Below, in pieces: positions 1 through 64,000 of a stretch of DNA of 64,000 bases; the first letter of the stretch is position 1; each line of letters starts with the position of its first letter. Position numbers and translations under genes: made by a program. Source of the DNA: Thermoflavifilum sp. (lineage in GTDB: Bacteria > Bacteroidota > Bacteroidia > Chitinophagales > Chitinophagaceae); contig NZ_CP063141.1 of assembly GCF_014961315.1 (NCBI RefSeq), positions 1,798,001-1,862,000 of the forward strand, in the 5' to 3' direction. Under the pieces are notes generated by a model, which was given only the letters and a program-made list of their open reading frames with translations, did no database searches and was not told the origin of the DNA.

Positions 1-190
1 TCAATCCCGTGCCGCAGGCATCGAGTTCGGTGCAACCCAGTGTTTGGAGAAATTGCAGCCGGGCTTCCTGTAAAATGCTGATCAGTGCATCATGCCCGAG
101 ATGACCTCCATAGTTGATATCCTGTATGCGAACAGGAATTTCCGTTACATAAGGTAGGTTTGCCGGAACATGCAATTTTATTCTGCTCAT
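1..190 (-). CDS. Acyl-CoA thioesterase, hot-dog fold (partial, C-terminus outside window)
   Basis: Starts at the ATG at 188-190 and is still open at base 1, so only about 63 N-terminal residues are visible. The segment RIQDINYGGHLGHDAL followed by an EAR motif fits the start of a 4-hydroxybenzoyl-CoA/FadM-type hot-dog thioesterase, where an Asp-containing loop and a Gly-His pair precede the central helix. The family hydrolyses acyl-CoA thioesters in the cytoplasm. Its ATG overlaps the rdgB stop codon (ATGA), so it is translationally coupled and the last visible gene of a leftward operon. Substrate cannot be inferred. Confidence 0.75.
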   Translation of the reverse strand, partial: MSRIKLHVPANLPYVTEIPVRIQDINYGGHLGHDALISILQEARLQFLQTLGCTELDACGTGL

Positions 191-786
191 GATATAGATG
201 ATTCAGCACTCAGCCGGTTAATGAGCTCATACAACGCCCGGATGGCTTTCGCCCGATGGCTGAATTGATTTTTTTCATCCAGATGCATTTCCGCAAATGT
301 TTGCTGGCTGCCTTCTGGAATGAAAATCGGATCATATCCAAAACCTTCCCGGCCGCGGGGTGTAGCGGTAATATATCCTTTACAGATACCCTGTACCTGA
401 AACAATTTTCCTTTCCAGATCAGTGTAATCACGGTGCGAAATTGAGCTTCACGATGGCTAATTCCCGCCATACGTGCAAGCAGCAGTGCGATGTGCTCGG
501 CATCGCTGACGTTTTCACCCGCAAATCGGGCCGATCGTGCTCCGGGCGCACCCTGCAGCGCCTGAACTTCCAGCCCGCTATCCTCTGCAAAACAATCCTG
601 TTGCAAGGCTTCGTAAATCGTCAGGGCTTTGATCCGGGAATTTTCTTCCAGCGAATCATAAGGTTCAGGTATCGGATCCCTGTAGTCAACATCCTGCAAA
701 CTCAACACCCGAATGGATACCGGCAATAATGAGCGAACCTCCTGTAATTTATGTGGGTTATGTGTGGCAAATATCAGGGTGGGCAT
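187..786 (-). CDS. rdgB: RdgB/HAM1 XTP/dITP pyrophosphatase
   Basis: 199 residues, the usual family length. The N-terminal TLIFATHNPHKLQEV holds the nucleotide-binding Asn and Lys. FAEDSGLEVQAL followed by GAPGARSARFAG is the metal- and base-binding signature, GFGYDPIF is the substrate loop, and SHRAKA near the C-terminus completes the set. The enzyme hydrolyses non-canonical purine triphosphates (XTP, dITP/ITP) to monophosphate and pyrophosphate, keeping them out of nucleic acids. It lies 13 bp after a hypothetical gene and overlaps the thioesterase by 4 bp, so the three genes look co-transcribed. Confidence 0.96.
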   Translation of the reverse strand: MPTLIFATHNPHKLQEVRSLLPVSIRVLSLQDVDYRDPIPEPYDSLEENSRIKALTIYEALQQDCFAEDSGLEVQALQGAPGARSARFAGENVSDAEHIALLLARMAGISHREAQFRTVITLIWKGKLFQVQGICKGYITATPRGREGFGYDPIFIPEGSQQTFAEMHLDEKNQFSHRAKAIRALYELINRLSAESSIS

Positions 787-799
787 ATCATACCATGCG

Positions 800-1303
800 T
801 TAAAAGAAAATGCGTTTCAGGGCCTGCCAGAGTAATTTCTTGCGGGATTTATCTTCATGCAACGCGGCCAGTCCATCTGCATACAACACATGAGCTTGAT
901 CGATTGTAGCGGGTTGGTATGGAGATAGCGTCGATTGACCGAGATCATTTAACATTATTCCAAATAATAGCAACACTGCTGGGTTCCAGGTTTGCTGAAT
1001 TTGCTTCCAGCTCCAGGTAGTGCCCGATTCAACCGATTGAATCATGGTATCCTGCGGGGGATTGAGCTTGCATGATTGAAGAATGTCGTGCAAAAGCTTT
1101 TGCAAAGGAGGCATCTGCTCAATAGCCTGGATCAGCACCACTACATTCCGGGAATGGGTATGCGTTACCGAAGACCCTGTTTGTTCGGCAATGAACAGGG
1201 GCCCAGTAAAAAGCTGTGCCAGAAAATACGCATCCATGCGATCTGGCATGGGGTCATGTATCAAACGTTCCATTGGGTTCCATGAAAAAATCCTAAATTG
1301 CAA
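800..1303 (-). CDS. Hypothetical protein upstream of rdgB
   Basis: 167 residues; I do not recognise a family. No signal peptide is apparent. Segments such as WNPAVLLLFGIMLNDL look amphipathic or buried rather than membrane-spanning. The C-terminus is basic (KSRKKLLWQALKRIFF). A second Met at residue 11 (MERLIHD) could be the true start. It is the first gene of the leftward group, 13 bp before rdgB, and diverges from ilvE only 41 bp away, so both promoters must sit in that short gap. Confidence 0.6.
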   Translation of the reverse strand: MQFRIFSWNPMERLIHDPMPDRMDAYFLAQLFTGPLFIAEQTGSSVTHTHSRNVVVLIQAIEQMPPLQKLLHDILQSCKLNPPQDTMIQSVESGTTWSWKQIQQTWNPAVLLLFGIMLNDLGQSTLSPYQPATIDQAHVLYADGLAALHEDKSRKKLLWQALKRIFF

Positions 1304-1344
1304 AGGTCATAAAAAACGGTATTTAATTTAAACCACATTCAACA

Positions 1345-2418
1345 ATGGAATCAACTTCTGTTTTACATGAATTGAAGATCACACCCGTGACGAGAAGTCG
1401 AGTTAAGGAAGTGGACTTTACCCGACTTGGATTCGGGAAAATTTTCTCCGATCATATGTTGGTTGCTGATTTTGCCGATGGACAATGGCAACAGCCCGAA
1501 ATCGTACCTTTTCAACCCATTTCAATCAGTCCATCTAATGCCACCTTGCATTATGGTCAGGCTATCTTTGAAGGATTGAAAGCCTATCGCACACAACAGG
1601 GAGATGTGGTTATTTTCAGGCCTTATGACAATTTCAAACGCTTTAACCTTTCGGCAGACCGGCTGGATATGCCTGCAGTTCCGGAAGAAATCTTCATTGA
1701 TGGGATGAAGAAATTGGTGGATCTGGATCGTGCATGGGTACCCCAGCAGCCCGATAGTTCGTTATACATTCGGCCCTTCATGATCGCCATGGATGAATAC
1801 ATCGGAGTGCGCTCATCGCTGCGCTATCGTTTCATGATTATTACTTCGCCGGCAGGGGCTTATTACAATAAACCTGTGAAATTATATGTGCAGGATAAAT
1901 ATGTACGGGCATTTCCGGGAGGTACGGGTTATGCAAAGACTGCTGGCAATTATGCTGCTTCCCTGAAACCTACCCGCGAAGTGCAGGAAATGGGCTATGA
2001 TCAAATTTTATGGACTGATGGCATCCACCATCGTTATTTGCAGGAATGTGGTACCATGAATGTATTTGTGATCATTGGCGATACAGCCATCACCCCTGAT
2101 CTCACGGAAGGTACCATTCTGGCGGGCGTTACCCGCAGTAGTGTCATCACGCTGCTGCACGACGAAGGCATACAGGTAGAGGAACGTCCGATTAGCATAG
2201 ATGAGGTGGTTCGTGCACATCAGGAAGGCCAGCTTAAAGAAATATTCGGAACGGGTACAGCTGCCAGCATTAGTTATGTGAATGAGCTCACCTATCGCGA
2301 TCATCACATCATATTTGATATTGCTCAGTGGAAAATTGCTCCAGCCATTCTGCAAAAATTAAACGATATCAAGGTGGGTAAATTACCCGACCGCTATGGT
2401 TGGAATGTGAAGGTTTGA
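1345..2418 (+). CDS. ilvE: Branched-chain amino acid aminotransferase
   Basis: 357 residues, typical of the larger type II (eukaryote-like) BCAT form. ATLHYGQAIFEGLKAYR is the fold-type IV N-terminal signature. The PLP Schiff-base lysine is predicted at about residue 198 in GGTGYAKTAGNY. The LQECGTMNVFVI and ILAGVTRSSV segments match class IV aminotransferase motifs. It transfers the amino group between glutamate and branched-chain 2-oxo acids (last step of Ile/Leu/Val synthesis, first of catabolism). A strong terminator follows at 2490, so it is probably monocistronic. The fused 2-oxo acid dehydrogenase at 35000 could act on its products (inference). Confidence 0.95.
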   Translation: MESTSVLHELKITPVTRSRVKEVDFTRLGFGKIFSDHMLVADFADGQWQQPEIVPFQPISISPSNATLHYGQAIFEGLKAYRTQQGDVVIFRPYDNFKRFNLSADRLDMPAVPEEIFIDGMKKLVDLDRAWVPQQPDSSLYIRPFMIAMDEYIGVRSSLRYRFMIITSPAGAYYNKPVKLYVQDKYVRAFPGGTGYAKTAGNYAASLKPTREVQEMGYDQILWTDGIHHRYLQECGTMNVFVIIGDTAITPDLTEGTILAGVTRSSVITLLHDEGIQVEERPISIDEVVRAHQEGQLKEIFGTGTAASISYVNELTYRDHHIIFDIAQWKIAPAILQKLNDIKVGKLPDRYGWNVKV

Positions 2419-2489
2419 AGCCTGAACGTGCATCAATCCATGGTGAGATGTTTGCCGTCAAGGTGAAGGAAATATGCTGATATAACCAG

Positions 2490-2517
2490 CCCGGCATGGC
2501 CGGGTTTTGTTTATTTT
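2490..2517 (+). terminator. Rho-independent terminator of ilvE
   Basis: Perfect 6-bp GC stem CCCGGC / GCCGGG (2490-2495 and 2499-2504) with an ATG loop, followed by TTTTGTTTATTTT. It closes ilvE. Its T-tract contains the TTTG that serves as the likely -33 element of the rpsL promoter. Confidence 0.85.
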
Positions 2518-2537
2518 GGAAGATAATCATACCTTTG
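2506..2537 (+). promoter_or_regulatory. Bacteroidota-type promoter of rpsL operon
   Basis: TTTG at 2506-2509, a 20-nt spacer, then TACCTTTG at 2530-2537, matching the Bacteroidota -33 TTTG / -7 TAnnTTTG consensus. Transcription should start a few bases downstream, leaving a leader of about 40 nt before rpsL. The bases after the -7 (TTTGCCATCCC) are almost identical to those at the rpsJ promoter. Confidence 0.75.
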
Positions 2538-2581
2538 CCATCCCAAAAAAGATTTTAAACAAGCAACCTTAATTCCGGAAC

Positions 2582-2962
2582 ATGCCAACGATACAGCAAC
2601 TTGTAAGAAAAGGCAGGGAGATTGTTCGAGCCAAATCTAAATCCAGAGCACTGGATGGTTGTCCGCAACGTAGAGGTGTATGCACCCGTGTGTACACAAC
2701 CACACCCAAAAAACCTAACTCTGCGCTGCGCAAGGTCGCAAAGGTGAGGTTGACCAACAAGGTAGAGGTTATTGCATATATCCCCGGTGAGGGACACAAT
2801 CTGCAGGAGCACTCCATTGTGCTGGTGAGGGGTGGTCGTGTAAAAGATTTACCCGGCGTGCGCTACCATATTGTGCGTGGAGCCCTGGATACGGCCGGAG
2901 TAAAAGATCGGAAAAAAGGCCGTTCGAAATATGGCACCAAAAAGGAAAAGGCTAAAAAATAA
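2582..2962 (+). CDS. rpsL: 30S ribosomal protein S12
   Basis: 126 residues. [19 protein letters not shown] and [11 protein letters not shown] are the universal S12 loops that contact the decoding centre; the lysines in them are the classical streptomycin-resistance positions and look wild type. The basic C-terminus ends in lysines. It is the first gene of the str cluster, directly downstream of a strong promoter, with rpsG 31 bp later. Confidence 0.99.
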
Positions 2963-2993
2963 TTCAACGATAACGTCATAGAAATTTCAATCC

Positions 2994-3461
2994 ATGAGAA
3001 AGCAAGCTGCTAAAAAGCGTCCCTTGCAGCCTGATCCCCGGTTTCAGGACGAAATGGTTACCCGGTTCATCAACAATATTCTTCGCCGGGGTAAAAAAAG
3101 CCTCGCTTCCAAAATTTTTTATCAGGCCATAGACCTGATTACCCAACAAACCGGAGAAGATGGATATGAAGTCTGGAAACGTGCATTGAGTAATGTGATG
3201 CCGGCCATTGAAGTGAGAAGCCGTAGAATTGGTGGTGCTACCTTTCAGATTCCTACGGAAGTAAGGCCGGATCGCAAAATTTCGCTCAGCATGAAGTGGT
3301 TGATCAGTTATGCCAAGGAACGTCATGGGAAGAGCATGGCCGAAAAACTCGCAGCCGAAATTATTGCTGCCAGTAAAGGTGAAGGAGGTGCTTTTAAGAA
3401 AAAAGAAGATACCCATCGTATGGCAGAAGCCAACAAGGCCTTCTCTCATTTCCGGATTTGA
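2994..3461 (+). CDS. rpsG: 30S ribosomal protein S7
   Basis: 155 residues, normal length. The N-terminal RKQAAKKRPLQPDPRF and FINNILRRGKKSLA are typical S7. The protein binds the 3' major domain of 16S rRNA and starts head assembly. The segment AIEVRSRRIGGATFQIP is the conserved beta-ribbon. It lies between rpsL and fusA in the standard str order. Confidence 0.99.
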   Translation: MRKQAAKKRPLQPDPRFQDEMVTRFINNILRRGKKSLASKIFYQAIDLITQQTGEDGYEVWKRALSNVMPAIEVRSRRIGGATFQIPTEVRPDRKISLSMKWLISYAKERHGKSMAEKLAAEIIAASKGEGGAFKKKEDTHRMAEANKAFSHFRI

Positions 3462-3562
3462 TGAATCGATACCCGGCAACAGCACCTACACATGCTGTTT
3501 TGATATAAATAAATTTTTTGCATTCAGCTGTTCTTTATCGTTTTATTTTTAGTGAATTGTTT

Positions 3563-5710
3563 ATGGCAGATTTAACATTTCAACGCAACTTCGGCATTGC
3601 GGCTCATATTGATGCCGGTAAAACCACAACTACCGAACGTATTCTTTATTATACCGGCATGACCCACAAAATCGGTGAGGTGCACGAAGGTGCTGCCATT
3701 ACCGACTGGATGGAGCAGGAGAAAGAACGGGGTATCACGATCACTTCCGCATCGGTGACCTGTTACTGGAAATTTCCCACTGTACAGGGACAGGCCATTC
3801 CAGAAACCAAACAATATAAATTTAATATTATCGATACCCCGGGCCACGTTGATTTTACCGTGGAGGTTGAGCGTTCCATGCGTGTGCTCGATGGATTGGT
3901 AGCTTTGTTTTCGGCTGTGGATGGCGTGGAACCGCAAAGCGAAACCGTATGGCGTCAGGCCAATCGCTATCATGTACCTCGCATTGGTTTTGTGAATAAA
4001 ATGGATCGCGCAGGGGCCGATTTTTTAAATGTGGTACGTCAGGTTCGTGAAATGCTGGGGGCAAAGTCTGTTCCCCTGCAATTGCCCATTGGAGCCGAAG
4101 ATAATTTTAAAGGTATTGTGGATCTGGTGGAAATGAAGGGCATCATCTGGGATGAAGCCACCCTGGGTATGACCTACCAGGAAGTGCCCATACCTGATGA
4201 TATGAAAGAAGAAGTAGAAGAATGGCGTAATCACCTCATCGAAACCGTAGCAGAATATGATGAAAAGTTGATGGAAAAATATTTTGAAGATCCACATTCC
4301 ATCACCAACGATGAAATTTATGCCGTACTCCGCAAAGCTACCATTGATATGAGCATTGTACCCATGCTTTGTGGGAGTGCATTTAAAAATAAGGGCGTGC
4401 AGACCCTGTTAGATGCGGTGGTACGCTATCTGCCAAGTCCTATTGATATTGCTGCTGTAAAAGGTGTGGATCCGCGAACCGGGGAACAGGTTATTCGCAA
4501 AACCGATCCCAAAGAACCTTTTGCCGCACTGGCTTTTAAAATTATGACCGATCCGTTTGTGGGTCGGCTGGCTTATTTCCGTTGTTATTCGGGACATCTC
4601 GATGCCGGGTCCTATGTGTTGAACAACCGTACCGGTCGCAATGAGCGCATCAGCCGAATCCTGCAGATGTTCGCCAACAAGCAAAATCCCATCGACTTTA
4701 TCGAAGCTGGCGATATTGGTGCTGCTGTAGGTTTTAAGGATATTAAAACCGGTGATACCCTGAGTGATCCCGAGCATCCCATTGTACTGGAAAGCATGTT
4801 TATTCCCGAACCGGTGATTGCCGTAGCTATTGAGCCTAAAGCACAGGCCGATGTCGATAAAATGAGTATGGCGCTTGCCAAGTTGATGGAAGAAGACCCT
4901 ACCCTGCGTGTGAAAACCGATGAGGAAACCGGGCAAACCATTTTGCAAGGAATGGGTGAGCTGCATCTGGAAATTATTCTCGATCGTATGCGCAGGGAAT
5001 TTAAGGTAGAAGTGAATCAGGGTGCGCCACAGGTGGCCTATAAAGAAGCATTTACAACCACCGTGCAGCATCGAGAAATCCTGAAAAAGCAAACGGGTGG
5101 TCGCGGTAAATATGCGGATATCGTTTTTGAGCTGGGACCTGCTGATGAAGAATGGCTGAAAAACAATCCAGGACAGCATTTTCAGTTTGTTAATGATATT
5201 TTTGGCGGCGCTATCCCCAAAGAATATATCCCGGCTATTCAAAAAGGTTTTGAATCGGCTATGGAAACAGGTGTGCTGGCAGGCTATCCGGTTGATAATA
5301 TGAAGGTGCGGGTGTATGACGGAAGTTACCATGAAGTGGATTCCGACTCCATGTCGTTTGAACTCTGCGCCCGGAGCGGATTTCGGGAAGCCGGTAAAAA
5401 AGCAAAACCCATTTTGCTGGAACCCATCATGAAGGTGGAAGTGATTACGCCCGACCAGTACATGGGTGATGTAACTGGCGATTTGAACCGACGCAGAGGC
5501 ATTCTCGAAGGCATGGACAGCCGCAATAACGCGCAGGTGATCAAAGCTAAAGTGCCGCTAAGCGAAATGTTTGGTTATGTCACCCAGCTGCGTTCTCTTA
5601 CTTCTGGTCGTGCTACCTCAACCATGGAATTCAGCCATTATGCTCCCGCACCGGCTAATATTGCCGAGGAAGTCATCGCTAAAGCCAAAGGTAAGGTGAG
5701 CGTAGAATAA
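3563..5710 (+). CDS. fusA: Elongation factor G
   Basis: 715 residues from the ATG at 3563. The frame stays open upstream to 3518, but [20 protein letters not shown] is the normal EF-G start. The GTPase motifs are [11 protein letters not shown] (G1), IDTPGHVDF (G3) and NKMDRAGA (G4). Domain IV is recognised by [15 protein letters not shown] and [11 protein letters not shown], and the C-terminal domain by [14 protein letters not shown]. It catalyses ribosomal translocation and, with RRF, recycling. It is followed by a terminator rather than by rpsJ, which is unusual for this cluster. Confidence 0.99.
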
Positions 5711-5741
5711 TCCTTACATCAAGCTATCTCATAACACATTT

Positions 5742-5767
5742 AAACCCGCCTGATCCAGGCGGGTTTT
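5742..5767 (+). terminator. Rho-independent terminator after fusA
   Basis: AACCCGCCTG / CAGGCGGGTT type hairpin (5743-5764) with a short ATC loop, running into TTTTTT. It separates the str operon transcript from the nos genes. Confidence 0.9.
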
Positions 5768-5784
5768 TTCATTTCTGAAAAAAA

Positions 5785-5822
5785 ATGATAAAAATCATCA
5801 CGCCGTGATGACGTTCGTCATC
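5785..5822 (+). promoter_or_regulatory. Cluster of three overlapping dyads upstream of the nos operon (CRP/FNR-like sites)
   Basis: Three palindromes sit in 38 bp. ATGAT-AAAA-ATCAT (5785-5798) has the TGAT-N4-ATCA core of CRP/FNR-family sites. TCACG-C-CGTGA lies at 5798-5808. GATGACG-TT-CGTCATC lies at 5807-5822. The last dyad is centred at about 5814.5, roughly 40-43 bp upstream of the start predicted from the -7 element at 5844, which is the class II activator position. Known nos operons are controlled by FNR/NnrR/DNR-type regulators; binding here is inferred. Confidence 0.6.
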
Positions 5823-5843
5823 AATCAGCAGCGTGAAGGCTGA

Positions 5844-5851
5844 TAGTTTTG
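5844..5851 (+). promoter_or_regulatory. -7 element of nos operon promoter
   Basis: TAGTTTTG matches TAnnTTTG and lies 27 bp before the cytochrome c start codon. No good TTTG -33 box is present about 20 bp upstream. Dyads occupy the region just upstream instead, which suggests an activator-dependent promoter. Confidence 0.55.
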
Positions 5852-5878
5852 TGATGTTCATTCAAAAACTTCAGGGTT

Positions 5879-6373
5879 ATGAAAAAAAGATTAAATACTC
5901 TTTTATTCCTGATTGCTGCTTTCTGGTTCGTTGGCTGTCATTCCTCTTCCACGAGTGAACAGCAAGCAGCAGCAAGCACCGAAACGCCTTCCGCATCAGC
6001 ATCAACATCTACAGCCAATCCACTTGACGATAAGGGCATTGGTCCGGTGCAATCCGTTCAACTCGGACCTATTCAATCTGAGCTCGCAAAGAAAGGTGAG
6101 GCTATTTTCAACGAAAAATGTACGGCATGTCATCGAATTGAAAGCCGTTATATAGGCCCTGCATTAAAAGGTGTTACTAAACGACTGGCTCCTGAATGGA
6201 TTATGAACATGATTCTCAATCCCGATGTCATGATTCAGCAGGACCCCATTGCCAAACAGCTCGTAAATGAAAGCAATGGTGCTGTAATGGCTAATCTTCA
6301 TCTCAGTGAAGATGATGCACGTGCTTTACTCGAATATCTTCGTTCCATTGACGATAGTTCTTCATCCAGATAA
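5879..6373 (+). CDS. Lipoprotein monohaem cytochrome c (nos operon)
   Basis: 164 residues. A Sec signal with a lipobox ending in FVGC (Cys20) predicts lipid anchoring on the periplasmic side. A low-complexity Ser/Ala/Thr linker follows (about 22-47). The haem motif CTACH is at 81-85, and Met137 in AVMANLHLSEDD is the likely axial ligand, as in class I cytochromes c. It is 6 bp upstream of nosZ and first in the operon, so an electron-donor role to NosZ is the natural inference; clade II nos clusters commonly carry small c-type cytochromes. It resembles the c domain fused to some NosZ proteins but is a separate gene here. Confidence 0.9.
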   Translation: MKKRLNTLLFLIAAFWFVGCHSSSTSEQQAAASTETPSASASTSTANPLDDKGIGPVQSVQLGPIQSELAKKGEAIFNEKCTACHRIESRYIGPALKGVTKRLAPEWIMNMILNPDVMIQQDPIAKQLVNESNGAVMANLHLSEDDARALLEYLRSIDDSSSSR

Positions 6374-6379
6374 AATTTT

Positions 6380-8377
6380 ATGCATATGAAACCGATTATT
6401 TTTTCCAGACCAATGACGCAGGTGATTCCCATGTTAGCGGGAATCATAGCCATGGCAGGTTTGCTGCTTGCTTCATGCCAGGCCCGTCGTTCCTCCGAAG
6501 CTGGTGCCATCAATGCACAGGAGGCAGCACAGCGGGTATATGTGGCCCCGGGTAAATACGATGAGTTTTATGCATTCATGTCGGGCGGATACAGTGGACA
6601 GGTAAGTGTATATGGATTGCCATCTGGCAGGTTATTTAAAATCATCCCGGTTTTTTCACAAAATCCGGAAAACGGATATGGTTACAGTGAAGAAACCAAA
6701 CCCCTGTTGATGACTTCGTATGGATTCATTCCCTGGGATGATGCGCATCATCCGGAATTGTCGCAAACCAATGGCGTTCCCGATGGAAGATGGTTGTTTA
6801 TCAATGCCAACAATACACCACGCGTGGCAAGAATTGATCTGAAGACATTCGAAACCGTGGAAACCATTGAAATTCCCAACAGTGCGGGCAACCACAGTTC
6901 GCCTTTCGTTACTGAAAATACGGAGTATGTGGTAGCCGGAACACGCTTCAGCGTGCCTACACCGCAGCAGGATGTCCCTATCGATTCCTATAAAAAGAAC
7001 TTCAAGGGCGTGCTTTCTTTCATTAAAGTAGAACCATCAGGCGATATGGATCTGGCATTCCAGGTTATCATGCCCGGCTTTGATTATGATCTGGCACATG
7101 CGGGAAAAGGTAAATCGAAAGATTGGGTGTTTTTCACCTGTTATAACTCAGAAGAAGCACATACCCTGCTTGAAGTGAATGCTTCACAGAAAGATAAAGA
7201 TTTTGTGGCAGCCATCAACTGGAAAAAGGCCGAAGCATATATTCAGCAGGGCAAGTATCATCAAATGCCCGGTACCTACTATGACAATCGTTTCGATACC
7301 AGCACACAAACCGCACGTTCATTTGTACATAAGGGCGTAAAAGTATTGATTCCAGCCGAATGCCCGGGTCTGGTATATCTGATTCCCGCACCTAAATCAC
7401 CACATGGCGTGGATGTAGATCCATCCGGAAATTACATTGTGGCCAATGGGAAGCTCAATGCTGATCTTTCCGTATTTAGCTTCGATAAAATGCAACAGGC
7501 CATTCAACAAAAACAATTTGATGGTGAAGTGAATGGAATTCCTGTGTTGAAATTCGATGCCACACTGGCAGGTATTGTGAAGAGTGGAGGATTAGGCCCT
7601 CTGCATACGGAGTTTGATGATAAAGGAAATGCTTATACTACATTTTTTATTTCATCTGAAGTGGTAAAATGGAAATTAGGCACCTGGCAGGTTGAAGATC
7701 GCCAGCCTACTTTTTATTCTCCCGGCCATCTGATGATACCGGGTGGAGATTCTCGCAAACCCTGGGGTAAATATTTAGTGGCATTGAATAAAATTACGAA
7801 AGACAGGTACTTACCCACTGGCCCGGAATTATGTCAGTCTGCCCAGTTGTTTGATATTTCGGGTGATAAAATGAAATTATTACTCGATTTCCCCACGGTG
7901 GGTGAGCCGCATTATGCACAGGCCATTCCGGCCAGTATACTCATGCCTCAATCGGATAAAATATACAGCCTGGCCAACAATCGCAATCCGTATGTAACAA
8001 AAACAGAAAAAGAAGCCAGGGTGGTACGAAACGGGCGTAGAATAGATGTGTATATGACGGAAATACGCAGCCATTTTGTACCGGATAATATTGAAGGCAT
8101 TCATCTGGGCGATACGGTATATTTCCATCTAACCAATCTGGAACAGGACTGGGATGCTGCGCATGGTTTTGCGGTAGAAGGCAATCGCGACAATGCCGAA
8201 TTGTTGTTGATGCCCGGACAAACCAAAACCTTAAAATGGGTTCCGCAACGCGTAGGCGTATTTCCGTTTTATTGCACGGATTTTTGTTCTGCATTGCATC
8301 AGGAAATGCAGGGATATATTCGCGTATCAGCACCTGCCGAACAGGTAGCCCTTTCATGGTCAACGGGTAAAGAATGA
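6380..8377 (+). CDS. nosZ: Nitrous-oxide reductase, clade II (atypical)
   Basis: 665 residues; ATG at 6380, with an alternative at 6386. The signal has a lipobox (LLLASC, about residue 33) and no twin-arginine motif, the Sec-exported clade II form. All seven expected CuZ histidines can be placed: H123 and H124 in DDAHHPE, H172 in AGNHSSP, H342 in SPHGVDVD, H409 in GPLHTEF, H450 in PGHLMIP and H511 in EPHYAQ. The C-terminal cupredoxin domain holds the CuA set: H595, then CTDFCSALHQEM with C632, C636, H640 and M643. It reduces N2O to N2 in the periplasm. No key residue is missing, so the enzyme should be functional. Confidence 0.97.
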   Translation: MHMKPIIFSRPMTQVIPMLAGIIAMAGLLLASCQARRSSEAGAINAQEAAQRVYVAPGKYDEFYAFMSGGYSGQVSVYGLPSGRLFKIIPVFSQNPENGYGYSEETKPLLMTSYGFIPWDDAHHPELSQTNGVPDGRWLFINANNTPRVARIDLKTFETVETIEIPNSAGNHSSPFVTENTEYVVAGTRFSVPTPQQDVPIDSYKKNFKGVLSFIKVEPSGDMDLAFQVIMPGFDYDLAHAGKGKSKDWVFFTCYNSEEAHTLLEVNASQKDKDFVAAINWKKAEAYIQQGKYHQMPGTYYDNRFDTSTQTARSFVHKGVKVLIPAECPGLVYLIPAPKSPHGVDVDPSGNYIVANGKLNADLSVFSFDKMQQAIQQKQFDGEVNGIPVLKFDATLAGIVKSGGLGPLHTEFDDKGNAYTTFFISSEVVKWKLGTWQVEDRQPTFYSPGHLMIPGGDSRKPWGKYLVALNKITKDRYLPTGPELCQSAQLFDISGDKMKLLLDFPTVGEPHYAQAIPASILMPQSDKIYSLANNRNPYVTKTEKEARVVRNGRRIDVYMTEIRSHFVPDNIEGIHLGDTVYFHLTNLEQDWDAAHGFAVEGNRDNAELLLMPGQTKTLKWVPQRVGVFPFYCTDFCSALHQEMQGYIRVSAPAEQVALSWSTGKE

Positions 8378-8405
8378 TCTCATTCATCAATCAAATTTGC
8401 AGATC

Positions 8406-9083
8406 ATGAAAACACTTCGTCATATCATGGCTCCCGGTAAGAAAAGAATAGCCCATGTATTCATGTTGGGTGCTGTGATATCTTCCGTGTTCATCTATTT
8501 CTTCCCGTTGTGGAAGATTACCCTGTATGCGCCTCAATATCCGCAGGGCATCAGAATGTATATCTGGATTCATAAAATCACCGGAGATGATGCCTATACT
8601 TTGCAAAATATCAATATCCTGAATCATTATGTCGGCATGAAAGATATTGATCCACATGCAGTACCGGAATTACATTATTTCCCATACGCATTAGCGGGAA
8701 TCATTTTTTTAGGTATAATGGCCTGGTTGATGAAAAAAAGATGGATGTATCTGGCGTGGGCGTTCGTGTATGCATTATTAAGTGTAATGGCTATTTATGA
8801 TTTCTATCGCTGGGAATATGATTATGGTCATCATCTCGATCCCAAAGCACCCATTAAAGTGCCGGGCATGGCCTATCAACCGCCCTTGATCGGAGTAAAG
8901 CATTTGCTCAACTTTACGGCGATTTCATTACCGGAATGGGCGGCAGGATTCATGCTTGTATCTATCATACTTGGTTTCGCGGCTTTCATTTGTTGCCGAT
9001 CGACATCCGTAAAAGAACAAATCAATCATCATGATTTACTGCCTGCCGATTCATCACAGGCATCTGTTTTGTTGCATCATTAA
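8406..9083 (+). CDS. NosB-like integral membrane protein of the nos cluster
   Basis: 225 residues from the ATG at 8406 (an in-frame TTG at 8397 is less likely). Hydrophobic segments lie at about 20-38, 95-110, 118-136 and 180-200. The first periplasmic loop carries INILNHYVGMKDI, a motif I associate with the membrane protein next to nosZ in clade II clusters (NosB of Wolinella-type operons). The C-terminal tail is His- and Ser-rich. It lies between nosZ and nosL. Its function is not established; a role in electron transfer to NosZ or in maturation is inference. The NosB name rests on position and topology. Confidence 0.6.
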   Translation: MKTLRHIMAPGKKRIAHVFMLGAVISSVFIYFFPLWKITLYAPQYPQGIRMYIWIHKITGDDAYTLQNINILNHYVGMKDIDPHAVPELHYFPYALAGIIFLGIMAWLMKKRWMYLAWAFVYALLSVMAIYDFYRWEYDYGHHLDPKAPIKVPGMAYQPPLIGVKHLLNFTAISLPEWAAGFMLVSIILGFAAFICCRSTSVKEQINHHDLLPADSSQASVLLHH

Positions 9084-9094
9084 AAATTTAATCG

Positions 9095-9505
9095 ATGAAA
9101 AATTGCCTGACTGCAATAGTGTTTATTGTGCTGATATCGGGATGTAAGTCCGGGCCCGAGCCTATTCGATATGGATACGATAGTTGTGATTTCTGTCGGA
9201 TGACGATAGTAGACAATCGTTTTGGTGGCGAACTGATTACATCAAAAGGAAAGGTATATAAGTTTGATGCAGCGGAATGCCTGGACAACTTCTATCATCG
9301 CACGCATGAATCGTTTGCCTGGGTATTGTTTGTTGATTTTAATCATCCGGGTACATTAATTCCTGCCAAACAGGCCTTTCTTCTACAGAGTGATCAATTG
9401 CATAGCCCGATGGGTAAGGGTGTAGCGGCCTTTCAAAACGAGCAGCAGGCGAAAGAAGCACAAAAGCTATACGGAGGAGAAATTAAACGATGTGAATTGC
9501 CATAA
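9095..9505 (+). CDS. nosL: NosL copper chaperone lipoprotein
   Basis: 136 residues with a lipobox ending in LISGC (Cys17). The Cu(I)-binding motif CDFCRM (C31, C34, M36) and the following FGGELITSKGKVYKFDAAECLDNF are diagnostic of NosL. The family delivers copper to apo-NosZ in the periplasm together with the NosDFY ABC complex. It sits 11 bp after the nosB-like gene and 10 bp before nosD. Confidence 0.95.
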   Translation: MKNCLTAIVFIVLISGCKSGPEPIRYGYDSCDFCRMTIVDNRFGGELITSKGKVYKFDAAECLDNFYHRTHESFAWVLFVDFNHPGTLIPAKQAFLLQSDQLHSPMGKGVAAFQNEQQAKEAQKLYGGEIKRCELP

Positions 9506-9515
9506 GGGTTTGAAT

Positions 9516-10754
9516 ATGAAACCTGTTTTTCTTTTCTTATTGTTCGTAATGCTGACTGGCAGGATTGAAGCAAGGCAAATCCGGGTTTGTGCTTCCTGCA
9601 GTGTACGCACTATTGATGAGGCCCTGCGTATGGCGCATCCGTACGATACGCTTTTGCTTAACGGAACATTCCGGATGGATAGTGCTTATGTCATTACAAA
9701 ACCGTTGGCCATCATCGGTCAGCATGCGGTTTTAGACGGGATGGGAAAAACTGGAATGTGGAAAATTCAGGCAACTCATGTACTTATCGAGAATATCATC
9801 ATGCAGCATACAGGAATAAGTTATCTGGAAGATAGGGCTGCTATTTCTATTACGAAATCATCAGATGTTCGTATTGTTCATGTAAGGGTCAATCAATCTT
9901 ACTTTGGTATTTATGCCTACCAGAGTAATCATATCTTAATCGAAAACAGTTACTTTGATGGATCGGGAACGAACGAATTTAACGCTGCAAATGGTATCCA
10001 TCTCTGGTATTGCGATAGCGTGCAATTGATTCATAATGTAGTTTTACATCATCGGGATGGTATTTACCTTGAATTCACAAACAACAGTAGAATTGTCGGA
10101 AATATCAGCAGGGATAATATTCGTTATGGCATGCATTTTATGTTTTCCAATCACGACGCGTATGTTGGAAATACCTTTCAATCGAATGGAGCAGGAGTGG
10201 CCGTAATGTATTCACACGATATCAGCATGATGAAGAACACATTCATACATAATTATGGTACCAATGCATACGGCTTGTTGTTAAAAGAAATTCATGATTC
10301 GGAAATCAGGCAAAATGATTTCAATAGCAACACCGTTGGTATATTCATGGAAGAGTGCACCCGGCTGAATGTGATCAAAAATATTTTTCAATCGAATGGT
10401 TGGGCTGTGCGGATTACGGGTAGTTCGACTGATAACCAGTTTGCAGGTAATAATTTCTTACAGAACTCATTTGATGTGGCTTCATTAACCCCACACTTAC
10501 ACGATAATCGTTTCTACGAAAACTACTGGAGTGATTATAGAGGATACGATCTGAATAAAGATGGAATAGGAGATGTACCCTTTCATCCGATGAATATGTT
10601 TGCTTATGTCGTGATGCGATATGGCATTTCCATTGTGCTGTTGAGAAGCCTGCTTGAAAAATTGCTGGATATAGCTGAATCCGTAATTCCAGTTATAACC
10701 CCATCTCAGCTTGTCGATCCGAAACCTTTAATGAAACCTGATCAGCATGATTGA
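9516..10754 (+). CDS. nosD: NosD periplasmic copper-insertion protein (beta-helix)
   Basis: 412 residues from the ATG at 9516, whose product begins with a clear Sec signal (MKPVFLFLLFVMLTGRIEA). The body is a run of short right-handed beta-helix (CASH/PbH1) repeats, visible as recurring NxF/NxI turns such as LIENSYFDGSG and SRIVGNISRDN. The C-terminal YWSDYRGYDLNKDGIGDVP is a hallmark of NosD-family proteins. It works with NosF and NosY in assembling the copper centres of NosZ. The 3' end overlaps nosF by 8 bp. Confidence 0.95.
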   Translation: MKPVFLFLLFVMLTGRIEARQIRVCASCSVRTIDEALRMAHPYDTLLLNGTFRMDSAYVITKPLAIIGQHAVLDGMGKTGMWKIQATHVLIENIIMQHTGISYLEDRAAISITKSSDVRIVHVRVNQSYFGIYAYQSNHILIENSYFDGSGTNEFNAANGIHLWYCDSVQLIHNVVLHHRDGIYLEFTNNSRIVGNISRDNIRYGMHFMFSNHDAYVGNTFQSNGAGVAVMYSHDISMMKNTFIHNYGTNAYGLLLKEIHDSEIRQNDFNSNTVGIFMEECTRLNVIKNIFQSNGWAVRITGSSTDNQFAGNNFLQNSFDVASLTPHLHDNRFYENYWSDYRGYDLNKDGIGDVPFHPMNMFAYVVMRYGISIVLLRSLLEKLLDIAESVIPVITPSQLVDPKPLMKPDQHD

Positions 10755-11466
10755 AATCAAACAATTGTATAAGGCTTACAGGCATCGTCAGGTGTTGCAT
10801 TGTATTGATATGACCATCAAGAAGGCGGGCATTTATGCTATTCTTGGTCCGAACGGTTCCGGGAAAACTACTTTATTGAAGATTTGCATGGGGCTTGTTT
10901 TACCCGATAATGGGGATGTGTATATCAACCATGAGTCTGTACGTGCCAGCAATCAGTACCGTAAATTGGTAAGCTATCTTCCCCAGATTGCCCGTTTTCC
11001 GGATAATCTGAAAGTGCAGGAACTGTTAAGGCTTACCGAGCTTCTCCGCGGAAAGGCTCAACGAAAGGAAGCCATCATTGAAATGTTTGGTCTGGCCCCT
11101 TATCTTCAACAATCATTTCGTAATCTTTCAGGTGGTACTCAACAAAAGGTAAATTTAACCACATGCTTGATGTACGATGCTCCATTGTTTCTGCTTGATG
11201 AACCCACCGCGGCACTTGATCCGGTATCACAGCTCAGGTTGAAGGAGTTTCTACTAAAGGAGAAGCAGCGTGGCAAAATAATCGTATTGACCACCCATGT
11301 TCCGCATCTTGTACAGACCGTTGCCGATGAAATATATTTTCTCCTTTCCGGTAAGATTCATTTTCATGGCACTGTAGATCAGTTAGTTGATGCATATCAA
11401 GCATCCGATATAGAAGAAGCAATTGCAAAATTATTAATGCATCAACAGGAAAAAATAAAAGTATGA
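10747..11466 (+). CDS. nosF: NosF ABC transporter ATPase
   Basis: 239 residues. Walker A is GPNGSGKTT (about 34-42), the signature is LSGGTQQKV, Walker B is LFLLDEPTAAL, and the H-loop is TTHVPHL. It powers the NosDFY machine needed for NosZ maturation. It overlaps nosD by 8 bp and nosY by 4 bp (ATGA), showing tight translational coupling. Confidence 0.95.
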   Translation: MIEIKQLYKAYRHRQVLHCIDMTIKKAGIYAILGPNGSGKTTLLKICMGLVLPDNGDVYINHESVRASNQYRKLVSYLPQIARFPDNLKVQELLRLTELLRGKAQRKEAIIEMFGLAPYLQQSFRNLSGGTQQKVNLTTCLMYDAPLFLLDEPTAALDPVSQLRLKEFLLKEKQRGKIIVLTTHVPHLVQTVADEIYFLLSGKIHFHGTVDQLVDAYQASDIEEAIAKLLMHQQEKIKV

Positions 11467-12245
11467 GAAAAGTAATGCAATATGGATTCATGGATCTGCT
11501 AAGAAGCAAATGGATGATAGGATATGGTGCTATATTTTTTTGCATTACATCGGTCATGATTTATTTAATTGGAGATTTCACACAGGTGATTATCAGCATG
11601 ATGTATCTGGTATTGTACCTGATTCCTCTATTATCTATTGTGCTGGGTATTATGTATGGCTACCAGATCAGGGAATATATTGCATGGGTATTATCACATC
11701 CCATATCAAGAGGGCAGGTTTTTATGGGATATTACCTGAGTCTGGCACTTGTGCTGATTATCTATTTCGCAGCGGGAATGGGCTTACCTTTTCTTTTTGC
11801 CGGCATCTTCAGTACAGGTTCTGCATCTGCTTTTGGAATTTTATTAGGAAGTGGAGTTGTGCTTGCTGTAATTTTTTCAGGTATGGCGATGTGGGTGGTA
11901 TTCGCCAATGATAACAAACTCCTGGGTCTTGGTAAGGGTTTGCTTATCTGGCTCGTGATGACGATTTTATATGATGCATTTTTTTTGATTGCCGTCATTA
12001 CATTCGAAGATTATCCGCTTGAAACATTTGCACTTATAGCCAGCATCCTGAACCCGATAGATTTGAGTCGCATTTTGTTAATCTCAAATCTCGATATTTC
12101 TGCATTGCTTGGATATACAGGTGCCATCATTCAATCGGTTTTAGGTACATCTGGAGGCATGGTGTGGGTGCTGGCCGGATATATCATCTGGCTTATATTC
12201 CCTTTATGGCGATATCTCCGCATTACTTCAAAAAAAGATTTTTGA
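11463..12245 (+). CDS. nosY: NosY ABC-2 type permease
   Basis: 260 residues, about six hydrophobic helices, typical of the ABC-2/NosY membrane subunit. The N-terminus MRKVMQYGFMDLLRSKWM is the usual cytoplasmic elbow, and REYIAWVLSHPISRGQVFMGYYLSL is the coupling-helix region. It is the membrane partner of NosF and carries the periplasmic NosD. The start overlaps the nosF stop. Confidence 0.93.
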   Translation: MRKVMQYGFMDLLRSKWMIGYGAIFFCITSVMIYLIGDFTQVIISMMYLVLYLIPLLSIVLGIMYGYQIREYIAWVLSHPISRGQVFMGYYLSLALVLIIYFAAGMGLPFLFAGIFSTGSASAFGILLGSGVVLAVIFSGMAMWVVFANDNKLLGLGKGLLIWLVMTILYDAFFLIAVITFEDYPLETFALIASILNPIDLSRILLISNLDISALLGYTGAIIQSVLGTSGGMVWVLAGYIIWLIFPLWRYLRITSKKDF

Positions 12246-12261
12246 TGTTTCAGGGAATTGT

Positions 12262-13455
12262 ATGAGATCAAGTGCTGTCATGGCCATAGCGCATGGGCGT
12301 ATCATTAACCGTTGGTGGGTCGTTTCACGTCTGTTTCTTTTATGTGGTGCGATCATTGGACTGGCTCTGCGATTTTATTTTGTGAAACCCTTTCCCATTT
12401 CATTTCATTACTGGTTGCATGCCCATTCACATACCCTGTTGCTGGGGTGGATTGATAATGCCCTGTTATTGTTGCTTTACCGGAAATGCTTCCCCACAAT
12501 TTCACGTGTCGAGAAAATTTGTATCGGCTTATTGCAAATAGGCGTAGCGGGAATGCTGGTCAGTTTCCCTTTTCAGGGTTATGGTCCCGTTGCAATCGCA
12601 TTTTCTTCTTTGCATCTTATCGTTTCCGATGTGCTTGCAGGTTTGATATGGATTCGGATAAAAGCCTTCTCAACTGCCCATGCATTTGCTGAAAAATTTG
12701 TGTTACTTGTAAGGCTGGCCGTGGCTTTTCAGTTTCTCTGCACCCTTGGCCCTTTGATGCTGGGTTATTTATCTGCAAAAGCAGAAGGAGCTCATGCACT
12801 CCAGCATACCGCATTTTATCAGCTATCCCTGTTTTATTATTTACACTTTTTGTATAACGGCGTATTCTTTTACCTTTTACTTGCGTTGTGGCTTCCACTT
12901 GTTCGGGTCAAAAACTTCCATCTTTATGCCATGGCGGCGGGTACGGTGCTCACGTTTGCCCATGCCGTGTTATACGTGCACGAGTGGTGGTTATGGTCGT
13001 GGCTGGCGGTTATGGGATCTGCGATGCAGCTCGGCGTATGGCTGATCTGGGTAAAACAAGATTTGCAAAATTTTAAGCAAAGTCTGGGCTGGATGCTCAT
13101 GGCTGCCATGACGCTGAAATTCGTTCTGCAGATTGCGGGAAGTTTTCCGCCATTAAGCCATCTGGTCATTACGCAGCGGTTCTGGTTAATGGCCTATCTG
13201 CATTTTTTATTCCTGGGCATTTACACGCCGTTTATATGGGTTATGGCCGGGGTTCAAAGAAAATTCTTTTCCTACGGGCTGTATTATCTGCTCTGGCTGA
13301 GCACGGAAGGATTGCTGCTCATGCCTTACCTGTTCCGGAAAACACATCTCGCACCTGAAGTCTGGTATGCCTGTATCTTTGCTGCGTATGCCGGGCTGGT
13401 GGTGTTGCTCATAGGCATTACTTACCGTCTCAGGGTGGGCAAAAACGGGCAATAA
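12262..13455 (+). CDS. Polytopic membrane protein with HAHSH motif, haem-copper-oxidase-like (function unknown)
   Basis: 397 residues with about 11-12 hydrophobic helices. Conserved-looking intramembrane histidines occur in [13 protein letters not shown] (H53, H55, H57), ALQHTAFYQ (H182), [13 protein letters not shown] (H195), [13 protein letters not shown] (H234, H240) and [10 protein letters not shown] (about H314). This pattern matches a poorly characterised Bacteroidota family distantly resembling haem-copper oxidase subunit I, with HAHSHxxxLGW near the N-terminus. It lacks a recognisable full set of CuB ligands. It starts 16 bp after nosY, so it is the last gene of the nos operon. Haem binding and a role in quinol oxidation or NO/N2O metabolism are inference only. 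Confidence 0.7.
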
Positions 13456-13465
13456 GGCTATTGTT

Positions 13466-13497
13466 TTTGTCATTTTCAAAAAATCCTATTACCTTTG
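13466..13497 (+). promoter_or_regulatory. Bacteroidota-type promoter of rpsJ/S10 operon
   Basis: TTTG at 13466-13469, a 20-nt spacer, TACCTTTG at 13490-13497. The downstream TTTGCCGTCCCAAA differs from the rpsL promoter at one base within that stretch. It lies 10 bp after the last nos gene, restoring independent transcription of the ribosomal genes. Confidence 0.78.
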
Positions 13498-13531
13498 CCG
13501 TCCCAAATTACAATGGGAAAATCGTTTGATC

Positions 13532-13837
13532 ATGGCACAGCGGATTCGCATTAAGTTGAAATCTTACGATCACAATCTGGTCGACAAATCGGCCGAAAAA
13601 ATTGTAAAAACCGTGAGAAGCACGGGAGCCGTGGTTACGGGTCCTATTCCCCTGCCCACAGAAAAGAAAATCTTCACCGTGTTGCGTTCACCCCATGTGA
13701 ATAAGAAATCACGTGAACAATTTCAGCTGTGCACCCACAAACGTTTGTTAGATATTTATACATCCTCGTCACGCACGGTAGATGCGCTTTCTAAGCTTGA
13801 TTTGCCGTCGGGAGTGGATGTGGAAATAAAGGCTTAA
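13532..13837 (+). CDS. rpsJ: 30S ribosomal protein S10
   Basis: 101 residues from the ATG at 13532 (an in-frame TTG at 13526 is less likely). [22 protein letters not shown] and [20 protein letters not shown] are standard S10, including the loop that reaches into the 30S head. S10 is also the NusB/NusE antitermination partner. It is first in the S10 operon and has its own promoter because nos genes separate it from fusA. Confidence 0.98.
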
Positions 13838-13855
13838 GTATTGAATTGGTCTCAA

Positions 13856-13915
13856 CTCCGTATGGGGTGGCTTCTAAAAGCTGATCCCTTTCGCCCGGGA
13901 AACCAGGGAACGGAG
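13856..13915 (+). ncRNA. Candidate structured mRNA element between rpsJ and rplC
   Basis: The 96-nt rpsJ-rplC spacer can fold as a three-way junction. The closing stem CTCCGT (13856-13861) pairs with ACGGAG (13910-13915). The first inner hairpin is GCTT-CTAA-AAGC (13870-13881). The second is TCCCT (13885-13889) with AGGGA (13905-13909), capped by GG-GAAA-CC, a GNRA tetraloop, with a 7-nt bulge on the 5' side. This resembles ribosomal-protein autoregulatory leaders, but no known family is assigned and covariation is untested. Confidence 0.45.
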
Positions 13916-13933
13916 CGCTGAAAAACGAATAAC

Positions 13934-14551
13934 ATGAAAGGAATTCTTGGCAGAAAATTGGGAATGACCAGCATTTTTGAAGCCGATGGCCGGCAAACGG
14001 CCTGTACCATCATTGAGGCTGGTCCCTGTGTCGTAACCCAGGTTAAGACGCCTGAAACGGATGGTTATCACGCGCTTCAGATTGCTTTCGGGGAAAGAAA
14101 AGAAAAAAATACCCCTCGTCCACTGAAACAGCATTTCGCGAAAGCCAACACTTCTCCCAAGCGATACATCCGGGAAATACGCGATCCCGACATTCAGAAA
14201 CAGGTAGGCGAACTGATTACATGCGATATCTTTCAGGAAGGAGAAATCGTGAATGTTATCGGCACCTCCAAAGGCAAAGGATTTCAGGGCGTGGTGAAAC
14301 GCCATCATTTTCGTGGCGTTGGTGAATCAACCCATGGCCAGCACGACCGCAGCCGCGCACCGGGTTCCATTGGTGCCTCCTCGTTTCCTTCCCGGGTATT
14401 AAAAGGCATGCGCATGGCCGGTCGCATGGGAAATGAACGGGTGAAGGTAAAAGGTCTTCGGATTTTGAAAATATTTCCTGAACAACATTATATCCTGGTA
14501 AGCGGATCCGTTCCGGGTCACAATGGTTCCATTGTTTTAATCGAAAAATGA
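13934..14551 (+). CDS. rplC: 50S ribosomal protein L3
   Basis: 205 residues. KGILGRKLGMTSIFE at the N-terminus and GVVKRHHFRGVGESTHGQ in the central extension that reaches the peptidyl-transferase centre identify L3. It ends one base before rplD. Confidence 0.98.
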   Translation: MKGILGRKLGMTSIFEADGRQTACTIIEAGPCVVTQVKTPETDGYHALQIAFGERKEKNTPRPLKQHFAKANTSPKRYIREIRDPDIQKQVGELITCDIFQEGEIVNVIGTSKGKGFQGVVKRHHFRGVGESTHGQHDRSRAPGSIGASSFPSRVLKGMRMAGRMGNERVKVKGLRILKIFPEQHYILVSGSVPGHNGSIVLIEK

Positions 14552-14552
14552 T

Positions 14553-15200
14553 ATGCAGTTAGAAGTATTCAACATAGCAGGTGAAAAAACCGGTAGAACC
14601 GTAGAACTTCCCGACCAGATATTTCAGGCAAAGCCTCATCAGCATGTACTTTATCTGGCCGTGAAGCAATATCTGGCTGCTCAGCGACAGGGTACCCATA
14701 AAACAAAGGCCCGGAATGAAGTAAAAGGTTCAACGCGCAAGCTCCATCGCCAGAAAGGAACGGGTGGCTCGCGTAAGGGCAGCATTCGTAACCCCCTTTT
14801 CCGCGGTGGAGGAACTGTATTTGGCCCTCAACCTCGTGATTATTCCATTAAACTCAACAAGAAAGAAAAAGATCTGGCACGCGTTTCGGCGCTTTCGGTG
14901 AAGGCATCCGAACAGGCTATCCGCATTGTGGAAGATTTTACCATTCAACCCCCGAAAACCAAGCAGTTTGTGGCCGTATTGCAGGCCTTAGGGATTGATC
15001 CGGAATGGAAAAAGGTATTGTTTGTGACGCCTCAATATGAGGAATCGGTATTTCTCTCTTTCCGGAATGTGCCGACCGTAAATGGACTCGCATTCAAAGA
15101 CCTGAATGCTTACGATATTTTAAACGCCAATTACCTGGTGTTTACTGAACAGGCCGCAAAAATGTTTCAGCAGGCAGCAGAACCTGTGGCGACAGCGTAA
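14553..15200 (+). CDS. rplD: 50S ribosomal protein L4
   Basis: 215 residues. KGSTRKLHRQKGTGGSRKGS and FRGGGTVFGPQPRDY form the loop lining the exit tunnel. In E. coli L4 also represses the S10 operon; here the structured element before rplC would be the place to look for an equivalent. There is a short Ala-rich tail. Confidence 0.98.
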   Translation: MQLEVFNIAGEKTGRTVELPDQIFQAKPHQHVLYLAVKQYLAAQRQGTHKTKARNEVKGSTRKLHRQKGTGGSRKGSIRNPLFRGGGTVFGPQPRDYSIKLNKKEKDLARVSALSVKASEQAIRIVEDFTIQPPKTKQFVAVLQALGIDPEWKKVLFVTPQYEESVFLSFRNVPTVNGLAFKDLNAYDILNANYLVFTEQAAKMFQQAAEPVATA

Positions 15201-15216
15201 TTGATGTTAAATAAAC

Positions 15217-15525
15217 ATGAGCACAATGAAAGCCGTTGATATTTTAATTAAACCGCTGGTTACCGAAAAATCCAATCAGCAATCTGAAAAGCTGAATCGG
15301 TACACGTTTCAGGTGAATCGAAAGGCTAACAAGTTGCAGATCAAAAAAGCTGTTGAGGAATTTTATGGCGTTACCGTGAAAGACGTGAATACCAGCATCA
15401 TTCCCGGAAAACGCAGGAATCGCTATACGGTTTCTGGCGTAATCAGCGGTAAAAAGCCGGCTTATAAAAAAGCAGTGGTGACGCTTGCCGAAGGCGAGTC
15501 GATTGATTTATATGCAAATGTTTAG
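15217..15525 (+). CDS. rplW: 50S ribosomal protein L23
   Basis: 102 residues, with a possible alternative Met at residue 4. ILIKPLVTEKSN and YTFQVNRKANKLQIKKAVEEFYGV are the L23 core; the protein lies at the tunnel exit and docks SRP and trigger factor. Confidence 0.98.
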   Translation: MSTMKAVDILIKPLVTEKSNQQSEKLNRYTFQVNRKANKLQIKKAVEEFYGVTVKDVNTSIIPGKRRNRYTVSGVISGKKPAYKKAVVTLAEGESIDLYANV

Positions 15526-15547
15526 CGCGTAAAACGGACTATATTCC

Positions 15548-16387
15548 ATGGCACTGAAGAAATTCAAACCGGTTACACCGGGCACCCGATGGAGAATCGG
15601 AAATGCTTTTGCAGAAATAACCACCGATGAGCCCGAAAAAAGCCTGCTGGCGCCTATTTCCAAAACCGGCGGGCGCAATACCCAGGGGCATCGGACCATG
15701 CGGTATATTGGAGGTGGTCATAAAAAGCGCTACCGGATTATTGATTTTAAGCGGGATAAGAAAAATATTCCGGCTACGGTGAAGAGCATCGAATATGATC
15801 CCAACCGCAGCGCATTTATTGCCTTGGTGGTTTATGCAGATGGAGAAAAACGCTATATCCTGGCTCCACAAGGGCTTCAGGTGGGTGCAACCGTGATGAG
15901 CGGTGATGAGGTAAGCCCCGAAGTGGGAAATGCACTGCCGTTGAAGAACATGCCACTGGGTACTATCGTGCATAACATTGAATTGCATCCCGGTCAGGGT
16001 GGTGCCATCGCCCGCAGTGCAGGAACCTATGCCCAGCTGACGGCCAAGGAAGAGAAATATGTAGTGCTGAAAATGCCTTCTGGAGAGATTCGCAGGGTGC
16101 TTGGTCAGTGTTATGCCACGGTAGGCAGTGTATCGAACTCTGACCATGCACTGGAACAGATGGGTAAAGCAGGCCGTAACCGCTGGCGTGGCATACGACC
16201 CAGAACGCGAGGTGTAGCCATGAACCCCGTTGATCATCCGATGGGTGGTGGAGAAGGTAAAGCCTCGGGCGGCCATCCAAGATCCAGAAAAGGACTGTAC
16301 GCCAAAGGACTGAAAACCCGTTCCAGGAAAAAAGCATCTAACAAGCTTATCCTGCAGCGGAGAAATGGCCAGAAACTGAGCAGCTAA
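15548..16387 (+). CDS. rplB: 50S ribosomal protein L2
   Basis: 279 residues. [23 protein letters not shown] and the C-terminal [19 protein letters not shown] carry the universally conserved loop, including the histidine near the peptidyl-transferase centre. Standard position in the S10 operon. Confidence 0.99.
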
Positions 16388-16423
16388 TGTTTGACCAAGC
16401 ATAACTAAAATGTTTTAAACGAT

Positions 16424-16695
16424 ATGGCTCGTTCAATTAAAAAAGGACCTTACGTCGACCATAAACTGGAGAAAAAGTGCAGTTGATGAATGAGGGAGTA
16501 ATAAAAAAGGCCGTCATCAAAACCTGGAGCCGGCGATCCACCATCACGCCTGATTTTGTGGGACATACCTTCGCCGTACATAATGGCAATAAGTTTATTC
16601 CGGTGTATGTTACGGAGTTTATGGTGGGTCATAAGTTAGGAGAATTTGCTCCTACACGTAATTTCAAAGGACATTCCAATAAGAAGCAACAATAA
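16424..16695 (+). CDS. rpsS: 30S ribosomal protein S19, apparent -1 frameshift in this sequence
   Basis: The ATG at 16424 opens with [18 protein letters not shown] and then meets TGA at 16484-16486. The rest of S19 ([11 protein letters not shown]... to the KGHSNKKQQ end at 16695) continues in another frame from about 16477. The junction is a run of five A after GAG (16472-16476); six A would restore a normal 90-residue S19. Single-copy essential gene, so the likely causes are a homopolymer sequencing error or, less likely, ribosomal frameshifting. S19 binds 16S rRNA in the 30S head next to S13. Its place between rplB and rplV is canonical. Confidence 0.9.
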
Positions 16696-16719
16696 TTCAT
16701 AGCTATAATTCATCGGGTC

Positions 16720-17133
16720 ATGGAAGCTGTAGCTCGTTTAAGAAATTATCCCAGTTCACCCCGCAAAATGCGTTTGCTGGCCGATTTGATTCGGGGGAAG
16801 GATGTGGAAGTTGCATTGAATATTTTAAAATTCAATCCCAAGCATCCCAGCAAACCATTAGAAAAACTCTTGCTTTCGGCTATTGCTAACTGGCGGGAAA
16901 AAAATCAGGGTGAACGGGTAGAAGATGCAAAGCTTTATGTGAAGACAATTTTTGTGGATGGCGGCCGTACGCTAAAGCGGCTCAGACCCGCCCCACAGGG
17001 CAGGGCCTATCGGATTCGGAAACGCAGCAACCATGTAACCATCGTGGTGGATTCTGCGCTGGCTGCCCAACCACAAGCGTCAACCCCATCAGCTTCCACA
17101 ACCGAAACCGTATCCGAACAAACAGCATCCTAA
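16720..17133 (+). CDS. rplV: 50S ribosomal protein L22
   Basis: 137 residues. [22 protein letters not shown] and the hairpin [29 protein letters not shown], which lines the exit tunnel, are diagnostic. The last ~25 residues are an Ala/Ser/Thr/Gln-rich extension beyond the family core. Confidence 0.98.
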
Positions 17134-17151
17134 CATAAAATTTTAGCAAAA

Positions 17152-17865
17152 GTGGGTCAAAAAACAAATCCAATCGGCAACAGATTAGGCATCATCAGGG
17201 GATGGGATTCCAATTGGTACGGCAATAAACATGATTTTGCCCCCAAACTGATCGAAGATCATAAAATCCGTACTTATCTGGATGCCCGGATCAGTCGGGG
17301 AGGCATATCGCGCGTAGTGATTGAACGAACTTTAAACAAACTCATTATCACCATCCATACTTCCAAGCCCGGAATCATCATCGGTAAGGGGGGCGGAGAG
17401 GTAGATCGCATCAAAGAAGAACTCAAGAAACTTACGGGTAAAGAAGATGTGCAGATTAATATCCTTGAAATCCGTCGACCTGAAACGGATGCACGTATTG
17501 TTGCCGAAACAATCGCCCGTCAAATTGAAAGCAGGGTAAATTATAAACGAGCCATCAAAATGGCTATCGCTACCACCATGCGGATGGGCGCAGAAGGAAT
17601 CAAAGTGAAAGTGAGTGGGCGCCTTGGGGGTGCGGAAATTGCCCGTTCCGAAGAAATTAAACAAGGGCGGGTACCCCTGCATACATTCAGAATGGATATT
17701 GACTATGCCTGCCTGTTTGCACAAACCGTATATGGAAAAATTGGCGTGAAAGTCTGGATTTGTAAAGGAGAAGTGCTGGGTAAACGGGATCTGGATCCCA
17801 ACTTCGTAGGGGCACGCGATCATGGCAGGGAACGCAGAGGAAGAGAGCGGGACAGAAGGAAATAA
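17152..17865 (+). CDS. rpsC: 30S ribosomal protein S3
   Basis: 237 residues, initiated by GTG at 17152. [19 protein letters not shown] is the normal N-terminus, and no ATG fits. The KH domain GXXG appears in [21 protein letters not shown]. The basic C-terminus is [12 protein letters not shown]. It forms part of the mRNA entry helicase of the 30S subunit. Confidence 0.98.
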
Positions 17866-17898
17866 CAAATTACTTGAATCAACTAATGCATGTAAATC

Positions 17899-18321
17899 AT
17901 GTTACAGCCTAAACGTACCAAGCACAGGAAAATGCAGAAGGGCCGCATCAAAGGTGTGGCTCAGCGGGGTTATACGCTTGCCTTTGGCTCATTCGGACTT
18001 AAGGCGCTGGAACCGCACTGGATCACCGACAGGCAAATTGAAGCTGCTCGTGTGGCGCTAACCCGGCATATGAAGAGAGAAGGTAACATCTGGATTCGTG
18101 TTTTCCCCGATAAGCCCATCACCAAAAAGCCATTGGAGGTGAGAATGGGTAAAGGGAAAGGTTCGCCCGACCACTGGGCTGCCGTGGTACAACCCGGTCG
18201 CATTTTGTTCGAAGCTGATGGCGTGCCTATGGATGTAGCCAGGGAAGCCCTGCGCCTGGCCGCCCAGAAACTGCCCATTAAAACCAAATTTGTGGTGAGA
18301 CCTGATTTTGAAGCTCAATAA
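17899..18321 (+). CDS. rplP: 50S ribosomal protein L16
   Basis: 140 residues. [19 protein letters not shown] and [19 protein letters not shown] are typical; [21 protein letters not shown] is the conserved loop near the A-site tRNA elbow. Confidence 0.98.
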
Positions 18322-18337
18322 TTAATTTTTTGAAGAC

Positions 18338-18577
18338 ATGGCCAAGACAAAAATCGATGTAAAAGCGCTCAGCGATCAGGATCTCGTGCAAAAAATTGCC
18401 GTGGAAACTTTGCATTTGAAGCGACTGAAATTCAGCCACGCGATTTCCCCCCTGGAAAATCCGATGAGTATCAGGCAAACACGTCGGGAAATTGCGAGGT
18501 TGAAAACTGAACTTCGTCGCCGGCAGCTTCAGACCCTGCAAACAGCAGCCATTCAGCCTGAAAACAATAAACAATAA
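18338..18577 (+). CDS. rpmC: 50S ribosomal protein L29
   Basis: 79 residues, somewhat longer than the usual 60-70. Two-helix protein: LSDQDLVQKIAVETLHLKRLKF, then NPMSIRQTRREIARLKTELRRRQ, the conserved C-terminal helix. A Gln/Thr-rich tail follows. It sits at the tunnel exit next to L23. Confidence 0.95.
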   Translation: MAKTKIDVKALSDQDLVQKIAVETLHLKRLKFSHAISPLENPMSIRQTRREIARLKTELRRRQLQTLQTAAIQPENNKQ

Positions 18578-18586
18578 ACATATATC

Positions 18587-18844
18587 ATGGCAGAACGACG
18601 TTTAAGAAAAACCCGAGTGGGTGTGGTCACCAGCAATAAAATGCAAAAAACCATCACGGTGAGTGTGGAACGCCGGGTGAAGCATCCGATCTATGGGAAG
18701 TTTATCAAGAAAACCACCAAATTTCTGGCACACGACGAAAACAACACTTGCCAGATCGGCGATGTGGTGCGCATCATGGAAACCCGACCGCTGAGCAAAA
18801 GAAAATGCTGGCGATTGGTAGAAATCATTCAACGCGCACAATAA
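18587..18844 (+). CDS. rpsQ: 30S ribosomal protein S17
   Basis: 85 residues. [24 protein letters not shown] and [23 protein letters not shown] are the S17 OB-fold signature. It binds the 5' domain of 16S rRNA. Confidence 0.98.
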
Positions 18845-18891
18845 ACCCATTGCCCGGCCATTCATGAATTATGTATTAAAACCTTTTTACC

Positions 18892-19260
18892 ATGATACAG
18901 CAGGAATCCAGACTAAAAGTGGCGGATAATAGCGGAGCTAAAGAAGTGCTCTGCATCCGGGTGCTGGGCAACTCCGGACAAACCTACGCAGGTATTGGCG
19001 ATAAAATTGTAGTAACCGTAAAAGACGCTATCCCCTCCGGAGGCATTAAAAAGGGAACCGTGTCTAAAGCTGTTATCGTGCGCACAAAAAGCAAACTTCG
19101 CAGAAAAGACGGATCCTACATTCGCTTTGATGACAATGCCGTTGTGCTGCTGAACAATATGGATGAGCCGAGAGGTACCCGTATCTTCGGCCCGGTAGCC
19201 CGGGAATTGCGTGATAAAGGCTATATGAAAATTATTTCCCTGGCACCGGAAGTGCTATAA
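18892..19260 (+). CDS. rplN: 50S ribosomal protein L14
   Basis: 122 residues. [26 protein letters not shown] and [28 protein letters not shown] are invariant L14 sequences. L14 contacts 16S rRNA in an intersubunit bridge. A promoter-like -7 box lies just past its stop codon. Confidence 0.99.
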
Positions 19261-19265
19261 AATCG

Positions 19266-19273
19266 TATCTTTG
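19266..19273 (+). promoter_or_regulatory. Possible internal promoter (-7 box) before rplX
   Basis: TATCTTTG followed by CGCCCC and an A-rich stretch resembles the infA and rpsJ promoter -7 regions. The expected TTTG about 20 bp upstream is not present inside rplN, so this may be a weak or activator-dependent secondary promoter. Confidence 0.4.
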
Positions 19274-19321
19274 CGCCCCTAAAAATAGGCAGGAATTCGT
19301 TTTACCCGCAAATGTGCATAC

Positions 19322-19663
19322 ATGAAAACGAGATTTAAACCAAAATTTCATATCAAAAAAGGCGACCAGGTAGTGGTTATCGCCGGCGATGATAAAGATA
19401 GAACTCGACCTCGTCGAGTACTGGCCGTGTATCCCGATAAGGAACGCGTGCTGGTGGAAGGCGTCAATATCGTCACCAAACACACGAAACCCAGTGCACA
19501 GAACCCGCGTGGAGGTATCGTTAAAATGGAAGCTCCTATTCATATCTCCAACGTCATGCTCTGGGACAGCAAAGCCGGAGCCCCTACCCGAATCAGTCGT
19601 TCGCGCGATGAAGAAGGCAAACCCGTGAGAATTTCGAAAAAATCTGGTGAAATCATTAAATAA
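19322..19663 (+). CDS. rplX: 50S ribosomal protein L24
   Basis: 113 residues. The N-terminal KOW motif [25 protein letters not shown] and [34 protein letters not shown] are standard for L24, an assembly-initiator protein. Confidence 0.98.
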
Positions 19664-19668
19664 AAACC

Positions 19669-20241
19669 ATGAGTACAACGCATTACATTCCCAGGCTCCA
19701 GCAAAAGTATCGCCAGGAAGTGGTACCCGCCCTGATGGAAAAATTCCATTATACCAGCGTAATGCAGGTACCCCGCCTGTTGAAAATATGTCTGAATCAG
19801 GGCGTGAACGGAGCCGTGAATGATAAAAAACTGGTCGACGTAGCTGTGGAAGAAATGACGCGTATTGCGGGGCAAAGAGCCGTACCCACGCTGGCTAAAA
19901 AAGATATCTCTAATTTCAAACTGCGCCGTAACATGCCTATTGGGGTGCGTGTTACCCTGCGCGGCGTACGCATGTATGAATTCCTCGATCGCCTGATATC
20001 CATTGCCCTGCCTCGCGTACGCGACTTCAGAGGTATCAGCGAAAAATCATTTGATGGCCGAGGAAACTATACCCTTGGCATCACCGAACAGATCATTTTC
20101 CCGGAAATCGATATCGATAAAGTAAGCAAGATCAACGGCATGGATATCACCTTCGTTACATCCGCTGAAACAGACGAAGAAGCATATGAACTATTGAGAT
20201 TGCTGGGAATGCCATTCCGAAATATAAATCCAAAAGCCTGA
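19669..20241 (+). CDS. rplE: 50S ribosomal protein L5
   Basis: 190 residues, typical. [23 protein letters not shown] and [31 protein letters not shown] identify L5, which binds 5S rRNA in the central protuberance. Confidence 0.99.
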
Positions 20242-20247
20242 TTCACT

Positions 20248-20517
20248 ATGTCAAAACAATCTATCATCGCCAGGGAAAAAAAGCGGGAACGGCTGGTAGC
20301 AAAATACGCTGAAAAACGAGCAGCCCTGAAAGCGGCAGGCGATTATAAGGCCTTAGATGCACTTCCGAAAAATGCTTCGCCTGTACGCCTCCGTAATCGC
20401 TGCCAGCTTACCGGTCGCCCCAGAGGCTATATCCGCTATTTTGGAATTTCCCGTATCAAATTCAGGGAAATGGCACTGGAAGGAAAAATTCCTGGGGTAA
20501 GAAAAGCATCATGGTAA
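20248..20517 (+). CDS. rpsN: 30S ribosomal protein S14 (zinc-free form)
   Basis: 89 residues. The C-terminal [25 protein letters not shown] is the S14 core. The CXXC zinc-ribbon pairs of the short S14 form are absent, so this is the long zinc-independent (C-) type. Confidence 0.98.
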
Positions 20518-20537
20518 AAATTAAAATTTGTATTTGA

Positions 20538-20939
20538 ATGATGGTCACAGATCCCATAGCAGATTACCTGACACGCATCCGAAACGCCCAGCTGGCTGGT
20601 CATCGGATAGTGGAAATCCCGGCCTCCAACCTGAAAAAGCGGATGACCGAAATTCTGTACGAAAAAGGGTATATCCTGAAATATAAATTTGAGGACGACA
20701 ACAAGCAGGGGATCATAAAAATCGCCCTGAAATATGATCCACAGACCCGCCAGCCGGCAATTCGTATGCTGGAAAGAGTAAGCCGGCCAGGACTTCGCCG
20801 ATATGCCAAGCCTAAAGATTTGCCCAGAGTGAAAAACGGACTGGGCATAGCCATCGTCTCTACGTCGAGAGGTGTGATGACCGATAAAGAAGCCAGAGCT
20901 CAGCATATTGGTGGAGAAGTGCTGTGTGTCGTTTATTGA
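20538..20939 (+). CDS. rpsH: 30S ribosomal protein S8
   Basis: 133 residues; two adjacent ATG codons make the first residue uncertain by one. [19 protein letters not shown] and the C-terminal [20 protein letters not shown] are diagnostic. In E. coli S8 autoregulates the spc operon. Confidence 0.98.
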
Positions 20940-20979
20940 TGGAAAGCTGATTGTTTCAAAGCTGAAGAAGATTTCGATT

Positions 20980-21534
20980 ATGTCTCGTATAGCAAAAATA
21001 CCGGTGAAGATTCCAGCAGGTGTTACCGTACAGGTTTCACCAGCTAATGAGGTGACCGTAAAAGGTCCAAAAGGAGAACTATCCCTTGCTGTAGATCGGG
21101 ATATACAGGTGCTGGTGCAATCGGGAGAAATTGTGGTAAAACGACCCACCGATCAGATCCGGCATAAAGAGCTTCATGGCACTTACCGGGCACTGCTGGC
21201 CAATATGGTAAAAGGGGTTACCGAAGGATTTCGGAAAGAGCTTGAACTCGTGGGGGTAGGCTATCGGGCCAGCGCACAGGGACAACTGCTCGACATCACC
21301 GTGGGATATTCACACAATATCCTGATGGAAATCCCTAAAGAAGTAAAAGTAAAAACCGAAGCAGAAAAAGGGCAAAATCCGAAAATCATCCTGGAAAGCC
21401 CGGATAAGCAATTGTTAGGCGCGGTGGCCGCCAAAATCAGAAGCCTGCGGAAACCCGAGCCTTACAAGGGTAAGGGTATTCGCTATGCAGATGAGATCGT
21501 GCGCCGTAAGGCAGGTAAGAGCGCAGGTAAATAA
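20980..21534 (+). CDS. rplF: 50S ribosomal protein L6
   Basis: 184 residues from the ATG at 20980 (MSRIAKIPVKIPAGV, the normal N-terminus; the frame is open further upstream but overlaps rpsH). LELVGVGYRASAQG and RKPEPYKGKGIRYADEIVRRKAGKS are conserved L6 segments near the factor-binding site. Confidence 0.98.
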   Translation: MSRIAKIPVKIPAGVTVQVSPANEVTVKGPKGELSLAVDRDIQVLVQSGEIVVKRPTDQIRHKELHGTYRALLANMVKGVTEGFRKELELVGVGYRASAQGQLLDITVGYSHNILMEIPKEVKVKTEAEKGQNPKIILESPDKQLLGAVAAKIRSLRKPEPYKGKGIRYADEIVRRKAGKSAGK

Positions 21535-21602
21535 AGTCATGTATTTCCCCTGGATTCGCTCTTCCGACACAGACCGGAAGGCACTAAAACAGGACGTTTG
21601 AT

Positions 21603-21956
21603 ATGAAAAAACAGTTATCCAGACGAGAAAAGATTCATCTTCGTATTCGCAAACGGATTTCGGGCACAGCCACCCGACCCCGGCTGTCCGTATTTCGGAG
21701 CAATACTTCCATTTATGCACAGCTGATTGATGATACAACCGGCCATACCCTGGCTGCGGCTTCTTCACGCGATAAGGCCATAGCTGCTCAAAAGGGCACC
21801 AAAACGGAAAAGTCTTATTTGGTGGGAGAGGCCCTGGCAAAGAAAGCGCTGGCCCTGGGTATTACCCGATGCGTATTCGATCGGGGAGGTTACCTTTATC
21901 ACGGCCGTGTGAAAGCACTGGCAGAAGGTGCACGTGCAGCGGGTTTACAGTTTTAA
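21603..21956 (+). CDS. rplR: 50S ribosomal protein L18
   Basis: 117 residues. [29 protein letters not shown] and [28 protein letters not shown] are typical L18, a 5S rRNA-binding protein. Confidence 0.98.
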
Positions 21957-21981
21957 CTTAACTTATTTTGAATAGAGGTAT

Positions 21982-22500
21982 ATGGCTAAACAACACATCC
22001 AACGGGTAAAAGCAGGCGATCTGGAATTAAAAGAAAAAGTGGTCGCCATTAATCGCGTTACCAAAACCACGAAAGGCGGAAGAAACTTCAGCTTTTCAGC
22101 ACTGGTGGTGGTGGGCAACGGTAAAGGAGTGGTTGGCCACGGGCTGGGTAAAGCCAAGGAAGTCCAGGAAGCGATCAACAAGGGTATCGATGATGCGAAA
22201 AAAAATCTCATCCGTGTGCCCATCATACACGGTACTATTCCGCATGAGCAATTTGCTAAGGAAGGAGCTGCCAAAGTGCTTATCAAGCCTGCTGCTCATG
22301 GTACAGGTGTGATTGCTGGTGGTTCTATGCGCGCCGTACTCGAGAGTGCAGGTATCACGGATGTGCTCACCAAATCGCTGGGCTCAACCAATCCGCATAA
22401 TGTAGTAAAAGCCACATTCAAGGCCCTGTCCATGCTCCGTGAGCCGATACAGGTGGCGCGTGATCGTCATATTTCTTTGAAAAAAGTATTTAACGGATAA
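21982..22500 (+). CDS. rpsE: 30S ribosomal protein S5
   Basis: 172 residues. [23 protein letters not shown] is the S5 dsRNA-binding domain start, and [16 protein letters not shown] the C-terminal domain. It contributes to decoding accuracy and the mRNA entry channel. Confidence 0.99.
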
Positions 22501-22557
22501 TATCGGTGCAGCAGTAAACCGTTATCATCATTTCGAAAACCAGTTAATTTTTCAGCC

Positions 22558-22749
22558 ATGGGAAAAATTAAAATCACGCAAATCAGAAGTGCGATAGATA
22601 GGCCGGAGCGTCAGAAAAAAACTTTGCTGGCATTAGGCCTGAAAAAACTGCATGCCACCGTGGAGCATGAAGCCACCCCTCAAATTCTGGGCATGATACG
22701 GAAGGTGCAGCACCTGGTTAGTGTGCAACCCATCAGTGAAGTGAAATAA
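22558..22749 (+). CDS. rpmD: 50S ribosomal protein L30
   Basis: 63 residues. [49 protein letters not shown] matches short bacterial L30. Normal position between rpsE and rplO. Confidence 0.97.
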
Positions 22750-22777
22750 ATCTTAACTTTGTTAAACGAACTTGTTT

Positions 22778-23230
22778 ATGCAATTACATACGCTAAAGCC
22801 TGCCGCCGGATCCGTAAAAAAATCCAAACGTCTGGGAAGAGGAGAAGCCTCTGGCAAGGGTGGAACCTCAACCAGAGGTACCAAGGGCCACCAATCTCGT
22901 TCGGGATATAAAACCAAAAAAGGACACGAGGGGGGTCAGATGCCCCTGCACCGCCGGGTGCCGAAACGAGGATTCAATCATCCGGAAAAACAACCCTACC
23001 GGATCGTGAACTTCAACCAGGTGGATGGATGGGTTGAAAAATATGGGTTAGGTGAGATTTCGCCTGCTGCATTACAACAGGCGGGGTTAATGAAACCTAA
23101 CGAGCGCTTAAAAATTCTGGCTAAAGGCAACTTTACCGCGAAGGGGCTTCGATTTGTTGCTCATGCAGTAAGTGCACAGGCTCAAAAAGCTATTGCAGCC
23201 GCGGGGTGTGAATTACAGTTGATTTCCTGA
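22778..23230 (+). CDS. rplO: 50S ribosomal protein L15
   Basis: 150 residues from the ATG at 22778. The glycine/lysine-rich N-terminal extension (RLGRGEASGKGGTSTRGTKGHQSRSG, GHEGGQMPLHRRVPKRGF) threads into 23S rRNA as usual for L15. Confidence 0.98.
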   Translation: MQLHTLKPAAGSVKKSKRLGRGEASGKGGTSTRGTKGHQSRSGYKTKKGHEGGQMPLHRRVPKRGFNHPEKQPYRIVNFNQVDGWVEKYGLGEISPAALQQAGLMKPNERLKILAKGNFTAKGLRFVAHAVSAQAQKAIAAAGCELQLIS

Positions 23231-23255
23231 TTATCGGCTATAAAAGTGGAATGCC

Positions 23256-24596
23256 GTGAAAAGAATGATCGAAACGATACGAAACATCTGGAGCATTGAG
23301 GATCTGCGTAAGCGCATCCTCTATACATTCGGACTTATTTTTGTTTATCGTATCGGTTCGTTTATCATTCTTCCTGGAATTAATCCAGCCTTACTTACAC
23401 TTGAGAATGCACAGAAAGGCCTGTTGGGTTTATTTGATATGTTTGCTGGAGGTTCGTTCAGCAGGGCTTCCATCTTCGCACTGGGAATCATGCCCTATAT
23501 TTCGGCCTCTATTGCCATGCAATTGCTTACCATTGCCGTGCCCTCCTTTGCGAAATTGCAAAAAGAAGGAGAAAGCGGTCAGAAGCGTATCAATCAATAT
23601 ACCCGCTGGCTTACGGTGGTTGTGACCGCTTTTCAAGCACTGGCCTATGTCACTTATTTAAGGCAACAATCTGGTGCCGCGATTCTTCCTCAATTCAGTC
23701 CATTCTTTTTTGCTTTCTCGACTATTGTGGTGCTCACAGCAGGAACCCTGTTCGTGATGTGGTTGGGTGAAAAAATCACCGATAAAGGTATAGGCAACGG
23801 GGCATCGATCATCATTGAAATCGGTATTCTGGCTCGTTTGCCACATGCTCTTGTGGCAGAGTTCAATGCAAAAAATACATCTGGTGGCGGTGGGTTGTTG
23901 ATTTTTCTGATTGAAATTGCTTTTCTGGTACTGGTGGTGATGGGCCTGGTCGTGCTGGTCCAGGGCACCCGAAAGGTTCCGGTAAATTATGCAAAACGTA
24001 TTGTCGGCACGCGGCAAATTGGTGGTGTACGCCAGTTCTTACCCCTGAAAGTAAATGCAGCCGGCGTGATGCCCATCATCTTCGCCCAGGCCATTATGTT
24101 CATACCCATGACTGTGGTTGGATTTACCAATCCTACCAGTACTACGGGTGGTTTTATCCGCGCTTTAAGCGATTATACCTCATTCTGGTATAACCTTATT
24201 TATGGCTTCATGGTGATTATCTTCACCTATTTCTACACTGCGCTCATTTTTAATCCTACCCAGATTGCGGATGAAATGAAGCGCAACAATGGCTTTATAC
24301 CGGGTGTAAAACCTGGCAAACCTACAGCCGAATTTATCGGAAGCATTATGGATCGCATTACTTTGCCGGGGGCCTTTTTCCTGGCCATTGTAGGCATATT
24401 GCCCGGCTTTGCCCACGCCCTGGGCGTAAATACGGTATTTGCCAGTTTCTTTGGAGGTACTTCACTGCTTATCATCGTGGGGGTAATTCTGGACACCTTG
24501 CAGCAGATTGAAAGCCAGCTCTTGATGCGCCATTACGACGGCTTGATGAAATCTGGACGAATTGCCGGGCGCACCGCTCAAGTGACAACAACCTGA
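23256..24596 (+). CDS. secY: Preprotein translocase channel SecY
   Basis: 446 residues with ten hydrophobic helices. The start is GTG at 23256 or ATG at 23265. LFDMFAGGSFSRASIFALGIMPYISASI is the plug/TM2 region. The cytoplasmic loop VLVQGTRKVPVNYAKR and the C-terminal MRHYDGLMKSGRIAGR are conserved. It is the inner-membrane export channel, needed for the Sec-exported nos lipoproteins among others. Confidence 0.98.
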   Translation: MKRMIETIRNIWSIEDLRKRILYTFGLIFVYRIGSFIILPGINPALLTLENAQKGLLGLFDMFAGGSFSRASIFALGIMPYISASIAMQLLTIAVPSFAKLQKEGESGQKRINQYTRWLTVVVTAFQALAYVTYLRQQSGAAILPQFSPFFFAFSTIVVLTAGTLFVMWLGEKITDKGIGNGASIIIEIGILARLPHALVAEFNAKNTSGGGGLLIFLIEIAFLVLVVMGLVVLVQGTRKVPVNYAKRIVGTRQIGGVRQFLPLKVNAAGVMPIIFAQAIMFIPMTVVGFTNPTSTTGGFIRALSDYTSFWYNLIYGFMVIIFTYFYTALIFNPTQIADEMKRNNGFIPGVKPGKPTAEFIGSIMDRITLPGAFFLAIVGILPGFAHALGVNTVFASFFGGTSLLIIVGVILDTLQQIESQLLMRHYDGLMKSGRIAGRTAQVTTT

Positions 24597-24628
24597 ACGC
24601 CTGAAAAGGCAGCACATTTTGTCCGTGT

Positions 24629-25465
24629 ATGATAGTTTACAAATCAGAAGAAGAAATTGATCGCATCAGGAAGAGCGCCAGATTGGTTTCTCTAACCCTT
24701 GCCGAAATCGCCCGTCACCTCAAACCAGGCATGGCCACCCGGGAAATAGATTTGCTTGCTGAGGCTTATATCCGCGAACAAGGTGCTATTCCGTCATTCA
24801 AAAACTATCAGGGATATCCTGCCAGCTGCTGTGTATCTGTAAATGATCGTGTTGTGCATGGTATCCCCGACGCGTACAAGCTCCGGGAAGGCGATATCGT
24901 ATCCGTAGATTGTGGAGTGCTGCTGGATGGATTTCATGGCGATAGTGCCTATACCTTCGCTATCGGTCGGGTTGATGAAGCCGTGCTGGCCCTTATGGCC
25001 GCCACCAAAACAGCCCTTTACAGAGGCATTGAGCAGGCTATTGCGGGCAATCGGGTGGGCGATATCGCCTTTGCGATACAGCAATATACCGAAAAGCAGC
25101 GGGGCTATGGAGTGGTGCGTGAGCTGGTGGGACACGGAGTGGGCAGAGAATTGCATGAAGAACCTCAGGTGCCCAATTACGGAAAACGGGGAACGGGCGT
25201 TGTGCTTCGGGAAGGATTGGTCATTGCTATTGAACCTATGATTAACCTCGGTACGCGGAAAATCTATTACCTCGACGACGGATGGACCGTAGTCACACAG
25301 GATCATAAACCTTCGGCACATTATGAACATACCATTGTCGTGAGAAAGAAAAAAGCTGAAATCCTTTCCGATTTCAGTATTGTGGAAGAAGCCGAGCAAA
25401 ACAATCCGGCACTCAATACCGATTATTACCGCTGGGTTGGCGAACATGAGGCGGTGGAGCATTGA
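24629..25465 (+). CDS. map: Methionine aminopeptidase type I
   Basis: 278 residues. Metal ligands are visible in VSVDCGVLLDGFHGDSAYTF (two Asp), GHGVGRELHEEPQVPNYG (His) and IAIEPMINLG with HYEHTIVV (Glu residues). It removes N-terminal Met from nascent proteins. It is about 20 residues longer than the typical family member because of an acidic C-terminal tail (SIVEEAEQNNPALNTDYYRW). Location between secY and infA is common in the phylum. Confidence 0.97.
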   Translation: MIVYKSEEEIDRIRKSARLVSLTLAEIARHLKPGMATREIDLLAEAYIREQGAIPSFKNYQGYPASCCVSVNDRVVHGIPDAYKLREGDIVSVDCGVLLDGFHGDSAYTFAIGRVDEAVLALMAATKTALYRGIEQAIAGNRVGDIAFAIQQYTEKQRGYGVVRELVGHGVGRELHEEPQVPNYGKRGTGVVLREGLVIAIEPMINLGTRKIYYLDDGWTVVTQDHKPSAHYEHTIVVRKKKAEILSDFSIVEEAEQNNPALNTDYYRWVGEHEAVEH

Positions 25466-25467
25466 TT

Positions 25468-25500
25468 TTTGCCTGTTTTCAAATAATTATGCTATCTTTG
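25468..25500 (+). promoter_or_regulatory. Bacteroidota-type promoter of infA
   Basis: TTTG at 25468-25471, a 21-nt spacer, TATCTTTG at 25493-25500, and infA starting 16 bp later. It gives infA-rpmJ-rpsM and following genes an independent transcript with a very short leader. Confidence 0.75.
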
Positions 25501-25516
25501 CAGTCCTTAAAAATTT

Positions 25517-25735
25517 ATGGCCAAACAAGCACTCATCAAACAAGACGGAGTTATTGTGGAAGCTTTATCCAATGCCATGTTCAGGGTGAGGCTTGAAAAT
25601 GGGCATGAAATTATTGCTACCATTTCCGGGAAAATGCGTATGCATTATATTAAAATTTTGCCCGGTGACAAGGTGGGGGTGGAAATGAGCCCGTACGACT
25701 TGAGTAGAGGACGAATCATATTTCGATACAAATAA
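25517..25735 (+). CDS. infA: Translation initiation factor IF-1
   Basis: 72 residues, S1-like OB fold. [40 protein letters not shown] is the canonical IF-1 sequence. It binds the 30S A site during initiation. Confidence 0.99.
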
Positions 25736-25754
25736 TTTAAAACGCTGCACAGCT

Positions 25755-25871
25755 ATGAAAGTGAGAGCATCTATCAAAAAGCGGAGTGCCGACTGCAAAA
25801 TTGTGCGTCGGAAAGGCAAACTTTATGTCATCAATAAAAAGAATCCACGCTTCAAACAGAGACAAGGATAA
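25755..25871 (+). CDS. rpmJ: 50S ribosomal protein L36 (zinc-free form)
   Basis: 38 codons, easily missed. [21 protein letters not shown] followed by [16 protein letters not shown] is L36. Only one of the usual zinc-binding Cys residues remains (in SADCK) and the second pair is replaced, so it is the zinc-independent C- type. It lies 19 bp after infA, the usual arrangement. Confidence 0.97.
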
Positions 25872-25900
25872 CCCCATTTCATAATCGAACGATTCACCAT

Positions 25901-26281
25901 ATGGCACGTATAGCAGGTATAGATTTACCCCGGAATAAGAGCGGAGAAATTGGCTTAACCTACATCTACGGCATTGGTCGCTCCACGGCTCGTTATATCT
26001 TAGACAAAGCCGGCATAGACCCTCAGAAAAAAGTCAAAGACTGGAACGACGAAGAGCTTACCCAGATCCGAACCATCATCAATAATGAAATTAAAGTTGA
26101 AGGTGCTTTGCGTTCTGAAGTGCAGCTTAATATCAAGCGATTGCTGGATATCGGTTGCTATCGAGGCTTGAGGCATAGAAAGGGTTTACCGGTCAGAGGG
26201 CAACGCACCCGTACCAACGCCCGTACCCGGAAAGGAAGAAGGAAAACCGTTGCCGGTAAGAAGAAAGCACCCAAGAAATAA
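25901..26281 (+). CDS. rpsM: 30S ribosomal protein S13
   Basis: 126 residues. [29 protein letters not shown] and the C-terminal [24 protein letters not shown] are diagnostic. The C-terminal tail reaches the P-site tRNA. Confidence 0.99.
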
Positions 26282-26347
26282 AATTTGAGCGCTTTGTCGC
26301 GCATATCCTAACGTGTCATTTATCGCATCTGAAATATATCGGTAGTT

Positions 26348-26749
26348 ATGGCCAAATCAACATCGAGCAGTGCAAAAACAGCCCGCAAAAGGGTGGTAAA
26401 GGTAGATCCCTATGGGGATGTCCATATTTTAGCCAGTTTCAATAACATCATCATTAGCATCACCAACAAACAAGGTCAGGTCATCTCCTGGTCGTCGGCC
26501 GGAAAAATGGGATTTCGGGGATCGAAAAAGAATACGCCCTATGCGGCGCAGCTGGCTGCCCAGGATGCAGCGAAAGCAGCCGTTGATGCCGGATTGAAAA
26601 AAGCCGACGTATATGTAAAAGGCCCCGGAGCAGGCCGTGAAAGTGCCATCCGGGCGATTGCCAGCGCTGGCATAGAAATCAATACCATTAAAGATGTGAC
26701 TCCACTACCCCATAACGGATGCAGGCCACCCAAAAAGAGAAGGGTGTAG
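26348..26749 (+). CDS. rpsK: 30S ribosomal protein S11
   Basis: 133 residues. [43 protein letters not shown] and the C-terminal [18 protein letters not shown] are invariant S11 sequences at the platform. Confidence 0.99.
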
Positions 26750-26797
26750 TGTTATTGGGCAGGAATTTAAGCTTAGAATTCATAAACATCAGTATCC

Positions 26798-27403
26798 ATG
26801 GCAAGATATACGGGTCCAAAAACAAGAATTTGCAGAATATTCGGCGAGCCCATTCTGGGTAACGGTAAATATTTAACCAAGAACAGTCTTCCTCCCGGCC
26901 AGCATGGCGCGGCTCGCAAGCGTAAGCAGCTGGGTGAGTATGCCCTGCAGCTCCGGGAAAAACAGAAAGCCAAATATACCTATGGCGTGCTGGAACGCCA
27001 ATTTAAAAAGCTATTCTATGAAGCCAGTCGCCAGAAAGGCGTTACCGGCGAAACCCTGATGAAATTACTGGAGGCCCGACTGGATAATACCGTATATCGT
27101 CTTGGCCTGGCCCCCAGTCGTCCGGCAGCCCGTCAACTCGTTTCACACAAACATATTACAGTCAACGGGCATATCGTAAACATTCCTTCATACCAGCTTA
27201 AACCAGGCGATATCATTGGCCTGAAACCTAAATCGGCCGCCAACTCAGCAATCACCAGTAACTTCAGAGGTAAAAATCCAAAATTCACCTGGCTTGACTG
27301 GAATGAAAAAGAAATGAAAGGCACATTCCTCAGTTATCCGGAACGGGATATGATTCCGGAAAACATTAAAGAACAACTGATCGTTGAATTGTATTCCAAA
27401 TAA
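26798..27403 (+). CDS. rpsD: 30S ribosomal protein S4
   Basis: 201 residues. [18 protein letters not shown] at the N-terminus without the Cys4 zinc set, then the S4 RNA-binding domain ([37 protein letters not shown]). Primary 16S binder; in E. coli it autoregulates the alpha operon. Confidence 0.98.
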
Positions 27404-27442
27404 ATATTTCATCATCTATTATTTAAAAAAGTAGTCTGGACT

Positions 27443-28438
27443 ATGGCAATCCTTAATTTTCAAAAACCAGATAAAATCGTGCTTCAGAAGTCGAGTGATT
27501 TTGAAGCACAATTCGAATTCCGCCCCCTGGAGCCGGGCTATGGTGTAACCATCGGAAACGCCCTTCGCAGGGTATTGCTTTCTTCACTGGAAGGTTATGC
27601 CATTTCAGGAGTTAAAATCGAAGGTGTAGATCATGAATTCACTACAATTAAGGGCGTAACCGAAGACGTTACAGAAATTATCCTGAATCTGAAACAGGTG
27701 AGGTTGAAAAAGATTGCCGAAGGAGAAGTGACCAGCGAAAAAGTACACATTTCCCTGAAAAATCAACAGGAATTCAGGGCAGGGATGATCGGCAAGGCCA
27801 CCCATACCTTTCAGGTCATGAACCCTGATTTGCTGATTTGCACCATGGATCCTTCGGCCAAACTGGAGATGGAATTGACTATTGTGAAAGGACGCGGTTA
27901 CGTACCGGCTGAGGAAAATAAACCCAAAGACGCTCCATTTGGTTATATTCCCATGGATGCTATTTTTACGCCTATTAAAAACGTGCGTTATACTGTTGAA
28001 AATACCCGTGTAGAACAGAAGACTGACTACGAAAAGCTGATCATGGAAGTGGTTACAGATGGTACAATTCATCCCGAAGAGGCCGTAAAAGAAGCTTCCC
28101 GCATCCTGATCCAGCATTTGATGATCATTACAGACGAAAACATCAGCTTCGATACGAAGGATACCGAAAAAGAACAAACAGTCGATGAAAAAACCTTGCA
28201 GCTCAAGAAAATTTTAAAGACACCGCTGGAAGATCTCGATCTCTCGGTACGTGCCTTCAATTGTTTGAAAGCGGCTAAGATTAATTCGCTCAGTGAATTG
28301 GTGCAATATGATCAGGAAGAGTTGATGAAATTCAGGAATTTCGGACAGAAATCTCTCAGTGAAATTGAACAGGTGCTTGCCGAGAGGGGATTACATTTTG
28401 GTATGGATCTTTCCAAGTTAAATCTGGACGACGATTAA
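27443..28438 (+). CDS. rpoA: RNA polymerase alpha subunit
   Basis: 331 residues. The N-terminal dimerisation domain ([23 protein letters not shown]) spans about 1-230. A linker follows, then the C-terminal domain ([39 protein letters not shown]) that contacts DNA and activators. Confidence 0.99.
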
Positions 28439-28495
28439 AATACATTGTTCACCATCTCCCCGCCTGCAGCAGGGATAAATACAAATTCATTTGTT

Positions 28496-29002
28496 ATGCG
28501 ACACGGAGTGAAGATCAATCATCTGGGAAGAACCAAAGAACATCGCAAGGCACTGCTTAGAAACCTGGCCTGCCAGCTCATTGAGCATAAGCGCATCATT
28601 ACCACACTCGCTAAAGCACGCGCCCTGCGACAGTTTGTAGAGCCCTTGCTAACCCGGGCGAAGACCGATAACATGCAAAATCGCAGGCTGGTGTTTGGCT
28701 ATTTGCAACATAAATCGGCCGTCAAAGAATTATTTGATGTAGTAGCTGAAAAAATTGCCCATCGCCCTGGAGGTTATACGCGTATCATCAAGCTGGGCAC
28801 ACGCCCTGGTGACGCTGCCGAACAGGCACTCATCGAACTGGTAGATTTTAATGAAACCTATCAGAAAACCCCATCTTCCCAGAAAACCACAACCCGTAAA
28901 ACCAGGCGTGGGGGAAGGAAAAAGAGCACTACTGCAGCCGAGGTTCAAGCCACACCACCAGCAACCTCTGCAGAAGATAGTAAAGCTGATGCAGCACAAT
29001 GA
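28496..29002 (+). CDS. rplQ: 50S ribosomal protein L17
   Basis: 168 residues from the ATG at 28496 ([24 protein letters not shown], the normal start). The core ends near residue 117; the rest is a Thr/Ala/Arg-rich extension seen in Bacteroidota L17. It closes the ribosomal block and is followed by a terminator. Confidence 0.98.
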
Positions 29003-29032
29003 AGTTTATACCTGCATATCAGCATTTCTTGC

Positions 29033-29063
29033 AAAGACAAAGCTTTCCGCTTTGTCTTTTTTA
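29033..29063 (+). terminator. Rho-independent terminator after rplQ
   Basis: 11-bp perfect stem (AAAGACAAAGC at 29033-29043 with its complement at 29049-29059), loop TTTCC, followed by a T-rich tract TTTATTTTT. It ends the alpha operon. Confidence 0.9.
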
Positions 29064-29105
29064 TTTTTGTAAAAATTCTTTTCAACCTTTTAACCCGATT
29101 GTACA

Positions 29106-30230
29106 ATGACTTCATCTATCGCCCCTCGCGCAGTTTTGCTGTTAGAAGACGGCACCCTTTATTACGGCAAGGCTTCTGGTAAAATTGGTACCACCTCAGG
29201 AGAAATTTGCTTCAACACAGGCATGACAGGCTACCAGGAGGTGTTCACCGATCCTTCCTACACCGGACAGATTCTGGTGATGAATAATTGTTATATTGGA
29301 AATTATGGTGCTAAGTCGGATGAAGTAGAATCGAATTCCATAAAAATCAGAGGCCTGATTTGCAAAAATATATCCCATTTTTATTCAAGAGCACTGGCCG
29401 ATGCTTCACTCGAGCAATATTTACTAGAAAACGGACTGGTAGCCATTCATCAGGTAGATACCCGTGCACTTGTGATTCATATCCGCAACAAAGGTGCGAT
29501 GAATGCGGTGATATCTTCCGAAACAGATGATCTGAACTATTTGCAGGAGGTATTACGGAACACACCACGGATGGAAGGGCTTGACCTTTCATTAGAGGCT
29601 TCTACCGAACGAGCTTATACGATGGGAGACCCGAGCTATGGTGTGCGAATTGCTGTTATTGATTACGGTGTAAAACGCCATATTCTTCAATGTCTGGTCG
29701 ATCGCGGAGCTTATTTAAAAGTTTTCCCCCCACGTGTTTCTTTACAGGAATGCGAAGATTTTCAGCCCGATGGATATTTTGTTTCCAATGGGCCCGGCGA
29801 TCCCGCAGCTATGCCCCATGCCGTGCAACTGGTTAAACAAATTTTAAGCACGCGAAAACCCTTTTTCGGTATTTGTTTGGGCCATCAACTGCTGGCTTTA
29901 GCTAACGATATTCCCACTTACAAAATGCATCACGGTCACAGAGGCTTAAACCATCCGGTCAAGAACCTGATTACCAATCGCAGCGAAATTACCACGCAAA
30001 ATCATGGATTTGCTGTGGATGCCGAGTCCTTACGTCGATCAGACATTATGGAAATTACCCACATTAATTTAAACGATGGTTCTATTGAGGGGATGCGTAT
30101 GAAATATCAACCCGCATTTTCCGTTCAATATCACCCAGAATCCACGCCAGGCCCGCATGACTCCAGGTATCTGTTTGACGACTTCATCAGGCAGGTGAAA
30201 ATGCATCAAAACCTCCCGGTGAACGCTTGA
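29106..30230 (+). CDS. carA: Carbamoyl-phosphate synthase small (glutaminase) subunit
   Basis: 374 residues. N-terminal CarA domain (GTTSGEICFNTGMTGYQEV), then a class I glutamine amidotransferase domain. Catalytic Cys is in FFGICLGHQL and the His/Glu pair in SVQYHPESTPGP. It supplies ammonia from glutamine to the large subunit for pyrimidine and arginine synthesis. carB is not adjacent; a convergent intergenic region follows. Confidence 0.98.
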   Translation: MTSSIAPRAVLLLEDGTLYYGKASGKIGTTSGEICFNTGMTGYQEVFTDPSYTGQILVMNNCYIGNYGAKSDEVESNSIKIRGLICKNISHFYSRALADASLEQYLLENGLVAIHQVDTRALVIHIRNKGAMNAVISSETDDLNYLQEVLRNTPRMEGLDLSLEASTERAYTMGDPSYGVRIAVIDYGVKRHILQCLVDRGAYLKVFPPRVSLQECEDFQPDGYFVSNGPGDPAAMPHAVQLVKQILSTRKPFFGICLGHQLLALANDIPTYKMHHGHRGLNHPVKNLITNRSEITTQNHGFAVDAESLRRSDIMEITHINLNDGSIEGMRMKYQPAFSVQYHPESTPGPHDSRYLFDDFIRQVKMHQNLPVNA

Positions 30231-30256
30231 AAAAAGAAATTTTTTTTGATTAAGGC

Positions 30257-30288
30257 TTTGTTAAATTCAAAAAAATCTCGTATACTTG
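30257..30288 (+). promoter_or_regulatory. Promoter of candidate small RNA
   Basis: TTTG (30257-30260), a 20-nt spacer, TATACTTG (30281-30288), one mismatch from TAnnTTTG with the same spacing as the rpsL and rpsJ promoters. Confidence 0.55.
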
Positions 30289-30293
30289 CCTCT

Positions 30294-30407
30294 ACAAAAA
30301 AGAAATGTCCCCTAGACAGGGGACATCTGATGCACAGTTAGGTAACTCCTTATTACCCACTACCATTTTCAAGCACCATATTTGCAAGTATGGTGCCAAT
30401 TTTTTTT
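30294..30407 (+). ncRNA. Candidate small RNA, about 115 nt
   Basis: Begins a few bases after a well-spaced promoter. It contains a perfect 9-bp hairpin ATGTCCCCT-AGAC-AGGGGACAT (30305-30326) and a small hairpin GGTAA-N7-TTACC (30341-30357). It ends with a strong terminator: GCACCATA / TATGGTGC (30373-30396), then CAA and eight T. I cannot assign it to 6S, SRP, tmRNA or RNase P RNA by sequence. The ATG inside the first hairpin opens a 52-codon frame that I consider accidental. The opposite strand could also be transcribed, ending at the first hairpin. Confidence 0.5.
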
Positions 30408-30555
30408 ATATCACTCCCTTAATTTTCAAAGCTCAGTTTTTATCTTACTCCCTGATTCCTTGAGTATCACGCTGCAAAGTTAGTTTATTCCCGGTTTTGT
30501 TTCATGCTCACGTTTCAAGTTTTACATACAATTAATAAATCGTTTTCGCTGAAAA

Positions 30556-30705
30556 AATATTAAATAAAATTATATCTATTTTTTATTATCGCAAATTAAT
30601 CATAAAAATTGATTTGAAAAAATTTTTTTGAATTATTGAGCAAATATACTCATTTTTTTATAAATATTGTGTCATAATACATCAAATATAATTTTATTTA
30701 ATATT
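30556..30705. repeat. 150-bp element bounded by perfect 20-bp inverted repeats
   Basis: The 20 bases at 30556-30575 are the exact reverse complement of 30686-30705. Both arms are pure A/T. The 110-bp interior is AT-rich with small internal dyads (for example TGAG-N8-CTCA near 30641). The right arm covers the last codons and stop of the M28 peptidase gene. It may act as a hairpin terminator between convergent genes or be a relic of a MITE; no target duplication is obvious. Confidence 0.6.
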
Positions 30706-32949
30706 ACATAGTTTGTCAATCAGGCTGGCTAATCTTTGCAAAGCGGATGCTTCTTGCTGAATTTGTTGTTGGGCTTCCTGCCAGTTCTCCTGTTCGATAG
30801 CTTCCCGGGCTCCAGGAAGCGTTTTCACGCCATAACCCGTATATAAGCCGGGCGCGTAAATCGTGTGTTGATACCATGGCCGGTGGGGTAGTCCATTTGG
30901 ATCAAGCAGGCATTGTTCGCTGTGTAGCAGCAAATCATTCAGCTGGTCAAGGGCCTGAGGTGAAAATTGGTCAATTTTCTGGGTGTGGACCGCATAAGCT
31001 CGACTCAGGGTGTCTAACCGACTGATTGCATTTAACAATGGACTAAAATCCAGATAAGGCACGGGATGCTTTTCTGTCGGTGGACTGAAATGGAGTCGGG
31101 GATCGATGGAAAGTGTGTAAATTTTATCGTTTATCCACTGGTTTACTGTGGTGGCTGTATCTCTTTTTTGTTCTACGAGCTTTTGCAATTGGTGGACATA
31201 CGATTTCACCGTTTCGGTAAAATGGGTAAAATCAAACGGTAGCAGCTCGCAGTCGGCCAGTCTGAGCAAGCATCTGCCCATCGTTTTGCTCAAGGTGATC
31301 CCATAGCTGAAGGCTGAATCCTTAAAACGAATATAGTTGGGATAGGTATCGTATAGGGTATGGTATTCGCCACCCTCGTCCTCTCCGCCGTATCCCACGT
31401 TTACGGAAGCGATACCCGCATGCTGTAAGAAGGGGGAATAATCGGATCCCGAACCCAGTGCGCTGATATGTACAAACCGGGAGCCATCCAGTGTGGGGGC
31501 GTTATTCCCTTCTCGGCTGATGATGCGGGCTCTGAGGCGTGCCACCACGTTGGTATCTGTTTCCGGATCGGGTACACTCAGGGCCACTTCGTTAAAAAAT
31601 TTTTCCAGGGTATGGGAGCCACCTACACCCAGAAAGCCGCGGCCATTGCCATCACTATTCAGGTATGCAACTGCTTTTTGTTGCAATTCCTGTAGATGAT
31701 CTTCCACCCATTCGGTTGAACCAAGCAAGCCCTGCTCTTCGCCGTCCCAGGCGCAGAAGACAATCGTTCGCGCGGGTTGCCAGCCTTGCTGATGCAATGT
31801 GGCGAGGGCTTTTGCTTCGGCCAGCATAGCCACCTGTCCGCTGATGGGATCTGCAGCTCCGTGTACCCAGGCGTCATAATGATTGCCACGGATGATCCAT
31901 TGATCGGGATGGGATTGCCCCGGCATTCTGGCAATTACGTCGTAACAGGGTACCAGATCCCACTTGAATTTTAGTTTCAAATGCACCCTCGCTGGACCTG
32001 CTCCCAGGTGATAGGTGATGGGCAGTGCGCCCCGCCAGGATGCAGGAACCACAGGCCCGCCAAGCGCTTCCAGCAGGGGTTGGGCATCCTGATAGGAAAT
32101 GGGTAGCGTGGGAATTTTCGTAAAAACTTTTACCTGATCGAGGCTTAATCGTTTTGCTTGTGGAGTGGCAGCTACTCCCGGGGTGAGGGGATCGCCCGAA
32201 TAAACAGGCATATCCATCACTGAGCCTCGCTGTACACCCCATGGGTTCTTAAAGGGTCCGGTCGGGTAGGTATCACCCTGATAATAACCGTCATCCGCAG
32301 GATCGGAATAGATAATACATCCAATAGCACCGTGCTCTGCAGCAACTTTGGGCTTTATCCCCCGCCAGGAATGGCCATATCGTGCGATAACAATTTTGCC
32401 TTTTACATCAATTCCATACCGGGCAAGCATTTCATAATCTTCCGGCAGTCCGTAATTCACATATACCAGTTCTCCGCTGACATCTCCATCTACGGAGTAG
32501 GCATTATATGGGGGTAATGCTTCCTGGATTTGTTGGGTATAGGGGTCATTAGCTACAGGTTTTTCCTGTAAAGAAGCCGTGTAATGATGAGGAGCTATTA
32601 ACTCCAGCTGGCGTACCTGAGGTGTAGGGAAAAGTACTTCGTAGGTATCGATTCGTGTTTCGTAGCCCCAGGAGCGAAACAGAGAATCCAGAAATAGTGT
32701 GTTACGATGATCGTAAACTGAGCCCAGATGGTGCGGATGGGCCGACAGGCGTTTCATCCAGTTATCTAAGTCGCCTGGTTGAAGCAGGCGATCGAATTGT
32801 TGTTCGAGCTGTTGTTCGGCTACAGCATGGGATGGAGTGAAGCCCATGATTTGGACAGATGAGGAAGCAGATTGGGCGAAACCAGGATAGCATCTAAGGA
32901 AAACAAATAAAAAGCCCAAAACCGGGCTGAATCTGCGAAAGGCATACAT
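30694..32949 (-). CDS. M28-family zinc metallopeptidase, glutamate carboxypeptidase II-like, secreted
   Basis: 751 residues from the ATG at 32947-32949 (MYAFRRFSPVLGFLFVFLRCYPGFAQ is a clear signal peptide; the frame is open 12 codons further). Order: PA-like insert (ELVYVNYG... GIDVKGKIVIARYGHSWRG), peptidase domain with zinc ligands in GNHYDAWVHGAADPISG and WDGEEQGLLGSTEW and a later His in EYHTLYDTYP, then a C-terminal TfR-like dimerisation domain. The family removes C-terminal acidic residues from peptides outside the cytoplasm. All metal ligands are present. The aminotransferase lies 87 bp upstream on the same strand. Confidence 0.93.
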   Translation of the reverse strand: MYAFRRFSPVLGFLFVFLRCYPGFAQSASSSVQIMGFTPSHAVAEQQLEQQFDRLLQPGDLDNWMKRLSAHPHHLGSVYDHRNTLFLDSLFRSWGYETRIDTYEVLFPTPQVRQLELIAPHHYTASLQEKPVANDPYTQQIQEALPPYNAYSVDGDVSGELVYVNYGLPEDYEMLARYGIDVKGKIVIARYGHSWRGIKPKVAAEHGAIGCIIYSDPADDGYYQGDTYPTGPFKNPWGVQRGSVMDMPVYSGDPLTPGVAATPQAKRLSLDQVKVFTKIPTLPISYQDAQPLLEALGGPVVPASWRGALPITYHLGAGPARVHLKLKFKWDLVPCYDVIARMPGQSHPDQWIIRGNHYDAWVHGAADPISGQVAMLAEAKALATLHQQGWQPARTIVFCAWDGEEQGLLGSTEWVEDHLQELQQKAVAYLNSDGNGRGFLGVGGSHTLEKFFNEVALSVPDPETDTNVVARLRARIISREGNNAPTLDGSRFVHISALGSGSDYSPFLQHAGIASVNVGYGGEDEGGEYHTLYDTYPNYIRFKDSAFSYGITLSKTMGRCLLRLADCELLPFDFTHFTETVKSYVHQLQKLVEQKRDTATTVNQWINDKIYTLSIDPRLHFSPPTEKHPVPYLDFSPLLNAISRLDTLSRAYAVHTQKIDQFSPQALDQLNDLLLHSEQCLLDPNGLPHRPWYQHTIYAPGLYTGYGVKTLPGAREAIEQENWQEAQQQIQQEASALQRLASLIDKLCNIK

Positions 32950-33036
32950 GGTGCTTAGATTTTGTTTCACGAAAATATCATGCACTTAGAGGAAATGCAA
33001 GTAGAATTTGCAAGAATGGGGGAACAATCAGCCAGT

Positions 33037-34236
33037 TTATCGGGAGCAACGGTCAGGATATTGTTCCAGCGCCAATTTCAAGCATTTCATGGCACGGATC
33101 AACGATGATTCTTCGAGTACATAAGCGATACGTACTTCCTGCAAACCCAGTCCGGGTGTAGCATAGAATCCCGCACCGGGAGCCATCATCACGGTTTCCC
33201 CTTCATAAGAAAAACTTTCGAGTATCCATTGACAAAAATCATCCGCATTTTTTACCGGAAGTCTGGCCATAGCATAAAAGGCGCCCTGTGGCATGGGACA
33301 GAAAACGCCTGGCATTTCATTGAGTAATTGAACCAGGGTATTCCGTCGTTGGAGATATGTTTTTCGGGTTGCATCGAAGTAATCCGGGGGAAGATCCAGC
33401 GCTGCGGCCGCCCCGATTTGTTCGAGTGTAGGAGGAGAAAGTCTGGCCTGTGCGTACTTTAACGCCGAAGCAATCACTTCTTGGTGGTGCGAAATGAGGG
33501 CACCGATGCGTGCACCACAGGCACTATAGCGCTTGGATATAGTATCCAGTAAAATCACCTGCTCGCGGATGGAAGACAGGTTGAGCGCCGAGTAATGGGT
33601 ACCTTCATAACAGAATTCCCGATATGCCTCATCAGAAAACAGGAAAAGCTGGTGCTCGCGGCAAATATCTTCCACGACACGCAGTTCATCAATCGAATAT
33701 ACATGCCCGGTAGGGTTGTTGGGGTTGCATATCAGCATGGCCCTGGTACGGGGGCCGATAGCCTGCTCAAAAGCTTCCCGGTCGGGCAGTGCAAATCCGG
33801 TTTCAATGCTCGATGGAACGGGTTTTACCTGAATACCGGCTTCAGCAGCAAATCCCAGATAATTGGCATAGCAGGGTTCCGGAATCAACACCTCGTCGCC
33901 GGGATCCAGGCAGGTCATCATGGCAAACAAAATCGCTTCCGAACCTCCTGTGGTAACAATAATTTTATCGGCCGAAATTTCGATACCCAGCTGCTTATAG
34001 TATTGCGTTAATTTTTCCCGGTAATGATAATTGCCTGCGCTGTGGCTGTAAGCCAGTACATCCATTTGAGCATCTTTTATGGCTTGCAGGATTGCAGGCG
34101 GTGTTTTTATATCGGGCTGGCCAATATTTAAATAGTGGATATGTATGCCCTTTCGGGTGGCCTGTTCTGCAAAGGGTACGAGTTTGCGAATGGGTGAAGC
34201 AGGCATTTGTAGTGCGCGACGACTAACCGGTAGCAT
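33037..34236 (-). CDS. Pyridoxal-phosphate aminotransferase, class I/II
   Basis: 399 residues. LNIGQPDIKTPPAILQAI is the substrate-binding start, ICNPNNPTGHVYS and SDEAYREFCYEG hold Asn/Asp/Tyr cofactor contacts, and DTISKRYSACGARIG carries the Schiff-base lysine. The fold matches aspartate/aromatic aminotransferases of the AspC/PatA group; the exact amino acid cannot be read from sequence. Confidence 0.92.
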   Translation of the reverse strand: MLPVSRRALQMPASPIRKLVPFAEQATRKGIHIHYLNIGQPDIKTPPAILQAIKDAQMDVLAYSHSAGNYHYREKLTQYYKQLGIEISADKIIVTTGGSEAILFAMMTCLDPGDEVLIPEPCYANYLGFAAEAGIQVKPVPSSIETGFALPDREAFEQAIGPRTRAMLICNPNNPTGHVYSIDELRVVEDICREHQLFLFSDEAYREFCYEGTHYSALNLSSIREQVILLDTISKRYSACGARIGALISHHQEVIASALKYAQARLSPPTLEQIGAAAALDLPPDYFDATRKTYLQRRNTLVQLLNEMPGVFCPMPQGAFYAMARLPVKNADDFCQWILESFSYEGETVMMAPGAGFYATPGLGLQEVRIAYVLEESSLIRAMKCLKLALEQYPDRCSR

Positions 34237-34330
34237 GCAGCAAACTTAAGATATTTCAGGAGAAACCGCATCGTTGACGAACTGTTGCATCGTGAAGTTG
34301 TATACCGGCAGGAAGAACATTTTAAATAGA

Positions 34331-34360
34331 AAAAGAAAAGCCGCTGCTGCAGCGGCTTTC
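34331..34360 (-). terminator. Rho-independent terminator of the DUF1573 gene
   Basis: GC-rich dyad AAAGCCGC / GCGGCTTT (34337-34359) which, read leftward, runs into TTTTCTTTTT. It lies 23 bp after the stop codon of the leftward gene at 34383. Confidence 0.85.
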
Positions 34361-34382
34361 AAGTGGTACTTGAGGCAAATGA

Positions 34383-34787
34383 TCATTGCACTACCTTTCC
34401 CGTGAAATGCAGATCCAGTTCCTGATCGATACCTTTGAATTTCACGGAAACCGTTTTACTGGCTTCTCCCAGCACAGCAGCATTGTATGTGGCTACAATT
34501 TTTCCTTCTTTGCCGGGCAATACGGGTTCCTGCGTGTAACTCGGTGTGGTACAACCGCACGAAGGCCTTACATTCTCAATAATCAAAGGCGTATTCCCCA
34601 CATTCTTGAAGACAAATGTTACGGAAACGGGATGATTTAACTTGGTTGTTCCGAAATCAATCGTTTCCTGATTAAACTTCACTTTACCTGCAAAAGGGTC
34701 GGATGCCTGTGCGGATGAAGCCGTTTGTGCCATTCCGGGAAGCAATGCGGCCAGCACGAGGGATAAGCTTAATATCAGTTTTTTCAT
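34383..34787 (-). CDS. DUF1573 secreted protein
   Basis: 134 residues. Signal peptide MKKLILSLSLVLAALLPGMAQ. DUF1573 core: IDFGTTKLNHPVSVTFVFKNVGNTPLIIENVRPSCGCTTP, with the characteristic CGC, then an Ig/ASPM-like beta fold ending KTVSVKFKGIDQELDLHFTGKV. Very common in Bacteroidota; molecular role unknown, exported to the periplasm or outer surface. Monocistronic, with its own terminator. Confidence 0.93.
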   Translation of the reverse strand: MKKLILSLSLVLAALLPGMAQTASSAQASDPFAGKVKFNQETIDFGTTKLNHPVSVTFVFKNVGNTPLIIENVRPSCGCTTPSYTQEPVLPGKEGKIVATYNAAVLGEASKTVSVKFKGIDQELDLHFTGKVVQ

Positions 34788-34833
34788 GGGAAAATGTTTT
34801 GGATGAAAAAATTTTTTTCCGTTTAACGTTCAT

Positions 34834-34841
34834 CAAATTTA
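34834..34841 (-). promoter_or_regulatory. Candidate -7 box for DUF1573 gene
   Basis: Reads TAAATTTG on the minus strand, matching TAnnTTTG, 47 bp before the start codon. A well-spaced TTTG -33 is not evident. Confidence 0.4.
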
Positions 34842-34951
34842 CTACCAAAATATGAACAAGAGCGGAGAATTGATTCAAAATTCTACAAAATTTTTTCTTC
34901 CTTCGTGAGAAATTATGAGCGGGATGCTTGAGCCATCCTGCAGAAAAAAGG

Positions 34952-34959
34952 TAAATTTG
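34952..34959 (+). promoter_or_regulatory. Candidate -7 box for the E1 dehydrogenase gene
   Basis: TAAATTTG, a full match to TAnnTTTG, 40 bp before the start codon. A partial -33 (CTTG, 34927-34930) lies 21 bp upstream. Confidence 0.5.
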
Positions 34960-34999
34960 TTAACATCGCACCTTCATTGTAAAGCTAAACCTTACGCTC

Positions 35000-37396
35000 A
35001 TGATTATTTCTGCTGAAACCCATTCGCCGGAACAGCTTTCCTTTGAAGAATTTCGCCAGCAGGTGTTGCGGGATTATCGAATTGCCTGTGAAAGCCGGGA
35101 GGCCAGTGTGCTGGGCAGAAAAGAAGTGTTGAATGGAAGGGCCAAGTTCGGCATTTTTGGAGATGGGAAGGAAGTCCCACAGGTTGCGCTTGCGCGTTTT
35201 TTTCGCCCGGGCGATATCCGCTCGGGATATTATCGCGATCAGACGCTGGCCTTTGCCACGGGTATGGCCACAGTAGAGCAGTTTTTTGCACAATTGTATG
35301 CTGATATTGATCCAGAGCATGATCCTTTCTCTTCCGGACGGCAGATGAACAGCCATTTTGCCACGCCTTTTGTGGATGAAAGCGGGCAATGGCTGGATCT
35401 GGTAAATCGTTACAATTCTGCTGCAGATCTGGCTCCTACGGCGGCTCAGATGCCGCGCTCGCTGGGATTAGCCTTTGCTTCTAAATTGTTCCGGCATCTG
35501 CCCTCTCTGCAATCGCTTTCACATCTTTCTCATCATGGTGATGAGGTTTGCTTTGTAACCATTGGCGATGCCAGTACATCCGAAGGTTTATTCTGGGAAA
35601 CCATAAACGCTGCGGGCGTGTTGCAGGTGCCCATGGCTGTGTTTGTCTGGGATGATGGCTATGGCATATCTGTACCTCGAAAGTTACAAACCACGAAAAA
35701 TTCTATTTCCGCGGTGATGGAAGGCTTTCGTCGCAGCGGAAAATCCAATGGCTGGGATATTTATCGAGTGAAAGGATGGGATTATGCAGGGATGTGTGAG
35801 GTTTTTGAAGCCGCCATTCAGCGGGTTCGTGAACATCATATCCCTGCTTTATTTCACGTGGAAGAACTTACCCAGCCGCTGGGGCATTCCACTTCGGGCT
35901 CACATGAAAGGTATAAAAGCAAAGAAAGGCTGGAATGGGAAAAAGAATGGGATTGCAACCGTAAGATGCGTGAATGGATCTTAGATAATCAACTGGCTAC
36001 TGAACAGGAATTGATTGAGCTGGAGCAAGAGGCACGAAAATCCGTACAGCAGGCCAAACAGCGGGCATGGGAAAAATATATGCAACCCATTCGTGAGCAG
36101 GTCAAACAGGTGATTACGCTGGGTAAAAAGTTGATGCAACATCCGCAGGCCCATAAAAAGGCCATCGGCAAGCTTTTGCAGGAACTGGCCAGCGAACAGG
36201 CACCCTTTCATAAAGATGTATTAAAAACGGCTTCGCGTATCGCGCAGATGCATCACCATCTTCCCGATCCGGCGAAAGAAGAATTACTGGCATTCTGTGC
36301 GGAGCGGAGAGCATTTTACAAAAAAGCATACAACACCCATCTTTATGCAGATGGGCCAATTTCCGCCTTATCGGTTCCTGAAGTAAAACCCGTATATGAC
36401 GAGCAGGCGCCTTTGATAAATGGGTATGAAGTGTTGAATCGGTATTTCGATGATTTGTTTTCCTATCATCCCACTGTATTTGCATTTGGAGAGGATGTGG
36501 GTAAAATTGGCGATGTGAATCAAGCTTTTGCAGGATTGCAGCAGAAATATGGTGCCGACCGTATTTTTGATACGGGTATTCGAGAAGCCACCATTATCGG
36601 GCAGGGTATTGGCATGGCCATGCGGGGATTGCGGCCGATTGCCGAGATCCAGTACCTGGATTATTTGCTTTTTGCCTTGCAAACGCTCAGCGATGATGTG
36701 GCTACCCTGCATTACCGCACCAACGGCAAGCAAATTTGTCCGCTCATCGTACGCACACGCGGGCATCGTCTCGAAGGCATCTGGCATTCTGGATCGCCCA
36801 TGCAAATGCTTTTAGGTGCTTTGCGCGGCATGTACATTTGCGTACCTCGCAATATGGTGAAAGCAGCGGGAATGTATAATACCCTGTTGCGTGCTGCAGA
36901 GCCCGCCGTGGTTATCGAATGTTTAAATGGTTATCGGTTAAAAGAAAGAATGCCGATCAATATCCGTGAATACACAGTACCGATGGGTGTTCCTGAAGTC
37001 ATGCGTGAAGGAACGGATATTACTATTGTTTCTTATGGTTCGATCTTGCGAATTGCATCAGAAGCAGCTGAACGTTTGCAGGAGGATTTTGGCGTTTCCT
37101 GTGAATTAATTGATGTACAGACTTTACTGCCGTTCGATATTCACCATCGCATTGTGGAATCCTTGAAAAAAACCAATCGCATCCTGTTTCTGGATGAAGA
37201 TGTGCCGGGAGGCGCTACCGCTTATATGATGCAGGAAGTGCTGGAGAAACAGGGAGGTTATCGCTGGCTCGATGCCCAGCCTCGAACCTTGAGCGCTCAG
37301 GCGCATCGCCCTGCTTATGGAACGGATGGCGATTATTTCTCAAAGCCCAATGCAGAAGACATTATCGATAAAGTGCTTGAGATCATGCGGGAATAA
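35000..37396 (+). CDS. 2-oxo acid dehydrogenase E1, fused alpha and beta subunits
   Basis: 798 residues. The N-terminal ~420 residues are E1-alpha: thiamine diphosphate motif GDASTSEGLFWETINAAG and VWDDGYGISVP. From about residue 470 the E1-beta half begins: INGYEVLNRYFDDLF, FGEDVGKIGDVNQAF, GIREATIIGQGIGMAMRG, and the transketolase C-terminal domain (YGSILRIASEAAERL). The fusion is typical of Bacteroidota and is usually annotated as branched-chain or pyruvate-type E1. It decarboxylates a 2-oxo acid and passes the acyl group to a lipoyl E2 encoded elsewhere. Substrate is unproven; ilvE in the same window is compatible with branched-chain keto acids. Confidence 0.9.
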   Translation: MIISAETHSPEQLSFEEFRQQVLRDYRIACESREASVLGRKEVLNGRAKFGIFGDGKEVPQVALARFFRPGDIRSGYYRDQTLAFATGMATVEQFFAQLYADIDPEHDPFSSGRQMNSHFATPFVDESGQWLDLVNRYNSAADLAPTAAQMPRSLGLAFASKLFRHLPSLQSLSHLSHHGDEVCFVTIGDASTSEGLFWETINAAGVLQVPMAVFVWDDGYGISVPRKLQTTKNSISAVMEGFRRSGKSNGWDIYRVKGWDYAGMCEVFEAAIQRVREHHIPALFHVEELTQPLGHSTSGSHERYKSKERLEWEKEWDCNRKMREWILDNQLATEQELIELEQEARKSVQQAKQRAWEKYMQPIREQVKQVITLGKKLMQHPQAHKKAIGKLLQELASEQAPFHKDVLKTASRIAQMHHHLPDPAKEELLAFCAERRAFYKKAYNTHLYADGPISALSVPEVKPVYDEQAPLINGYEVLNRYFDDLFSYHPTVFAFGEDVGKIGDVNQAFAGLQQKYGADRIFDTGIREATIIGQGIGMAMRGLRPIAEIQYLDYLLFALQTLSDDVATLHYRTNGKQICPLIVRTRGHRLEGIWHSGSPMQMLLGALRGMYICVPRNMVKAAGMYNTLLRAAEPAVVIECLNGYRLKERMPINIREYTVPMGVPEVMREGTDITIVSYGSILRIASEAAERLQEDFGVSCELIDVQTLLPFDIHHRIVESLKKTNRILFLDEDVPGGATAYMMQEVLEKQGGYRWLDAQPRTLSAQAHRPAYGTDGDYFSKPNAEDIIDKVLEIMRE

Positions 37397-37477
37397 TGAT
37401 ATCATAAGGGTTTTCATGAGACTTCATCCGGCATAATGATTTTCAAATAATCACCTGTATTAAAAATTGTCGAGTGC

Positions 37478-38815
37478 TTAATAAATCTTAAACCGATATT
37501 TAATGTTATCGGTATTGTTTTTCAATTCATCGATATTGATGGATGCTTTGATATCATTTACGGCTTCCTGCTTCAGCTGAGCGAATTCTTGTTGTTTTTG
37601 CTTGATCAGGTTTTTGTCGGCAAGTCCGTTGTCTGCAGCTATCTGCAGGGCATTGTTCACCTGTGCATAGTAGGTGTCGAGCAAGGTGAAATATTCATTG
37701 TAAATGTTTTCAAAACGTTTGGTTAACAATACCAGATCTTCTAACTGGTTGTTTACTTCCTTCAAGTTACCATTTTCTCGTAGCAGTCGCTCGTAATCGA
37801 TCTTGCCGGTTCTGGGATTGGTATATTGTTTTTCCAGTTGATTGAAGTATTGTTCAACTCGTTCGCGGGTGAAGGTCAGAAAGAATTGATTTAAGGCTTC
37901 GGCAAGCGATTTGTTTTTTCTATCAGGTAAATTGAATTTCATAGCAGATGCAGTAAACAGCAGATGGTTGTATAAATCTTCATGCAAGCTGTTCAACTGA
38001 TCGCGATTAAAATTCAGTCCGTACTTAAACTTCTGATTACCTTCATTTAATGATGTATAAAACATCACGTATTTGTTCAGTTCATTTTCAAACTCTTTCA
38101 GATTTTTCTCATTGATCGATTTATCGGTAATGCTGATGCTATGGAAGAAAGTCATGATGGCATTGGCGATGCCCAGTGGTGGAGAAAGTGCGGTAAAACT
38201 CTTGAAGATGGGACTGTTGATAATGGAATTTGTAGATTCTACGATTTTTTGATTGCGTTTGTTTGCATCGGCTTTACCTTCAAGGACAATTTTTTTTACC
38301 AGTTCAATCACGCGTTCATTAAAAGAAAATCCGAGCTCTTTACTTTCGGGGTTGTTAATCGAAGTAATAAAAACATCCAGGCTGTTCGTACTGGCGCGAC
38401 TTTTCAGATCAATGATTTTTTTGTTTAGCAGATAATAGGTTTGTGTAGCATTGATGATATTGTTTTTCATCAATTGATATTTGGTCATGTTATCCACCTC
38501 ACGTCCCTGTAATAGCCCCTGAATGGCCATGGCATTCTGGCGATCGCTTTCCGATAATTTTTTGATTTGCTGATACAGGCTTTGTAAAATACTGTCGGTA
38601 GTTTGTATACGGATGTGTTCCAGGCCCATGGCTGCTCCTGTGTCGGTAAGCGGGGTTAGCGTATCAGGGACTACGATGCCAGATGTGTCCTGTGCATTAA
38701 CGGTAGTGCTGATGATTAGCATAGCCAGGCACAGGCCGACGGTGTGCATGTGTTTGGGTTTACCACAGGTGATATGGCGAATGGCGTTTAAAATCAAATG
38801 CAATAACTTATGCAT
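37478..38815 (-). CDS. Hypothetical exported coiled-coil protein
   Basis: About 445 residues from the ATG at 38813-38815; a later Met (MHTVGLCLAMLIISTTVNAQ) gives a textbook signal peptide and may be the real start. The mature protein is mostly helical and rich in Asn, Lys, Gln and Leu, with long heptad-like stretches (SILQSLYQQIKKLSESDRQ, LIKQKQQEFAQLKQEAV). A hydrophobic segment FTALSPPLGIANAIMTFF lies in the middle. No family recognised. The gene diverges from the CYTH gene and has no close same-strand partner. Confidence 0.65.
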   Translation of the reverse strand: MHKLLHLILNAIRHITCGKPKHMHTVGLCLAMLIISTTVNAQDTSGIVVPDTLTPLTDTGAAMGLEHIRIQTTDSILQSLYQQIKKLSESDRQNAMAIQGLLQGREVDNMTKYQLMKNNIINATQTYYLLNKKIIDLKSRASTNSLDVFITSINNPESKELGFSFNERVIELVKKIVLEGKADANKRNQKIVESTNSIINSPIFKSFTALSPPLGIANAIMTFFHSISITDKSINEKNLKEFENELNKYVMFYTSLNEGNQKFKYGLNFNRDQLNSLHEDLYNHLLFTASAMKFNLPDRKNKSLAEALNQFFLTFTRERVEQYFNQLEKQYTNPRTGKIDYERLLRENGNLKEVNNQLEDLVLLTKRFENIYNEYFTLLDTYYAQVNNALQIAADNGLADKNLIKQKQQEFAQLKQEAVNDIKASINIDELKNNTDNIKYRFKIY

Positions 38816-38935
38816 AATAAACTTTGTTGCGCGTGTACAAATATAATTGACTCCATTCATATATCGGAAAATCGCACTTATTTTTGTATACATTGTTTAA
38901 AATGTTTTAACAATCATGCCAAAATTCATGATGAT

Positions 38936-39457
38936 ATGCCGTTGAATATGGAGTTTAAAGCCAGGGTGGCCGATCTTGATGGGGCCAGAAATTGGTTGAT
39001 AAGCAGGCGTGCACGATTTATAGGTATAGACGAGCAGCGGGATGTGTATTTTCGGGTGCCTGAAGGCCGGTTAAAGCTACGCATGGGCAATATTGAACGG
39101 GCGTTAATTTATTATCGTCGTGCAGAAGAAAATGATATCAAACGTTCGGATGTATGGTTATATCCTGTGCAGGATGGGGATGCATTGAAACAATTACTCG
39201 CACTAAGTTTGGGCATACTGGCCGATGTCAGCAAAAGAAGAGAAATTTATTTCATCGGGCCAGCTAAATTTCATCTTGATCATGTAATGGGGCTGGGCTA
39301 TTTTGTGGAAGTGGAAGTCATTGATCAAGCCTCTACCGCTGATGTACAGGAGCTGGAAAAGCTGGCAACTTATTATCTCGAGGAGCTTCATATTGCCAGA
39401 GAGCAACTTGTTCGGGCTTCTTATCTCGATTTATTACTGGCCATTAATGATAGATGA
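38936..39457 (+). CDS. CYTH domain protein (class IV adenylate cyclase / triphosphatase-like)
   Basis: 173 residues from the ATG at 38936, or 169 from 38948, whose product begins MEFKARV, the ExK-type start of CYTH. Charged beta strands RVPEGRLKLRMG, YYRRAEENDIKRSDVWLY, KRREIYFI and FHLDHVMGLGYFVEVEVID supply the Arg/Lys/Glu residues lining the triphosphate tunnel. Members hydrolyse inorganic or thiamine triphosphate or make cAMP; which one is not readable here. The stop overlaps the dnaG 3' end by 14 bp on the opposite strand. Confidence 0.85.
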   Translation: MPLNMEFKARVADLDGARNWLISRRARFIGIDEQRDVYFRVPEGRLKLRMGNIERALIYYRRAEENDIKRSDVWLYPVQDGDALKQLLALSLGILADVSKRREIYFIGPAKFHLDHVMGLGYFVEVEVIDQASTADVQELEKLATYYLEELHIAREQLVRASYLDLLLAINDR

Positions 39458-41408
39458 CGGTGCCGGTGGCATCTGCAAGTTGTTTTTCAAGCGCTTTCAG
39501 TTGTTGATGCAGTTGAATGCCACGCAATAGATCTTCTTCCGTTTGTGCCTGTTGGAGCTCGCGCAGGTTATCAGCAATCATCTTTTTCAGTTTGCGCATT
39601 TTTAAATGATGGACCGTTTGAATGGCCTGGTCAATCGGAATATCCTGTTCACGTTGTATCTGTAGTTGAAAGCGTTGTTCCCATTTATCACTCAAAGGCT
39701 CATCGGATTGCAGGTTTAATACTTCGGCCACGAACTGACTGATTTCCTGATTTTCATGATATAGAAAATATCGCAAATCAAACGTTTGATGTTTTTCATA
39801 GAGTTGTTGATATTCCAGCATGATCAATTTAGCCACAGGATGATCAATCAATTCCAGTTGCACTCCCTGATTGAAGATGAAATCGGCAATGGTATAGTTT
39901 TCTTTCAGGGGTAAGTGTCCGTATTTGAGCAAAATTTTGATCAATCCTTTTTCCTGTTGCTGGTCTTGCTGGAGCAATAGCAAAGCGTTGGCTTGCTGCG
40001 GATCTTCAGGTGTTTGTGCCAGCATTTCACCTTCGGACCGGGTTATGGGCGATGGTGATTTTCGTTGAAGCTGTTCCCGGATGAGTTTATTGACTAAAGA
40101 GGTCAGCCCCTGTTCATCGATATGCAGCAGCTGGCTGCATCGTCGGATGTATTCCTGGCGGCGGAGAAAATCGGTACTATCGTGCAAATGAGCCAGGGTA
40201 GCGGCTATCTGGTTAATTAAAGCGGATTTTTTTTCAATATTGTCAGATGCCCCTGCCACTGCGGTTTCCAGCTGGAAGAGGATGATATCTTTTTTATTTG
40301 TAGCGATAAACTCCCTGAGCGCCTGGGCTCCGTGTTTATGCACGAAGCTATCCGGATCTTCGCCATCGGGCAAGAGCACCAGCCTCACATCCAATCCCTG
40401 TTCCAGCGCCAGATCCATACCTCTTTGGGCGGCTTTAATACCAGCTGCATCGCCATCATACACGATGGTAAGATGGCGGGTAAGCTTTCGGATGAGTTGC
40501 AATTGATCTGTGGTAAGCGAGGTACCACTCGAAGCCACTGTATTCTCAATGCCGGCCTGGTGCATGGCCAGTACATCCATATAACCTTCTACCAGCAGAC
40601 ATTCGTCTTCCCGACCGATAGCTTGCCGGGCTTGATACAGGCCGTACAGGATTTTACTTTTTACATAGGTCTCATTTTCTGGTGTGTTGATATATTTAGG
40701 CGAATGGGGATCGTTGCGCAGGGTGCGCGCACCAAAACCTACAACTTTTCCACTCATATTATGAATGGGAAAAATGATGCGGCCAGCATAGGGATCGCGG
40801 TAAGGGAATTCGCTATCCTGGTTGTAGGTGGAAGGCGTGCGTCTGGTGATCAGGCCTGTTTTCAACAGGTATTCACTACGATAACCTTTAGCCAGTGCCG
40901 CCTGTGCAAAAGTCTGTCCATTTTCCGGGGCATAGCCCAGCTGGAACTTTTGAATGATATGAATCCGCAGACCTCTTTCCTGCAGATAACTCAGCCCGAT
41001 ATGCCTTCCTTCTTCGGTTTCCAGCAGGGCGTGAGTAAAAAATTCCTGTGCAAACTGGTTGATGATAAACAGGCTATCGGCCAGCATCTGTTGTTCCTTC
41101 CACTCGGGCGATACTTCCGTTTCCTCCAGTTCCACATGATAGCGCTGGGCGAGCCAGCGGATAGCCTCCACATAGCTTAGCTTTTCATGCTCCATGAGAA
41201 AACTGATCACGTTGCCACTGCGACCGCATCCGAAGCATTTGTAAATCTCTTTTGTCGGCGAAACGGTAAAGGAGGGCGTTTTTTCCTGGTGGAAGGGGCA
41301 GAGACCCAGATAATTAGCTCCCCGCTTTTTCAGGCGCACAAAGCTGCCGATGACATCTACAATGTCGACCCGCTGCAGCACTTCCGATATGCTTGTTCTG
41401 GAAATCAT
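39444..41408 (-). CDS. dnaG: DNA primase
   Basis: 654 residues. Zinc-binding domain at about 38-65 (CPFHQEKTPSF... CFGCGRSGN). RNA polymerase core with TOPRIM motifs EGYMDVLAMHQAG and YDGDAAGIKA. The C-terminal third is the helicase-interacting region, Gln- and Leu-rich. It synthesises RNA primers for replication. Confidence 0.98.
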   Translation of the reverse strand: MISRTSISEVLQRVDIVDVIGSFVRLKKRGANYLGLCPFHQEKTPSFTVSPTKEIYKCFGCGRSGNVISFLMEHEKLSYVEAIRWLAQRYHVELEETEVSPEWKEQQMLADSLFIINQFAQEFFTHALLETEEGRHIGLSYLQERGLRIHIIQKFQLGYAPENGQTFAQAALAKGYRSEYLLKTGLITRRTPSTYNQDSEFPYRDPYAGRIIFPIHNMSGKVVGFGARTLRNDPHSPKYINTPENETYVKSKILYGLYQARQAIGREDECLLVEGYMDVLAMHQAGIENTVASSGTSLTTDQLQLIRKLTRHLTIVYDGDAAGIKAAQRGMDLALEQGLDVRLVLLPDGEDPDSFVHKHGAQALREFIATNKKDIILFQLETAVAGASDNIEKKSALINQIAATLAHLHDSTDFLRRQEYIRRCSQLLHIDEQGLTSLVNKLIREQLQRKSPSPITRSEGEMLAQTPEDPQQANALLLLQQDQQQEKGLIKILLKYGHLPLKENYTIADFIFNQGVQLELIDHPVAKLIMLEYQQLYEKHQTFDLRYFLYHENQEISQFVAEVLNLQSDEPLSDKWEQRFQLQIQREQDIPIDQAIQTVHHLKMRKLKKMIADNLRELQQAQTEEDLLRGIQLHQQLKALEKQLADATGTVIYH

Positions 41409-41478
41409 CTACCGGTATTTTTCAGTCAAATTAGCGAAATTCAGGAAAACTTATTTTTCTTTCCGCATCAGGCAATCA

Positions 41479-42414
41479 TCAATCGGTCGGGGTGATGAAT
41501 TTTTGATTAGCCGGTTTACCCAAGGCCTGCCGATGTTGGTGAAGGGTATAAAGCGTTTGCAGCAATACAGAGAGCAAAATGCAAGCAAATCCGGCGTAGA
41601 AACTTATGCCCAGCATACGGTTTTCATGAAACAGGGCAAAAGCAATCAAGATACCATAAACCGGCTCCAGATTGTAAGACAGGTTGATGGTAAAAGGTGA
41701 GATATGCTTCAATGCACTCAGCGAAAGTGTAAAAGCCAGTACGGTGCATAGCCAGGAGAGGATGAGCAGATAAAGCCAATCCATTGCTCCGGGCCAGTGC
41801 ATGCCATGCAGGTGGATATACCAGGGTGCAAACAGACTGAGGATGAGCCAGGCAAACAGCAGTTCATACATGCTTAATGTACGTGCCGGAATCTGTTGCG
41901 CAGGCTTTTCGTTGAGCAGGGTAAACAGGGCAGAAAGCACGGCAGCCAGCAACCCCAGTGCTATACCCAGGCGGTACTGTACATTGAATTGAAAAAGCAC
42001 TACAATGCCCGCCAGCCCCAGTAAACTGAGTGCAACCTGCCGCCAGCGCAGGCCATTGCCGTTTACCCACGGATCGAGCAGGGCGGTAAATAAACTGCTG
42101 GTGGCAAAGCATACCAGTGCCACAGATACATTGGCATATTTCACGCTGGAGAAAAAACAAACCCAGTGAAACCCGATCAGCAAACCATTGATCACCAGCA
42201 AAGTCCATTGTTTCCGGGTAAAACGCGGAACAGGTTTCTGATACCAGAGGGAAATAGCGATGAACAGAGGCAGGCTTAATCCAAGCCGATACCAGACCAG
42301 CGCTTCTGCGGGTAGCGTAATCAGTCGCCCTAAAGGCCCGGTGATACCAGCCAGTAAAATGGCTACATGCAGCTCTATCAGGGCTTTATGTAATGCAGAT
42401 CGGGGTGCATTCAT
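41479..42414 (-). CDS. EamA/DMT-family transporter
   Basis: 311 residues, ten predicted helices in two EamA repeats (the first about 12-140, the second about 155-290). Typical motifs: ETALVW-like PAEALVWYRLGLSL, VCFFSSVKYANVSVALVCFATSSLFTALLDP, and SALKHISPFTINLSYNLEPVYGILIAF in the second repeat. Drug/metabolite exporter superfamily of the inner membrane; substrate unknown. Confidence 0.9.
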   Translation of the reverse strand: MNAPRSALHKALIELHVAILLAGITGPLGRLITLPAEALVWYRLGLSLPLFIAISLWYQKPVPRFTRKQWTLLVINGLLIGFHWVCFFSSVKYANVSVALVCFATSSLFTALLDPWVNGNGLRWRQVALSLLGLAGIVVLFQFNVQYRLGIALGLLAAVLSALFTLLNEKPAQQIPARTLSMYELLFAWLILSLFAPWYIHLHGMHWPGAMDWLYLLILSWLCTVLAFTLSLSALKHISPFTINLSYNLEPVYGILIAFALFHENRMLGISFYAGFACILLSVLLQTLYTLHQHRQALGKPANQKFITPTD

Positions 42415-42480
42415 CCGTTTACGTGCTAAGGCGGCAAAGTTAAGGTGCGTGGATATACGCTACGGATCCCCGGGCAATAT

Positions 42481-43308
42481 TTATTGCGATTGATGCGGAG
42501 AATGTGCAGGGTTCTGGGGTACGCGTCTGAGCCGATGGGTATATTGCCTGGACAGACTCTGCCATTGAATTTTCAGTACACCGAGGATGCCTTCTTTAAT
42601 AATGCCTTTACTCATTTTAGAAGTGCCCTGTTTCCGGTCCACAAAGGTGATGGGCACTTCTTTTAACCGGAAGCCCAGTTTCCAGGCTGTGAATTTCATC
42701 TCGATCTGGAAGGCATATCCCCAGAACTGGATCTCATCCAGATTGATCTGTTCGAGTACCTGTCGGCGGTAACATACAAACCCTGCCGTACTATCTTTTA
42801 TGGGCATACGTGTAATCAGGCGTACGTAAAGTGAAGCCCCATAGGAAAGGATGCTTCGATCCAGAGGCCAGTTTTCAGTTTTTCCGCCTTTTACGTAGCG
42901 CGAGCCGATAGCTACATCTGCTTCATTGTGAGCACATGGCTCGTAGAGACGGATTAAATCTTTCGGGTTGTGAGAAAAATCGGCGTCCATTTCAAAAATA
43001 TAATCGTAGCCATTCCGCAAAGCCCATTTAAAACCGTGGATATAGGCTGTGCCCAGACCCATTTTGCCCGGGCGTTGTTCCAGAAACAATCGATCAGCAT
43101 AGACGCTTTGCATGGCCGAAACAATGCTGGCCGTGCCATCGGGTGATTGATCGTCGATGACCAGTACGTCGAAAGCCAGCGGAAGCGAAAATATCTCCGT
43201 GATGATACGGCCGATATTTTCTTTTTCGTTGTAGGTTGGTATGATAACCAGGCGATTCGTCAAGGCCAATGGCTTAAAATGTTTTACAATATTCAACGTG
43301 CACAGCAA
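42481..43308 (-). CDS. Polyprenol-phosphate mannose synthase-like glycosyltransferase (GT2)
   Basis: About 260-275 residues; initiation is unclear because no ATG precedes NRLVIIPTYNEKENIG and TTG at 43306-43308 or an internal TTG must be used. DDQSPDGTASIV and EMDADFSHNPKDL are the nucleotide-sugar and metal motifs (DxD), and SRYVKGGKTENWPLDRS is typical of DPM1-type enzymes. No C-terminal membrane domain. It probably transfers a sugar from NDP-sugar to a polyprenyl phosphate for cell-surface glycosylation. Confidence 0.88.
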   Translation of the reverse strand: MLCTLNIVKHFKPLALTNRLVIIPTYNEKENIGRIITEIFSLPLAFDVLVIDDQSPDGTASIVSAMQSVYADRLFLEQRPGKMGLGTAYIHGFKWALRNGYDYIFEMDADFSHNPKDLIRLYEPCAHNEADVAIGSRYVKGGKTENWPLDRSILSYGASLYVRLITRMPIKDSTAGFVCYRRQVLEQINLDEIQFWGYAFQIEMKFTAWKLGFRLKEVPITFVDRKQGTSKMSKGIIKEGILGVLKIQWQSLSRQYTHRLRRVPQNPAHSPHQSQ

Positions 43309-43423
43309 TTACCGGGTTGCCGAAGCACCGGTATGACACCATTCATGCAGAGAGCAAAGGACAGTTGGGGTTAGCAGTTGCAACAGATGAAACGCTACAA
43401 GATAATAGAATTTCTGGAACTAC

Positions 43424-44218
43424 CTACACTTTACCGGCTCGTTTTAGATTTTCCAGTTGCAGGCTGTTCCAGATTTCGGTTAATTTTTCCTTCGTATCCA
43501 GTAAAAATTCGCCGTTCATTATCCAGTCGTAATACTGGGGCTCTTCGGTGAGCACCTGTCGGACGGGTTTACCTTTGTGTTTACCGAAATTAAACAGCAC
43601 TTCACCATTTTGTCGGATCATGCGGCGGCCGACATCCACAAAATCGCCGTCTGACGTAAATTTTGCGAGGCTTTCCAGGTCATGGCATGCCTGCAGTTCT
43701 GCATATTTTTTCAACTGGGCCTGCAGTACTTCATAGGTGGCGGTAGCATCGGCCTCGGCGCTGTGGGCATGCTGGATTTCTTTGCCACAGTAAAACCGAT
43801 AGGCCGCGCTCAGGTCTCTGGGCTCCATGCGGAAGAAAATCTTTTGCACATCGATGATATGCCGATCTTTCAGGTTAAATGATTGTCCCGCCCGTAAGAA
43901 CTCTTCTACCAGCATTGGAATGTCGAAACGATGCAGGTTATATCCAGCCAGATCGCATTGGTCGAGGAATTGTTTGATTTCGTTGGCTACCTGTTTAAAT
44001 GAAGGACAACCGGCCACATCCTGATCGCTGATGCCATGTACAGCGGTTGCTTCTGGAGGTATGGGTATGCCGGGATGGATACGTTTTACTTTTACCTGCC
44101 TGGAACCATCCGGAAAAATTTTCACCATGGCGATTTCCACAATTCGATCAGTGGCCACGTTGGTGCCTGTGGTTTCCAGGTCCAGAAAAACGAGTGGTCG
44201 TTTTAAATGCAAGGACAT
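43424..44218 (-). CDS. DnaQ-like 3'-5' exonuclease (DEDDh)
   Basis: 264 residues from the ATG at 44216-44218 (seven residues of open frame lie upstream). Exo I is FLDLETTGTNVATDRIVEI, Exo II is YNLHRFDIPMLVEEF, and Exo III is HSAEADATATYEVL. The last ~85 residues are an extra domain (GEVLFNFGKHKGKPVRQV, YDWIMNGEF) found in related exonucleases of the phylum. It could be the polymerase III proofreading subunit or a repair exonuclease. Confidence 0.88.
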   Translation of the reverse strand: MSLHLKRPLVFLDLETTGTNVATDRIVEIAMVKIFPDGSRQVKVKRIHPGIPIPPEATAVHGISDQDVAGCPSFKQVANEIKQFLDQCDLAGYNLHRFDIPMLVEEFLRAGQSFNLKDRHIIDVQKIFFRMEPRDLSAAYRFYCGKEIQHAHSAEADATATYEVLQAQLKKYAELQACHDLESLAKFTSDGDFVDVGRRMIRQNGEVLFNFGKHKGKPVRQVLTEEPQYYDWIMNGEFLLDTKEKLTEIWNSLQLENLKRAGKV

Positions 44219-44294
44219 AGCACACGAAATCTGCACCAAAGTTAGTTTTTCTAAATGGTATTTTCGGTTCCCGTACCGATTTTCACATTATATT

Positions 44295-45698
44295 TCATGC
44301 ACCTGTCCATCCATGCTGGTGTAACGAAGAGGTGGGCGATCGATCGGGCAGGCTGCGGATGTATTCCATATCCATGCCATCAAAATTACCGGAGCTCATC
44401 AGCAGCAGGGTTGTATCCCGGTAATCCTGTTGTTCCAGAAAGCTCAGCAGGTTGTCTATATGTTGAAACACGTGCAGATCCTCGCGGCGGAAGCCCTGTT
44501 TGATGGTGTCGGGTGTAAGTTCAGGCAGGCGTTTGAGTGCCAGCGTATGTGGGCTATAAAACACGGCTGCGATATGCGCTTCATCCATGCAACCAGCATA
44601 CTGGTTTTGAAAGGAAACAGAGAGGCTGCTATAGGTATGCAATTCGAGTACAGCTATAAGTTTGCGTTCGGGAAATTGTTTCCGGAGGGCCTGGATTGTG
44701 GCTTTAACCTTGGAAGGTGCATGTGCAAAATCGCGATAGATGGCTGCCTGTGGATAAGAAGCGATGAGCTCGAGACGACGACTGGCACCCGTGAAACTCG
44801 TAATCGCCTGAAAAAAATCGGTGCTGGAAACACCCAGCAGTGCACATGCCTGTCGTGCTGCCTGCAGGTTTAGCAGGTTATGTTCGCCAAATATGCGCAG
44901 CGGTATGGCATGATGCTGATCGTCATATACGAAGGTGATGCCTTTTTCCACTGTCCACTTAGGCAAGCTGTATCCGATTAATTGCAGATCGGTGCGTGAG
45001 CTGCGCCGTACCAGATCGCTTACGGTAGCGTCGTCCTGATTGTAAATCAAACTGCCGTGTGGTTCAATCACTTCGATGAACCGGGCAAACTGTTGAAGAT
45101 ATTGTTCCCAGGTGGGGAATACATTGATATGGTCCCACGATATGCCGCTGATGATGGCGATATGGGGCTTCAGCAGGTGAAATTTGGGCCGGCTATCCAG
45201 TGCAGAGGCCGGATATTCATCGCCCTCGCAGATGATTACCGGTGCATCTGTGAGTTGTACGGCCTGTGAAAAGCCCGGGATGGCTGCTCCCACCAGATAA
45301 TCGAATGTTCGACCACAGGCTTTCAGCACGTGCATGATCATGCCCGTGATGGTGGTTTTACCGTGGCTGCCCCCCACCACCACCCGGGTTTTATGGCAGC
45401 TCTCGTGTGCAATAAATTCTGGAAAAGAGTATATCTTCAGCTGTAATGCCTTTGCTTTCAGCAATTCGGGATTATCGGCGCGGGCATGCATGCCCACCAC
45501 AACAGCATCGAGCTGAGGTGAAATTTTTTCCGGGAACCAGCCCGGCTGGGCGGGAAGAATGCCCGCTGCGAGCAGGTTGCTGCGGGCGGGATCAAAAATT
45601 TCATCGTCACTGCCTGAAACTTCATATCCTTTTTGTTTCAGGGCAATGGCCAGCTGATGCATGACGCTACCTCCAATGGCGATGAAATGAATTTTCAC
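44295..45698 (-). CDS. mpl: UDP-N-acetylmuramate:L-Ala-gamma-D-Glu-meso-DAP ligase (Mpl)
   Basis: 467 residues if started at GTG 45696-45698 (VKIHFIAIGGSVMHQLAIAL, the normal N-terminus). The frame extends to 45779, but that part looks untranslated and AT-rich. ATP motif GGSHGKTTIT; EGDEYPASALDSRPKF is the family metal/substrate region. The Mur-ligase C-terminal domain follows (YRDFAHAPSKVKATI). The N-terminus favours Mpl over MurC. It reattaches recovered murein tripeptide to UDP-MurNAc in the cytoplasm. MurK-like and MurQ genes are nearby. Confidence 0.88.
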   Translation of the reverse strand: MKIHFIAIGGSVMHQLAIALKQKGYEVSGSDDEIFDPARSNLLAAGILPAQPGWFPEKISPQLDAVVVGMHARADNPELLKAKALQLKIYSFPEFIAHESCHKTRVVVGGSHGKTTITGMIMHVLKACGRTFDYLVGAAIPGFSQAVQLTDAPVIICEGDEYPASALDSRPKFHLLKPHIAIISGISWDHINVFPTWEQYLQQFARFIEVIEPHGSLIYNQDDATVSDLVRRSSRTDLQLIGYSLPKWTVEKGITFVYDDQHHAIPLRIFGEHNLLNLQAARQACALLGVSSTDFFQAITSFTGASRRLELIASYPQAAIYRDFAHAPSKVKATIQALRKQFPERKLIAVLELHTYSSLSVSFQNQYAGCMDEAHIAAVFYSPHTLALKRLPELTPDTIKQGFRREDLHVFQHIDNLLSFLEQQDYRDTTLLLMSSGNFDGMDMEYIRSLPDRSPTSSLHQHGWTGA

Positions 45699-45843
45699 AA
45701 CAAAAAAATTATAAAATTTTTGTCGAAACATACAAAAATGATGCTTTTGCACGTTATGAAAAAATCTATAGGGATGCAACGGAAATCAAGCAACGGTCGA
45801 ATGAACATATCTGAAATCCTTTTTATACCTAAATGAAAGCACT

Positions 45844-45981
45844 ATGAAAAAGTATGTACCACTGGTTCTGATATTATTGCTGATGGCTATGGCCATGATG
45901 AGTTCCTGTAGCTCATCGCGGATGATCGGGTGTCCATCGCGAATTACCACCCTGCATCCGGTTTCGACTACACAGTCGTAA
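45844..45981 (+). CDS. Small lipoprotein, 45 residues
   Basis: MKKYVPLVLILLLMAMAMMSSC is a signal with lipobox (Cys22), followed by only about 23 residues (SSSRMIGCPSRITTLHPVST). A second Cys lies in GCPSR. Tiny lipoproteins with a Cys-Pro motif are common and uncharacterised in this phylum. It sits alone between the divergent mpl and the downstream ubiX, 104 bp before ubiX. Confidence 0.65.
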   Translation: MKKYVPLVLILLLMAMAMMSSCSSSRMIGCPSRITTLHPVSTTQS

Positions 45982-46085
45982 GATTCGCCTGAAAATTTTT
46001 CTGTCTTTTGGGTGAACATCTTCACGTACCCGTTTTTTCTTTCCGATCAACGGCGAACTGATTCAGTTTGTGTGTATGTTTGCGT

Positions 46086-46667
46086 ATGGCCGAACAAGCT
46101 CGAATCAAGCTGGTTATTGCGATAACGGGTGCCAGTGGTGCGCTGTATGCCAGGCTTTTACTGGAAAAATGTATGGAGCTGGCCACGCAACTGGAGGCTG
46201 TTGGCCTGGTATGGAGCAAAAATGCTTTCACCGTCTGGCAAGCCGAACTGGGTAACGACGATTATCATCGTTTCCCTTTTCCAGTATATGATGTACAGGA
46301 TTTTAGTGCCCCATTTGCTTCCGGTTCGGCTCGATACGATGCCATGGTTATCTGTCCCTGCTCCATGGGTACGCTGGGGCGGATTGCGAACGGCATATCG
46401 GGCGATCTGATTACCAGAGCGGCTGATGTCATGCTGAAAGAGCGGAGAAAGTTGATCTGTGTGATTCGGGATATGCCGTACAACCTGATTCATATTGAAA
46501 ATATGAAAAAGGTTACGGAAGCTGGTGGTATCATTTGTCCGGCGAATCCGTCGTTTTACAGCAGGCCCCAAAGCATTGAACAGCTGGCGTCGACCGTCAT
46601 CGATCGCGTGGTTGACCTGCTGGGGCTTGAGCATCGTACCTTTCGCTGGGGGAACGAAATAGATTGA
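46086..46667 (+). CDS. ubiX: Flavin prenyltransferase UbiX
   Basis: 193 residues from the ATG at 46086. VIAITGASGALYARLL is the FMN-binding start, and PCSMGTLGRIANGISGDLITRAADVMLKERRKL is the diagnostic segment. It makes prenylated FMN, the cofactor of UbiD-family decarboxylases. No ubiD in the window. 19 bp before aroQ. Confidence 0.95.
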   Translation: MAEQARIKLVIAITGASGALYARLLLEKCMELATQLEAVGLVWSKNAFTVWQAELGNDDYHRFPFPVYDVQDFSAPFASGSARYDAMVICPCSMGTLGRIANGISGDLITRAADVMLKERRKLICVIRDMPYNLIHIENMKKVTEAGGIICPANPSFYSRPQSIEQLASTVIDRVVDLLGLEHRTFRWGNEID

Positions 46668-46686
46668 AGTATTCAGCCTATATGCT

Positions 46687-47118
46687 ATGTTACGCATCAC
46701 CATTATCAACGGTCCCAATTTGAATTTACTCGGGAAGCGTGAGCCCGAAATATACGGCCATACCCGTTTTGAAGCATATCTGGAACAGCTCAGGAAACGC
46801 TTCTCCGGGATAGACTTGCAATATTTTCAGAGCAATCATGAAGGTGCATTGATTGATGCACTTCACGAGGCTGGTTTCAGCAGAGACGGTATTTTGCTCA
46901 ATGCTGGCGGATACAGCCATACGTCAGTGGCGCTGCGTGATGCGGTGGCCAGCATTCCCGCTCCGGTGCTTGAAATCCATATCAGCAACATCTTTGCACG
47001 AGAGCCGTTTCGCCATCATTCGCTGTTGAGCGGGGTATGCAAGGGTTGTATTTGTGGCCTGGGACTGGAAGGCTATGCGTTAGGGCTACAGTATTTTCTT
47101 GCAGAAAAGGCCGGATAA
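46687..47118 (+). CDS. aroQ: 3-dehydroquinate dehydratase, type II
   Basis: 143 residues. INGPNLNLLGKREPEIYG holds the catalytic Arg and Tyr. NAGGYSHTSVALRDAV and EIHISNIFAREPFRHHS complete the active site. Third step of the shikimate pathway. It converges with the CTP protease, three bases separating the ends. Confidence 0.97.
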   Translation: MLRITIINGPNLNLLGKREPEIYGHTRFEAYLEQLRKRFSGIDLQYFQSNHEGALIDALHEAGFSRDGILLNAGGYSHTSVALRDAVASIPAPVLEIHISNIFAREPFRHHSLLSGVCKGCICGLGLEGYALGLQYFLAEKAG

Positions 47119-47121
47119 GCT

Positions 47122-48750
47122 TCATTTTTCTTTCCCCTGCATCCAGCTTATGGCTTTTTGTACGGCACGATCCGTAGCAGCACGAATGCCGTCGTATCCT
47201 TCACTGCCCCACAGGATGCGGGCTAATTCTGCTTTAAGCCGGGTAAGGATATAGGTTTGTTCCTCATGCGTCAAATGTTGGGGAGGGTAGATACCCTGTT
47301 GCCTGCAGAAGGTTAAAAACCTTTCCAGGTCGCCGGGTTGCCAGTCGAAGTTCGATGCGAAATCTGTCCATTCCCGGAATTTCGTCCATACCGAGGAATG
47401 GGTTAAGTAGTATTGCAATGCGTAGAACTGGAATAAGCCCAGTGCATAGGCATGGGCTATGAATGGGTCGATAGCTGCGGAATCGAGGGGCACAAAGATA
47501 TCGGGAGTAATACCGTTTTCGGCATATACCACTCTTTTGCGGATGCGGGTGTAATAGGGTGTGGTATCACGAGGATGAATGCTATCGCGGGAGAACATTT
47601 CACCGTCGGTATATCGGTTGAGGATATCATCGTCATAAGCGTGAAAATTGGAATCGCTGTTGTAGGGCTTCTGGATACATCTTCCAGAGGGGAGATAATA
47701 GCGAGCCACTGTAAGGCGCAGGGCACCACCATCGGGCAGGGTATATTGTTCCTGCACCAGTCCTTTTCCAAAAGTGCGTCGGCCGACAATCACGGCCCGA
47801 TCCCAGTCTTGCAGAATGCCGGCCAGAATCTCACTCCCGGAAGCCGAATTTTCATTGACCAGTACAGCCAGCTTCCCGTTTTCAAAGATTCCGTCGTTAC
47901 TGCTATAATAATCTTCTCTCGGATAATGAAGTCCCTGGGTGTAGAGCAAAAGCTTTCTACCCGGAATACATTCATCGGCGATGCGCAGGGCAGCTTCCAT
48001 GTATCCTCCCGGATTATCGCGCAGATCCATGATCAGCTGGTGCATGCCCCGTTGCTTGAGTTGGGTTACTGCTTTTTTCCATTCCGGGTATGTATCCGCA
48101 CCGAACACGTTCAACCGGATATAACCCGTCTCGGCGTTCAGCATCAGGGCGGCATCCACGCTCGATGTCGGGATTTCGCCGCGTTTTAAACTAAGTTGAA
48201 AGGGCCGGGTTTGATGAAACCTTTTGACCTCGAGGGTAAGGGATGAGCCTACGGGCCCTCGCAGGATGTCTTGAATTTGATCCGTGGTCAGGGAATGGCC
48301 AGAAAGTGGCGAATGGTTTGCAGCCAGCAACTGATCGCCCGGTTGGAGTCCGGCTTTTGAAGCCGGTGTTCCGGGAATCACGTGAAGCACGGTAAGAGTA
48401 TCGTGCCAGAGCATGTATTCCACGCCGATACCTCCGAATTCGGGAGCCAGCTCAGCGTTCACACTGGCAACATCCTGTGGAGGAATGTACACCGAATGCG
48501 GGTCGAGCTGATGCAGGATGCCGTTTATGGCGGCCTGGCGCAATAGGCTGTCATTCACTGAATCCACATATTTATTGCGGATTAAGGTGAGGATCTGGTC
48601 GATAGTGCTGGGATGACCAATGAACAATTGTACGCCCCGGTTGGGCAGTTTATAGCTGTCGCGCAGCTTAAATCCCAGAAACATGCCCAGGGCAAGCACC
48701 ACAGATAATATCAATGGCAGGAAAACCTGTAGTTTTTTGGATGGTTTCAT
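47122..48750 (-). CDS. C-terminal processing peptidase, S41A family
   Basis: 542 residues. An N-terminal hydrophobic anchor (LQVFLPLILSVVLALGMFLGF). The PDZ domain begins at GIGVEYMLWHDTLTVLHVIPGTPASKAGLQPGD. Catalytic Ser is in NENSASGSEILAG and Lys in GRRTFGKGLVQEQ. A C-terminal region of about 130 residues follows. It cleaves proteins from exposed C-termini in the periplasm. Confidence 0.95.
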   Translation of the reverse strand: MKPSKKLQVFLPLILSVVLALGMFLGFKLRDSYKLPNRGVQLFIGHPSTIDQILTLIRNKYVDSVNDSLLRQAAINGILHQLDPHSVYIPPQDVASVNAELAPEFGGIGVEYMLWHDTLTVLHVIPGTPASKAGLQPGDQLLAANHSPLSGHSLTTDQIQDILRGPVGSSLTLEVKRFHQTRPFQLSLKRGEIPTSSVDAALMLNAETGYIRLNVFGADTYPEWKKAVTQLKQRGMHQLIMDLRDNPGGYMEAALRIADECIPGRKLLLYTQGLHYPREDYYSSNDGIFENGKLAVLVNENSASGSEILAGILQDWDRAVIVGRRTFGKGLVQEQYTLPDGGALRLTVARYYLPSGRCIQKPYNSDSNFHAYDDDILNRYTDGEMFSRDSIHPRDTTPYYTRIRKRVVYAENGITPDIFVPLDSAAIDPFIAHAYALGLFQFYALQYYLTHSSVWTKFREWTDFASNFDWQPGDLERFLTFCRQQGIYPPQHLTHEEQTYILTRLKAELARILWGSEGYDGIRAATDRAVQKAISWMQGKEK

Positions 48751-48872
48751 CTGAATTGAAATAAATTATCTTGCATGCGGAATTTTACAAATCAGGTCGT
48801 GAGATGCATTTTTGGATTAAATTGGAACAAAATTAGGGGATTCTGGCCTGTGCCCATTTCAAAACTTTCCAT

Positions 48873-49742
48873 ATGGAAGAATCACAAACCATTTTAATTG
48901 CCGATAGTGGATCCACGAAAGCCGATTGGTGTTTGTTGCATGGTGGGCTTCCGCATTATTATCGCACTTCAGGCATCAGTCCTTATCTGCTCACCGAAAC
49001 CCGTATCAGAGAAATCCTGTATGCGGAGCTGGTTCAGCATTTGCCAAGGGGCATTCATGTTTCACAAATTTATTTTTATGGCACGGGCTGTGCAGCCGTT
49101 CATCATCAGCAGTTGATCCATAAGTTGCTGGCTGAGCCTTTTCCTGCGGCACAAATTGAAGTGCATACCGATCTGGTGGGTGCGGCAAGGGCTGCATGTG
49201 GCCAATCGGCCGGTGTGGTGGCCATTTTGGGTACCGGATCCGGGTTATGTTATTATGAAAAAGGTCAAATTGTAAAATACAGGCCCGGACTGGGTTATAT
49301 TTTAGGAGATGAAGGAAGCGGTACTTATCTGGGTAAAAAAGTATTACAGTATTATCTGTACGAGATCTTCGATGAAGAGCTGCGCGAGGCGTTTTATGAA
49401 CGATATCACGAAACGCGTGAAGACATCCTGGAAAAAGTTTATCGGCAACTCACGCCTAATACTTATCTGGCATCGTTTTCCCGTTTTTTGAGCGAACATC
49501 GTGGACATTATATGGTAGAAAATATCCTGGAAGATGGGCTGAATGATTTCTTTTTTTACCATGTATTCAAATACAAGGAAAGCTGGACCTGTCCTGTACA
49601 TTTTGTGGGGGGCGTGGCCTGGGCCTATCAGGATGTATTGCAGGAGATTTGTATTTTAAATGAATTGCAAATCGGTCGCATCCTGCATAAGCCTATTGAA
49701 GGGCTGGTTGCCTATCATCAGGCAGGCATACTTCAACCTTGA
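48873..49742 (+). CDS. BadF/BadG-type kinase, probable MurNAc/GlcNAc kinase (MurK-like)
   Basis: 289 residues, ASKHA fold. Phosphate-1 motif IADSGSTKADWCLL, phosphate-2/connect region ILGTGSGLCYYEKG, GYILGDEGSGTYLGKK, and adenosine motif FVGGVAWAYQDVL. This family includes N-acetylglucosamine kinase and the MurK kinase that phosphorylates MurNAc. murQ, encoding the etherase that uses MurNAc-6-phosphate, follows 124 bp later, so MurK activity is the best inference. Confidence 0.82.
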   Translation: MEESQTILIADSGSTKADWCLLHGGLPHYYRTSGISPYLLTETRIREILYAELVQHLPRGIHVSQIYFYGTGCAAVHHQQLIHKLLAEPFPAAQIEVHTDLVGAARAACGQSAGVVAILGTGSGLCYYEKGQIVKYRPGLGYILGDEGSGTYLGKKVLQYYLYEIFDEELREAFYERYHETREDILEKVYRQLTPNTYLASFSRFLSEHRGHYMVENILEDGLNDFFFYHVFKYKESWTCPVHFVGGVAWAYQDVLQEICILNELQIGRILHKPIEGLVAYHQAGILQP

Positions 49743-49866
49743 GCTGATGCGTTTGATACAACCATATCTTTTTTGTTCGATTGACGGGATACTGGAATTG
49801 ATATGCTTAGCCAGCGGATATTCCAGCCGGGTCGAACAATTTGCAAGCTACGATTCATGAACAGTT

Positions 49867-50703
49867 ATGGCAGCATTCATCAAAATCACTGAACAACCAT
49901 CTCCCCATCGTCATCTGGAACAGTTGAGCATTCGGGAGTTGCTCATCCGTATCAATGAAGAAGATAAGAAGGTGCCTTATGCAGTGGAAAAGGCTATTCC
50001 GGCTATCGAAGCGCTGGTTAGTGCCATTACAGATAAGATGCTGGCCGGCGGACGATTATTTTACCTGGGCGCGGGTACCAGCGGGCGTTTAGGCATTGTG
50101 GACGCCTCCGAGTGCCCACCCACCTTCGGTGTGCCACATGGGCTTGTGGTGGGGCTTATTGCCGGAGGCGACCAGGCCATTCGCAAGGCTGTGGAATATG
50201 CCGAAGACGATCCTGATCAGGGCTGGCGCGACCTGCAAGCACATCAGATATCCGCTAAAGATGTGGTGGTGGGCATTGCCGCCAGCGGCACCACGCCTTA
50301 TGTGGTGGGTGGACTGAGGCATTGTCAGCAGGCGGGGATTATTACTGGATGCATTACCTGCAATCCCGGTGCTCCAATCACCGAAGTCGCCGATTTTCCC
50401 GTGGTCGTGGTGGTAGGCCCAGAATTTATCACCGGTAGCACCCGGATGAAAAGCGGCACTGCACAGAAGCTGGTATTGAATATGATTTCCACCACCGTGA
50501 TGATACAACTGGGACGCGTGGAAGATAATAAAATGGTAAACATGCAGCTGAGTAATGAAAAACTCATTGACCGGGGCGTGCGTATGGTAATGGAAAAAAC
50601 CGGATGGCAGGATTATCAGCAGGTAAAATCCGTATTACTTGCACAGGGTAGCGTGAAAAAAGCCATAGAAGCTATTCTTCAGCAAACACCCTCTCCTCGT
50701 TAA
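49867..50703 (+). CDS. murQ: N-acetylmuramic acid 6-phosphate etherase
   Basis: 278 residues. SIS-domain sequence LFYLGAGTSGRLGIVDASECPPTFG is the signature, and GSTRMKSGTAQKLVLNMISTT the second conserved block. It converts MurNAc-6-P to GlcNAc-6-P plus D-lactate in peptidoglycan recycling. Paired with the kinase gene upstream. Confidence 0.97.
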   Translation: MAAFIKITEQPSPHRHLEQLSIRELLIRINEEDKKVPYAVEKAIPAIEALVSAITDKMLAGGRLFYLGAGTSGRLGIVDASECPPTFGVPHGLVVGLIAGGDQAIRKAVEYAEDDPDQGWRDLQAHQISAKDVVVGIAASGTTPYVVGGLRHCQQAGIITGCITCNPGAPITEVADFPVVVVVGPEFITGSTRMKSGTAQKLVLNMISTTVMIQLGRVEDNKMVNMQLSNEKLIDRGVRMVMEKTGWQDYQQVKSVLLAQGSVKKAIEAILQQTPSPR

Positions 50704-50770
50704 ATATACATGCGTACCGTGTCCTGACTCGCATTTCAAAACCAGCATTTTATTAACTTGCAAGTAAACC

Positions 50771-50823
50771 CCTGCAGACAACCATGCTCTGCAGGATTAT
50801 TCCGGAGAAAGGAGGGGCTGATC
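50771..50823 (+). promoter_or_regulatory. Hairpin and strong Shine-Dalgarno ahead of 50824
   Basis: Perfect 8-bp stem CCTGCAGA / TCTGCAGG (50771-50778 and 50788-50795, 9-nt loop). It is followed by AGAAAGGAGG (50806-50815), the strongest SD seen in the window, 8 nt before the ATG. SD sequences are rare in this phylum, so it fixes the start and suggests special translational control. Confidence 0.55.
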
Positions 50824-51390
50824 ATGTACGACATTGAGCCATTTTATAACTGGAGGCATCTCTATGCAGCTGAAGAGGATGAATTTTCCATATTCTACGG
50901 CCGGCAGCACGACGAATTTCATTTTACCCATACCGTTTATAACTATTACATTCATCCTCAATGGGATTCCTTTGGCGCAGCTAATCTTTATCTGAAAGTA
51001 TTGTTTGCAGATTACGATTACAATTATGCCATTATTGAAATGATGGGTGAATGGAATGACTGTATTGAAAATGATATCATGACCTTGAAGCGCCAGGTCA
51101 TTGATCATATGATTGCCAGGGGCATATATAAATTCATCCTCATCACCGAAAACGTGTTTAACTTTCATGCTTCAGACGATTGTTATTATCAGGAATGGTG
51201 GGAAGATGTGCAGGAAAAAGGCGGATGGATTGCCGTGCTGAACATGCCGGAGTATGTGGCTCAGGAATTCAGGCGTATCCATCTCTATCAATATGTGCAT
51301 CTGCTGGAACAAAACAACTGGCGCACATTTCAGCCCCAGCACCTGTTTCACTTCGTGGATAATCAGATGATTAAAATGCTTTCCCGTTGA
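50824..51390 (+). CDS. Hypothetical protein, aromatic-rich
   Basis: 188 residues from the ATG at 50824, chosen because of the SD at 50806-50815. The sequence is acidic and rich in Tyr, Phe and His (FYNWRHLYAAEEDEFSIFYG, YNYYIHPQWDSFG, FADYDYNYAIIEMMGEWND). No signal peptide or membrane segment. No family recognised, though the sequence looks like a conserved folded protein. Located between murQ and sdhC with 120 bp on the left. Confidence 0.7.
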   Translation: MYDIEPFYNWRHLYAAEEDEFSIFYGRQHDEFHFTHTVYNYYIHPQWDSFGAANLYLKVLFADYDYNYAIIEMMGEWNDCIENDIMTLKRQVIDHMIARGIYKFILITENVFNFHASDDCYYQEWWEDVQEKGGWIAVLNMPEYVAQEFRRIHLYQYVHLLEQNNWRTFQPQHLFHFVDNQMIKMLSR

Positions 51391-51454
51391 ACCATCCGGG
51401 CTTATTCTTTGTTAGCATTACCAAAAATTCTTTTCTTTTTCGGCCATCGTGGTG

Positions 51455-51462
51455 TAATTTTG
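51455..51462 (+). promoter_or_regulatory. Candidate -7 box for sdhCAB
   Basis: TAATTTTG matches TAnnTTTG, 59 bp before sdhC. No exact TTTG at the expected upstream spacing, only a T/C-rich stretch. Confidence 0.45.
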
Positions 51463-51521
51463 AACGCCTTTTATCGAATAAATCTTTCACATTCGGATGA
51501 TATTTTAATATCCTACAGACT

Positions 51522-52190
51522 ATGAAGTGGCGACAATTATTCATTTCACCGGTGGGCAGGAAAATTGTGATGGGCTTTACGGGGTTGTTTCTAATCCTGT
51601 TTCTCATCGTGCATGTGACGATTAATGCCTGCATTTTCCTGAATGATCATGGCCAGACGTTCAATGCTGTGGCCCATTTCATGGGAACCAATATCCTGAT
51701 TCATTTTCTGGAAATTGGCCTTTTTGTGGGATTGATTCTGCATATTGTGCAGGGCTGGCTCATCTGGTCTTCTAACAGTAAAAAGCGCCCGGTAAAATAT
51801 GCGATCTGGGGCGCAAGTGCCAACAGTCACTGGTATTCCCGCTCTATGGGCCTGCTGGGTACATTGATTTTCATATTTCTGGTGATTCATCTGGCTAATT
51901 TCTGGGCACCCAATCGCTATCACTATCTGGTGCAGGGCGAGGAGCTGAATTTATTTGAACGGATGAAGGCGGTATTCAGTCATCCCGTAGTTGTATTGAT
52001 TTATCTGGGTGGGCTGGTGTCGTTATCGTATCACCTGATGCATGGATTTCAGAGTGCTTTTCGCACATTTGGCATGAATTCCAAACGGTATATTCCCATT
52101 GTAAAAGCTATTGGTGTAGCATTTGCCATCATCGTGCCGGTGTTGTTTGCGTTGATGCCTATACTGGTATATTTCAAAGTGATTTCCTGA
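51522..52190 (+). CDS. sdhC: Succinate dehydrogenase / fumarate reductase cytochrome b subunit
   Basis: 222 residues, five hydrophobic helices, the B-type single-subunit dihaem anchor. Likely haem-ligand histidines are in IVHVTINACIF, LHIVQGWLIW, FLVIHLANFW and LSYHLMHGF. First in sdhCAB; passes electrons between menaquinone and the catalytic subunits. Confidence 0.95.
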   Translation: MKWRQLFISPVGRKIVMGFTGLFLILFLIVHVTINACIFLNDHGQTFNAVAHFMGTNILIHFLEIGLFVGLILHIVQGWLIWSSNSKKRPVKYAIWGASANSHWYSRSMGLLGTLIFIFLVIHLANFWAPNRYHYLVQGEELNLFERMKAVFSHPVVVLIYLGGLVSLSYHLMHGFQSAFRTFGMNSKRYIPIVKAIGVAFAIIVPVLFALMPILVYFKVIS

Positions 52191-52204
52191 TAAAAATATG
52201 AAGT

Positions 52205-54181
52205 ATGGAACTGGACGCCAAGATTCCCAAAGGAGCACTGGAAGATAAGTGGAAGCATTATAAAGACACGGTGCGGCTGGTAAGTCCGGCCAATAAGCGC
52301 AGGCTCGATGTGATTATTGTGGGAACCGGGCTGGCTGGGGCTTCTGCCGCTGCTTCTCTGGCCGAACTGGGTTATCATGTAAAAGTATTTTGCTTCCAGG
52401 ACAGCCCCCGTCGGGCGCACAGCATTGCTGCACAGGGGGGTATCAATGCGGCCAAGAATTATCAAAACGACGGCGATTCCGTATTTCGCCTGTTTTATGA
52501 TACCATCAAAGGAGGCGATTATCGCTCTCGTGAAGCCAATGTATATCGTCTGGCAGAGGTGAGTGCCGATATCATTGACCATTGTGTGGCGCTGGGTGTG
52601 CCTTTTGCAAGGGAGTACGGAGGCTTACTGGCCAATCGCTCGTTTGGAGGCGTGCAGGTGCAACGTACGTTTTATGCCGCCGGACAAACCGGTCAACAGT
52701 TATTGCTGGGAGCTTATTCCGCCATGCAGCGGCAGGTGGCGCTTGGCAATGTAGAAGTATATGCCCGGCATGAAATGCTGGATCTCGTGATCATCGACGG
52801 GAAAGCACGAGGTATCATTGCCCGTAATCTGGTAACAGGTGAGCTGGAAAGGCATGGTGCACACGCGGTGTTGCTGGCATCGGGCGGCTACGGGAATGTG
52901 TTTTATCTCTCCACCAATGCGATGGGGAGCAATGTTACGGCCTCATGGAAAGCCCATAAACGCGGAGCATATTTTGCTAATCCCTGTTTCACGCAGATTC
53001 ATCCTACCTGCATACCTGTGAGCGGCGACTATCAGTCGAAACTCACCCTGATGTCTGAATCCCTGCGTAATGATGGCCGGGTGTGGGTGCCTAAGCAAAA
53101 AGATGATCCTCGCAAACCTTCAGAAATTCCTGAAGATGAAAGAGATTATTTTCTGGAGCGCCGTTATCCGGCGTTTGGCAATCTGGTGCCGCGCGATGTG
53201 GCCTCAAGGGCCGCAAAAGAGCGTTGTGATGCCGGTTATGGTGTGGGCCCTTCGAAGATGGCCGTTTACCTGGATTTTCGCTCGGCCATGCATCGATATG
53301 GACAGGCCGAAGCACACCGGCTGGGCATTGCACATGCCGATGAAGCGCAGATTCTGGAATTAGGCAAGCACATCATCCGGGAAAAATATGGGAATCTTTT
53401 CGAAATGTATGAACGCATCACGGGCGAAAATCCCTATGAAACCCCCATGCGCATTTATCCCGCCGTGCATTACACCATGGGGGGACTCTGGGTGGACTAT
53501 GAACTCATGACCACGATTCCCGGTCTTTATGCCTTAGGCGAATGCAATTTTTCGGATCATGGGGCCAATCGCCTCGGAGCATCGGCTTTGATGCAGGGGC
53601 TGGCCGATGGTTTCTTCGTGATTCCTTACACCATTGGCAACTATCTGGCCGATGAAATCCGTACACCGAAAATTTCAACCGATCATCAGGCGTTTGCCCA
53701 GGCCGAACGTGAAGTGAGAGACCGTATCGAGCGTCTGATGAGCATAAAGGGAAAAGAAACGGTGGATTATTACCATCGCCATCTGGGCAAGATTATGTGG
53801 GATAAATGCGGCATGTCGCGCAATGCAAAGGGACTTAAAGAAGCCATTGGTGAGATCCAGGCGCTGCGTGAAGAATTCTGGAAAAACGTACGCGTGCCGG
53901 GGGATGCCTATGCGCTGAATCCCGAACTGGAGAAAGCCGGCCGGGTAGCCGATTTTCTGGAGCTGGCCGAACTGATTTGCATCGATGCCCTGCATCGCGA
54001 GGAAAGTTGTGGCGCTCATTTCCGGGAAGAATACCAGACACCCGACGGTGAAGCGCTTCGCGACGATGAGCATTTCGCCTATGTGGCTGCCTGGGAGTAT
54101 CACGACGGTAAACAATATACACTGCACAAGGAACCTTTACAATTTGAGGTTGTGCATCCCACACAACGGAGTTATAAATAA
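52205..54181 (+). CDS. sdhA: Succinate dehydrogenase / fumarate reductase flavoprotein
   Basis: 658 residues. FAD-binding [17 protein letters not shown], covalent-flavin His in [17 protein letters not shown], active-site segment [14 protein letters not shown] and the capping-domain Arg region. The C-terminal helical domain begins near [11 protein letters not shown]. Oxidises succinate in the citric acid cycle. Confidence 0.97.
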
Positions 54182-54193
54182 ACTTAAAACTTG

Positions 54194-54955
54194 ATGATCA
54201 TGCATATCACGTTGAAAGTCTGGCGGCAGAAGAATCAGCAGGATAGCGGGCATTTCGAAACCTATCAGCTCGACAATGTGAATGAAGATATGTCGTTTCT
54301 GGAAATGTTTGATGTGCTCAACGACAAGCTGATTCGCGAAGGGAAAGATCCGGTGGCATTTGATCATGATTGCCGGGAGGGTATTTGTGGCATGTGCTCC
54401 ATGTACATCAACGGTCGGCCGCATGGACCGCTCAAAGGGACCACTACCTGCCAGTTGCACATGCGTCATTTTAAAGACGGCGACACCATTGTGGTGGAAC
54501 CCTGGCGGGCGGCTGCATTTCCTGTTATCAAGGATCTGGTGGTGGATCGCAGTGCTTTTGATCGCATCATGCAGGCCGGAGGTTTTATTTCGGTAAATAC
54601 GGGCAGTGCACCCGATGCCAATACCATTCCGGTGGAGAAGGATAAAGCCGATGCAGCATTTGCTGCGGCTGCCTGTATTGGCTGCGGAGCCTGTGTGGCC
54701 GCCTGTAAGAATAGCTCAGCCATGTTGTTTGTCTCTGCCAAAATCGCGCAACTGGCCCTGCTGCCGCAGGGACAGCCCGAACGTAAGACTCGGGTACTGA
54801 ACATGATAGCCCAGATGCAAAAAGAAGGCTTTGGCAGTTGCAGCAATATCGGCTCCTGTGAGGCCGAGTGCCCGAAAGAAATTCCGATTACCTTCATAGC
54901 CAAGGCGAACAGCGAATATCTAAAAGCTATGCTGGCAGCCGACCTGCCGGAATAA
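54194..54955 (+). CDS. sdhB: Succinate dehydrogenase / fumarate reductase iron-sulfur subunit
   Basis: 253 residues from the ATG at 54194 (54200 also possible). [2Fe-2S] ligands in [15 protein letters not shown] and the later Cys in TTTCQLHM. [4Fe-4S]/[3Fe-4S] ligands in [15 protein letters not shown] and [13 protein letters not shown]. Starts 12 bp after sdhA. Confidence 0.97.
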
Positions 54956-54964
54956 ATCCAGCTT

Positions 54965-55969
54965 ATGTACAAAACGCTATTTCATTTCTGCTGTGTTGCA
55001 GGCCTGCTTTGTTGTGGCATGTTTTCAATCTCGTGGGGCATCTGGGGGCATCAGCACATTAATCGGGCGGCGGTATTTGCTTTGCCCGATAGCATGCGGG
55101 TTTTTTTCTTTAATCATATCGACTATCTCACGGAAGAAGCCGCTGTTCCTGATCTGCGCAAGTATGTCATCGGTGATCGGGCTGAGCCCGATCGTCATTA
55201 TATTGATCTGGAAGAATTTGGTGCCCATCCTTTTGATTCATTACCCGAGACATGGGATGCAGCCGTACGGAAGTATGGTGAGAAAAAACTTCATCAGGCC
55301 GGCATTTTACCCTGGTATATCCAGCAGATGGAACAGAAATTAGAACAGGCTTTTCGTAACCGGCGTACAGATGAGATTTTATTCATCGCCGCCGATCTGG
55401 GCCACTATATTGCCGACGCCCATGTGCCCCTGCATACTACCGTCAATCACGATGGACAGCTTACCGGCCAGCGAGGCATTCATGCTTTCTGGGAATCGCA
55501 GCTACCGGAGCTGTTTGGTGCGGATTATAATTTTCATGTAGCATCCGCTCGTTATATTCCCGATGTACAGGCTGAGGTCTGGAAAATTATTCGCCATAGT
55601 TACCAATTGGTGGATACAACTTTACTCGTGGAGAAACGTCTGTTAGAAACATTCCCGAAAGACCGGATCTATCGCACCGATGCGCAGGGGCATACACTTA
55701 AAAATGCGTATGGTCAGCCGATGTTTTCCTATGCTTTTGCGGAAGCCTATCACAAGGCTTTGCATGGCATGGTGGAAGATCAGATGCGCAGAGCCATTCA
55801 AGCATTAGCCGATTTCTGGTACACAGCATGGGTGAATGCAGGCCGCCCAAACCTGATGGCGCTTGATGATCCCTCGCTTACGCAGGCCAATCAGAAAATA
55901 TACAAAAAAGCTTATCGCCTCTATCAACAGGGCAAACTCTGGGGTATCCGTTCGGGAAACGAATATTAG
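54965..55969 (+). CDS. S1/P1 nuclease-like (zinc-dependent phospholipase C fold) secreted hydrolase
   Basis: 334 residues. An N-terminal hydrophobic signal ends near FSISWG. WGIWGHQHINRAAVFALP supplies the N-terminal Trp/His ligands. The central DLGHYIADAHVPLHTTVNHDGQ and HAFWESQLPELF hold further His/Asp metal ligands of the trinuclear zinc site. Related proteins are annotated as zinc-dependent phospholipase C or S1/P1 nuclease; substrate unproven. It follows sdhB by 9 bp but is functionally unrelated, and its stop overlaps the convergent gene by 4 bp. Confidence 0.85.
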   Translation: MYKTLFHFCCVAGLLCCGMFSISWGIWGHQHINRAAVFALPDSMRVFFFNHIDYLTEEAAVPDLRKYVIGDRAEPDRHYIDLEEFGAHPFDSLPETWDAAVRKYGEKKLHQAGILPWYIQQMEQKLEQAFRNRRTDEILFIAADLGHYIADAHVPLHTTVNHDGQLTGQRGIHAFWESQLPELFGADYNFHVASARYIPDVQAEVWKIIRHSYQLVDTTLLVEKRLLETFPKDRIYRTDAQGHTLKNAYGQPMFSYAFAEAYHKALHGMVEDQMRRAIQALADFWYTAWVNAGRPNLMALDDPSLTQANQKIYKKAYRLYQQGKLWGIRSGNEY

Positions 55970-56787
55970 GGCTGCTGAACCTTTGGGTGAATCAAGGTAT
56001 CGTCAATGGCATGCAGGAATAAGCTATCGTGTAAGGGTGGATAGGTGGGCAAAATAGCCTTGAATTGTCGGGAAGCTTTTAAAATATCGGCATACAGGTC
56101 GTAATCACTTGCAAAGCGTACCCATTCATAATCGGGGTGATAATAGTTTTCCAGAAACAGTTTTAAAGTATCGCCGTGCAGGCCAGTAAGCTGCTCTACC
56201 AGGCTCACCTTGATGCGGGATGCGATGTATTGTTGTTGTTCAAACTGTTGCTCAATTTTTTGGAAATGCCAGATTTGCTTCTGGCGTTTGCTCAATGCAT
56301 CGAATAATCCGGAAATGGGATGAGCCACAGCACCCAGCCCATGTGTTTTTTCCTGTCCCAGTGCAAAACCATACAGTTCTCTTCGTTCCATAGAATCGCG
56401 GTAATAGTCGATTCTTCTGCTTTGTATCTGAATTTCATTGAGCAGATAACCCGTTGGGCGCAGAAACACATTTACAATAGCCCCGTTCACTCCCATGACG
56501 CGAATCTGGATGCTATCCGGGGCATAACCAATGTAAGAAAACACGATCCAGTCGTGCAAACGGGCGTGGATGCGATAAGCACCGGTAGAATCGGTAAGCG
56601 TTCCTTCACCGGTGGATCGGTTTATCACGGTGGCGCCAAGCAAAGGCAAACGGGTGGTATTGTCCATCACCTTACCAAACACGATTTCCTGGGCGCGCAG
56701 GGGTGCAGGGAGCAACCATCCCATCAGCAGGAGGGGAAGAAGCCACAGGAGCCTTGGTTTATATTTTCGAAAAAAGCAGGAGCTCAC
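55966..56787 (-). CDS. Carboxypeptidase-regulatory-like domain protein (paralogue A)
   Basis: 273 residues. Signal peptide ending near APLRAQE. Beta-sandwich domain VFGKVMDNTTRLPLLGATVINRSTGEGTLTDSTGAYRI, the CarboxypepD_reg-like module common at the start of TonB-dependent receptors, but no plug or barrel follows. A helical C-terminal half contains VEQLTGLHGDTLKLFLENY. Diverges from a paralogue at 56937. Probably exported; function unknown. Confidence 0.85.
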   Translation of the reverse strand: MSSCFFRKYKPRLLWLLPLLLMGWLLPAPLRAQEIVFGKVMDNTTRLPLLGATVINRSTGEGTLTDSTGAYRIHARLHDWIVFSYIGYAPDSIQIRVMGVNGAIVNVFLRPTGYLLNEIQIQSRRIDYYRDSMERRELYGFALGQEKTHGLGAVAHPISGLFDALSKRQKQIWHFQKIEQQFEQQQYIASRIKVSLVEQLTGLHGDTLKLFLENYYHPDYEWVRFASDYDLYADILKASRQFKAILPTYPPLHDSLFLHAIDDTLIHPKVQQP

Positions 56788-56936
56788 CTCAGCATTTTTC
56801 TAATCCCAATAGAAAGTTGCAAAATACGTTTTTCTGCACAGGCAAGTTGAACCCCGAGCCAGTCGGTATTGGTTTTTCAGTTAAATTGAGCCGGTACTTC
56901 GAAAAATGCTGTATATTCCATAAAAACGAACACCAG

Positions 56937-57707
56937 ATGGGCAGTAACATCTTCGGCAAATGTGCGCTGATGTCTGGTATGCTGATGGTCTGGAGCATTT
57001 CCTTGCTCCATGCACAGGCTGCGTTTACAGGCACGGTAAGAGATGCACAAACACATCTTCCGTTGTATCCGGCCACCATTCAGAATCGCACCGCGGGCCT
57101 GTATGCATTGAGTAATCCCGATGGGAGCTTTGCGTTGTTAGCCCGGCCTGGAGACACGATCTGGATAGCTTTTCTGGGATATGAAACCGATACGGTGGTG
57201 TTGACGCCTTCTATGGTCCATCACTCCGTGCAGCTGGAGCTTAAGCCTATCATGCATGCCTTACAGCCGGTTGTGGTGCATGGTGGATTAAATCCTTATC
57301 AGGTTGATTCCATTCAGCGAGCACAGTTGTTCGGGCCTTATCTATCACGTGCCGGCCAGCCACTGATGGGCACTTCCACACCATCGGGCTTTGGTATTGT
57401 GCTCAGTCCGTTCACTTATTTTTCCCGCAAGCAACGCAACCTGCGCAAATTCAGACATATGTTTGAGGCTTATGAACAAGCCGAGCGGAAGCGGTATTAT
57501 GAAAGCCTGAAATTGCAAACAATCGCAGCCAAATACAGTCCGGAGCACATCACCCAACTCACGGGATTAACGGGCGATTCCTTACAGGCCTTTCTTCATG
57601 CCATGCCTCCCGATACCAATTTTATTCTTGAAGCACCACAGGATGCGGTGGATATGTATATTCGCCAGCAATACCAGAAATTTATCCATCAGCAACCACA
57701 TCCGTAA
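56937..57707 (+). CDS. Carboxypeptidase-regulatory-like domain protein (paralogue B)
   Basis: 256 residues from the ATG at 56937, which begins a signal peptide (MSGMLMVWSISLLHAQ); the frame is open upstream across paralogue A's promoter. AFTGTVRDAQTHLPLYPATIQNRTAGLYALSNPDGSFAL is the same beta domain as paralogue A. The C-terminal half again has ITQLTGLTGDSLQAFLHAM. The pair is head-to-head with 149 bp between starts. Confidence 0.82.
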   Translation: MGSNIFGKCALMSGMLMVWSISLLHAQAAFTGTVRDAQTHLPLYPATIQNRTAGLYALSNPDGSFALLARPGDTIWIAFLGYETDTVVLTPSMVHHSVQLELKPIMHALQPVVVHGGLNPYQVDSIQRAQLFGPYLSRAGQPLMGTSTPSGFGIVLSPFTYFSRKQRNLRKFRHMFEAYEQAERKRYYESLKLQTIAAKYSPEHITQLTGLTGDSLQAFLHAMPPDTNFILEAPQDAVDMYIRQQYQKFIHQQPHP

Positions 57708-57744
57708 GATAGGGATAACTGTTAAAAATATTGGTAATTTCGGC

Positions 57745-59154
57745 ATGGATATGCCGATTAGCCCTGAACAAACTTATTTGAGTCTGTACGAACTCTCGCT
57801 CCGCATTAAAAACACGGTGCAGCAAGCCTTTCCGGAGCGCGTATGGATTAAAGCCGAGATCCATAAACTGAATTATTATCCGCATTCAGGACATTGTTAT
57901 CCGGATCTCGTCGAGAAACGGGATGACAGGATTGTGGCGGAAATGCGGGGCTTGTTGTGGAACAGTCATTATCGCAGAATCAATACCGCTTTTCAACGCC
58001 TTACAGGCGAGCCTTTGCGTGATGGATTGAAGGTGTTATGCCTGGTTGAAGTTACGTTTGATCCACGAAGGGGTTTCGCTTTAATGATTTACGACATTGA
58101 TCCCCGTTTTACTTTAGGCGATCTGGAACGAGAAAAACAACAAACCATTGAAAGATTAAAGCAAGAAGGATGTTTTGATTCCAATCGGCAGTTGCAGCTT
58201 CCACTTCTGCCCAAACGTATTGCCGTTATTTCTGCACTCACCAGTCGCGGATATGCCGATTTCATGAATGTGCTTCATCAACATGAACGGCAATACCCTA
58301 TCATCTGCAAATTATTCCCGGCATGGTTACAGGGCGAAAAGGCGGTGGCATCGATCATTGCCCAGCTTCGCCATATCAAACAATACAGAAATGTATTTGA
58401 TGTCGTAGCTATCATTCGCGGTGGGGGTGGAGAAACCGGCCTATCGGCGTTTAATGAATATTTGCTTGCCCGGGAGGTAGCTACTTTTCCTCTTCCTGTA
58501 GTTACGGGCATAGGTCATGCCACCAACCAGACCGTTACGGAAATGGTGGCCTGTGTGAATTGCATCACACCGACAAAGCTCGCAGAATTCCTGATAGAAC
58601 GTTTTGATGCATTTGCTGATACCCTACAACAGGCTGAAGAAACCATCATTCGTTTTGCCAGAACATGCATGCAAACGCATCAGCAACAATTGCAGCAGGC
58701 AGCCAGACAGTTAAAAAGTTATGCATCTTATTATTTCAGGCAGCATCATCAACGCATCGACTATGAACAAAAAACACTCGACAGGATATGCATGCACAGC
58801 ATTCAACAACACAAGGCGGAAACATATATGCTTGTACGCTTGTTAGCAAAAGAAAGTAAACGTTTGTTGCAGCAACACCAGCAAGCCATGCTTCAATGGC
58901 CAATTGCTTTTGAAAAAAATATCCGGAACCTGATCTCGCATTTTCATCAGCAAATTGACATACAGGAAAAACAGGTGCACTGGTTTGATCCCGTTCAAAT
59001 ATTGAAAAGAGGATTCAGCATGACATTGCATGAGGGAAAACCTGTAAAATCGGTTACCACGCTGAAAGCAGATGATCAAATTGTTACACGTTTTGCTGAT
59101 GGAGAAGTAGAAAGTAGTGTTGAAAAGATACGGTATTTTCCTGCTTCGTCATAA
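57745..59154 (+). CDS. xseA: Exodeoxyribonuclease VII large subunit
   Basis: 469 residues from the ATG at 57745 (the frame extends into the previous gene). N-terminal OB fold (VWIKAEIHKLNYYPHSGHCYPDL), catalytic core (LPKRIAVISALTSRGYADF, AIIRGGGGETGLSAFNEYLLAREVA, GIGHATNQTVTEMVA), long coiled coil (about 330-440), and RGFSMTL near the end. Degrades single-stranded DNA from both ends. Confidence 0.95.
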   Translation: MDMPISPEQTYLSLYELSLRIKNTVQQAFPERVWIKAEIHKLNYYPHSGHCYPDLVEKRDDRIVAEMRGLLWNSHYRRINTAFQRLTGEPLRDGLKVLCLVEVTFDPRRGFALMIYDIDPRFTLGDLEREKQQTIERLKQEGCFDSNRQLQLPLLPKRIAVISALTSRGYADFMNVLHQHERQYPIICKLFPAWLQGEKAVASIIAQLRHIKQYRNVFDVVAIIRGGGGETGLSAFNEYLLAREVATFPLPVVTGIGHATNQTVTEMVACVNCITPTKLAEFLIERFDAFADTLQQAEETIIRFARTCMQTHQQQLQQAARQLKSYASYYFRQHHQRIDYEQKTLDRICMHSIQQHKAETYMLVRLLAKESKRLLQQHQQAMLQWPIAFEKNIRNLISHFHQQIDIQEKQVHWFDPVQILKRGFSMTLHEGKPVKSVTTLKADDQIVTRFADGEVESSVEKIRYFPASS

Positions 59155-59169
59155 TTAATCATCAAAAAT

Positions 59170-59427
59170 ATGGAAGAACAAATCAACTATGCACAAGCAT
59201 TTGATGAGTTGCAGAAAATTGTAGGATTGATAGAACGTGGAGAAGTTACCATTGATGAACTATCTGCACAGGTGAAAAGAGCCGCTTACCTGATTCGTAT
59301 ATGCAGGCAAAAGTTAAATGAAACTGAACAGGATATTGAAGAAGTTTTGAAAACGATTGAAGGTGATAAAAAAATGACTTCGGACGAAGATGAAATGGAA
59401 ATGAATGCAGATGATTTACCATTTTAA
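59170..59427 (+). CDS. xseB: Exodeoxyribonuclease VII small subunit
   Basis: 85 residues. YAQAFDELQKIVGLIERGEVTIDELSAQVKRA is the XseB signature; acidic C-terminal tail. It lies 15 bp after xseA; the two form the exonuclease VII complex. Confidence 0.95.
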   Translation: MEEQINYAQAFDELQKIVGLIERGEVTIDELSAQVKRAAYLIRICRQKLNETEQDIEEVLKTIEGDKKMTSDEDEMEMNADDLPF

Positions 59428-59463
59428 ATATTGCCCATCTCCAGCAGTTTAACTAACCCCGGC

Positions 59464-60600
59464 ATGAAACACCCCACCAGGAAAATCATGATCATCATCA
59501 ACGATGATCAGTTTTTTTGTTCGCATTTTCTTCCGCTGTTTTCACGCGTATTTAATCAACATACGAATGAGATATATGTCGTAAGTCGGGATACAGGCTA
59601 TCGTACCACGATTGAACGTGCTGGATTCATTTTTATTCCTGCAGCTATACAGAGAGGGAAAGGTGATGTATGGCATAATTTCCTGTTTTTCGTGCAGCTG
59701 GTAAGATTATATATCGTTTACAAACCGAAAGTCGTGTTGTTGATTTCACTGAAAACGATTGTATTTGGCTCACTGGCGGCATTTTTTCAACCTTCGTTAA
59801 AGGTATTGAATTATTTCAGCGGATTAGGGCATGTGTTTTTATTGTCCGAAAAGCACTGGATGAGGAAAATCATACATCGATTGCTGTGGTTAATCGGGAG
59901 GCGACAGCATAACTGGTATTTATTTGAAACCTGTGATGATCGGGAATTGATTCATCATATCATCCATACCTCATCTGATCATTATCTGGTGATGGGATGC
60001 CTGGGTGTTCCCCTGCACGAATTTGTATTTACGGATTTGCCCGATCAGCATCCGATCAGGATTTTGTTTCCTGCACGCATCATCAGCACAAAAGGTTTGT
60101 TTGAACTGCATCGGCTGGTGGTGCGCTTTCAGCAGGAATGGCAGGGCAGGATGCTATTTTTGCTTGCGGGTAAAATTGATCCCTACAATCCGGCTTATAT
60201 CCGGGGCCGACGGCTCGAGAAATTATTGATTCCTGGATATTTTGAGTGGCTGGGTTATGTACGCGACATGCCGGCGTGTTATGCCAGAGCAGATATCGTG
60301 TTATTGCTTTCTTATCGGGAAGGTGTCCCGCGCGTGTTGATGGAAGCATGTGCTGCAGGCCGCCCTATCATTACCTTCGATGTACCGGGCTGCAGGGAAT
60401 GTGTGAACGATGGAAAAAATGGTTTTCTGATTCCATTTGGAGATCTGGATGTTTTACATGAAAAAATCAATACGCTTGTTTCCGATCGACAGCTCAGAGT
60501 GGCTATGGGAAAGGCTTCCAGGCAGCTGGCCGAAGAAACGTTTAATATTGAACAGGCTGTACTCCGCTGGAAAGCCTTGATGGAGTTATTTCTTCTGTAG
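59464..60600 (+). CDS. Glycosyltransferase family 4 (GT-B)
   Basis: 378 residues from the ATG at 59464 (an in-frame TTG at 59431 is less likely). The N-terminal Rossmann half includes IIINDDQFFCSHFLPLF. The C-terminal half has HPIRILFPARIISTKGLFEL and the nucleotide-sugar motif LLLSYREGVPRVLMEACAAGRPII, typical of GT4 enzymes of polysaccharide synthesis. Stands alone, with no Wzx/Wzy genes nearby. Donor and acceptor unknown. Confidence 0.88.
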   Translation: MKHPTRKIMIIINDDQFFCSHFLPLFSRVFNQHTNEIYVVSRDTGYRTTIERAGFIFIPAAIQRGKGDVWHNFLFFVQLVRLYIVYKPKVVLLISLKTIVFGSLAAFFQPSLKVLNYFSGLGHVFLLSEKHWMRKIIHRLLWLIGRRQHNWYLFETCDDRELIHHIIHTSSDHYLVMGCLGVPLHEFVFTDLPDQHPIRILFPARIISTKGLFELHRLVVRFQQEWQGRMLFLLAGKIDPYNPAYIRGRRLEKLLIPGYFEWLGYVRDMPACYARADIVLLLSYREGVPRVLMEACAAGRPIITFDVPGCRECVNDGKNGFLIPFGDLDVLHEKINTLVSDRQLRVAMGKASRQLAEETFNIEQAVLRWKALMELFLL

Positions 60601-60662
60601 TGATGTTGCATCTGCCGTTATACCGAAAAGAAATATTAAATTAGAGAAATAAGCGCAGCAAA

Positions 60663-62657
60663 ATGGCCGAGGGTGATATACTCTGGCAGCCATCCAGTGA
60701 AATCTGGCAGGCGAGCCATCTATCGCATTATGTACAGTGGTTATCACGCGAAAAGCATTTATCATTTCCTGATTATGCGGCGCTCTGGCATTGGTCCATT
60801 CAGGAGATTCCCGCATTCTGGAAATCAATCTGGGAGTACTTTGCCCTTCCTGAGCTGGATGAACGGGTGGTGGTGATGAGTAAAGACCCCATGCCACGTA
60901 CACGCTGGTTTGAAGGAGTACGGCTCAATTATGCGGCTTATGTGTTCAAGCAGGCTCATACCCATCGTCCGGCACTGTGGTTTGCTGCGGAAGACAGGCC
61001 CTTGCAGGCCGTTTCCTGGCAGGCGCTGCAAAAGCAGGTAGCGGGTTTGCAGTATTATTTTCAGCACATTGGCTTGCAGCAAGGTGATCGGGTGGCGGCG
61101 TATTTGCCGAATGTTCCTGAAGCTACGGTGAGCTGGCTGGCAACGATAGGACTGGGGGCCGTCTGGAGCAGTTGTTCGCCTGACTTCGGCGTAGAAGGTG
61201 TGCTGGATCGTTTCCGGCAAATTCAACCTAAAATATTGATTGCCGCCGATGGATATGTATATCAGGGTAAAAGATACGATCGGCTGCAGCAGCTAAAAGC
61301 AATCTGTGAAGCCCTGCCTTCCCTGCAGGCTTTGATTCTGGTTCCGCGTATGCAGCAGGAAGATCATTGGCCCGGCGTTCATCCGCTGCAGATCAGCTGG
61401 GAAGATGCGGTTGCTGGCGGAAGCCGGCGGTTTCCCGCTGAGGCCACATTACAACTGGTAGAAGTGGATTTTTCTCATCCGCTGTGGATTTTGTATTCTT
61501 CCGGTACCACGGGCATACCCAAAGCCATCACCCATTCGCACGGTGGCATGCTGCTGGAACACTTGAAATATCTGGCTTTTCATAATGATGTGCATGCCGG
61601 TGAAAATTTTTTCTGGTACACCACCACAGGCTGGATGATGTGGAATTTTTTACAGGCCTCATTGCTCATGGGTGCAAGCGCCGTACTCTACGATGGTCAT
61701 CCGGCCTATCCCGATATTGGTGTGCTGTGGCGACTTGCCGAACAGGTACCCATCCATCATTTTGGTACCAGTGCACCCTTTCTCATGAGTTGTCGAAAAC
61801 TTGGTTATAGGTCTGAAAATCAGCATTTATCAGCACTGCGCAGCATTGGCTCCACAGGTTCACCGCTACCGCCAGAAGGTTTTGAATACGTATATCAATC
61901 CATTAAATCAGATGTCTGGCTTTGCTCCATGAGCGGGGGTACCGACATCTGCACGGCCTGGGTGGGAGGTTGCCTGTGGCGACCCGTGCGTTCGGGAGAA
62001 ATCCAGTGTCGATGCCTGGCATGCAGCATGTTTGCCTATGATGAAGCTGGAAAAGCATTAGCTCATGACATTGGTGAAATGGTGGTAACGGCTCCCATGC
62101 CCTGTATGCCTGTGTATTTCTGGAATGATTCCGACTACAAACGCTATGAGGAAAGCTATTTTCAGGTGTATCCGGGCGTGTGGCGCCATGGCGACTGGAT
62201 ACGGATTACGGAACATGATGGGGTGATTATTTACGGCCGATCGGATGCGACGCTGAATCGGCAGGGCGTGCGAATCGGTACGGCTGAAATTTACCGGGTA
62301 CTGGATCGACTACCAGAGATAAAAGATAGCCTTATCGTGAATATCGAACTACCCGATGGCAAAAGTTATATGCCGTTATTTGTGGTGTTACAGGAAGGCT
62401 ATGACCTGGATCAGGGACTGAAGTGGAAAATCCGGGAAGCCCTGCGGAATAGTTGCTCGCCGCGGCATGTGCCGGACAATATCCTGCAGGTGAATGAAGT
62501 TCCTTACACGATAAGTGGTAAAAAGCTCGAAATGCCTGTGAAAAAGTTATTTCTGGGTATGCCCCTCGAGAAAGTGGCACAGCCGGGAGTCCTGCGCAAT
62601 CCGGATGCATTACAGGCATTTGAAACCATCGCTCAGCAATGGCGTTCCAGGCTTTAA
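60663..62657 (+). CDS. Acetoacetyl-CoA synthetase
   Basis: 664 residues, ANL superfamily. A long N-terminal domain (WQPSSEIWQASHLSHYVQWL) is specific to the AACS group. Phosphate loop YSSGTTGIPKAITHSHGG, then TTTGWMMWNFLQASLLMGAS, and C-terminal motifs YGRSDATLNRQGVRIGTAEIY and the catalytic Lys in YTISGKKLEMPVKK. It activates acetoacetate with ATP and CoA, probably for ketone-body or leucine-derived carbon use. Acetyl-CoA synthetase is excluded by the AACS-like N-terminus, but related substrates are possible. Confidence 0.9.
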   Translation: MAEGDILWQPSSEIWQASHLSHYVQWLSREKHLSFPDYAALWHWSIQEIPAFWKSIWEYFALPELDERVVVMSKDPMPRTRWFEGVRLNYAAYVFKQAHTHRPALWFAAEDRPLQAVSWQALQKQVAGLQYYFQHIGLQQGDRVAAYLPNVPEATVSWLATIGLGAVWSSCSPDFGVEGVLDRFRQIQPKILIAADGYVYQGKRYDRLQQLKAICEALPSLQALILVPRMQQEDHWPGVHPLQISWEDAVAGGSRRFPAEATLQLVEVDFSHPLWILYSSGTTGIPKAITHSHGGMLLEHLKYLAFHNDVHAGENFFWYTTTGWMMWNFLQASLLMGASAVLYDGHPAYPDIGVLWRLAEQVPIHHFGTSAPFLMSCRKLGYRSENQHLSALRSIGSTGSPLPPEGFEYVYQSIKSDVWLCSMSGGTDICTAWVGGCLWRPVRSGEIQCRCLACSMFAYDEAGKALAHDIGEMVVTAPMPCMPVYFWNDSDYKRYEESYFQVYPGVWRHGDWIRITEHDGVIIYGRSDATLNRQGVRIGTAEIYRVLDRLPEIKDSLIVNIELPDGKSYMPLFVVLQEGYDLDQGLKWKIREALRNSCSPRHVPDNILQVNEVPYTISGKKLEMPVKKLFLGMPLEKVAQPGVLRNPDALQAFETIAQQWRSRL

Positions 62658-62717
62658 CCTCCTGCCATTCATCCTATCCGTTTGGGCAATTCAAACCCAG
62701 TCATTTATTTTTGAGAT

Positions 62718-64000
62718 ATGAACCTCCCGGGCATTCGTTTATTCAGACAACCCATCCTCGCGTTGATGGGGATTACCGTTATGGGCTGTATTCCGCGTCA
62801 TGTGAAAGCACAGCGGCCAATGGAATGGAATGCAGCTCAAATTAAACTGCATTTGCTTAAAATAGGGGTACTGGGTAAAGTCCTGTACATAGCGGCACAT
62901 CCCGATGATGAAAATACGCAGCTGCTGGCCTATCTGGCCAATGGCAGGCTGTATGAAACCGCTTATTTATCGTGTACACGTGGTGATGGCGGACAGAATT
63001 TAATAGGCGATGAGCAGGGGGAAGAAATGGGCTTGATTCGCACGCAGGAGCTCCTGGCAGCCCGACGCATAGACGGAGCCCGACAGTTTTTTACCCGGGC
63101 TAACGATTTTGGCTTTTCCAAGTCGGCCGAGGAAACCCTGCGTTTCTGGGGACATGAACGGATTCTGGGTGATGTGGTATGGGTCATTCGCAAATTTCAA
63201 CCGGATGTGATCATCTGTCGCTTTCCCGAAGATAGTCGTGCCGGGCATGGACAGCATTGGGCTTCGGCTATTCTGGCGCATGAAGCTTTTCAAGCAGCAG
63301 CCGATCCGCATCGGTTTCCAGAACAATTGCAATATGTAAAACCCTGGCAGGCGAAGCGACTGCTATGGAATACTTATCGTTTTGGCAATGTCAATACCAC
63401 GAGTGCCGAGCAGTTTCATATCGACGATGGGGGATTTAACACCCTGATAGGCGAGAGTTATGGTGAGATTGCGGCCGATAGCCGCTCGATGCACAAGAGC
63501 CAGGGTTTTGGTGTACCCCACAGCCGCGGTGAACATGAAGAATATTTTGTACCCATTGCCGGTAATCCGCCGGTGCACGATCTGATGGATGGCGTAACTA
63601 CTGGGTGGGCTGACCTGCCCGGCGGCCAGCGTATCCAGCATCTGATAGATAGCCTGCAGTTGCATTTCCGGGTTGATTCACCCGATCTTTCCATACCCGG
63701 ACTCATCACCCTTTATCAGGCCATTGCTCAAATGCCTGAAAATCGCTGGAAACAGCAGAAGCTTCAGGACATCAGCGAGCTTATCCAGCAATGTGCCGGA
63801 TTGTATATGGAAGCCACCACCGACCAGCCGACCGTGGCACCAGGCCAGCATTTCCGTATCCATGCCGAAATCATCAACCGATCTCATTTGCCTGTAACCC
63901 TCATGCGCATAGCATTTCCCGGCGATACCTTATCCTTGCATCAATCCCTTCCAGGAAATGTCGATCAACAGTTTTTAAGGGAAGTGGTTGCACCCGATAC
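62718..64000 (+). CDS. PIG-L/LmbE family deacetylase, secreted (partial, C-terminus outside window)
   Basis: At least 427 residues, open at the window edge. Signal-like N-terminus (ILALMGITVMGC, a possible lipobox Cys24). Zinc motif AHPDDE at about 60-65, then TRGDGGQN, and the third ligand region in SRAGHGQHWAS. After about residue 270 the sequence continues beyond a standard PIG-L domain, consistent with the large Bacteroidota forms with C-terminal beta domains. Members deacetylate N-acetylglucosamine-type sugars. It follows the synthetase gene by 60 bp. Confidence 0.87.
   Translation, partial: MNLPGIRLFRQPILALMGITVMGCIPRHVKAQRPMEWNAAQIKLHLLKIGVLGKVLYIAAHPDDENTQLLAYLANGRLYETAYLSCTRGDGGQNLIGDEQGEEMGLIRTQELLAARRIDGARQFFTRANDFGFSKSAEETLRFWGHERILGDVVWVIRKFQPDVIICRFPEDSRAGHGQHWASAILAHEAFQAAADPHRFPEQLQYVKPWQAKRLLWNTYRFGNVNTTSAEQFHIDDGGFNTLIGESYGEIAADSRSMHKSQGFGVPHSRGEHEEYFVPIAGNPPVHDLMDGVTTGWADLPGGQRIQHLIDSLQLHFRVDSPDLSIPGLITLYQAIAQMPENRWKQQKLQDISELIQQCAGLYMEATTDQPTVAPGQHFRIHAEIINRSHLPVTLMRIAFPGDTLSLHQSLPGNVDQQFLREVVAPD

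Follow-up and report, generated by a model that had tools for sequence, protein, structure and literature searches.

Opposed putative small RNA units downstream of carA in Thermoflavifilum: a candidate antisense regulator of sigma-factor gene starts and its putative cis-encoded antagonist

Organization of the locus

The genes carA (29106-30230, plus strand; Pfam CPSase small chain and GATase) and an M28-peptidase-like gene (30694-32985, minus strand) converge in the 2.83 Mb, single-contig genome of Thermoflavifilum sp. (family Chitinophagaceae; G000 in what follows), and the element with which we are concerned sits in the spacer between them. Coordinates are those of the window, i.e. the whole 64,000-nucleotide stretch of DNA that was analysed, unless another sequence is named. 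Along the plus strand, two promoter-like boxes (30256-30289; -33 box TTTG at 30257-30260 and -7 box TATACTTG at 30281-30288, invariant in four of four genomes) precede hairpin 1 (30305-30326; nine pairs, ATGTCCCCT/AGGGGACAT), hairpin 2 (30339-30359), and hairpin 3 with its T-run (30373-30407; stem 30373-30396, eight T at 30400-30407), the last of these being the plus terminator. From these boxes, hairpins, and terminator we infer a plus RNA of ~114 nt (30295-30408). Facing it on the minus strand is the -7 box TAACTTTG (30475-30482; TAAnTTTGC in four of four genomes), accompanied at the carA locus by a weak -33 box (2 of 4). A minus RNA of ~173 nt would run from this box at about 30468 to its terminator at about 30296; hairpin 3 would form its 5' hairpin, hairpin 2 would present AAGGAG in the apical loop (CUCCUU on plus), and hairpin 1 would serve as terminator stem, followed by the U-run CTTTTTTG (30295-30302), whose A-rich plus-side counterpart is kept in all four genomes. 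Additionally, a 22-bp block, AAGTTTTACATACAATTAATAA (30517-30538), lies 34 bp upstream of the minus -7 box, is identical in all four genomes, and is possibly an activator site or a piece of another element.

A sequence-only reading of the window had described a candidate small RNA here with signs of an antisense transcript converging on it, and its two promoter-like boxes, two hairpins, and two T-runs are all found where it placed them. Likewise, a terminator scan of 29901-31000 returned exactly the two terminators that it had described, one per strand (shuffle mean 0.9).

How much weight can such signals bear? The spacer holds three promoter sites scoring at least 9/10, where 300 dinucleotide shuffles average 0.90 and 59% of them carry at least one such site, and it holds two perfect TAnnTTTG strings against 0.94 expected; a promoter call from the strings alone was rejected, as these counts are about those of an A+T-rich spacer. 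Folding is better than in shuffles on both strands (plus z -4.45, minus z -3.36). What lifts the feature above chance is its conservation in four Thermoflavifilum genomes rather than its promoter strings. As for its family, 6S and Flavo-1 had been suggested, and an Rfam scan of the whole window on both strands returned no family at gathering score, these two included; at relaxed E, the locus gave Qrr (RF00378; 18.7 bits against a gathering score of 50, E 0.69) and two further chance-level matches.

Conservation within and beyond the genus

In a DNA search of 59 relatives, strong matches to the locus were confined to three further Thermoflavifilum genomes (G001, G002, and G003). Across the four (G000-G003), 58 consecutive bases (30324-30381) are identical, far above most flanks, and the four-way alignment holds further invariant runs at 30256-30268 (the plus -33 box), 30281-30289 (the plus -7 box), 30309-30322, and 30385-30405, which is the terminator half with six T. 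The sequence between the plus boxes varies (spacer of 20 in G000 and 19 in the other three), hairpin 3 keeps its stem arms around a variable loop, and the minus -7 box TAAnTTTGC is kept within otherwise poorly conserved sequence. The boxes and terminators of both strands are thus retained in four of four genomes, and the conservation of the hairpins downstream of carA, which had been proposed as a check on the element, is borne out in this genus. A covariance model (R1), built from seven copies comprising the carA copies and the paralogues described below, recovered no RNA copy in a fifth Thermoflavifilum genome, G004, which is 89% complete, whose carA match spans residues 1-70 only, and in which the DUF2490 gene that adjoins the paralogue was not found.

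Beyond the genus, the same model found no convincing relative in 394 family and 395 phylum genomes, sets that overlap partly and were searched with stricter filters that lose weak matches. The best matches beyond G000-G003 had E-values of 1e-4 to 1e-2 per genome; 15 were aligned, the coding context was checked for three, and we treat the weak matches outside the genus as chance. Of the three, L039 lies inside a MutS-like frame and L040 inside a SusC-like frame, and both were rejected as chance; L065, taken as chance as well, lies in no listed frame of at least 70 codons but within a short one read from the opposite strand. By eye, that short frame, opposite the match at L065:1501-1561 (minus), resembles a leader peptide with a GG motif and a Cys-rich tail. 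An exact-pattern scan of a species-genome collection, which may omit records very near G000, gave three sites in two Thermoflavifilum records (T. thermophilum DSM 14807 and a Thermoflavifilum bin), as well as one site in a Dehalococcoidia bin, inside a thrS-like frame. Inspected by eye, 26 post-carA loci from other genera (330 bases each) held no similar element. The gene downstream of carA varies among these genera (L078-L103), with enolase-like and dehydroquinase-like starts recognizable by eye.

A second copy and the strand of the shared unit

The core, consisting of hairpin 1, the linker, and hairpin 2, occurs a second time in G000 (G000:C1:2059068-2059130) and has counterparts at the corresponding position in G001 and G002, flanked by a short-chain dehydrogenase gene and a DUF2490 gene. 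A role for this paralogue as cis leader to the DUF2490 gene is made less likely by G003, where the same two neighbours stand ~60 nt apart without the insert. In all three paralogues, the best promoter match (9-10/10) lies on the minus strand facing the core, 121-124 nt from box to core (98-110 nt in the four carA copies), and no plus promoter match of at least 9 occurs among the five best sites listed for each. Hairpin 3 and the plus terminator were not seen in the paralogue, which is without a plus unit, and in G001 and G002 its hairpin 1 is followed by a weak U-run. As a side observation made by eye, two similar promoter-like strings flank the paralogue on the minus strand of L029 (~1178-1218 and 905-945), one ahead of the RNA and the other ahead of the DUF2490 gene, which would suit insertion of the unit together with a promoter, or a duplication of the promoter.

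The aligned cores also speak to the strand. The RNAalifold consensus is -23.64 kcal/mol on minus and -17.25 on plus. Among the seven sequences, hairpin 1 has two pairs with compensatory changes (A-U/U-A and U-A/C-G), which fit both strands, and the stem of hairpin 2 differs between the carA copy and the paralogue, with the loop sequence retained. Three one-sided stem differences would be G-C/G-U on the minus strand and A.C if read on plus, which is suggestive, not decisive, for the minus strand. The shared unit is therefore best read on the minus strand, from about 30468 to 30296, because the promoter match of the paralogue is strong only there and the stem changes are of the G-C/G-U kind there. 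The plus unit at carA has its own conserved boxes and terminator, and we accordingly retain both RNAs.

Complementarity to sigma-factor gene starts

Within its invariant core, the minus RNA is antisense, via three adjoining seeds, to the starts of an RpoD-like gene and of seven groups of ECF sigma-factor genes. Seed 1 (30355-30364, minus; GGUAGUGGGU) is antisense to ACCCACTACC, seed 2 (30341-30354, minus; AAUAAGGAGUUACC) to GGTAACTCCTTATT, and seed 3 (30328-30340, minus; UAACUGUGCAUCA) to TGATGCACAGTTA. The conserved complementarity to several messages encoded elsewhere that characterizes trans-acting, base-pairing small RNAs is found here. All eight target groups, A to H, match sigma-70 models: group A, which we call RpoD-like, scores below the curated cut-offs of the RpoD models and above that of the general sigma-70 model, and groups B to H are ECF sigmas of the TIGR02985 type, above cut-off. 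The genomes carry 16 to 18 sigma genes each, and not every target group is present in every genome (D was seen only in G001 and G002, and F only in G002).

Sites for seed 1, i.e. ACCCACTACC or G-U-compatible variants of it 0-14 nt upstream of the ATG, belong to groups A, B, C, D, E, and F, and to group G in G000 and G004. Seed 2 finds GGTAACTCCTTATT upstream of the ATG of ECF group H, with all 14 bases exact in G001 and G002 and 9-11 bases in G000, G003, and G004. Seed 3 has a 13-base exact match across the start codon of ECF group G in four genomes (G001-G004), and together with the AAGGAG loop it matches ATGATGCACAGTTACTCCTT at group G in G001, G002, and G003. With accessibility costs left out, predicted duplex energies go as low as about -40 kcal/mol in group G and -36 in group H. 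Exact matches of at least nine bases cover core positions 2-40 of 42 nt in G001 and G002, and this coverage has gaps in G000, G003, and G004.

How exceptional are these strings? Exact ACCCACTACCA sites number 36 in the five Thermoflavifilum genomes, against 31 for a reversed control string that was used for the count only; their number is therefore ordinary, and it is their position, classified for the 36, that is unusual. Seven are the RNA copies, and 14 of the other 29 stand 0-14 nt before a sigma ATG (three in G000, four in G001, five in G002, none in G003, and two in G004), group F (ACCCACTACCC) being outside this 11-mer count. None of the three non-RNA exact sites in G003 is at a sigma start, where that genome has variants only. 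Three of the 29 precede a gene that we take, from its translation, to be fucosidase-like. For the region of seed 3, GATGCACARTT has nine sites in G000 against one for its reversed control; two are the RNA copies and one is the ECF group G start, in a gene whose leader also holds TTTACCCACTACCAT, and five of the other six lie in frames of more than 150 codons.

Several side observations accompany these sites. The gene presumed to be fucosidase-like has ACCCACTACC directly before its ATG (L134 in G004, L145 in G002, and L160 in G001) and is a candidate non-sigma target. G000 has two RpoD-like genes (G000:C1:562168 and 198052), of which the one starting MSMRQLKITKS has the motif. In ECF group G (L147-L151), ACCCACTACC or a G-U variant is in the leader only in G000 and G004, and G001-G003 alone retain CTCCTT downstream of the start codon, a distribution in which a swap of seeds between genomes is possible.

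Enrichment at sigma-factor starts was assessed with start regions from -40 to +30 and the longest exact match to the core of either copy. In G000, a run of nine or more bases identical to the element is present at 6 of 17 sigma starts and at 3 of 257 background starts (Fisher 1.7e-6), a background drawn from 364 kb of G000 that includes the RpoD-like gene and group E; one of its three matches is the RpoD-like gene itself, and one of the six sigma matches (G000:C1:1400491) is to the paralogue, falls within the coding start, and concerns a gene outside the target groups. The reverse complement of the core gives a longest match of at most 7. Among the five genomes, 29 of 85 sigma genes have a 9-mer match, a count never reached by 2000 shuffles of the element, and the 5 of 17 seen in G000 with the carA copy alone was reached once in 2000. 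The 85 are those with a usable start region among 88 sigma records (84 PF04542 matches and four group G orthologues), three having been dropped for a missing start codon or missing upstream sequence. Tests on whole distributions are modest (p 0.036 for longest match, p 0.003 for duplex energy) because 10 of the 17 sigma genes of G000 show at most six bases. All of these figures come from start codons picked by rule rather than annotation in both the sigma and the background sets, from counts in which orthologues and paralogues are non-independent, and from the same genomes in which the sigma hypothesis arose.

Is the arrangement peculiar to the genus? Among 30 loci listed from other genera, none has ACCCACTACC followed by ATG at a gene start by the criterion set; one, L262, missed it narrowly, with a 243-codon frame that is open 54 codons upstream. 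The 25 rpoD-type leaders from outside the genus that were found among 30 loci have 3 to 6 mismatches to the motif with one exception, L297, where the single mismatch would not pair by G-U. Raw counts of ACCCACTACC plus ATG were rejected as a genus marker, as they do not set the genus apart (2 in G000, 6 in G001, 7 in G002, 0 in G003, and 3 in G004, against 6 and 7 in G168 and G238 of other genera).

Proposed mechanism

We think it probable, on the strength of these comparisons of sequence, that the locus encodes a genus-specific, trans-acting antisense small RNA on the minus strand together with a cis-encoded antagonist on the plus strand. In cells, seed 1 would pair with ACCCACUACC just before the AUG of the RpoD-like message and of several ECF sigma messages. 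A different ECF sigma message would be bound by seed 2, at GGUAACUCCUU ahead of its AUG, and yet another by seed 3 and the AAGGAG loop jointly, over AUGAUGCACAGUUACUCCUU; the candidate contact sites in the leaders are ACCCACUACC, GGUAACUCC, and the group G start. Duplexes at or beside the start codon would obstruct the 30S subunit, and less sigma factor would be made. Bacteroidota are said to make little use of Shine-Dalgarno pairing. The RNA of the paralogue would have the same targets, and the plus RNA would titrate or destroy the minus RNA by duplex formation, a role suggested for it because its sequence is the full complement of the minus RNA and is similar to that of the messages. We therefore regard it as probably a cis-encoded antagonist at the carA locus.

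The sequence-only reading fits the anatomy and the conservation in proposing a small RNA and an antisense RNA that converges on it. Its emphasis on the plus strand is probably reversed, because it is the minus unit that has a paralogue, the better consensus fold, and complementarity to messages.

The predicted folding of the minus RNA raises a difficulty. At 37 C, the mean unpaired probability is 0.84 for the AAGGAG loop and 0.18 for seed 1, and in the fold predicted at 70 C the outer stem is open and most of the GUGGGU of seed 1 remains in hairpin 2. That seed 1 is largely paired in the predicted fold counts against the proposed pairing.

Substitution patterns and alternative explanations

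If the minus RNA does pair with sigma messages, changes at the target sites should respect that pairing. At the seed-1 sites of groups A to E (20 genes), nine of nine substitutions keep G-U pairing with the minus RNA, an outcome whose chance ranges from 2e-5 (pairing probability 0.30, changes alike) to 0.01 (pairing probability 0.60, two thirds transitions). A further G-U-compatible change is found in group G of G004, and group H, outside this count, has at least one that misfits (GATAAC in G003). The group G message reads CACAAUU in G000 and CACAGUU in G001-G004, and, of the seven RNA copies, only the G000 paralogue has the matching C-to-U change and reads AAUUGUG; this double change is a single event.

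Could the same resemblance arise in another way? One alternative makes the plus RNA the functional product, a decoy of sigma leaders that titrates a protein recognizing ACCCACUACC and related starts, much as CsrB titrates CsrA. Its promoter boxes and terminator are conserved, it carries the sense sequence of the leaders, and decoy and antisense functions predict the same sharing of sequence. Nevertheless, a single protein would have to recognize three different adjoining core sequences, the nine substitutions just described obey the G-U rules of pairing with the minus RNA, the five best promoter sites listed for each of the three paralogues include no plus match of at least 9, and the stem changes favour minus; we consider the decoy unlikely. 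A second alternative, to which we give about as little credit, is that the leader strings were inherited among sigma genes, or that an ECF start was copied into the carA spacer, with no regulation involved and with the core kept for some other RNA function. ECF sigma genes are indeed paralogues, there is a resemblance between the core and the ECF group G start, and one rpoD leader of another genus (L297) comes within one mismatch of the motif. Common descent sits poorly, however, with leaders of groups A to E that are unlike each other outside the motif, with a motif common to RpoD-like and fucosidase-like genes, which are not ECF paralogues, and with different sigma groups matching different parts of the core.

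The remaining alternatives fare worse. A cis-antisense pair with a local role only, acting for example on the carA 3' end or on the M28 peptidase transcript, would suit two units that overlap lengthwise between convergent genes, but we hold it to be quite improbable in view of a core duplicated away from carA, a plus unit with its own terminator, and the 26 other-genus loci in which no counterpart after carA was seen by eye. A small protein gene, with an ATG at 30305 after an A-rich stretch and a plus frame of 52 codons (34 in three relatives) that is open in four of four genomes, is the least credible of all: between the four genomes, differences fall in 5 of the first 34 codons, all nonsynonymous and none synonymous, so that the synonymous excess by which plus coding potential was judged is lacking, 58 bases are invariant at every codon position, and the paralogue's frame is, by eye, shifted by a one-base gap.

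Relation to known systems

The preferred reading, an antisense RNA on minus with a cis-encoded antagonist on plus, has partial counterparts in the literature, described here from the portions of the cited papers that were consulted. In layout, the nearest appears to be CJnc190/CJnc180 of Campylobacter jejuni, likewise two overlapping RNAs on opposite strands of one locus, where CJnc190 represses a message in trans at its ribosome-binding site, CJnc180 is its cis-encoded antagonist, and RNase III processing is a feature (PMC8687705). That system differs from ours in belonging to another phylum and in having one target, ptmG, whereas many sigma messages are predicted here (PMC8687705). The enterobacterial SdsR/SraC (RyeB/RyeA) are also an overlapping antisense pair of which one acts in trans (PMC8687705), and they differ from the Thermoflavifilum pair in targets and phylum. 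In target, StsR of Rhodobacter sphaeroides seems nearest: it pairs near the start of the rpoE message and lowers it, and other sigma messages rise in the mutant (PMC8307010). A small RNA that acts on a sigma message is in this respect already known. The consulted portion of its description, however, shows one direct sigma target for StsR and an association with Hfq, and mentions no antisense partner and no seed common to a primary-type and many ECF sigmas (PMC8307010).

In phylum and in start-region seeds, GibS and the FopS family of Bacteroides thetaiotaomicron appear nearest; these small RNAs have short seeds, FopS is multi-copy, and the two seeds of GibS bind translation initiation regions (PMC11697453), the kind of site also proposed here. 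Different genes are described as their targets, a glycoside hydrolase 13 enzyme being one, and the R1 seed lies at the 5' end (PMC11697453), whereas the Thermoflavifilum seeds adjoin the 3' hairpin. FopS is said to have been deposited in Rfam (PMC11697453), which gave no match at the Thermoflavifilum locus. Two further papers, PMC9723704 and PMC6237742, were not taken as comparison systems, rpoD serving in the consulted text of the latter as a normaliser only. Judged by titles and abstract openings, the open-access papers listed on the subject reported no RNA with adjoining seeds for the starts of a primary-type and many ECF sigmas, and judged by title, none of those listed on Thermoflavifilum concerned a small RNA. 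We file the minus RNA as a base-pairing small RNA of a new family, the systems likened to it having been compared in sequence via Rfam only.

Outlook

The proposed minus RNA is antisense to sigma-factor starts and may therefore affect which genes RNA polymerase reads. More tentatively, and as a model that may well need revision, we can picture the locus as a valve: the three seeds would curb the primary-type and several FecI-like ECF sigma factors, the second copy would co-evolve with one target, and the antisense partner would release the brake in response to some presumed signal. The prediction is concrete, with named start codons, named bases, and one natural compensatory change. Bacteroidota are a phylum with many ECF sigmas, and the pairing described here would render post-transcriptional sigma balance directly testable in such a setting. 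If the model holds true, a single locus in Thermoflavifilum would set the sharing of RNA polymerase among its sigma factors.
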